Origin: Candidatus Sumerlaeota bacterium
GTDB taxonomy: Bacteria > Sumerlaeota > Sumerlaeia > JAFGJS01
Reading direction: 5' to 3'
Assembly: GCA_016928995.1 (NCBI GenBank)
Contig: JAFGJS010000041.1
Span: forward strand, 1-30,926
Length of the DNA: 30,926 bases
The translations under genes were made by a program, and so were the position numbers. Below the pieces are notes generated by a model. That model was given only the letters and a program-made list of their open reading frames with translations, did no database searches and was not told the DNA's origin. Shown here one piece after another: positions 1 through 30,926 of this stretch (within the stretch, counting starts at the first letter, position 1; each line of letters begins with the position of its first letter).

Positions 1-119
1 GCCCTTTCTAGCTCCGGAAATATTTAATGAAGATTGCCGCGACCGTGTGTGGATAACGAGCCAAGCATTTTGCCCCCCAGGGATCAATCAAAAAATCCCG
101 GCCAAGAAGCGCAATGCCG

Positions 120-1610
120 TCAGGATGAAGCGCAGGGAAATTTATCCCATAGCCACTGAGCGGTCAGGATCATCGTTTGCACGATGGCGATGTCCGTCAT
201 GGCATTGAAGGCAAAGGTATGCTTGACCAGGTCCAGCGGCCCTTCGCCCAGCAGAGCGGTGAATAACTGAATGGCCGCCGAGACCAGCAAGGCCAGCGCG
301 ACGGCGCTGAATACGCGGCGATAGCCTGAGTTCATCCGGCAAAACGCGGCCAGGATGACGGACAGCGCGATGAAAAACACGATCATTCCAGTCAACGTGC
401 GCGGATAGAGCCAGCGCTTCAATTCCGAGAAATGGGAAAAACTTCGGCCCATGTGCCGCGGCGGATGGCCGCTGTATTTGGAATAATAACCGATCCCATC
501 GACGCGAAACGTGAAGGCGCCGGCCGCGCCTTCCTGAAACACCTCAAGCAGACGCCTGGGATTGCGCCTGTAATACCGCAACAGGTTGGCGTAACTGGCG
601 CTTTGCGTGAACCGCGTGCGCAGCGGCTCCACTTGTTCATCGTATTTGTCGAACCAAGTGGACCCGGCGAGAACCGCGAAGTCCCGGCTCAGATCCATGT
701 CATCCAGCACCTTGTCCGGCGTGTCCTTCAACATATGGTAATGAAAGGTCTGATTGAAAAGATTGACACCGACGAAGGTGCGATTCACGTAGTACGCCCC
801 GGAAAACAGCAGCAAGATCAGCGACGCCGCCAGGCTGCTGTAAAAACGCATCGATGACTTTTTAGGCGGAAGAGCGCCCGCGAAGATCCACCAGAGCGCG
901 ATAACCGGCAGCGCCGTCAACACAAACTGGGGCTTTGTGCCGATCAGCAGCGCAGCCAGGCCGAAATAGATTGCCAACGGCACGAACCAGCCAAGGATGA
1001 CACGCCATTTTGTTGCAGGAGCGTCTTGTTCTTCGCTTTGACTCAGGCGCGGCAGCAGGATCAACGCGGCGCAAACGAAACCAAGCAGATAAACCATGCT
1101 GGCCGGTTCGATGTAGAAGGTGTTGAGCCAGCCGAAGTATCCCAGATCGGTGAACATAAAGAGCAAAACGAAACACCCTAACAGCCTTGGCGCGAGGGAA
1201 AAATCCCGGAAACATCGCATCAGCGCCGCCAGACCGATGGTGAAGAAAAAAAGATAAACCGCCCCCAGATAAATGATGTCGAAATAGCGGCGGCTGAAGA
1301 CGAGGTCGCTCAGTTTGCGCCCCAGATAGAGGAACGGCAGCGCGGTGGTGTAGTACTTCTGCGGATTATGCCGCCAGCTGGTTTCATAAATCCGCCCACA
1401 ATAATACACCTGGTTCGGATCGAAGGTCGCATCGTTGTTCTGGTTGATGAAATAGATGCCCGCCTGCTGCGTCAACCGGTAGAAATCGCCATTGTTCGCC
1501 ATGCCGATGACCGGCTCGAAGAAGATCAGCGCGCCGATCAAGAGGAGATATCCCGCCGCGAGCGCATACTCGAAATAATTAAGCGCCTGGGATGCTTTGG
1601 CGATTTTCAT
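120..1610 (-). CDS. Polytopic membrane protein, possibly a glycan hexose transferase (WsfD-like)
   Basis: A 496-residue protein with about ten hydrophobic segments, starting at residues 13-35 and ending near residue 485. The motif GMANNGDFYRL follows the first membrane segment and is followed by a soluble loop with several Tyr and Cys residues. A second soluble stretch lies at roughly residues 285-400. This layout recalls the GT-C-like membrane proteins annotated as WsfD glycan hexose transferases, but I rely on memory of the N-terminal motif only. The start has GGAG nine bases upstream. It lies 18 bases downstream of nikR on the same strand, so it is probably the last gene of the metal operon. 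Membrane location is secure; the enzymatic role is a guess. Confidence 0.7.
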   Translation of the reverse strand: MKIAKASQALNYFEYALAAGYLLLIGALIFFEPVIGMANNGDFYRLTQQAGIYFINQNNDATFDPNQVYYCGRIYETSWRHNPQKYYTTALPFLYLGRKLSDLVFSRRYFDIIYLGAVYLFFFTIGLAALMRCFRDFSLAPRLLGCFVLLFMFTDLGYFGWLNTFYIEPASMVYLLGFVCAALILLPRLSQSEEQDAPATKWRVILGWFVPLAIYFGLAALLIGTKPQFVLTALPVIALWWIFAGALPPKKSSMRFYSSLAASLILLLFSGAYYVNRTFVGVNLFNQTFHYHMLKDTPDKVLDDMDLSRDFAVLAGSTWFDKYDEQVEPLRTRFTQSASYANLLRYYRRNPRRLLEVFQEGAAGAFTFRVDGIGYYSKYSGHPPRHMGRSFSHFSELKRWLYPRTLTGMIVFFIALSVILAAFCRMNSGYRRVFSAVALALLVSAAIQLFTALLGEGPLDLVKHTFAFNAMTDIAIVQTMILTAQWLWDKFPCASS

Positions 1611-1628
1611 CGGGAAATTCTCCGGCGC

Positions 1629-2054
1629 TCAGGGCAAGTCTTCGCCTTCCACAGTCAGCACCGCCTTGCCGTGCTTCACGCCCTTCAGGGCGATCATCCG
1701 GTCGGCCAGTTGCTTGACCTCCTTCGCCGTGCCGCGCAGAACCACGGTCTCCAGGCAGCTCTGGCCGCCCAGGTGCACGTGCAGCGTCGATACCACCAGG
1801 TCTCCCTGGGAATGTTGAAGATGGGTTAGTTTTTCGGAAAGATCGCTGGTGTGCGGATCATAAACAATCGTCACCGTCGCGGCGGCGCGCGCCTCGTCCG
1901 ACGGCGCCCGCCAATGTTCCGTCACAAGACGGTCCCGGATTAAATCGCGAATCGCTTCGGAGCGATTGGCATATCCGCACTGGCTGTTGAGATCATCAAA
2001 CTGCTCCAGCAAGCGGCGGTCGATAGATATTGTAAAACGTTCGAGTTCCGACAT
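1629..2054 (-). CDS. nikR: NikR-type nickel-responsive transcriptional regulator
   Basis: A 141-residue ribbon-helix-helix regulator. The N-terminus (MSELERFTISIDRRLLEQFD) is the DNA-binding strand and first helix. The C-terminal ACT-like domain holds the nickel site: His81, His92, His94 and Cys100, with the same spacing as His76, His87, His89 and Cys95 of the E. coli protein. All four ligands are therefore present. I chose the ATG at 2054 rather than an in-frame ATG at 2087 because it matches the family N-terminus and has GAGG nine bases upstream. It sits 62 bases downstream of a methyltransferase gene and the ABC metal transporter. It most likely represses metal uptake when nickel is bound. 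No full GTATGA-N16-TCATAC operator was seen. Confidence 0.93.
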   Translation of the reverse strand: MSELERFTISIDRRLLEQFDDLNSQCGYANRSEAIRDLIRDRLVTEHWRAPSDEARAAATVTIVYDPHTSDLSEKLTHLQHSQGDLVVSTLHVHLGGQSCLETVVLRGTAKEVKQLADRMIALKGVKHGKAVLTVEGEDLP

Positions 2055-2116
2055 TCGCAAGCGCCTCAATGAATTGTGATCTTCCATTCCTTCAGCGCCG
2101 GAAGCTCGCGTTTTCT

Positions 2117-2743
2117 TTATTCGAGGACAGCGCCAAGGATATAACGGTCGTCACAATCTATGAGTTGCTCGACGCGAAATCCAGCTTTTTCCATCAGCTC
2201 CCGCATGCCATCCGCATCCGGCAAGGCATGACGGGCGACTTCGGGCGCGGCATTGCGATGGAAACTGTTCAGACTCTCACGTCCCTCGAAGTGATTGACC
2301 CACAGGCGGCCGTCAGGCTTCAACACGCGCGCGAACTCCTGCAAGACGCGTTCGGGTTCCATGAAATGCGGGAAAACGCAAAAGCACAGCACGCGGTCGA
2401 ACCAATCGTCCGGCCGTCGAATGTTCAGCGCCGATGTCTGCGCCCAATGCACGCAATCGGGCAGCTGGCGCTCCTGGGCGATACGAAGCATGCCGGGCGA
2501 AAGATCGCAGGCATACACTTCGCCCTGCGCTCCGACGGCCTGGGCCAATTCCGCGGTCAAACGCCCCGAACCGCAGCCGGGCTCAAGCACGCGATGCCCC
2601 GGCTGGATCTCCCAGAGGGAAAAGAACTGCTCGAGCTTGACCCGCTCTTCCGGCGGAAACTCCGTCATCAGCCGTTGTTCGGCGCACTGATCGAAAAAGA
2701 TGGCGATTTGCTGGTCCGTATTTGCGCTGTTCATATGGTTCAT
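2117..2743 (-). CDS. Class I SAM-dependent methyltransferase
   Basis: A 208-residue protein with a Rossmann-type methyltransferase fold. The SAM-binding motif I, VLEPGCGSGRLT, lies at about residues 52-63. The acidic motif II (VYACDLSPGML) follows, then the later motif RVLKPDGRLWVNHF. The substrate cannot be read from the sequence. It lies 27 bases downstream of the ABC permease and 62 bases upstream of nikR, all on the minus strand, which suggests co-transcription with the metal importer. Methyltransferases of this type beside metal transporters could modify a metallophore or a thiol, but nothing here proves that. An ATG three codons downstream (2734) is an equally good start, since AAGGA lies about ten bases before it. 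Confidence 0.85.
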   Translation of the reverse strand: MNHMNSANTDQQIAIFFDQCAEQRLMTEFPPEERVKLEQFFSLWEIQPGHRVLEPGCGSGRLTAELAQAVGAQGEVYACDLSPGMLRIAQERQLPDCVHWAQTSALNIRRPDDWFDRVLCFCVFPHFMEPERVLQEFARVLKPDGRLWVNHFEGRESLNSFHRNAAPEVARHALPDADGMRELMEKAGFRVEQLIDCDDRYILGAVLE

Positions 2744-2770
2744 GATCCTTGATTGTGATTTGTGCGAAAC

Positions 2771-3574
2771 CTATCGCTGCTGGCCGCCCTTCGCCTTTTG
2801 GTGGGAATAGACCGCAGCGGCCGCGTAAAGCAAAGTGGAAACCATCACGATGCAGGCGCCCGTCGGAAGATCGAGCGCATACGATGCGCCGAAGCCGCCC
2901 AGCGTTGACGCGATGCCCAATCCGGCCGCCCAACGCCGCGCCGATGGCATGGACTCGGCCAGTTCAAAAGCCGCCGCTGCGGGATTGGTCAGCAGGGCGT
3001 ACATCAACAGACCGCCGGTGATGTTGAGGTTGATCGTGATGATCAACGCGGCGAGCAGCATGAAAAGCATCAGCAACGGCCATTCATTCAAGCCGCACGA
3101 TCGCGCCGCGCCACGGCTGAACAGCAGCGTGTCGAGCGGACGGCGGCAGAAATACAGAAAAACCAGGAAAGCCGCTCCAAGCAGAAAAAGCAATTTTACA
3201 TCGGACTCTTTGACCAGCAGCATGCTGCCCCACATCAGGCTGTGGAAGGCGCTCATCTCGCCGCCCTTGTGCATGCCGATGCCCAGAAAGGCCAGCCCCA
3301 TGGTGAACGATAGCAGGATGCTGGTGATCACGCCCAAGTCCGAGCGCACATGCGTCGTGGCGATCCATGCCAGTATTCCTCCGGCCAGCACCGCGCCGGC
3401 CAGCGCGCAGGGGAGGAGGGGCCATCCGGCCAGGCTGGCGAACACCGCCCCGGCCATGGCGGCGTGCGCCATGCCGATCCCCAGGAACGGCATGCGCATG
3501 CCCACGATGTAAAGTCCGAGGAGGCCGGAAGAAAATCCGCTGCTCAGCGCCGCCAGAATCCAGAGTTGCATCAT
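2771..3574 (-). CDS. ABC-3 (ZnuB/TroC-type) metal ABC transporter permease
   Basis: A 267-residue inner-membrane permease with eight or nine hydrophobic helices. The sequence near the N-terminus (GMRMPFLGIGMAHAAMAG) and the glycine/alanine-rich helices are typical of the ABC-3 family that imports zinc, manganese or iron. The start at 3574 overlaps the ATPase stop as ATGA, a four-base overlap that implies translational coupling. The reading frame continues 22 codons further upstream, but that extension lies inside the ATPase gene and lacks membrane character. Together with the upstream ATPase and the lipoprotein it forms a complete importer. The metal is not determined; NikR downstream makes nickel or cobalt possible even though the family usually carries zinc or manganese. 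Confidence 0.92.
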   Translation of the reverse strand: MMQLWILAALSSGFSSGLLGLYIVGMRMPFLGIGMAHAAMAGAVFASLAGWPLLPCALAGAVLAGGILAWIATTHVRSDLGVITSILLSFTMGLAFLGIGMHKGGEMSAFHSLMWGSMLLVKESDVKLLFLLGAAFLVFLYFCRRPLDTLLFSRGAARSCGLNEWPLLMLFMLLAALIITINLNITGGLLMYALLTNPAAAAFELAESMPSARRWAAGLGIASTLGGFGASYALDLPTGACIVMVSTLLYAAAAVYSHQKAKGGQQR

Positions 3575-4434
3575 GGCGCCATGCCTCCCGCTCCCAGGCA
3601 GTGACGCCGTCCGTTGCGCTCGATGATCTCCACCGGGCATCCGAATGTCTCGCTGATGCGCCGGCCGGAAAGCGCTTCATCCGCCGGACCGTCAAAGAGC
3701 ACGCGCCCCTCGCGGATCAGCGCCGCGCGCTTGCAGCAAGCAGGCAGGTCGCTGAGGATGTGCGTGGTCATGATGATCGGCAGGCGCAACGTTTCGCTCA
3801 GATGGCCGATCAACCCGGTGAGCTGCTCCTGCCAGAACAGATCCAGCCCGGCGGCCGGCTCATCGAGCAGCAGCAATTCCGGCTGCTGAGCCAACGCACG
3901 GGCGAGTTGCACCTTTTGCTGCTCGCCGCCGGACAAAGTGCGATACACCCGGCGCGAAAGTTCGGCGACGCCCATCAGCTCCAGCGCTTCCTCGATGATG
4001 CTCCGGTCCTGCGTGGTCAACCGGCTGTTGAAGGCGCGACCGCGCAAGCGGCCGATCGCCGCCACTTCATGCACGGTCAATGGAATCAGCGCGTTGAAAT
4101 CGGCGCGTTGCGGAACCACGCCGATGCGCGCCCGCAAGCCCGCGCGCTTGCTTTCGCTCATCGACCATGGATTGACGCCGAAGACGGAGAGCGTTCCTTC
4201 CGACGGACGCAACGTCGCATCGATGATGGAAAGCAACGTGCTTTTGCCCGCGCCGTTCGGTCCGAGGATCGCCAGGAACTCGCCGGGGCGCATGGAGAGC
4301 GACACATCGTCAACCAATGCTGTTTGTCCGGCTCGACGCGTCACACCGCTCAGGCGCAAAAGAGAATTGGAGGAATTGGAATGCGGCTCGTCTTCAGGGG
4401 GCATCTGCGCGGTCATTTTGTTCTTTTCGCTCAT
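3571..4434 (-). CDS. ABC transporter ATPase for a metal importer (ZnuC-like)
   Basis: A 287-residue ATP-binding subunit. Counting from the chosen start, the Walker A motif GPNGAGKST is at 58-66, the Q-loop Gln at 109, the signature LSGGEQQ at 167-173, Walker B LLLLDEP at 187-193 and the H-loop His at 225. All catalytic motifs are intact. The C-terminal tail (about 40 residues after the H-loop region) carries GCPVEIIERNGRRHCLG, possibly a small extra domain. The start is uncertain: ATG codons at 4482, 4434, 4416 and 4404 all overlap the preceding lipoprotein gene or lie within it. I chose 4434; 4416 has a slightly more purine-rich leader. The overlap with both neighbours supports one translationally coupled operon. 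Confidence 0.92.
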   Translation of the reverse strand: MSEKNKMTAQMPPEDEPHSNSSNSLLRLSGVTRRAGQTALVDDVSLSMRPGEFLAILGPNGAGKSTLLSIIDATLRPSEGTLSVFGVNPWSMSESKRAGLRARIGVVPQRADFNALIPLTVHEVAAIGRLRGRAFNSRLTTQDRSIIEEALELMGVAELSRRVYRTLSGGEQQKVQLARALAQQPELLLLDEPAAGLDLFWQEQLTGLIGHLSETLRLPIIMTTHILSDLPACCKRAALIREGRVLFDGPADEALSGRRISETFGCPVEIIERNGRRHCLGAGGMAP

Positions 4435-5305
4435 TCCGGCTTTCAACCGCTTTAAGAAGATTGGCGACATTGGCGCGAACAAGAGCGTCGAAAGTCGTTT
4501 CGCCGCCGCTCATCGAGGGGAAATTGCTGAAGACCACCAGCGGCGCGTTCAATTGATGCGCCAGCGCCTCGCCGGCCTGCGCGCCTTCCTGCTGGTTGGC
4601 GATCACAAACTGCACACCGGAAGCCTTGCCTTTTTGCAGCAACGCCTCGATCTGCGCTGGCGAAGCCGTGTCCGGACCGGAATACATCGCGACAGGCTCC
4701 AGACCGAGCCAGCGGCAAAATTTCTCCTGATGGCCGGACGCCATCACCTTGGCGCCCTTCAATCCAGCTGTCTGGATTTGTTGCTGAACTTCATCCTCCA
4801 GCCGGGCAATCCGCTCGCGGACGCCATCCAGCGCGGTCTTATAAGCAGCCTCGTTTTCCGGATACGCCTTGCTCAACGCAGCCTGCACCGCCTCGCAGCC
4901 TTGCAGGTAGGACGACGGCACACACAGTCCGCCCGGGATTGCCACTGGAACGGCGTCGAACTCATCCGGCGCAAAGGTTTGAAGCTTTTCGCCCAGGGAT
5001 TGCTGAAAGTCAAACAAGAACAACATGCGGCAACTATGCAATTCGGCTGCCGCTCCGGGCCGGATATCGAAATGACCGGGACAGGTTCCCGGCGGACAAA
5101 CGCGCAGCAGATCAAGCTCCGCGCCGGCCAGATCGCGCAAACAACATTCCAGCCACGACGTGCTGACGGCGATTTTGCCGGACGTTTGGGTTTCCTCGGC
5201 TGCCGCGCCCTCGCCGCCGCAAGAGGTCAGCAACAACGGCAACGCGATCATGCCCAGCATGATCGCGTACAACCGCACTCGAACTGAAAACAAAAGCGAT
5301 TTCAT
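4394..5305 (-). CDS. TroA/ZnuA-like metal-binding lipoprotein with extra cysteines
   Basis: A 303-residue substrate-binding lipoprotein. The signal peptide ends in the lipobox LLLTSC with lipidated Cys29. The body aligns with the TroA/ZnuA fold: PGHFD gives His78, and GHQEKF gives His192, followed by a Rossmann-like second lobe. The usual DPHIW histidine of zinc and manganese binders is not found; the matching stretch reads GGLCVPSSYLQGC. The protein after lipid Cys29 has eight further cysteines (54, 55, 70, 75, 92, 128, 137, 197), which is high for a periplasmic binding protein. The ATG at 5305 has GAGGTG just upstream, overlapping the stop of the pseudopilin gene. It should deliver a metal to the neighbouring ABC permease. 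The metal is unknown. Confidence 0.88.
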   Translation of the reverse strand: MKSLLFSVRVRLYAIMLGMIALPLLLTSCGGEGAAAEETQTSGKIAVSTSWLECCLRDLAGAELDLLRVCPPGTCPGHFDIRPGAAAELHSCRMLFLFDFQQSLGEKLQTFAPDEFDAVPVAIPGGLCVPSSYLQGCEAVQAALSKAYPENEAAYKTALDGVRERIARLEDEVQQQIQTAGLKGAKVMASGHQEKFCRWLGLEPVAMYSGPDTASPAQIEALLQKGKASGVQFVIANQQEGAQAGEALAHQLNAPLVVFSNFPSMSGGETTFDALVRANVANLLKAVESRNERKEQNDRADAP

Positions 5306-5312
5306 TTTCACC

Positions 5313-6038
5313 TCATGGCGCATCCGGATTATAACGGCTTTCGGAGTAACGCTGGCAACGCACAACGTCGCCGTCGCTCACCGTGCCGTTCGTCGGATCG
5401 TATACAATATTCGATTTGATATCCGCCCCGCGGTCGCCGTCAGGCCCTGCCCCGACCATGCGCCAATTCCCCCAGGCCGGAATGAGATACGGCGCAAACG
5501 CCGGCCAAACTCCCATCGTATGAAAATTATTCACGTGCTGATCCAGATTGATGTACTCCAGCTTGGTGATATGAAACTGGCCTTCGTCGTCGGCCATGGC
5601 GCCGGTCACCGTGAAGTTATTGGCGAAAGGATCCATCGGAAAAACGCTGATGTAGCCAATCGGCGTGGTCAAGCAATACCCCACGAAACTCATCTGATCC
5701 GTCGTGCCGCTGATATTGTCCGTCGCGGGATATTGAACCTCGCCGCTGCCCCGAATGTGCCCATAGAGCGGATAATAGCCGTCGTCCGCGGCGTACGCTT
5801 CGATGGCCGTGGCCAGCGAGCGCATATCTGCCATGCAGCGCGAAACCTTGGCCCGCGTCTGGAACTCCAGAAAATTCGGCACCGCGATCGCCGCAAGGAT
5901 GGCGATGATCAACACCACGATCAGCAATTCGATCAAAGTGAATCCCGGCGCGACCGAATCTGGTCCGAAGATCCCATTTTTTCTGCTGCTCCGATCAAGC
6001 ATCCTGACGGTGTTCTGACACTGATTTTTCGACGGCAT
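5313..6038 (-). CDS. Type II secretion/type IV pseudopilin-like protein (GspG-like)
   Basis: A 241-residue protein with a prepilin signal. The motif GFTLIELL follows a 32-residue leader, with cleavage expected after Gly32 and the conserved Glu at mature position 5. The next 20 residues are the hydrophobic N-terminal helix. The body contains a conserved helix (CMADMRSLATAIEAYAADDG) and ends in the signature GPDG, then YDPTNGTVSDGDVVRCQR, which recurs in large pseudopilin families of several uncultured phyla. I chose the ATG at 6038, with AGAAAGAG about ten bases upstream; 6002 is possible. Its stop TGA overlaps the ribosome binding site of the metal-binding lipoprotein seven bases on, so the two genes are coupled. 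No other secretion genes are nearby. Confidence 0.9.
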   Translation of the reverse strand: MPSKNQCQNTVRMLDRSSRKNGIFGPDSVAPGFTLIELLIVVLIIAILAAIAVPNFLEFQTRAKVSRCMADMRSLATAIEAYAADDGYYPLYGHIRGSGEVQYPATDNISGTTDQMSFVGYCLTTPIGYISVFPMDPFANNFTVTGAMADDEGQFHITKLEYINLDQHVNNFHTMGVWPAFAPYLIPAWGNWRMVGAGPDGDRGADIKSNIVYDPTNGTVSDGDVVRCQRYSESRYNPDAP

Positions 6039-6310
6039 AAGACTGGCTCTTTCTGTGTTTAATATTGAAACGGTTGATGTTGTATTGTTCGAAAATATTG
6101 CTATCACACGAATATCGAAAACGTATGACCGGCAGAATAACACCGGAAATGCACAATGCAAGGAAATAATCACACGATTTTTGCCTTCGTGTGAACAGGG
6201 CGGCGAATCCAGGCGAGTCTTTCAATTACGGATCAAAATGAATTCGAGTTTACCGATAAAAGATCTATCGAATACACATCAATTGTCTCTGAAGCGAGCT
6301 GCGAAAACCG

Positions 6311-7030
6311 CTATACGGGATAATAGACATTGCCATATTTTTCATATTTCCTGATGGCATTCGGCGTGTTTGAATCGCCACAGAGTAATTCGCGAATCCT
6401 TTTCCTGTGCTGCGCATCGATCCGGGTCTGTTCGTTCTTGATCCCCCGATCCGCGAGCAGCCATGTACTGTAATCCGCGCAATCGCCGGACTCAAACGGA
6501 TACAATCGTCCCTGCATGCCGGACGCTTCCAGGCCAGCCGCGAACGGCTTGAGGGAATAGCGGCAAAGCACAAAAATCCCATTGGTGAACCGGCCCTCCT
6601 CCAGCGCGGGACGATACACGTCGAATAGAATATCTTTCGCTGATGTCATGATATAAAAACAGGCCCCGGCCTGCAACGCCTGGGCGCCAAGCTCCCGGAT
6701 CGCGCAGGACTCGCAGCAAGCAGGAACAACCGTTTTTTCCGCATGGAACAGATGCTCCAGATAGCGGCATTCATGATTCGCGCGCCCCGAGAGGCAGGGC
6801 GGATTTATCGGCTTCAGACAGAATCCAACCCCAACGATAGATCGCCTGCCTCTCAGGATCGGCTCCCGCGCATCGCATGGCGCCATTGCAATGGCGCCGT
6901 CTTTCGTGCAATCGCTCCTACTGGAATCGATCAACGCTTTCGCCGTCCGGACAGGATGCGGAGCCGCGATGCACTGGAAGAATCGCCAACCGTATTCCCG
7001 GAACAAACTATGAAAACAGAAACTCAGCAT
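6311..7030 (-). CDS. Cysteine-rich protein of unknown function
   Basis: I do not recognise this 239-residue protein. It has 14 cysteines, including Cys71, Cys79, Cys88, a CCESC motif at 105-109, Cys124, Cys156, Cys184 and Cys217. This spacing would suit a metal or iron-sulfur centre, but no named ferredoxin motif is present. Two conserved-looking blocks are ACCESCAIRELG and FESGDCADYSTWLLADRG. No signal peptide or clear membrane segment is seen. The ATG at 7030 has AAGGAG about 14 bases upstream, which is rather far. Another in-frame Met at residue 49 could be the real start. It begins 51 bases after the creD stop on the same strand, so it may be the last gene of that transcript. Confidence 0.6.
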   Translation of the reverse strand: MLSFCFHSLFREYGWRFFQCIAAPHPVRTAKALIDSSRSDCTKDGAIAMAPCDAREPILRGRRSIVGVGFCLKPINPPCLSGRANHECRYLEHLFHAEKTVVPACCESCAIRELGAQALQAGACFYIMTSAKDILFDVYRPALEEGRFTNGIFVLCRYSLKPFAAGLEASGMQGRLYPFESGDCADYSTWLLADRGIKNEQTRIDAQHRKRIRELLCGDSNTPNAIRKYEKYGNVYYPV

Positions 7031-7081
7031 GACTCAAGCTTGCTCCTTGCGCTTCCCGCTCATGCAATGTTCGCCTCGCCT

Positions 7082-8470
7082 TTATTCCTTTTCCGGTTCC
7101 GGCAAATCCAGGTTGCGCGTGGCGTACATCACGATGCCCAGCACGACGAACAGAGCCGCCGTCCCAAACAGCAGCGAGTAATCCTGCAATTGCAGCACGA
7201 TATACAGATAGGAGTTGATCGTCAGCAAAGCCGCCGCAAGGATCGCCGTCCGCTTGCCGCCCTTCAGCACCTTGAGGCTATAGAGGACGATCAGCAGCAT
7301 CGAGGCAAGAGCGCCGGCCCAATAGGCATACAGAAAGACGATAAACTCGGACAGCGACAACACGGCCAGATAAAACAAGCACAGCGCCGCGCCAACGAGC
7401 AGGTATTGGATCGTGTGGATGCGCAGCGCCGCGAGAACCTCGAACAGAAAGAACGCCGTGAAGACCAACGCGAGAAACAGCACGCCGTATTTGATCGCAC
7501 GCTCCACCATGCGGTAAGTGTCCACCAGCACGATGAAATCCACGCCGAACAGCGAAGGATTGATCGTGCTCGCGTTCAAGACGCCGCCCGATTTTCGATC
7601 AGCGCTTTGCTGCGGATAATTACGGCCATACCAGGTCGTCTCCCATGACGCGCTAAAGCCCTGCTCGCTCACGTCGCGCTGAACCGGCAGGAACGCGCCC
7701 GTGAAGCTCGGATCCGGCCAGGGCGAGGTCAACTTAACACGATTTTGACGGCCCATCGGAGCGAAGCGAAGGCCTTTGCTGCCCTTGAAATCGAGCGTCA
7801 GCTGAAAATCGAGTTTCTTGATGCGCTCCTGCAGATTCGGCAACCGCGCGCTGACGCCGGAATTGTAGCCGTTGAGTTTGCATCCAGGGGTGAGCGCGTA
7901 TGTTTGCTCGCCGATTTGGATTTTAAGCAACTCCTCCGTGCCGCGCAAATCGCTGACCGCCAGCGTCACCTGCGCCTTATCCCACTGCACGTCGCTTTCT
8001 TCGATGCCCAGTTCGGCGAAATCCGGCTCGGTGAAACGCCCGGCAAGATTCAAGCGCCCGCTGTAAACCACCGCTTCATAGATGCCGCGATGCAACTTGC
8101 TCGGTTCGACTTCGCCCTCGATGTTCAATTCCGCCGGCAAGAAGTAGGCGTTCGCAACGCCGGTCTCTTCGACTTCGATCTGTTTCTGCCGGCCATTGAT
8201 GATTTCTTCTTTCCAGGTCTTGAACCGGTATTGATACGGAATCACCAGCACCGGACCGGCGATGACTTGCTCGCCGCCCCAGCTCGTGGTAATTTCACTG
8301 ACGGCCTGATCGCGACGCTGCATCCGCTCATACAGCAACGAGTGGATCATGCGCAACGGGATCAGCATCACGAGAACGAGACAAATCACTCCGGCCAGTT
8401 TGAATGTGTTGGAGTGGTGCTCAAAAAATGATCCAATCATGTTGCCCGGAGATTTCGGCGTCATGTTCAT
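7082..8470 (-). CDS. creD: CreD-family inner-membrane protein
   Basis: A 462-residue member of the CreD (cell envelope integrity) family. One transmembrane helix lies at about residues 24-42, followed by a large periplasmic domain. That domain carries the family features SWGGEQVIAGPVLVIPY and the beta-rich region with LNLAGRFTEPDFAELG. About five or six membrane helices follow at the C-terminus, with FLFEVLAALRIHTIQYLLVG. In enterobacteria creD belongs to the CreBC regulon and affects colicin tolerance and envelope stress; its biochemical role is unknown. The ATG at 8470 has AAAGGA about ten bases upstream. It follows a winged-helix regulator gene by 142 bases, and a promoter-like sequence with an operator-like box lies in that gap. 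Confidence 0.93.
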   Translation of the reverse strand: MNMTPKSPGNMIGSFFEHHSNTFKLAGVICLVLVMLIPLRMIHSLLYERMQRRDQAVSEITTSWGGEQVIAGPVLVIPYQYRFKTWKEEIINGRQKQIEVEETGVANAYFLPAELNIEGEVEPSKLHRGIYEAVVYSGRLNLAGRFTEPDFAELGIEESDVQWDKAQVTLAVSDLRGTEELLKIQIGEQTYALTPGCKLNGYNSGVSARLPNLQERIKKLDFQLTLDFKGSKGLRFAPMGRQNRVKLTSPWPDPSFTGAFLPVQRDVSEQGFSASWETTWYGRNYPQQSADRKSGGVLNASTINPSLFGVDFIVLVDTYRMVERAIKYGVLFLALVFTAFFLFEVLAALRIHTIQYLLVGAALCLFYLAVLSLSEFIVFLYAYWAGALASMLLIVLYSLKVLKGGKRTAILAAALLTINSYLYIVLQLQDYSLLFGTAALFVVLGIVMYATRNLDLPEPEKE

Positions 8471-8562
8471 TGTGCTTGTTTCCTTTCGGCTTGTGCGGGT
8501 GGTTTTACTCTTTCTTTTTTGACCGGAGTTTGTGTTGAAAGTTACATCCGGCCGACCGCGGC

Positions 8563-8594
8563 TTAATAATATCAAGATCTTTGCAAGGCAAAGT
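8563..8594 (-). promoter_or_regulatory. Candidate creD promoter with operator-like box
   Basis: On the minus strand TTGCCT (8586-8591) and TATTAA (8563-8568) are 17 bases apart, a plausible sigma-70 pair, about 93 bases before the creD start. The -35 lies in ACTTTGCCTTGCAAAG (8579-8594). This box contains a perfect 6-base inverted repeat (CTTTGC and GCAAAG) and matches 13 of 16 bases of the box before the operon at 9660-9675. The neighbouring winged-helix regulator is the obvious candidate to bind both. Promoter and operator are inferred from sequence only. Confidence 0.45.
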
Positions 8595-8612
8595 TATAAC
8601 GTAAAAAAATTT

Positions 8613-9011
8613 CTAGGCCGGCGCCCAACCGTCCGAAACGCCTTTGGCCGGTTTCGGCGATTCCTTTTTTGCATCGGCGGCCGCGTCTTGAATGACTTGC
8701 TCCAGTTCCTTCAGATACTCCTGAAAACGCTCCAGCCCCGCTGGCGTGATGCGGCATAAGGTCTGGGGTCGTTTGCGGTGAAATCCCTTCCACACCTCGA
8801 CCAAACCGGCTTCTTCCAGCGCCTGGATGTGGCGGCTCAGGTTGCCGTCGCTCAAAGAGCACAGATCTTTGAGCTGGTTGAACAGCAGCCCCTCGCGATG
8901 ACACGAAAGGGAGGTAAGGATGCCCAGCCGCGCCTTTTCATGCATGATCCGGTCCAGGCCATCATAAGCATAGCGTCCGGATTCCTGCGGTTTTTTATTC
9001 GAATCACTCAC
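8613..9011 (-). CDS. Winged-helix transcriptional regulator
   Basis: A 132-residue regulator with a winged helix-turn-helix at roughly residues 24-90. The recognition region LSDGNLSRHIQALEEAGLVEV and the wing KRPQTLCRITPAGLERFQEYL are typical of the MarR/ArsR-like HTH_34 group. The C-terminal tail is short and charged with no obvious ligand domain. The start is GTG at 9011, which overlaps the end of the upstream membrane protein by eight bases and has GGAG ten bases before it. Such regulators are often encoded beside a small membrane protein and CreD, as here. It probably controls its own operon and creD through the two similar boxes at 9660-9675 and 8579-8594. Confidence 0.88.
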   Translation of the reverse strand: MSDSNKKPQESGRYAYDGLDRIMHEKARLGILTSLSCHREGLLFNQLKDLCSLSDGNLSRHIQALEEAGLVEVWKGFHRKRPQTLCRITPAGLERFQEYLKELEQVIQDAAADAKKESPKPAKGVSDGWAPA

Positions 9012-9618
9012 GATGATTACGCTCCAGATTCCAATAGAGTATCAAGCCGCTGAAGATATAGCCAACGCCAAAGGGAATGCCTGTTTCCCAAGGCGAAAGC
9101 TGGTAAACACCGAGCACGACGATCCGGTGCAGCAGCACGCATCCGCAAAGCAGATAAAACAAAGCCACCCAGCCGATCATCCGCGGCAGAAACGGCTTGG
9201 ATGCAGACAGCCCCAGACCGAACAGCAAAGACCAGATCGCCGGGAGGTAATACATCAAGTCTTTGTTTTCCGCGATTGAAAATGCTGCGGTTACGATCAC
9301 GCCGACAGTCAGGCACGGTGTCAATTGTCCCACCACGGTTTGCGTGCGCTTGCGCTCATGCGGGCTTTCATCCCGGAGATAATTCAACATGACGCCGCCG
9401 GCGGCGATAAAGCAAGAAGCGACAGCGATCAACGTCCAATAAAGCACATAAATCCGGGGGTCCGCGCTGCTCACGACGAAAGGCTGGATCCATGCCGCGA
9501 GGATCGCCAGAATCCCGGTCAGCATGAACGGCGTCGCACGATACCCGCGATACAGCTGGCTTTTCGCCATATGCTCGTGGATTTCCGAAATCTGCTCCAG
9601 CGCCTTGTCGATTCGCAT
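9004..9618 (-). CDS. Six-TM membrane protein of the creD locus
   Basis: A 204-residue protein with a short cytoplasmic N-terminus (MRIDKALEQISEIHEHMAKS) and six hydrophobic segments up to the C-terminus. No catalytic motif is seen, and I do not know its function. It is the first gene of an operon with the winged-helix regulator, which it overlaps by eight bases. The reading frame extends to a GTG at 9660 and an ATG at 9648. A promoter-like -10 at 9644-9649 lies inside that extension, so I favour the ATG at 9618. It may act as a membrane sensor for the regulator, but that is inference from gene order alone. Confidence 0.82.
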   Translation of the reverse strand: MRIDKALEQISEIHEHMAKSQLYRGYRATPFMLTGILAILAAWIQPFVVSSADPRIYVLYWTLIAVASCFIAAGGVMLNYLRDESPHERKRTQTVVGQLTPCLTVGVIVTAAFSIAENKDLMYYLPAIWSLLFGLGLSASKPFLPRMIGWVALFYLLCGCVLLHRIVVLGVYQLSPWETGIPFGVGYIFSGLILYWNLERNHRE

Positions 9619-9643
9619 CTGAGCCGTCCGTTTAGAATAAACA

Positions 9644-9675
9644 AGCATACATGTTTTCACTTTGCAATGTCAAGT
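9644..9675 (-). promoter_or_regulatory. Candidate sigma-70 promoter and operator box of the creD locus
   Basis: On the minus strand a perfect -35 TTGACA (9668-9673) and a -10 TATGCT (9644-9649) are separated by 18 bases. The -35 lies in the 16-base box ACTTGACATTGCAAAG (9660-9675), which closely resembles a second box upstream of creD. A transcript from here would start around 9635-9640, just before the chosen ATG at 9618. A repressor bound at this box would block RNA polymerase. Confidence 0.55.
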
Positions 9676-9744
9676 ACTTTTTGAACGAAGGCGATCCCTA
9701 TTGATCCATGCCACGCCTGGCGTTTTATACTGCTTCGCATTATG

Positions 9745-9777
9745 ATCGTGATTTCCAAATTATCGTGATTTCCAAAT
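9745..9777. repeat. Tandem duplication with a 17-base period
   Basis: The 16 bases ATCGTGATTTCCAAAT occur at 9745-9760 and again at 9762-9777, separated by one T. The second copy runs directly into the left arm of the large inverted repeat at 9775. It is non-coding, and may mark the edge of an inserted element. Confidence 0.85.
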
Positions 9778-9861
9778 CAGTACCGCGACTGTCAGGGAGC
9801 GGCCCCGATGGCGCTGCGGTAACGCTTTACGGGCCGCTCCCTGACAGTCGCGGTACTGATT
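9775..9861. repeat. Perfect 31-base inverted repeat (REP/MITE-like hairpin)
   Basis: The arms 9775-9805 and 9831-9861 are exact reverse complements over 31 bases, with a 25-base loop. The core of the left arm is GTACCGCGACTGTCAGGGAG. There is no T-tract on either side, so it is not an ordinary terminator. It lies in the non-coding gap between the fliW end and the creD-locus promoter. The length and perfection suggest a dispersed palindromic repeat, possibly mobilised in trans. An 67-codon frame that runs through it is not credible as a gene. Confidence 0.85.
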
Positions 9862-9929
9862 ACATCTCCTTCGAATGTAGCGTGATTCTACGGATCATTC
9901 CAACATTGTGAATAAGACGCAAATTAAAT

Positions 9930-9955
9930 GCGCCCTGGCGGATGTGCCCGGGCGC
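9930..9955 (-). terminator. Probable terminator of csrA-fliW
   Basis: GCGCCC (9930-9935) pairs with GGGCGC (9950-9955), with a further GGC/GCC pair inside. On the minus strand the hairpin is followed by ATTTAATTTG, a weak T-rich tail. It lies 46 bases after the fliW stop codon. Confidence 0.55.
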
Positions 9956-10001
9956 AGCTTTGATCCAAGTATTTGAAAATTGTTTTTGCCTGCTGTCAGC
10001 C

Positions 10002-10460
10002 TTACCGCACGCCGGCTGTTTGCGCGGCATCGGGGAAAATCTGGTGATCAAAGGGATAGCCCTCGTCGGTCAACACAATCTGGCAGCCCTCGCGCGAGGT
10101 TTCCCGAACGATGATCGGCCCGCGAAGATTGGCGGTCATTTTTTCCGGATGATCGCGCGGAATCTTGACGATCACCATGGGGATGAAATCGGCCGGATTC
10201 ACGCTGCCCAGCAGCTCCGCCGTTTCCGCGTCCAGTTCCAACTGGTAGCTTTCCGTGAGCAAGCGCGGATCGATCACGACAAAAGCCAGCGAAGGTTCAT
10301 CCACGCTTTGCAGCCACTTGAAGGGCGAATTATCGCTGGTGTCATGCTCCAGAATCACATAGCGCTGTTGTTGGGGAAATCCAAGGATGCCGCCATGAAT
10401 TTTCAGCATCGCCTGGTCATCGACTTCCAGGTCGCCAAAACGCGTCGTTTGAAATCGCAT
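10002..10460 (-). CDS. fliW: Flagellar assembly factor FliW
   Basis: A 152-residue FliW protein. The family pattern is clear: MRFQTTRFGDLEVDDQAML at the N-terminus, then GILGFPQQQRYVILEH, and later SVNPADFIPMVIVKIP with a C-terminal GPIIV segment. In bacteria with this protein, FliW binds flagellin and, when released, binds CsrA to relieve repression of flagellin mRNA. Here it is downstream of csrA on the same strand, with 118 bases between them, and the two probably share a transcript. The usual order is fliW before csrA. No flagellin or other flagellar gene is in the window. The ATG at 10460 has AGGAT about ten bases upstream. Confidence 0.95.
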   Translation of the reverse strand: MRFQTTRFGDLEVDDQAMLKIHGGILGFPQQQRYVILEHDTSDNSPFKWLQSVDEPSLAFVVIDPRLLTESYQLELDAETAELLGSVNPADFIPMVIVKIPRDHPEKMTANLRGPIIVRETSREGCQIVLTDEGYPFDHQIFPDAAQTAGVR

Positions 10461-10578
10461 GGTACTGAGGATCCTATCTGTAAGAGATGGCGTCTGAATT
10501 GCATATCGGCAATTCCGCGCGAAAGCTGAGCCGGAAGTGTATTTTCTTCAAACATGCTCGCGCATTTACGCTTGCCGG

Positions 10579-10818
10579 TTACTCCTCTTTTTTACGGCTC
10601 CAAAGCTGGGAAATGTCATTCAACGACGTCGGAGCCGACTGTGCGGCTTCCTGATTTTCTTGCTGGATCGCCTCAAAAATCTCCTGCCGGTGGATCGCCA
10701 CATTCCGCGGGGCCGCCACGCCGATCCGGATTTGATTGCCTTTGACTTCCAGGACTTGCACGGTGACATCCGCGCCAATGCGGATGCTTTCACCGGGTTT
10801 GCGAGTGAGTATGAGCAT
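10579..10818 (-). CDS. csrA: Carbon storage regulator CsrA
   Basis: A 79-residue CsrA. The core [15 protein letters not shown], then [17 protein letters not shown] and [13 protein letters not shown], matches the whole family. The C-terminal tail (about 25 residues, ending in LWSRKKEE) is longer than the 61-residue E. coli protein. CsrA dimers bind GGA motifs in mRNA leaders and block translation. The ATG at 10818 is preferred over a GTG six bases upstream, because AGGGAGG lies just in front of it. That ribosome binding site itself holds a GGA, so CsrA could control its own synthesis. FliW, its antagonist, is the next gene. Confidence 0.96.
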
Positions 10819-10875
10819 GGCCACCTCCCTGTGTGCCAGACCGCTGCGGCGCAGACGGATGATGCAAACATGATT

Positions 10876-10926
10876 CGGATTTTTTCAATCCGATCAACAT
10901 AGCACGCCTGGACACGCGCCGGTCAA
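10876..10926 (-). promoter_or_regulatory. Candidate csrA promoter and leader hairpin
   Basis: On the minus strand TTGACC (10921-10926) is followed after 19 bases by TATGTT (10896-10901), which carries the extended -10 TGC in front. Just downstream a hairpin forms from CGGATT and AATCCG (10876-10881 and 10887-10892), with a GAAAA loop in the transcript. GGA triplets occur in this leader and in the ribosome binding site, as expected for CsrA control. None of this has been tested. Confidence 0.4.
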
Positions 10927-10945
10927 TACAATTTTGAACCGTAAA

Positions 10946-11110
10946 GTTTCAACCCAGGAGCTTTCAAAAGTTTCCTCCTATCCAATCGAAATCGCTATCG
11001 GAATCGGAATCGCTATCGAAAAAAGGAACAGCAACGACGATTACGATCCCGATAGCGAATAACAAAAGAAAACACATTGAACGGACTTTAGAAAGCCCCT
11101 GGATTCAAAC
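10946..11110. repeat. 165-base element with nested inverted repeats
   Basis: The outer arms 10946-10971 and 11085-11110 are inverted copies matching at 22 of 26 positions. Inside them 10990-11012 and 11038-11060 are inverted copies matching at about 20 of 23 positions, built on the unit AATCGCTATCGG, which is repeated again at 11008-11019. The whole stretch can fold into one long hairpin. It is non-coding and lies between the DUF3179 stop and the csrA promoter, where it may also stop transcription. It looks like a MITE or REP-type element. Confidence 0.7.
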
Positions 11111-11140
11111 CGCCTGCGGTCTCTTACGCCATTGACGCGT

Positions 11141-12271
11141 TCATTTCTTGCCCGGCGTCGGCGGCGCCGATTCCTCGCCATGTGGATAGACCCACGTCTT
11201 TTTTTTCGTCGTTGGCGCAGGAGTCAGCGGAGCCGCATTCCGGCCTTGATAGCTGGCGTCTCGCGCCGATGTTCGGGTTGGCGGCGTCAGTTCCACCGGC
11301 CAGACGCGCCCCTTGTCGCCGTTCAGCGCGAGCCATGAAAACCACATGATATAGTAGCCCGGCGCTGATTCGCCGTCCACGGACACAACGAGACACTCGC
11401 CATTTTTGAATGCCTGCACGGATGCGCCGTCGATGGATTGCGTTTGATTCCCCTCCTTCAACGCAGCGAGCGGAATCGCCAGCGACGCGCCCTTGAAGGG
11501 TATCGCATACATCTTTTCCTTCAGGCCGAAACGTGTGTCCTTTTTGCTCACTGGAAAAAACAATTGATCATTGATGGCGTATAATCCGTATGGCGATAGC
11601 TTGTAGTCGCGCTCATAGCCGGTCGCCCGGCTCAGCACCTTCACATCCGGATGCAGCTTTCGCGCTTCACCGAGTTTCACTTGCTGCATGGGCAGCACGG
11701 CGAGTGGCGTCCCGTTGTAATCGCCCGCCACGCAACGCAGCCCGGCCTGCGACCACAGGGATTTTGTTTTCAAGTCGTACATCAGCACATTCGATTCGAA
11801 CAGCATATCGCTGACGCCGAATGCCAGCGCTTCGTCTTTCACCTTGCGGTCGAACACAATCGCGCTGCCGGTCAGCGGGCAATAAGAGACCAGGAAATGA
11901 CGGTCGCCGATCGAATCATTGACCAGCTCATGCCAAGTCAGGATCGAATAGGGATAAAAGCGATTCTCGCCGTTCATCTCGATCAGGACGCCCAGCAAGC
12001 CATCGTCCTCCTCCGTCTCCTTCAGCGAAACGAACGCCGGTTGCGTCAGCGCCGGTATCCTTTGCTCGCTGAAGTCTCGATGACGAATCTGCTTAATATC
12101 GATGGAAGCGTTTAAGAGAGCCGCTTTGAATTGCTCATCGGCCGGTTTGGAGGGTTTCTGCTGGTCTTCAATTTGCGCCGCTGACATCCGGCAAAGCATG
12201 ACGATCATCAGAATAACGAGCGCCCAATGCGCCTTTACGGCGCGCAAGGGCTGAGAAGTTGCATTCCACAT
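11141..12271 (-). CDS. DUF3179-domain secreted protein
   Basis: A 376-residue protein with an N-terminal signal peptide or anchor (hydrophobic VILMIVMLCRMSAA at about residues 19-32). The DUF3179 signature follows: FYPYSILTWHELVND and then VSYCPLTGSAIVFDR. A segment with LLYDxxT-like character (MLFESNVLMYDLKTKSLWSQ) is also typical of the family. Members are found in many bacteria and archaea, and their role is not established. The C-terminal tail is rich in Pro, Thr and Lys. The ATG at 12271 has AAAGGAG nine bases upstream and is better than ATG 12328. A hairpin at 12341-12369 separates it from the LPP20-like genes, so it may have its own promoter. Confidence 0.88.
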   Translation of the reverse strand: MWNATSQPLRAVKAHWALVILMIVMLCRMSAAQIEDQQKPSKPADEQFKAALLNASIDIKQIRHRDFSEQRIPALTQPAFVSLKETEEDDGLLGVLIEMNGENRFYPYSILTWHELVNDSIGDRHFLVSYCPLTGSAIVFDRKVKDEALAFGVSDMLFESNVLMYDLKTKSLWSQAGLRCVAGDYNGTPLAVLPMQQVKLGEARKLHPDVKVLSRATGYERDYKLSPYGLYAINDQLFFPVSKKDTRFGLKEKMYAIPFKGASLAIPLAALKEGNQTQSIDGASVQAFKNGECLVVSVDGESAPGYYIMWFSWLALNGDKGRVWPVELTPPTRTSARDASYQGRNAAPLTPAPTTKKKTWVYPHGEESAPPTPGKK

Positions 12272-12340
12272 CGGTGAAATCTCCTTTGTAGCGAGCTGAC
12301 GCTCATGTTTGACCGTGCGATTGATCAAGGCATAAACAAC

Positions 12341-12369
12341 CGGGCGACCGCTTCCTTCGCGGCCGCCCG
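12341..12369 (-). terminator. Probable terminator of the LPP20-like operon
   Basis: CGGGCGACCGC (12341-12351) pairs with GCGGCCGCCCG (12359-12369) over 11 positions with one mismatch and a 7-base loop. On the minus strand it is followed by TTGTTTATG, a short T-rich tail. It lies 35 bases after the stop of the tandem LPP20-like gene and 69 bases before the DUF3179 start. Confidence 0.5.
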
Positions 12370-12404
12370 ATCGCCGGATGGTAATCGCTCAATGCGAGCA
12401 ATGT

Positions 12405-13214
12405 TTATTCCACAATTTCAACGGCGTTGCCGTGTCTGTCGTAAAGGATTGTGCGCAGGCCGCGCAGGTTGATCTCGATGTCCACTTCCACCGATCCATC
12501 ATCCAGCTGCCGCGTCTCCGTTTTATACGCCCCGCGCAGGAAGCCCTTTACCCGGCTATTGATCTCATCGCTTTCCGTGACAAAATCCCGCACGTGCGTG
12601 GCTGATTTGATCTCCACGCCGAGAATCAGCTCCAGCAATTGCCGCCGTGCATCCTCCAGCGCTGCCCGCTCGGCCAGCCGGCGGCCCTGCGCCGTTTCTT
12701 CCTTGCCAGCCGGAGGCACGCCCGCGCCCGTCGCCTTGATGGTCTTGGTGTACCAGAGATCTTCCACTTCGCTGGCCGGCATCGGCTGCGATTCGCCGTC
12801 CACCTCGTTCATCACGCCCACGCCCGTGACCCGGATCACTTCGTCTGGATACGGAAAGTTGCGCTGCAACGCCGAGGTCAAATTCCGCACTTGCAGTTCC
12901 AGATCGACCTCGCACGAGCCATCGTCGAGGTAGCGGGTGTCCACCGTTTCCGCCCCGCGTATCACGCCGTGCACCCGGCTGTTAATCTCATCGCTTTCCG
13001 TAATGAAATCCCTCACCTTGGTGCGCGAATCGATCTCCACGCCCTTCACGATCTCCAGCATCTGGCGCTGGCCGTCCGTAATCGCCGCGCGCTTGGCCAT
13101 CAGCCGCGCCTGCGCTTCGGTCTTCACCGTTTTTTCCGCCGCGGCGTTTCCCACGATCAACAGCGCCAGCCCCACGACCAGCAAACTCGAAAGATATGCA
13201 TTTGTTCGTCTCAT
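12405..13214 (-). CDS. Secreted protein with two LPP20-like repeat domains
   Basis: A 269-residue exported protein with a signal peptide ending in VGNAAA (residues 1-26). It contains two copies of one domain, at about 36-112 and 176-252, offset by about 140 residues. Both copies hold the near-identical string VRDF, TESDEINSRV and RGA, then a LDDGS-EVD strand ending. The domain resembles the LPP20/FlgP group of outer-membrane lipoproteins, though neither copy is lipidated. The gene starts at the ATG at 13214, with AAAGGAG eight bases upstream. It is the last of three adjacent genes for secreted proteins, 64 bases after the lipoprotein gene. Function is unknown; surface or flagellar-disc roles are possible by family only. 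Confidence 0.82.
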   Translation of the reverse strand: MRRTNAYLSSLLVVGLALLIVGNAAAEKTVKTEAQARLMAKRAAITDGQRQMLEIVKGVEIDSRTKVRDFITESDEINSRVHGVIRGAETVDTRYLDDGSCEVDLELQVRNLTSALQRNFPYPDEVIRVTGVGVMNEVDGESQPMPASEVEDLWYTKTIKATGAGVPPAGKEETAQGRRLAERAALEDARRQLLELILGVEIKSATHVRDFVTESDEINSRVKGFLRGAYKTETRQLDDGSVEVDIEINLRGLRTILYDRHGNAVEIVE

Positions 13215-13278
13215 GTTCTTTACTCCTTTTATGTGGAGGGAACTCCCTCCGCATCAGATCTATTTCAATTTTTTCGAT

Positions 13279-13689
13279 TTAATACGGCGAGCTGATCAAC
13301 GGACTCAGCCCCGCGATTTCGACGGCGATCGTCACCTCCGCCATTTCCTCATCCGGATCGTAACGCTGATCCAACACCTCCGCGTTCCAAATGTAGTTCA
13401 GCACTCGCGCCCGCGCCCGGGGATCGATCGTCAGCTGATCGCCAATCAGCACATTTTCCTGCCAGGGCAACGCGCGCACCTCGTCGTACAACTTCAGCCA
13501 GGCGTCCTGACGCGCCCGCTCCAAAGCGTCGAGCCGGCGTTCCTTCGCTGGCGTCAGCGCATCGGGAGCGGCGACGCCTGTGGTCTGGATCATCCGCGCG
13601 CTTCCGGCGCATCCGCTCAGACAAGCCGCTGTCGCGGCCATCCACAACACTAGACGCGCCGATTGAAAAATGTTTCCCGGACTTTGCAT
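13279..13689 (-). CDS. LPP20-like lipoprotein
   Basis: A 136-residue lipoprotein with signal peptide MQSPGNIFQSARLVLWMA and lipobox CLSGC. The mature part holds a charged helix (TPAKERRLDALERARQDAWL), a middle strand region with IDPRARARVLNYIWNAEVLD, and a C-terminal strand EVTIAVEIAGL. This outline matches one copy of the domain found twice in the next gene. The reading frame extends another 60 codons upstream, but that part overlaps the small lipoprotein gene at 13712-13861 and is not secretory. The chosen ATG at 13689 has GGAG five bases before it. It sits between the 49-residue lipoprotein and the tandem-domain protein. Confidence 0.8.
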   Translation of the reverse strand: MQSPGNIFQSARLVLWMAATAACLSGCAGSARMIQTTGVAAPDALTPAKERRLDALERARQDAWLKLYDEVRALPWQENVLIGDQLTIDPRARARVLNYIWNAEVLDQRYDPDEEMAEVTIAVEIAGLSPLISSPY

Positions 13690-13711
13690 TTTTGCTCCAA
13701 TCAAAATAATT

Positions 13712-13861
13712 TCAAGGCGCGGCAGGCGGCGGAGGCGGCGGAACCGGAGCATCGATAAGATCTTTGCATCCCGACGCGAAAACACACAACAGCGTCGCTG
13801 CAGCCAATACGCCGATGCTGCGTAAAAAACGCCTTCTGAGAGTTTCTCGATTGACGAACAT
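13712..13861 (-). CDS. Small 49-residue lipoprotein with a proline-rich tail
   Basis: I translated this frame directly. It gives MFVNRETLRRRFLRSIG, then a hydrophobic run, and the lipobox VFASGC with the lipid cysteine at residue 32. The mature peptide is only 18 residues, KDLIDAPV followed by six prolines and AAP, ending in TGA. The basic N-terminus, hydrophobic core and lipobox make a complete bacterial lipoprotein signal. The gene is 22 bases upstream of the LPP20-like lipoprotein start and in the same orientation, so it is probably the first gene of that operon. GAGAT lies about nine bases before the ATG. Its function is unknown; a very short proline-rich lipoprotein could serve as a scaffold or plug. 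Confidence 0.7.
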   Translation of the reverse strand: MFVNRETLRRRFLRSIGVLAAATLLCVFASGCKDLIDAPVPPPPPPAAP

Positions 13862-14167
13862 GCCATCAAATCTCTATGTTAATAGTTGAATAAAGACCCG
13901 AAGCGAGTCTTGTTCCGCGCGCCCTGGTTTCGAACCTCACCCATTGCCGCGCGATTAGCGCAATGCTGTTATCATCGTAGCCAAGAATCGCCGAACGTCA
14001 ATAATATAATATGAGGCGGAGCGAGAAAAAAAAGTCAACGTATTCCATGAAATGCTGAATCATGGCCTTTGCGATTCAAGTTCATGCGCATCATGGACGA
14101 TGAAAAGATAAAGGACTATCACGGCTGGACATGGCAGTCTTAGCATTAGAGGCAGGCATACAAAACG
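13862..14167. other. Intergenic region between divergent genes
   Basis: About 300 bases with no gene. On the minus strand TTGACG (13996-14001) and TACGAT (13974-13979), 16 bases apart, could be a promoter for the lipoprotein operon. On the plus strand a perfect TATAAT (14005-14010) lacks a good -35. The A/T-rich patch AATAATATAATATGAG is the most promoter-like part. No repeat or RNA was found. Confidence 0.3.
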
Positions 14168-15088
14168 ATGAAGCATAACAAACTGCTTATTGTCGACGAC
14201 GAAGAGGCCATCATCTCAGTGCTGAGAGGTTTCCTGGATCAGGAAACCGATTTTGAATGCCACTACGCGAACAGCTCGGATGAAGCCATTCAGCTTTTCA
14301 CCACGGAGAATATCGACGTGGTCCTCACCGACATCAAAATGCCGGGCTTGAACGGCATCGCGCTGATCGGAGAGTTGCGCAAGATCAACCCGCACGTGCA
14401 AGTCATCGCCATGAGCGCCTACGGCGACGTGGAGGAAGTCATCGAGGCCTTGCGCGCCGGAGTCGTGGATTTTTTCCAAAAGCCCTTCCGCATACACACC
14501 GCGCTCGAAAGCCTTCGCCGAGCCTTCCAGCGCGTCAACGTGGTGTACAGCGCCGATCAAACCGCGAAATGGATCGCCAAGGAAGAAAAGGAACTGATCA
14601 TTCCCAACAGTTTCGAAGCCGCCAGCCAGGTCACCATGGAGCTGACCCGCAATATGACGCCGTTCGACTTGGACGACGAATTCCAGCTGGAAAGCATCCG
14701 CGTCGCGCTCAACGAAATCATCGTCAACGCCATCGAGCACGGAAATCTCGAAATCAGCTATGAGGAAAAAAACAAGCTAATTGAAAATTTTGAAAATTAC
14801 CGCAGTGTGATTGAGCAACGCTCCGTCGATTCGCGGTATAAAGACCGCCGGGTTCTCATCCGTTCGCGGATTACGAGCAATGAGGCCCGCTTCATCATTG
14901 AGGATGAAGGCAAAGGCTTCGCGCACGACAACCTGCCGGATCCCACCGACGTGGAGAACCTGATGAACAGCCACGGCCGCGGAATCCTCATGGCCCGCAT
15001 CTATATGGACGAGCTTTTATACAACGAAAAAGGCAACGTCTGCACCATCGTGAAATACAAAAACAACCCGAACGCCGGCAAGCGTTGA
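14168..15088 (+). CDS. Receiver domain fused to a RsbW-like ATPase domain
   Basis: A 306-residue protein. Residues 1-120 are a response regulator receiver domain, with acidic pocket VDDEE, phosphoacceptor Asp55 in LTDIKMPG, Ser83 and Lys105 in QKPF. Residues 145-300 are a GHKL/HATPase_c_2 domain of the anti-sigma kinase type: the N-box ALNEIIVNAIEHGN is at 180-193, the G1 box EDEGKGF at 245-251, and the G2 box SHGRGILMA at 268-276. The combination suggests that phosphorylation of the receiver controls ATPase or kinase activity, perhaps toward an anti-sigma antagonist. No partner STAS protein or sigma factor is nearby. The start has no strong ribosome binding site. It stands alone, with tRNA-Pro 138 bases downstream. 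Confidence 0.93.
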   Translation: MKHNKLLIVDDEEAIISVLRGFLDQETDFECHYANSSDEAIQLFTTENIDVVLTDIKMPGLNGIALIGELRKINPHVQVIAMSAYGDVEEVIEALRAGVVDFFQKPFRIHTALESLRRAFQRVNVVYSADQTAKWIAKEEKELIIPNSFEAASQVTMELTRNMTPFDLDDEFQLESIRVALNEIIVNAIEHGNLEISYEEKNKLIENFENYRSVIEQRSVDSRYKDRRVLIRSRITSNEARFIIEDEGKGFAHDNLPDPTDVENLMNSHGRGILMARIYMDELLYNEKGNVCTIVKYKNNPNAGKR

Positions 15089-15226
15089 ATTTCGCTGCTG
15101 CCGTGAAAAAATGCTTGATCGAACGCAACCCGCCCGTTTCAATACACGCCATGCCTGCAACAAAACGGCAAAAATCCGGCGCCGGGGCGATTTCCCCCCT
15201 CCCGACGCGCAGCCGTTGCACAAGGT

Positions 15227-15303
15227 CGGGGAGTGGCGCAGCCTGGTAGCGCACTCGTCTGGGGGGCGAGTGGTCGCTGGTTCAAATCCAGTCTCCCCGA
15301 CCA
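15227..15303 (+). tRNA. tRNA-Pro (anticodon GGG)
   Basis: The sequence folds as a full cloverleaf. The acceptor stem CGGGGAG pairs with CTCCCCG, and the encoded discriminator A and CCA end at 15303. The anticodon stem CTCGT pairs with GCGAG, and the loop CTGGGGG places anticodon GGG at 15261-15263. The T arm GCTGG, TTCAAAT, CCAGT is canonical. Confidence 0.96.
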
Positions 15304-15547
15304 TCCTTCAATTACTTTCACTCTACAGTGTATCGCCTTGCATTGCTTCGAATGAGGTGATAAATAAGTTCAATCTGAAGCCGTTCGTTTTTCTGTTCAA
15401 GGATATCTCCAAAGACAACCTTCAAAAAATCAACGACCGATCTGGTTCAAGTCTAATCCGGTTTTTTGTACAGACTTCAGTATAGCATTTCTCGAAAGTT
15501 TTATCCGCATCACGACGCGGCAAAGTTTTTTTACGATGAAGCACAGA

Positions 15548-15567
15548 GGCGATTGATCCCAATCGCC
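15548..15567 (-). terminator. Hairpin after the NtrC-like gene
   Basis: GGCGATT (15548-15554) and AATCGCC (15561-15567) form a perfect 7-base stem with a 6-base loop, 19 bases after the stop of the regulator gene. There is no T-tract on the minus strand, so termination is uncertain. Confidence 0.3.
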
Positions 15568-15585
15568 GGAACGATGGAAGAAACT

Positions 15586-16992
15586 CTATTCATCGCCCTC
15601 CACGCAATCCTTCTTTCCGGCGATATTGTATTTCTCCATACGATACCCCAGCGTGCGGCGCGTCACGCCCAGCAAGCGCGCGGCGCGTGTATAGTTGTTT
15701 CCGGCCCGCTCAAGCGCGTTCTGAATCGCGATTTTCTCCAGCTCCTCCAGCGTCATGTGCTCCACCGAAATCCCGCCCGGAGCCGGCGTCTTGCCCTGCG
15801 CCGCCTTGATCGTCAGCGGCAGATCCTCCGCCGTCAACGTGTCTCCCTCGCACATCACGATGGCGTGCTCCACGGCGTTTTCCAATTCGCGAATGTTGCC
15901 CGGCCAGCCGTATTGCATCAACATCCGCAGCGCCTCGCTGTCAATGCGGCGCGGCGCTTCCGCGCTTTTCACGGCATGTTTGCGCAGGAAATGCTCGATC
16001 AACGCCGGAATATCGTCCCGCCGCTCGCGCAACGGCGGAATCAAAATCGGCACAACGTTCAGCCGGTAATACAAATCCTGACGAAACGCGCCCTCCTCCA
16101 GCATCTGCTCCAAATCGCGATTCGTGGCCGCGATCACCCGCGCGTCGGCCTTGCGTGTGACCGACTCGCCCACGCGCTGAAACTCGCCCGATTGCAGCAC
16201 GCGCAGCAACTTCACCTGCAGCGACGGCGAAACCTCCCCGATTTCATCCAGAAACAACGTCCCGTTGTGCGCCGACTCGAACAACCCGGCGCGGTTGGCC
16301 TCCGCGCCGGTAAAAGCCCCCTTCACATGCCCGAACAGCTCGCTCTCCAGCAGCGTCTCCGGCAACGCGCCGCAATTGATCTTCAAAAACGGGCCATCCT
16401 TACGCGCGCTGTTCACGTGAATCGCCGCCGCGAGCACCTCCTTGCCCGAGCCGCTCTCGCCGCGCAACAGCACCGTGGCGTTCTTCCGCGACACCTTGCG
16501 CGCCTGCCCGATCACGCGCCGCATCGCCGGGCTGGCGCAGATCAGGTTGTCCATACGGAACTGATCTTCCACGATATCCTTCAGCTGCTCATTCTGCTCG
16601 CGCAGCTGCGTATTCTCCGCCTGCAAGCTGCGCGTCTCCATGATGCGGCGCACGAGAATCTTCAGCTCATCGATCGCGAACGGCTTGATCAAATAATCGA
16701 AGGCGCCCTTCTTCATCGACTCCACCGCCGTCTGCGCGCTGGCATAAGCTGTCATGATCACGAACTCCACGCCGGGCGCCGCGTTCTTGGCCCGCTCAAG
16801 CGTCTCGATCCCGTCCATCTGCGGCATCTTCAGATCGCTCAGGATGATGTCGAACTCGTTCGGCGCCGCCTCAAGCACCTGCAACGCCTCCAGCGGATTG
16901 TCGAAATTATCCGCCTCCCAACCCTCGCGCCGCAACGCCCGGCCCAACACCTCGCCCATTTTCGGCTCGTCATCGATGATCATGATTTTCAT
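15586..16992 (-). CDS. NtrC-family sigma-54-dependent response regulator
   Basis: A 468-residue activator of RNA polymerase sigma-54. The receiver domain (1-120) has the acidic pair IDDEP and phosphoacceptor Asp53. The AAA+ domain has Walker A GESGSGKE at 178-185, the sigma-54 contact loop GAFTGA at 225-230, and Walker [11 protein letters not shown] at 244-253. The arginine-finger region follows in [13 protein letters not shown]. The C-terminus (about 420-460) is a Fis-type helix-turn-helix, with [20 protein letters not shown]. The ATG at 16992 has AGGAG seven bases upstream; an upstream extension is weak. It follows the histidine kinase gene on the same strand, 148 bases away, so the two form a two-component pair. 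Confidence 0.96.
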
Positions 16993-17022
16993 GGCATGGC
17001 TCCTGTCGAATTCAACCGCGAT

Positions 17023-17182
17023 AACGCAAAGACGCAAAGGCGCAAAGAAATTATCGAGGTAAGACTCCTGATATTATGTTCGATGAAATCGGCAAAACGC
17101 GTTCTATCGCTACGACATGACGTAAAATGCGAATCAGAGCTTATCTCCCTTTGGATTCTTCGCGACTTTGCGTCTTTGCGTT
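17023..17182. repeat. 160-base element with 27-base inverted arms
   Basis: The arms 17023-17049 (AACGCAAAGACGCAAAGG and on) and 17156-17182 are inverted copies matching at 25 of 27 positions. They flank about 106 bases of non-repeated DNA. The right arm lies inside the last codons of the histidine kinase gene and the left arm lies in the gap before the regulator. This looks like an inserted dispersed repeat. Confidence 0.8.
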
Positions 17183-18577
17183 TTCATCGGTTTCCATCTC
17201 TTTCACCGTAAGCAACGTAATAATCGCCTTCGCCCCCTGCCCCGGCTTGCTTTCCAGCTCAATGCTTCCGCCATACCGCTCCAGGATACGGCGCGTGATC
17301 GAAAGCCCCAGCCCCGTCCCGCCCGGCTTGCCGCTATAAAAAGGATCAAAAATCCGCCCCAGCCGCTTGGGATCAATGCCGCAGCCATTATCATGCACCT
17401 CCAGCCGCAAGGCATGATGCTTGCCTCGTTGCAGCGAAATCTCAATCCGCCCATTCTCTCCCACGGCGTCTCCTGCATTGAGCACCACATTCAATAGCGC
17501 CTGACGCAGAGCATCCGGATGAATCGCCGCGCGCGGCAATTCCTCCGCCGGCGGATCAAACACCAACGCCGTGGACTGACGCTTCATGTTCTTGCGCACC
17601 ATGTTCATCATGCTTTCGATCAAGCCCGGCACATCGCAAACTTCCGGACCGCGCACGTCCGAGTCCTCCGGCCGCGAAAACTGCAACAGCTGCTGGATCA
17701 ACCGGTTCATCCGGTCGATCTCAACGATCATATCGCTCGACATATCCTCCAATGCAGCGTCGCCTTTGACCTCATAACGCAGCTCCTCCGCCGTCACCCG
17801 CATGATTTGCAGCGGATTGCGCAGCTCATGCGCCAGTCCCGCGGCCATCACGCCCAGCGACTGCAGCCGGTCGTTCTGCTCCATCGCCCGTTCCATTAAA
17901 TCAAGCCGCTTCAGCGCCTGCTGCTGACCCAATCCGACCAGCAACAACAAGCCCGCCCCCACCAGCATCAACGCGAACATCCGGGTTTTCAGCTCGCGGA
18001 TCTCCTCCAGATACCCTCGCCGCCGTTCAACGCAAAGCAACGCGACGGCCCGATTCTTTGAATTGCGCAGCGGCGTATAAAATCGCTTGGGCAGCGAACG
18101 CGGAAATTCCTTGCGCGGGGACGCCTGAGGAAATCCGTTCAACGCCTCGGCGATCAACGTTTTATCCCGCTCTTCATAACGAAACGCCTCGCCGATCAGC
18201 TGCTCACCCCTCGTGTCGCAAATCACCGCCCCATCGCCGTCAATCACCGCCAGCCCCGACAAACCATATTCCAACACCGCTCCGCTCAAGATCGTTTGCA
18301 ACCGCCCATACGCCAGCGTCTCGGGCAACATCGCCAGCGTCTCCCAGGGATAAACCGAACTCTGTGGATCGCCGTACTCCAGCACCAGCGAAGCGTCGTC
18401 GCTTTGGATTTGCTTGGTCAGCTCCCGCCCGGCGTCCGCCAACTCCTTATCCAGCGCCTGCTCCTTGACGCGCTCAGTCAAACGCATCAGATAGAATCCC
18501 ATGCTCCAAAACAGGATCAGGATCAGCGCGATTGAAATCCAAGTCGCAATGCTGCGAATGTTGCCAAAATGAGTCAT
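17141..18577 (-). CDS. NtrB/ZraS-like membrane sensor histidine kinase
   Basis: A 478-residue sensor kinase. One transmembrane helix lies at about 10-31 and another at 200-219, flanking a periplasmic sensor region with a PAS/dCACHE-like look (GLSGLAVIDGDGAVICDTRG). The phosphoacceptor His250 sits in AHELRNPL. The catalytic ATPase domain holds the N-box LLNVVLNAGDAV, the G1 box DNGCGI and the G2 box GGTGLGLSITRRI. The kinase fold ends near residue 460. The last 18 residues (METDENAKTQ and on) are unlike a kinase, and residues 466-474 come from an inverted repeat element, so the C-terminus looks displaced by an insertion. It probably phosphorylates the sigma-54 activator encoded just downstream. 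Confidence 0.93.
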   Translation of the reverse strand: MTHFGNIRSIATWISIALILILFWSMGFYLMRLTERVKEQALDKELADAGRELTKQIQSDDASLVLEYGDPQSSVYPWETLAMLPETLAYGRLQTILSGAVLEYGLSGLAVIDGDGAVICDTRGEQLIGEAFRYEERDKTLIAEALNGFPQASPRKEFPRSLPKRFYTPLRNSKNRAVALLCVERRRGYLEEIRELKTRMFALMLVGAGLLLLVGLGQQQALKRLDLMERAMEQNDRLQSLGVMAAGLAHELRNPLQIMRVTAEELRYEVKGDAALEDMSSDMIVEIDRMNRLIQQLLQFSRPEDSDVRGPEVCDVPGLIESMMNMVRKNMKRQSTALVFDPPAEELPRAAIHPDALRQALLNVVLNAGDAVGENGRIEISLQRGKHHALRLEVHDNGCGIDPKRLGRIFDPFYSGKPGGTGLGLSITRRILERYGGSIELESKPGQGAKAIITLLTVKEMETDENAKTQSREESKGR

Positions 18578-18896
18578 GAGACGTACTATTTCGTCTGATT
18601 CAACTGCGTATAATCAACCATTCTGTACGTTATGGTGCAAAAATGCAAGAAATTGCACAAAAAAGATCAGTAGCAAAACCCAGGCCGATTTAGCCTTTTT
18701 TTCATCACACGAAAACAAAACCGAGTTTTTATACGAGGTTCTCATCATTAAAAATCCAAAAATGTACAACGGAGCAGCAGACAATTTGATGCGCTCCCTT
18801 GACTTTCAAACACGATCCGCGGACGATTCAAGATAATCTGCGAATAGGATTGTTGAACGGTGCGGAGCGATTTCGGCATGCTGAAAGGGAACACAC
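18578..18896. other. Divergent intergenic region with a palindrome
   Basis: About 320 bases between the kinase and the secreted HExxH protein, with no gene. Two overlapping inverted repeats lie here: GTGCAA at 18635-18640 with TTGCAC at 18653-18658, and TGCAA at 18644-18648 with TTGCA at 18653-18657. They are 58-81 bases before the kinase start and could be activator sites. No good sigma-54 promoter was seen; one GG-N10-GC spacing on the minus strand lacks the TTGC end. Confidence 0.35.
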
Positions 18897-19898
18897 ATGA
18901 AAAAACAAATCAGCCTCATCCTCATCTTCGTTGCATGGGCGTCATGGTCTCATGCTCAGATCAAACTCGGAGGCGACACCATTCTCAGCTTCGCCGCCAT
19001 TGAAGAAGCCCGGCAAATTCTCACGGCCCAGGATGATTTTGTCCAGCGCATGAGTCCATTTGATCGCGCGGCCAGATTGAAGACCGGCAGCGACGTTTCC
19101 GAAACAGACTATCTGGATTTCGCCGGCAAAAATATTCTCGCGTGGGATGACAACGAGAAACAAAAAATCACGGCCGCCCTTCAAAGCCTCCAGGAAGAAT
19201 TCAAAACACTCCCCTTGCCGTTTCCCAAAAAAATAGTACTCATCAAAACGACAGGAAAAGAAGAAGGCGACGCGGCGTACACTCGCGCAAACGCGATTAT
19301 CCTGCCGGAATCCCAGCTCAAAGCGCCCGGCGAAGCGCTGCAAAAACTAATCTGCCATGAACTCTTTCACATTTTATCCCGGCAGAATCCGGAGTTGCGC
19401 GATGAACTCTACACCGCCATCGGTTTTGTGGCATGCGACGAAATTGAATTTCCGGAAGAACTCAAAGCGCGAAAGATCACGAACCCGGACGCGCCAGCCA
19501 ACGATCATTGCATTCGTCTCAAAGTCGACGACGCGGAACACTGGGCCATTCCCATTCTCTTTTCCAAGACAGAAAAGTACGACGTTGCGCGCGGCGGCGA
19601 ATTCTTCAACTACCTTCAGTTCAAGCTCCTTCTCGTTCAGCGCGACGATGATTCTTCCGCGGTCAAGCCGCTCTACGACGGCGCGACGCCAAGACTGATC
19701 GATCCAAACGATGCGTCTGGATTCTTCGAACAAATCGGCCAGAACACCTCATACATCATCCACCCTGAAGAGATCCTCGCCGACAACTTCGTGCTGTTGG
19801 TCTTGCACGAAAGCGGCGTCCGTTCCCCGGAAATCCTCGAAAAGATGGATAAGATACTGAAAGAGAACAAGAGCGCGGCGCAATCCGATGGGCATTGA
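18897..19898 (+). CDS. Secreted HExxH putative metalloprotease
   Basis: A 333-residue exported protein with a signal peptide ending in SHA (residues 1-20). The zinc motif HELFH is at 154-158, inside LICHELFHILSRQNPELRDE, which suits a zincin protease. A possible third ligand is Glu292 or Glu291 in HPEEILADNF, a position similar to the gluzincin glutamate, but this is my inference. No membrane anchor or secretion-system tag was found. The ATG at 18897 follows GAAAGGGAACACAC, a plausible ribosome binding site. A small gene overlaps its 3' end by 11 bases. The substrate is unknown. I do not recognise the protein family as a whole. Confidence 0.8.
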   Translation: MKKQISLILIFVAWASWSHAQIKLGGDTILSFAAIEEARQILTAQDDFVQRMSPFDRAARLKTGSDVSETDYLDFAGKNILAWDDNEKQKITAALQSLQEEFKTLPLPFPKKIVLIKTTGKEEGDAAYTRANAIILPESQLKAPGEALQKLICHELFHILSRQNPELRDELYTAIGFVACDEIEFPEELKARKITNPDAPANDHCIRLKVDDAEHWAIPILFSKTEKYDVARGGEFFNYLQFKLLLVQRDDDSSAVKPLYDGATPRLIDPNDASGFFEQIGQNTSYIIHPEEILADNFVLLVLHESGVRSPEILEKMDKILKENKSAAQSDGH

Positions 19899-20244
19899 CT
19901 TCTCACATGCCGGCGCGCATTGGACCTATTCTTTTTTCCATCTTTTCCGCGTGCGGCTTGCCGCTGAAATCGGCGTCGATCTCAATCAGATGGAAGGTTT
20001 CGTCAGAAACAATGAACGCCCGGCGTGCTCATGGGAGCTCGTTGATGATCCCATCAAGCCGTTGCTGCGCTGCTCCGACAGCGGCGGTGAATTATCGCCG
20101 GAAGAATCCCGCGCAATCGCACCACGGCTTCGCGAACTCATCGCCGATTGGCCCGACGATGATCCCGATAAAAGCAAGGCGTTGTCACTAGCCGAAGGCA
20201 TGGAGCTCGCCGCCACGCAAAATGAACCTTTTGTCTGTTATTAG
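19888..20244 (+). CDS. Small conserved-type protein of unknown function
   Basis: A 118-residue soluble protein beginning MGIDFSHAGAHWTYS, then LNQMEGF, and a second half with LLRCSDSGGELSPEESRAIA, LRELIADWP and AEGMELAATQNEPF. This order recalls an uncharacterised family found in many bacteria, but I cannot name it. The ATG at 19888 lies inside the end of the preceding protease gene, overlapping by 11 bases, so translation is probably coupled. No signal peptide, membrane segment or catalytic motif is visible. Because the partner is secreted and this one is not, an immunity-type or regulatory role is only a speculation. Confidence 0.72.
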   Translation: MGIDFSHAGAHWTYSFFHLFRVRLAAEIGVDLNQMEGFVRNNERPACSWELVDDPIKPLLRCSDSGGELSPEESRAIAPRLRELIADWPDDDPDKSKALSLAEGMELAATQNEPFVCY

Positions 20245-20623
20245 TTCATCGTTCGAGCTGCGTCGTCTCCATAAACCACACGACAGAATCCTGACATAAC
20301 CGTGCCGTTCCGAGTATTCAGTTATAGGGGAGACTCATTTCACTGATGCCCTGACGATCTCAAGTCAAGTTTTTTAAAATGAATTGATCACGCGGGATCA
20401 CAGAGCGCGCGGAGATTTAGATCGTTGTATTCAAAATACATACAGTCCATCCTCCGTGTCCTCCGTGTGCTCTGTGGTGAACAATTCGAGTTTCGCTAAC
20501 ATATTCCATAAAAAAAATGCTGTTGACCCCAAAGCGCTATATAAACGAAATGGAGTGGAATTTCTACGCGCCTGACAATGTGACAAATCACATCTTATTT
20601 CTATCAATAAACAGGGGGAAGCA
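20245..20623. other. Intergenic region with a repeat remnant
   Basis: About 380 bases without a gene. The middle holds the inverted repeat pair at 20395-20482, listed separately. No promoter with good spacing was found for the protease; TTGACC at about 20523 and TATAAA shortly after are too close together. AGGGGGAA five bases before the ATG at 20624 is a strong ribosome binding site. Confidence 0.4.
20395..20482. repeat. CACAGAG / CTCCGTG inverted repeat
   Basis: The left arm (20395-20414) reads GGATCACAGAGCGCGCGGAG. The right arm (20461-20480) reads CTCCGTGTGCTCTGTGGTGA and is its inverted copy at about 15 of 20 positions. A further CCTCCGTGT unit precedes it at 20451, giving a short tandem repeat inside the right arm. 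A copy of the CACAGAG motif recurs at 30676-30712. Confidence 0.6.
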
Positions 20624-23600
20624 ATGCGGCGAAAAGCCTTCATCACACTGATCATTTGTCTTTTTTCGATCTCTTTCCATGCCGTGGCTGAAGAAATTCA
20701 AGTCACGGTTCCAGCGGCTTCAGCCGATTTCAACCTGGTCCAATCCGGTCCTTACACCCGCATCGAATTATACGAAGGCGTCATCCCGGAAGAACAGCCC
20801 GGCGCTCCCGAAACGCCGTATCTTTCTATCCAGGTCATCGTTCCGTCCGGCGCCGCGATCGACAGCATCGTTGTGGATGGCGAAGAAAACGTCATCGCCG
20901 CCGATTGTCTGCTCTATCCCACGCAAGCGCCGCAGCCCTTCAGCGAACCGCTCCAGGACTTCACGCCACCTGACGCAATGATCTACGAATCGCCGGACGT
21001 CTATCCCGCGCAAATCGCCGAACTGTCCCAGCAGCAAAAACTGCACGGCTACACCCTTGTTCAGCTCCGCGTCACGCCCCTGCGCTATCGGCCGGCGCAA
21101 CGCGAACTGCTCTTCATCAGCAACCCACAAATCACAATCAGCTACAGCCAATCAAAAATCCAGCCGCTGGCCGGTGCAAGCCCGCTCCGTCCGGCCGCGA
21201 ACCGCAAAACGGAAATCCAGAATCTGCTGCGCAACATCGCCGTCAATCCCGGCGCCGTGGATGAATTTTCCCCATTTGACCCGGCGGAAACCGGCAAGGG
21301 CGAAATGCGCGACGCGCCCTTGGCGAATGACGCGATCTACCTCCTGATCACCAACGACGAACTGACCACCGTCATGCAAACCCTCGTCGACCGCCGCACG
21401 ATGCAAGGCCTGACCGGCAAACTGATGACCATTGATGACGTCACCAGCGGATACACCGGCGCCGACACCCAGCAGCAAATCCGCAACTGCATCATCGACC
21501 ACTACGAAAATCACGGCACGGTCTTCGTCTGCCTCGGCGGCGACGACTCCGTCGTGCCGGATCGCGATTGCTACGTCACCTGCGGCGGCTACACCGTCTA
21601 TAACATGCCCACCGATTTGTACTACGGCGGCCTGGACGGAACCTGGAATTCCGACGGCGACGCCCGTTACGGTGAAGCGATCGAAGACACCGACGTCGAT
21701 CTGCTGCCCGAAGTCTGGGTCGGACGCATCCCCGTCAACACCGTCGAGCAAGCGCAAAACTACATCGGTAAAGTCGTCGCCTACGAAACCGCCGCGTCCG
21801 AGGACTACGCCTCCAAATTCATCACCACTGGCGACATGCTCTGGGATCGCTACATCGGCGACGACCGCCCCTCGGATTTCAGCGAGCACGAAAGAGTCAG
21901 CGACGCCGAAATCTGGAACAACCGCATGTATCGCAATCAGGTCAAACCCTATCATCAACCTACATACTACCACCAGCTGCACGACACGCGCAGCTCCTGG
22001 GATACCAACACCGCCGGCGATTACGCCCAGTCCGACGCGCACCTGGTCGATCAAATCAACAACGGCTACCATCATCTTCACATGGCCACGCACGGCGGCA
22101 ACACGCTTTGGGCCATGGAAGGCGCCAGCTTCGACACGAACGACGCCTTCGCTTGCACGAACAGCAGCAAGCCTGCGATCATCACCACCATCGCCTGCCT
22201 GACCGGCGCCTTCGACTCCGCCGAACCCAGCCTCAGCGAAGCCTTCATTCGCAGCGAAGGCGGCGCCGTGGCCTACATGGGATGCAGCCGCTACGGATGG
22301 GGATCGCCCGGCAGCAGCCTGGGTGGAACATCATTTAATTATAACTACAGTTTCTACAAATACGTCTTCCAGGAAGGAACCGAATACGTCGGCGAAGCCC
22401 TTGGGCGCGCCAAAATGGACCGCGCCAGCAGCAGCAATTACAACAGCAGCAACCGCTGGGTTCAATTCGGACTCAACCTGCAGGGAGACCCCGCCGTCGC
22501 CTTCATCGCCAACGAAACCAGCCGCGCGCTGCACATTGAAACTCCGGACGGGACCGAAATGTACGACGCTGGAAGCGACGTGACCATCCGCTGGAGCGCC
22601 GGCGGCGACGACTGGCAAACCGGCGACAGAGTCGAGCTCTATTACTCCATGGACTCCGGCAGCACATGGACGTTGATCGCCGGGGCTGGCGGCCTGGATT
22701 ACGATGCCGTAGAATTCACCTGGACCACGGACGAATCCTGGAGCAGCGATCAATTCCGCGTCCGGGTTTCCCGCCAGGGAGAGCCGGCCCTCTACGACGA
22801 TTCCAACGGCGATTTCCAGATCACCGCGCTAGGCTCGATCACCGTATCCTCGGCGCCTTTTGATGAAATTTCCATCACCGGAAGCGCCCCAAGCCTCACA
22901 GTCTACACCTTTCACTGGCCCATCGGCGAAAACGCCTCGACCAACGCCCCCACATTGACCGGCTGGACCTTTCTCGGCTGGGTGGACGACGAAGGAACCA
23001 CCCGCACCACCAGCCGCTACTACACCTTCCCCGTGCAGGCGGAGCAAACATTATTCGCGACCTATCAATACACCGGTGCAACACGCGACTTCTACGTCAA
23101 CGACAGCGTCGCCGAAACCGGATTCCCCGCGGGCAGCGCCAGCAACGACGGAACCAGCATCACTTGTCCCGCCCTCACGATCGACCAGGTGCTGGACGCC
23201 CACACTCCCGGCTGGGGCGACACGATCCACGTCTCGGATTGCGTCTGCACCGATTCGCTCTATCTCAGCAGCGACAACAGTGGACTCACGCTCCGCGGCG
23301 CTGGAACCGGCAAAAGCATCCTCGACGGAGAAGGCGCACGCCTCATCATCTACGCCAGCTACGTGGACGAACTCAACGTCTCCGGATTCACCTTGCGCAA
23401 CGGCTCGAACTGGAGCGGCGCCGCAACGTACCTCTATCGCAGCCGGGCTAAATACACTAATTGTGAATTCACCGGCAACAACACAACCGGCCACGGCGGA
23501 GCGATCTATCAATACTACGGCCATCACTATGGCGGACTGGAAATCAGCGACTGCCGTTTCCAGGATAACACTGCGGCATACTCCGGCGGCGCGATCAAAT

Positions 23601-25807
23601 CGGTCAACGCAACCTTCCTCAACCTGACCAACTGTATCCTCGAAAACAACACCGCGGCGAGCTTCGGCGGAGTCTTATCCATTGATCAAACCCCCGTGGA
23701 AATGGAAAACTGCATCGCCGCGAACAGCGTAACCGCCGGCGAGCCGATCCTGTTCACACAAGGCGCCGAATTGACCATGCGCAATTGCGACTTCGCCGGA
23801 CTCGAATCATCGACGAGCGACGGCGTCCTCGCCTTCGAAGGATCGGAACTCGTTCAAGCCGTCAACTGCATCTTCCATCTCAACTCCGGCGGCGCCGCCT
23901 TGAGTTTCGACGCCGATTCCACCCCGACGTTCATTCACAACAACCTCTTCAATGCAAACGACGCCGTGTTTGAATTCGACGGCGTCGAAAGCACATTGGC
24001 GCAGTTGAACGCGCAAAGCTACGCCAGCGGCAACATCGACGGCGATCCCAACTTCATCGACGAATACAGCTCGCCCGTTGATTGCACACTCGGTTGGCTC
24101 TCCGCCGCGCTCGACGCCGGAGACGCGGCCTACGCCTCGACGCACGACATCGAAGGAACCACGCGGCCCATCGACGTCGCCGGATATGGCATCGAAGGCC
24201 CCGGCGCATACGACATCGGCGCGTACGAATCCAATCCGACCACCGAGCCGGAACTCAAGCTCAGCGTCACCGGCAACGTCTTCGATTTCGGCGGTCAGCC
24301 CGTCGCGGACGGACCCACAATCGCCCAGGAGATCCTCATCGCCAACGTCGGCGGCGCGCAGCTCGATTTCGTCAGCACCGGCATCTGGCTGGCCGGCGTG
24401 ACCGGCAGCGAGTTTTACAATTCCGCCGCCTTCAACACATCGCCCCTCGCTCCGGGCGCCACGCGAACCGTCAGCCTTGTCTTTGATCCCGAGCTTTACG
24501 GCGGCCGCCTCGCCCATCTCCTGATCAACTGCACCGACACCGATGAATCCAGCGTCACGGTCTCGCTCACCGGCGTCGGCCTGCTCGATCAGCAGCCCAC
24601 CATGACGCCCGAGCCCGAATGGACCGGCGGCTGGAGCAACACCGTATCCTGGAGCTCCGTCGCCATCGCCGACCAGTATCGCGTGCAATGCGGCCAGAAC
24701 AGCTCCTTCGCAACCGTGGAAACTGAAGTCACAACCGGCACCTCTCAGTTCTTCGACAACCTCTGGGCCGTCTCAAATTACTACTACCGCGTGCGCGCCG
24801 AAAACTCCGAATCGTATAGCGAATGGAGCGATCCAATCCTCGCGCGCCAGGACCCGGATCAACCGTGGTCCAATGTAATGGAGCCTTATGGCAGCACTAC
24901 AGACTCCCTGCTCAACATCGTATGGCAAGCCGAAGACCCCAGTTGGAAAGACGAAAATTCCGGCCTCGATGAAATCGTCATCTTCTGGTGCAAAGACGGC
25001 GGCGCCTTCCAAACCTTGGGCGTCTACGAAGGCGGCGTCACCAGCGCAACCTTTGACGTCGCGGCTTACGGCGCAGGCTTCTATGGATTCTATTCCCTCG
25101 CCTACGACAATGCCGGCAACATCGAATGGGATTCCGCCATGGCCGACGTCACGGTTGAATACGTCCTGCCCTTGATCAACAATCCGGCCATCGACGCGGA
25201 ACCCGCATGGACATCAGGAACGCAGAACACGATCACCTGGAGCGCGACGATCAACGCCACGACCTACACCGTCCAATACAGCGACAGCGCCGGCTTCGCC
25301 AGTCCCGTCTCGATCGATCTCCCGTCCACCGCCACCTCGCACGTCTTCAGCGGCCTCAACGACGGATGGACATACTGGTACCGCGTGCGCGCCCTGGGCG
25401 ACGGCTATCAGGAAACCCCTTGGTCCGCCATTGAGAGCTCCACGCAAGACGACACGCCGCCCGAGTCGATCTTTACTGAATCCACAATCATCACCACATC
25501 CACGGCGGTGCTGCTGACATTCAGCTTCAACGATTCGGGAACCACTCCGTCAGGCGTGCTCAGCGCCGACTTCTACTATCAAAAAGACGGCAGTCTGCTG
25601 ACGTATCTCTGCACGCAAGACGGCGCCGCTACATCCTGGACGCTGGACGCGGACTCCTATGGCGGCATCGGAACATACGAAATCTACTCCACCGCCATCG
25701 ACAACGCCGGCAACGCCGAGACGATGCCACCGTCGCCGAATCTGACAATCACTATCAACATCGAAGACGAGGCGCTCTTCACCCGCACATGGCAGTTTTA
25801 CAATTGA
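20624..25807 (+). CDS. Giant gingipain-type (C25) secreted protease with beta-helix and Fn3-like domains
   Basis: A 1727-residue secreted protein. The signal peptide ends near VAEE (residue 22). A propeptide-like region (about 25-210) with LYEGVIPEEQPGAPETPYL precedes the catalytic region at about 235-630. The catalytic His490 is in HMATHGGN and Cys525 in TIACLTGAF, 35 residues apart, as in family C25 proteases. Then come a Ser-rich Ig-like segment (about 635-735), an InlB-like repeat (755-820), a right-handed beta-helix region (about 850-1200), a choice-of-anchor D-like domain (1210-1320), and at least two fibronectin-like domains (to about 1720). No C-terminal sorting domain, PEP-CTERM or LPXTG anchor is seen. 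It probably degrades or binds polymers outside the cell. Confidence 0.92.
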   Translation: MRRKAFITLIICLFSISFHAVAEEIQVTVPAASADFNLVQSGPYTRIELYEGVIPEEQPGAPETPYLSIQVIVPSGAAIDSIVVDGEENVIAADCLLYPTQAPQPFSEPLQDFTPPDAMIYESPDVYPAQIAELSQQQKLHGYTLVQLRVTPLRYRPAQRELLFISNPQITISYSQSKIQPLAGASPLRPAANRKTEIQNLLRNIAVNPGAVDEFSPFDPAETGKGEMRDAPLANDAIYLLITNDELTTVMQTLVDRRTMQGLTGKLMTIDDVTSGYTGADTQQQIRNCIIDHYENHGTVFVCLGGDDSVVPDRDCYVTCGGYTVYNMPTDLYYGGLDGTWNSDGDARYGEAIEDTDVDLLPEVWVGRIPVNTVEQAQNYIGKVVAYETAASEDYASKFITTGDMLWDRYIGDDRPSDFSEHERVSDAEIWNNRMYRNQVKPYHQPTYYHQLHDTRSSWDTNTAGDYAQSDAHLVDQINNGYHHLHMATHGGNTLWAMEGASFDTNDAFACTNSSKPAIITTIACLTGAFDSAEPSLSEAFIRSEGGAVAYMGCSRYGWGSPGSSLGGTSFNYNYSFYKYVFQEGTEYVGEALGRAKMDRASSSNYNSSNRWVQFGLNLQGDPAVAFIANETSRALHIETPDGTEMYDAGSDVTIRWSAGGDDWQTGDRVELYYSMDSGSTWTLIAGAGGLDYDAVEFTWTTDESWSSDQFRVRVSRQGEPALYDDSNGDFQITALGSITVSSAPFDEISITGSAPSLTVYTFHWPIGENASTNAPTLTGWTFLGWVDDEGTTRTTSRYYTFPVQAEQTLFATYQYTGATRDFYVNDSVAETGFPAGSASNDGTSITCPALTIDQVLDAHTPGWGDTIHVSDCVCTDSLYLSSDNSGLTLRGAGTGKSILDGEGARLIIYASYVDELNVSGFTLRNGSNWSGAATYLYRSRAKYTNCEFTGNNTTGHGGAIYQYYGHHYGGLEISDCRFQDNTAAYSGGAIKSVNATFLNLTNCILENNTAASFGGVLSIDQTPVEMENCIAANSVTAGEPILFTQGAELTMRNCDFAGLESSTSDGVLAFEGSELVQAVNCIFHLNSGGAALSFDADSTPTFIHNNLFNANDAVFEFDGVESTLAQLNAQSYASGNIDGDPNFIDEYSSPVDCTLGWLSAALDAGDAAYASTHDIEGTTRPIDVAGYGIEGPGAYDIGAYESNPTTEPELKLSVTGNVFDFGGQPVADGPTIAQEILIANVGGAQLDFVSTGIWLAGVTGSEFYNSAAFNTSPLAPGATRTVSLVFDPELYGGRLAHLLINCTDTDESSVTVSLTGVGLLDQQPTMTPEPEWTGGWSNTVSWSSVAIADQYRVQCGQNSSFATVETEVTTGTSQFFDNLWAVSNYYYRVRAENSESYSEWSDPILARQDPDQPWSNVMEPYGSTTDSLLNIVWQAEDPSWKDENSGLDEIVIFWCKDGGAFQTLGVYEGGVTSATFDVAAYGAGFYGFYSLAYDNAGNIEWDSAMADVTVEYVLPLINNPAIDAEPAWTSGTQNTITWSATINATTYTVQYSDSAGFASPVSIDLPSTATSHVFSGLNDGWTYWYRVRALGDGYQETPWSAIESSTQDDTPPESIFTESTIITTSTAVLLTFSFNDSGTTPSGVLSADFYYQKDGSLLTYLCTQDGAATSWTLDADSYGGIGTYEIYSTAIDNAGNAETMPPSPNLTITINIEDEALFTRTWQFYN

Positions 25808-25832
25808 TCGTTGGCCAATTTCATACAACAAA

Positions 25833-25868
25833 CCCGGGGCGGTTTTCCTCAACCGTCCCGGGCTTTAA
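25833..25868. terminator. Bidirectional terminator between the C25 protease and cydB
   Basis: CCCGGGGCGGTT (25833-25844) pairs with AACCGTCCCGGG (25851-25862) with one G-T wobble and a 6-base loop. On the plus strand it is followed by CTTTAA. On the minus strand it is followed by TTTGTTG. It lies 25 bases after the protease stop and 28 bases after the cydB stop, in a convergent gap. Confidence 0.8.
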
Positions 25869-25890
25869 AATATTCGAGTTATATCGTTGT

Positions 25891-26928
25891 TTAGTAGCTG
25901 TGCTCTTCCAGTTTCACCTTGCCGCGGAAGACCCAATAAATGCTGACGGTATATGAAAGCACTAGCGGCATCCCGATCAGCGCGATGATCAGCATGGTCT
26001 TCAACGTACCCTCCGACGACGATGCGTTGTAGATCGTCAGGCTGTTCTCCGGATCAGGCAGCGAAACAACCATGTTCGGATACATGCCCATCGCAAACAG
26101 CATCATCAGCAGGATCATCGCCGCGCACGACGACAGGAACGCATGAAAATCGCGCCCATGCACATACTCGCGCGGAATGTTCGCGATGGCGAGCACGAGC
26201 AACAGCGGAACGATAAATAGCTCGGGGAACTCCTTCAGCCGCGCGCTCATATGCTCCACGTAAAGCAGCGTGGCCAGCGTGGCAATCCCGAACATGACGA
26301 TGAAAAAAATGATCGCATGGCGAATCCAGCCGCGGATCAGGTCGTGTAGCTCGCCCTCGGTTTTCATCACCAGGTAAATCCCGCCGTGCATGCCGAACAG
26401 CGCGACCGTCAGCAGTCCGATGATCACCGGATACGGCCGCAGCAGGCTGAGGAACGAGCCCAGATACGTATACGCCGGCGGACCGCTGAGCGGAATCCCG
26501 CAGGCGATGTTCCCCATCGCCACGCCGATCAGCAGGCTGCTGACCAGGCTCGAAACGAAAAACGCAACGTCCCATGCACGCCGCCAGCTTTGCGATTCGC
26601 GCTTGCTGCGAAACTCAATCGCCACCGCGCGAAAAATCAGCATGATCAGCAGCAGCATGAAGGCGAGATAAAAGCCGGAAAACACCGTGGCATAAACCAT
26701 CGGAAACGCCGCGAACAGCGCCCCGCCGCCGGTCACCAGCCAAACCTCATTGCCGTCCCAAACCGGACCGATCGCATTCAGGATGACGCGCCGGTCGCGA
26801 TCCGGCTTCGGCAGCAAATGCAGTATCCCCGCGCCCAGATCGAAGCCGTCCAGCATGGCGTAGCCCGTGAACAAAACGCCCACCAGAAAAAACCAGATCG
26901 TATTCAAATCAAAGACCAGAAAACTCAT
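25891..26928 (-). CDS. cydB: Cytochrome bd oxidase subunit II
   Basis: A 345-residue CydB with about nine membrane helices. Typical features are the N-terminal FLVGVLFTGYAMLDGFDLGAG, then IGPVWDGNEVWLVTGGGALF and FPMVYATVFSGFYLAFMLLL. Together with CydA it forms the quinol oxidase that reduces oxygen to water with high affinity, useful at low oxygen. Its start ATGA overlaps the cydA stop by four bases, so the two are translationally coupled. The 3' end faces the giant protease across a shared terminator. Confidence 0.97.
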   Translation of the reverse strand: MSFLVFDLNTIWFFLVGVLFTGYAMLDGFDLGAGILHLLPKPDRDRRVILNAIGPVWDGNEVWLVTGGGALFAAFPMVYATVFSGFYLAFMLLLIMLIFRAVAIEFRSKRESQSWRRAWDVAFFVSSLVSSLLIGVAMGNIACGIPLSGPPAYTYLGSFLSLLRPYPVIIGLLTVALFGMHGGIYLVMKTEGELHDLIRGWIRHAIIFFIVMFGIATLATLLYVEHMSARLKEFPELFIVPLLLVLAIANIPREYVHGRDFHAFLSSCAAMILLMMLFAMGMYPNMVVSLPDPENSLTIYNASSSEGTLKTMLIIALIGMPLVLSYTVSIYWVFRGKVKLEEHSY

Positions 26929-28274
26929 GCGCGATGGCCTCCTGTGTCGGACTCCGCCTCATTTGGGCCGTGCTGGATTTTTTCATTCAATAAATAGATG
27001 AACATTACGAAGAGCAACGCGTAGACCACGCCGAACATGATCATCGAAGTCAGGATCTCTCCAGCCATCACAGTCTCCGAAACGCTGTCGGCGGTGCGCA
27101 GCAAACCGTACACCGCCCAGGGCTGACGCCCCACCTCCGCCGCGATCCAGCCGGTCTGGCTCGCGATCTGCGGCAGCAGCACGGAAAAAACCAGCGCCCA
27201 AAGCCAAATCCGCGTTTCCCAGAGCCGCCCCAGCAGCAGCAGAACAACATTGATGCAATTCAGCGCAATCAGCGCCATGCCCACCGCCACCATCAGGTGA
27301 TACGCCTGGAAAACGATATTCACCGGCGGACGATCCTCTTCCGCAAAGGCGTTCAATCCAACGACCGGCTTGCTCGCATCGCCATGCACCAGCAGGCTCA
27401 GCATCCCCGGCAACGCCATGCCAAATCGCACCTCCTGCTGATCCTCATCAACCCAGCCCCAAAGATAAAGCGGCGCGGCCGCATTCTCCGCGAAGTGCCC
27501 CTCGAACGCGGCCAGCTTCGCCGGTTGATGCTCCGCCACGACCATCGCATGGTAATGTCCCGTGGCCAGCTGCAACAACGACGCCGCGATCCCCACGATC
27601 ATCGCAATGCGAATCGAAGCCCGCGCGAACTCGACGTGCCGCTTGCGCAGCAGGTAGTACGCCGAAACGCTGAACACCAGGCACGCCCCCGCCTGCCAGC
27701 AGCCCAGCACGGCGTGCGTCAGCCGCGGCAGCATCGAAGGATTGAACACCACGGCCCAGAAATCATCCGTCACGGCGCGCGTCATGCCGTTGATCTGTTG
27801 CAGTTTAAACCCGTCCGGCGTCTGCTGCCACGAATTCGCCACGATGATCCAGATCGCGCTGAAATGCGCGCCAGAGCAGACCATCAGCGTGGAGAAAAAG
27901 TGCATCCGCGGACTCACCTTGTTCCAGCCGAAGAGCAGCAGCGCCAAAAAGCCCGACTCCAGGAAAAAAGCGAAGATACCCTCGGCCGCCAGCGCGCTGC
28001 CGAACACATCGCCCACATAGCGCGAATAATGCGCCCAATTCGTTCCGAACTGGAACTCCATCACAATGCCGGTGGCCACACCAATAGCGAAACACAACCC
28101 AAAAACCTTCACCCAGAACTGCGTCATACGCAGATACAGCGGATTGCGGGTTTTCAGGTACATCCCCTCCATCAACACCAGAATCAAACCCAGCCCGATG
28201 TTGATCGTCGGAAAAATATAATGAAAAGCAATCGTCAGCGCAAACTGCAGGCGCGCTAAAAAGACGGCATCCAT
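26925..28274 (-). CDS. cydA: Cytochrome bd oxidase subunit I
   Basis: A 449-residue CydA. The heme b595 ligand His18 is in LTIAFHYIFP, and PRLTHAVLGCWQAG holds the conserved His of the second heme site. The C-terminal GWIAAEVGRQPW segment is also conserved. The protein is shorter than the 522-residue E. coli subunit, consistent with a short-Q-loop form of the oxidase. The ATG at 28274 was chosen over one 38 codons upstream because it begins the family N-terminus (MDAVFLARLQFALTIAF) and has GAAGGGG six bases before it. It forms an operon with cydB. No cydX or cydDC gene is seen. Confidence 0.97.
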   Translation of the reverse strand: MDAVFLARLQFALTIAFHYIFPTINIGLGLILVLMEGMYLKTRNPLYLRMTQFWVKVFGLCFAIGVATGIVMEFQFGTNWAHYSRYVGDVFGSALAAEGIFAFFLESGFLALLLFGWNKVSPRMHFFSTLMVCSGAHFSAIWIIVANSWQQTPDGFKLQQINGMTRAVTDDFWAVVFNPSMLPRLTHAVLGCWQAGACLVFSVSAYYLLRKRHVEFARASIRIAMIVGIAASLLQLATGHYHAMVVAEHQPAKLAAFEGHFAENAAAPLYLWGWVDEDQQEVRFGMALPGMLSLLVHGDASKPVVGLNAFAEEDRPPVNIVFQAYHLMVAVGMALIALNCINVVLLLLGRLWETRIWLWALVFSVLLPQIASQTGWIAAEVGRQPWAVYGLLRTADSVSETVMAGEILTSMIMFGVVYALLFVMFIYLLNEKIQHGPNEAESDTGGHRA

Positions 28275-28526
28275 ATGCGCCCCTTCGGAGATGAAATAAG
28301 ACACAAGATACAAAACGAATGCGAATCGCGCAATGCAAGATTCGATTATTTCAACAATCCGCCCAAAACAGCACGAAAAACAGCGCAACCGCCATCGCCC
28401 TTTTCCTTTGTCGTCGAATTCCCAAAAAATTACATTCGTTTGACTTGCATTTCATCTCAAGAATCGCACAAAATACCGTCAGCCCGAACACCAGCGCCAT
28501 AAAGCATAAAAAAGGAGGCTGCGCGT

Positions 28527-29060
28527 ATGGACGCCGCGGAAATCTATCAGATCGAACGCCCGCATCCAAAACTGTTGCAGCATTACGTGATTCAGTCGAT
28601 CCTATCCGGACCCCTGATCGTCGCCACCTTGCCGTTGCTTTACTTCCGCTATCACACGTTGCACTACAAATTTGACGACGAAGGCGTGCACATGCGCTGG
28701 GGCATCCTCTTTCGCCGCGAAATCAACCTGACCTACGCCCGCATTCAGGACATCCACCTCACACGCGGCGTGATTCAGCGCTGGCTCGGTCTGGCCAGCA
28801 TCCAGATCCAGACCGCCTCCGGCAGCTCCAGCGCGGAAATGACCATCGAAGGTCTGCTCGAATACGAAACCATCCGTGACTTTCTCTATGCTAAAATGCG
28901 CGGCGTCAAAGAGCCTCAGCGTCCATTGGCTCCCAGCAGAGACCGCGCCTGGACGGAGCCCCCGCCCGAAGCGAACCCGGAGCTCATCGCCGCCTTGCGC
29001 GACGTCCAAAACGAACTCAAGGCCGCCAACGAGGCTTTGGAAAAGCTCGCTAATCAATGA
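28527..29060 (+). CDS. Bacterial PH-domain (bPH2) membrane protein
   Basis: A 177-residue protein with one or two membrane segments near residues 22-45 and a bacterial PH-like (YdbS/bPH2) domain. The core is FDDEGVHMRWGILFRRE, then NLTYARIQDIHLTRGVIQRWLG and SIQIQTASGS. The C-terminal 40 residues form a charged, probably coiled helix (ELIAALRDVQNELKAANEALEKLANQ read in part). The role of this family is unknown; it is probably tied to the membrane. The ATG at 28527 has a perfect AAAGGAGG about ten bases upstream, so the gene should be translated well. It is transcribed away from cydA, with a 252-base gap between the two starts. Confidence 0.85.
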   Translation: MDAAEIYQIERPHPKLLQHYVIQSILSGPLIVATLPLLYFRYHTLHYKFDDEGVHMRWGILFRREINLTYARIQDIHLTRGVIQRWLGLASIQIQTASGSSSAEMTIEGLLEYETIRDFLYAKMRGVKEPQRPLAPSRDRAWTEPPPEANPELIAALRDVQNELKAANEALEKLANQ

Positions 29061-29176
29061 TAAAGGCGCCAAAATTCACAACTCCGGGCTAAAAGGACTT
29101 GCATCGGGATTAGATTCACGGCTATCATCACAACTCAGCACAGGCGAACGCTGTCATGCTGCGACGCCGCTGATGC

Positions 29177-29209
29177 GCGCGGAAAACCCAGAGGGGGGCC
29201 GCGCTTTTT
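29177..29209 (+). terminator. Possible terminator after the PH-domain gene
   Basis: GCGCGG (29177-29182) pairs with CCGCGC (29199-29204), the loop can also pair CCC with GGG, and TTTTT follows at 29205-29209. It lies 117 bases after the PH-domain stop and 57 bases before the NTPase start. Confidence 0.45.
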
Positions 29210-29265
29210 GTATTCCGCTGGGCGCGCCCCGGCGGTGCTTGCAGATTCGATGAAGGACAAGGGCC

Positions 29266-29790
29266 ATGGGTAAAAAAATCCTGATTAGCGGCCGGGCCGG
29301 CGCGGACAAAACCACCTTGATCGAAAAACTGGCCGGACGGCTGGGCGCGGAAGCATTGCGCGGCTTTTACACCACCGAACTCCAGGAAGGCGATAAACGC
29401 GCCGGATTCGACCTTAACGTCATCGGGGGGGTCACCAAAAACTTCGCCCACGTCAATATGTCCGCCTCGCATCGCGTCGGCAAATACGGCGTCGATCTGA
29501 AGCTCTTCGAAGAATACGCCCTGCCCGAAATCGAAGAGGGCATGCAAACCGGCGCCACGCTGCTCATTGATGAAATCGGCAAGATGGAGCTCCTCTCCAT
29601 CCGCTTCAAACGCTGCGTTCTGCGCGCCCTCGACAGCGACTGCGACCTTGTGGCCACCGTCATGTCCCGGCCCCATCCATTCATCGAGCAGCTCCGTACG
29701 CGCAAAGACGTGGAATGGCTCCCGCTCACGGAAACCAACGAAGACATCGTGCTCGAAAAAATCATCGGCCGCCTCGAAGTCAAACAATAA
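29266..29790 (+). CDS. THEP1-type nucleoside-triphosphatase with an altered P-loop
   Basis: A 174-residue protein of the THEP1/NTPase_1 family. The P-loop reads GRAGADKTT at residues 9-17, where the family usually has GxxGxGKTT, so one glycine is replaced by aspartate. The Walker B motif is LLIDEIGKMELLS. The block FYTTELQEGDKRAGFDL follows the P-loop as in other members. These enzymes hydrolyse nucleotides; the biological role is not settled. The start follows GGACAAGGGCC, a moderate ribosome binding site. The next gene on the plus strand is the pseudouridine synthase. Confidence 0.85.
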   Translation: MGKKILISGRAGADKTTLIEKLAGRLGAEALRGFYTTELQEGDKRAGFDLNVIGGVTKNFAHVNMSASHRVGKYGVDLKLFEEYALPEIEEGMQTGATLLIDEIGKMELLSIRFKRCVLRALDSDCDLVATVMSRPHPFIEQLRTRKDVEWLPLTETNEDIVLEKIIGRLEVKQ

Positions 29791-29883
29791 CGCTGGAACA
29801 ACCGGCCGCGCAAACACGCGATAAATTACGTCGCTCACGCACAATTCGCGATGAAACCCGCAACGAAGGATAAATCCATCAAA

Positions 29884-30660
29884 ATGAAAATGCGCCTGCA
29901 AAAATTCATCGCGGAATGCGGCATCGCCTCGCGGCGCGAAGCCGAACGCCTTATCGCTCAGGGCCGCGTCAAACTCAACGGCAAGACCGTGCGCGAAATG
30001 GGAGTCCAATGCGACCCGGAAAAAGACGCCGTTGAAGTCAACGGCCGCCCCGTGCGCCCGCTGCGCAGCCATCTCTACGTCCTTTTCAACAAACCCCGCG
30101 GCGTCACCAGCACCCGCCGCGATCCGCACGCCGAAACCTCGCTCACCGACGCCCTCCCCGCGCGTTATCGATCCCTCAAGCCCGTGGGACGGCTGGATAA
30201 ATGGAGCGATGGCCTCATGCTCCTGACCAACCACAACGAGTTGATCCATCGCATGACTCACCCTTCGTTTCACATCGCCAAGGAGTACTACGTGGAGGTG
30301 AACGGAGCGTCGCGCGCCACGGCGAACCGCCGCCTGGAAAACGGCGTGATGGTGGGTAAAACTAAAACAGCGCCCGCGAAACTCGACCACATCGAGCATC
30401 ACGGCGAATACTCATCGTTCCACATTACGATCCACGAAGGACGCAAGCGCCAGATCCGCATCATGTGCGAAGAGGTCGGCTACAAAGTCCGCCGCCTGCG
30501 CCGTCTGCGCATCGGCCCCGTTAAACTTGGCGATCATCCCGCCGGCAAGTGCCGCGAACTCAGCCACGAGGAAATTAGCTCCCTGCTCCGCGCCGCAAAA
30601 CTCGACGACGATAAATCTGAAACCGACGCCGGCCAAACCTCGCGGCGCCGCAAGCCTTGA
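29884..30660 (+). CDS. RsuA/RluB-family pseudouridine synthase
   Basis: A 258-residue rRNA pseudouridine synthase. An S4-type RNA-binding domain opens the protein (MRLQKFIAECGIASRREAERLIAQGRV in outline), followed by VKLNGKTV. The catalytic block is VGRLDKWSDGLMLLTN, with the conserved catalytic aspartate in GRLD. HEGRKRQIRIMCEEVG is a second conserved block, and MTHPSFHIAKEY favours the RluB-like branch. The C-terminus is a charged tail. The ATG at 29884 was chosen because the S4 domain starts there; an ATG at 29851 adds 11 residues, lacks a ribosome binding site, and 29890 is also possible. Confidence 0.93.
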   Translation: MKMRLQKFIAECGIASRREAERLIAQGRVKLNGKTVREMGVQCDPEKDAVEVNGRPVRPLRSHLYVLFNKPRGVTSTRRDPHAETSLTDALPARYRSLKPVGRLDKWSDGLMLLTNHNELIHRMTHPSFHIAKEYYVEVNGASRATANRRLENGVMVGKTKTAPAKLDHIEHHGEYSSFHITIHEGRKRQIRIMCEEVGYKVRRLRRLRIGPVKLGDHPAGKCRELSHEEISSLLRAAKLDDDKSETDAGQTSRRRKP

Positions 30661-30675
30661 GGGAACCTTTATAAA

Positions 30676-30800
30676 TTCACCACAGAGCGCACAGAGATCA
30701 CAGAGAATTTTTTTTGCTGTGAACACAATGATCGAATCTTTGCACCCTTGCCCGGCGTAGCCTTGGCGAAGCCGGGTCTCTGCGTCTTTGCATGAGTTTT
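30676..30800. repeat. Composite repeat near the window end
   Basis: After the pseudouridine synthase come ATTCACCACAGAGCGCACAG and further CACAGAGA units, then a T-run. A hairpin CCCGGC (30751-30756) with GCCGGG (30771-30776) follows, then TCTCTGCGTCTTTGCAT. The last part is an inverted version of the GCAAAGACGC repeat seen at 17023-17182. The first part matches the CACAGAG repeat at 20395-20482. It appears to combine both repeat types. Confidence 0.6.
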
Positions 30801-30833
30801 TTCAAGCAGTGGCGGGATGAGATCGGAAGTTTT

Positions 30834-30851
30834 CCGGGATGAATATCCCGG
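30834..30851. repeat. Short perfect hairpin
   Basis: CCGGGAT (30834-30840) and ATCCCGG (30845-30851) are exact inverted copies with a GAAT loop. It lies in the non-coding end of the window, with no T-tract. Confidence 0.6.
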
Positions 30852-30926
30852 ATTCAACTTCCAAGTGCCCCCCCCACGGGGTGGTTGACAAAGCAGTGAG
30901 TTGAGGCATCCTCGCTCCTGCGATAA

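Follow-up and report, generated by a model that had tools for sequence, protein, structure and literature searches.

The window analysed here, a 30,926-nt stretch of a Candidatus Sumerlaeota contig, contains two copies of one 17-bp dyad, box 1 (O1) and box 2 (O2), and these are real sites and not chance matches. They accompany a membrane-protein gene and a winged-helix regulator gene, and the same dyad recurs in the same two places across several phyla. On balance, we favour a two-operator repressor module in which box 2 would serve as a roadblock against read-through into the third gene, which is creD in the window. The features of the module are as follows.

9659..9675, minus strand: box 1 (O1), 17-bp dyad ACTTGACATTGCAAAGT, from its PWM score and the same place in 63 loci
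9644..9673, minus strand: promoter of the membrane-protein/regulator operon, with -35 TTGACA (9673-9668) inside box 1, 18 nt, and -10 TATGCT (9649-9644)
9004..9618, minus strand: membrane-protein gene (ATG at 9618), 204 aa, first gene, from profile search and structure model
8613..9011, minus strand: gene of the winged-helix regulator, HTH_34 (PF13601), 132 aa, second gene, from its Pfam profile
8603..8609, minus strand: T7 tract (coding strand), 3 nt past the regulator stop codon and 8 nt before box 2
8578..8594, minus strand: box 2 (O2), 17-bp dyad ACTTTGCCTTGCAAAGA, from its PWM score and the same place in 50 loci
7082..8503, minus strand: creD (PF06123), 473 aa, third gene, downstream of box 2, from Pfam and NCBIfam profiles

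The first-pass annotation had described two 16-base boxes on the minus strand, ACTTGACATTGCAAAG at 9660-9675 and ACTTTGCCTTGCAAAG at 8579-8594. Both positions and the match between them (13/16 identical) were confirmed, and each box proved to be part of a 17-bp dyad. A pattern derived from the two boxes themselves, which is an unfair test, gave 5 matches against 2.1 expected. We therefore rely on an independent PWM built from 60 distinct sites only, with Sumerlaeota and their nearest loci left out. This PWM scored box 1 and box 2 at 22.6 and 19.4 bits, while the next best place in the window reached 11.1, and 0 equally good matches were found in 10 Mb of simulated Markov background. The consensus of the dyad, rebuilt from loci in other phyla, was ACTTTGCAWTGCAAAGT. 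When the window's own genome was searched for further boxes, only these two were convincing, and the other near matches lay in coding sequence or scored low. Changes in the half-sites were often unpaired (C6/A10), a pattern that would be expected for a DNA operator and not for an RNA stem; on this ground, an RNA hairpin was rejected.

We then assigned the proteins of the module. The membrane-protein and regulator genes overlap by 8 nt. The model of the membrane protein consists of an N-terminal helix and six long helices (mean pLDDT 92.8), and the six long helices are probably membrane-spanning. Profile search placed this protein in no Pfam family, and so gave no SdpI-family match, and a fold search against PDB returned no significant match. 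The regulator scored 84.6 bits against HTH_34 (PF13601; cut-off 27), which makes it a member of that family. It remained below the cut-off of the ArsR/SmtB profile NF033788 (26.9 bits; cut-off 55) and lay just over that of the broader Pfam ArsR profile PF01022 (26.5 bits; cut-off 22). The closest solved sequence and fold was PH1061 of Pyrococcus (1ub9). The third gene product belongs to CreD by both PF06123 (485.8 bits; cut-off 23) and the NCBIfam CreD profile (484.7 bits; cut-off 275). A search of the window's genome found no other CreD or HTH_34 proteins. Separately, 9775-9861 of the window, just upstream of the operon promoter, holds an inverted repeat whose 31-nt arms match perfectly and are separated by 25 nt; it resembles a mobile or REP-type element.

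To follow a check suggested in the first-pass annotation, namely whether the box occurs at the regulator locus of related genomes, loci were fetched with the regulator sequence. This yielded 61 loci from Sumerlaeota, Planctomycetes, Acidobacteria, Alphaproteobacteria and others, and the membrane-protein gene adjoined the regulator in all 61. The dyad was present before the membrane-protein gene in 63 loci and just after the regulator gene in 50, showing that it is conserved in the same two places across phyla. At PWM >= 14, the 11.9 kb ahead of the membrane gene held 56 sites and the 14.5 kb following the regulator stop held 49, compared with 8 in the other 348 kb. The model behind this count was derived from these loci themselves; for the window, the independent model agreed. 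Several of the 8 sites elsewhere lay ~600 nt further upstream. Such a displaced box 1, ~600 nt further upstream, was seen in six Rhodopirellula-type loci (L051, L053, L071, L077, L080 and L085); in five of them the gap holds an ORF from one related small family, to which no function was assigned. Across whole genomes, boxes with up to 2 mismatches numbered ~0 to 4 per genome and in many genomes lay chiefly at the module locus. Within the class, a box match was found in 8/9 genomes with a close regulator; matches in 7 of the 30 other genomes were mostly degenerate and arose at about the rate of a reversed control pattern. This conservation strongly supports the predicted sharing of operators, autoregulation and control of the gene behind box 2.

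Box 1 has the character of a promoter operator. Its internal -35 is perfect (TTGACA), and a TTGACA -35 lies within the box 1 dyad in most Sumerlaeota loci. In most other phyla, TTGAC stands ~24 nt before box 1 and the -10 (TATACT) runs into the first bases of the dyad. Box 1 overlaps the -35 or the -10 in most of the 63 loci, as expected of an autoregulatory repressor operon. An upstream -35 with at most 1 mismatch was found at 35/63 box 1 sites but at only 2/49 box 2 sites. The earlier claim that each box overlaps a -35 with a suitable -10 holds for box 1 (TTGACA-18-TATGCT) and is doubtful for box 2, whose candidate promoter TTGCCT-17-TATTAA is weak (4/6 and 4/6) and was absent from a stricter promoter scan. 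The autoregulation proposed earlier is supported, but the first gene after box 1 encodes the membrane protein and the regulator gene comes second, and box 1 is predicted to control the membrane-protein/regulator operon, not the regulator gene directly.

Box 2 differs from box 1 in its surroundings. Among the related loci, no conserved -35 or -10 was found at box 2; promoter-like sequences near it, a point against the roadblock reading, were above background (17/50 against 11.5%). In 16/17 uppS loci (Alphaproteobacteria), box 2 contains an ATG at +8 that is in frame with uppS, and in locus L034 the creD ribosome-binding site begins ~10 nt after box 2; these loci leave no room for a transcription start. 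Box 2 is thus an operator downstream of a promoter, without a conserved promoter of its own, which is the arrangement of a roadblock operator.

A second property of box 2 is the T-run that precedes it. Runs of at least six T occurred before box 2 in 39/50 loci, with 31 ending exactly at -9, against 0.07 of 50 expected by random placement. The run is 6-8 nt long and occupies about -15 to -9, even though box 2 stands anywhere between 15 and 104 nt from the regulator stop codon when all loci are counted. The 7-mer at -15..-9 contained 6-7 T at 41/50 box 2 sites and at 0/63 box 1 sites, and 11/50 box 2 sites had no run of six or more. The 50 loci are related and should not be counted as independent; clustering at 75% identity gives 18 groups, 13 of which have the T-run in at least one member. 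We also searched 148 Planctomycetia genomes with the spacing left open at 3-15 nt. This revealed three new loci with T6-N9-CTTTG beside the same gene pair; further matches beside the pair had spacings of 8 and 13 nt, and some matches lacked the pair. One out-of-sample locus, L121, has 13 nt from the T-run to CTTTG, and the out-of-sample pattern search in Alphaproteobacteria gave too few matches to inform. An operator that lacks a promoter of its own, follows the regulator gene and has a U-tract at a constant distance upstream fits a roadblock that stops read-through.

We propose that the operon, which consists of the membrane protein, a winged-helix repressor and a variable third gene, is governed by one repressor acting at two copies of the same operator. 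The HTH_34 protein is predicted to bind the boxes, to repress and to roadblock. At O1, the repressor would cover the promoter and switch off the whole operon, its own gene included. At O2, it would form a roadblock for RNA polymerase arriving from upstream; the polymerase would stall once its active site had reached the T7 tract or its vicinity, and would backtrack or be released, leaving the third gene (here creD) off. T7 may serve as a release signal, as a pause or in some other way. Upon release of the repressor, initiation and read-through would both rise and the third gene would be expressed. Release would probably be achieved by the six-helix membrane partner, a role we infer, which may sense a membrane or lipid-carrier signal and capture the repressor.

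A more specific and tentative version, to which we give slightly less than even weight, is that T7-N8-O2 constitutes a repressor-gated terminator. Bound repressor would position the polymerase on the U-tract and cause release without a hairpin, and this one spacing would have been kept across several phyla while one guarded gene was repeatedly exchanged for another (ispH2, uppS2, radical SAM, creD, beta-lactamase-like, ferritin-like). With dead EcoRI as the roadblock, E. coli polymerase halts 14 nt upstream of the EcoRI site (PMC5499547). Applied to O2, this distance falls at the upstream end of T7, in favour of the roadblock model; it would, however, place the RNA 3' end where the tract begins and not where it ends, a point against that model.

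The main rival is the model of the first-pass annotation, in which both boxes are ordinary promoter operators and box 2 overlaps the third gene's own promoter; T7 would then be the intrinsic terminator of the regulator operon. A passable hairpin lies ahead of the T-run in 17/39 loci, with a mean hairpin energy of -8.9 before the T-run against -7.2 upstream, and for some of these loci an ordinary terminator is possible; stable stems precede the T-runs in L050, L058, L060, L079 and L081. The weak TTGCCT-17-TATTAA of the window also points this way, as does a distal site in L107 that does resemble a promoter operator (TATACT). However, 22/39 T-runs have no strong stem. A terminator has no need of a constant 8-nt distance to an operator, box 2 lacks a conserved -35 or -10, and the start codons of uppS and the creD ribosome-binding site of L034 occupy the place where such a promoter would act. 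We consider this model unlikely, at less than half the weight of the roadblock model.

It is more doubtful still that T7 is a DNA-shape element, an A-tract bend aiding repressor binding at box 2 or looping between O1 and O2. The fixed spacing agrees with such a role, and so does the distance between the operators, which is ~1 kb in most loci and ~1.08 kb in the window. Yet box 1 has no T-run, and at box 2 the side and the strand orientation of the run never change, a constancy that would be unnecessary for a mere aid to binding. Finally, binding of HTH_34 to the boxes is itself a prediction, but it is very improbable that another factor binds them or that they act in RNA, with HTH_34 a mere neighbour, as the dyad tracks the regulator/membrane-protein pair across phyla and the unpaired half-site changes speak against a stem.

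Under the roadblock reading, the gene behind box 2 is the guarded target, and we examined its identity. An IspH-like gene follows box 2 in one cluster of 25 loci and a UppS-type prenyltransferase gene in at least 15 loci; other third genes encode a radical SAM protein, a beta-lactamase-like protein, CreD and others. The IspH and UppS targets are usually second copies, with another copy elsewhere in the genome. IspH and UppS each occur once in the window's own genome (G000:C36:15191-16192 and G000:C80:24976-25641), unlike in the genomes where they are module targets. Distal boxes precede a farnesyl-diphosphate-synthase-type gene in L094 and, by eye, a DgkA-like gene in L107. In the Sumerlaeota relative L106, a quinone-oxidoreductase-like gene is preceded by two strong distal boxes 32 bp apart (2992-3040). 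By eye, a box in L093 and one in L122 precede genes of one ferritin-like protein family, in one case distally and in the other as the third gene.

CreD itself was found in 2/39 genomes of the class, one of them holding a C-terminal piece only, and 16 gammaproteobacterial genomes with creD showed no such regulator beside creD and no box pair. Two gammaproteobacterial creD loci hold a single box-like match, both inside ORFs. Of the autoregulation and creD circuit originally proposed, conservation upholds the sharing of operators, the autoregulation and the control of whatever gene follows box 2, and creD as a general target is ruled out by these class and gammaproteobacterial genomes. Thus, creD is one exchangeable target. 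In the nearest relative genome, G003 (L032 / L131), box 2 is followed by an ORF of 346 aa, and of creD only a C-terminal piece is present; the gene after the window's creD (6311-7030) has a likely relative there. The module shares its target gene family, creD, with CreBC control. The cre tag of the CreBC regulon is TTCACN6TTCAC, and 0 matches with up to 1 mismatch were found in the window, which gives no sign of membership in that regulon.

Comparison with known systems showed partial likenesses. Roadblocking by repressors is known for LacI, PurR, GalR and ArsR in E. coli and for CcpA and CodY in B. subtilis (PMC10310618). There, as predicted here, RNA polymerase in elongation is stopped by a repressor that sits on the DNA beyond the promoter, but the operator of the module lies between two genes of one operon and at a fixed spacing to a T7 tract. 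Of the few papers found on repressor roadblocks together with U-tract termination, none described such a T7-operator element in its title or abstract. In B. subtilis SdpR/SdpI, an autorepressor is captured by a polytopic membrane protein (PMC1626106). The module likewise pairs a small predicted autorepressor with a multi-pass membrane protein in a two-gene operon, but its gene order is reversed, its membrane protein has no SdpI match in Pfam and capture is putative; by analogy, the membrane partner may be a sensor that captures the regulator. The modelled regulator has a winged helix and a long C-terminal helix, as in PH1061 (1ub9) and PadR/MarR-type regulators; unlike the module, PH1061 is listed as a hypothetical protein and its entry gives no operator or membrane partner. 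B. subtilis SigM/YhdLK responds to a falling carrier-lipid pool (PMC11081497). It resembles the module in having a membrane-bound sensor (a predicted role here) and a response tied to undecaprenyl phosphate, in whose pathway ispH and uppS act, but it uses sigma and anti-sigma factors where the module has a repressor with operators. With SigM as precedent, a carrier-lipid signal is our guess from the target genes.

We found no paper describing the module in the open-access literature searched and none under PF13601 or HTH_34. Among the matches listed for CTTTGCAAAG, none was related by title, and a search on IspH control in Planctomycetes gave nothing relevant. The module is likely a widespread but unstudied bacterial gene switch, with the boxes as its predicted binding sites. 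Its targets, including second IspH and UppS copies, a farnesyl-diphosphate-synthase-type enzyme, a DgkA-like protein and CreD, suggest that the module responds to a lack of isoprenoids or carrier lipid. Should the T7-operator element function in the proposed way, it would provide compact repressor-dependent termination that could be easily tested and moved to laboratory bacteria. The HTH_34 family gains a predicted operator, partner and targets at once, in phyla with little-studied gene control.
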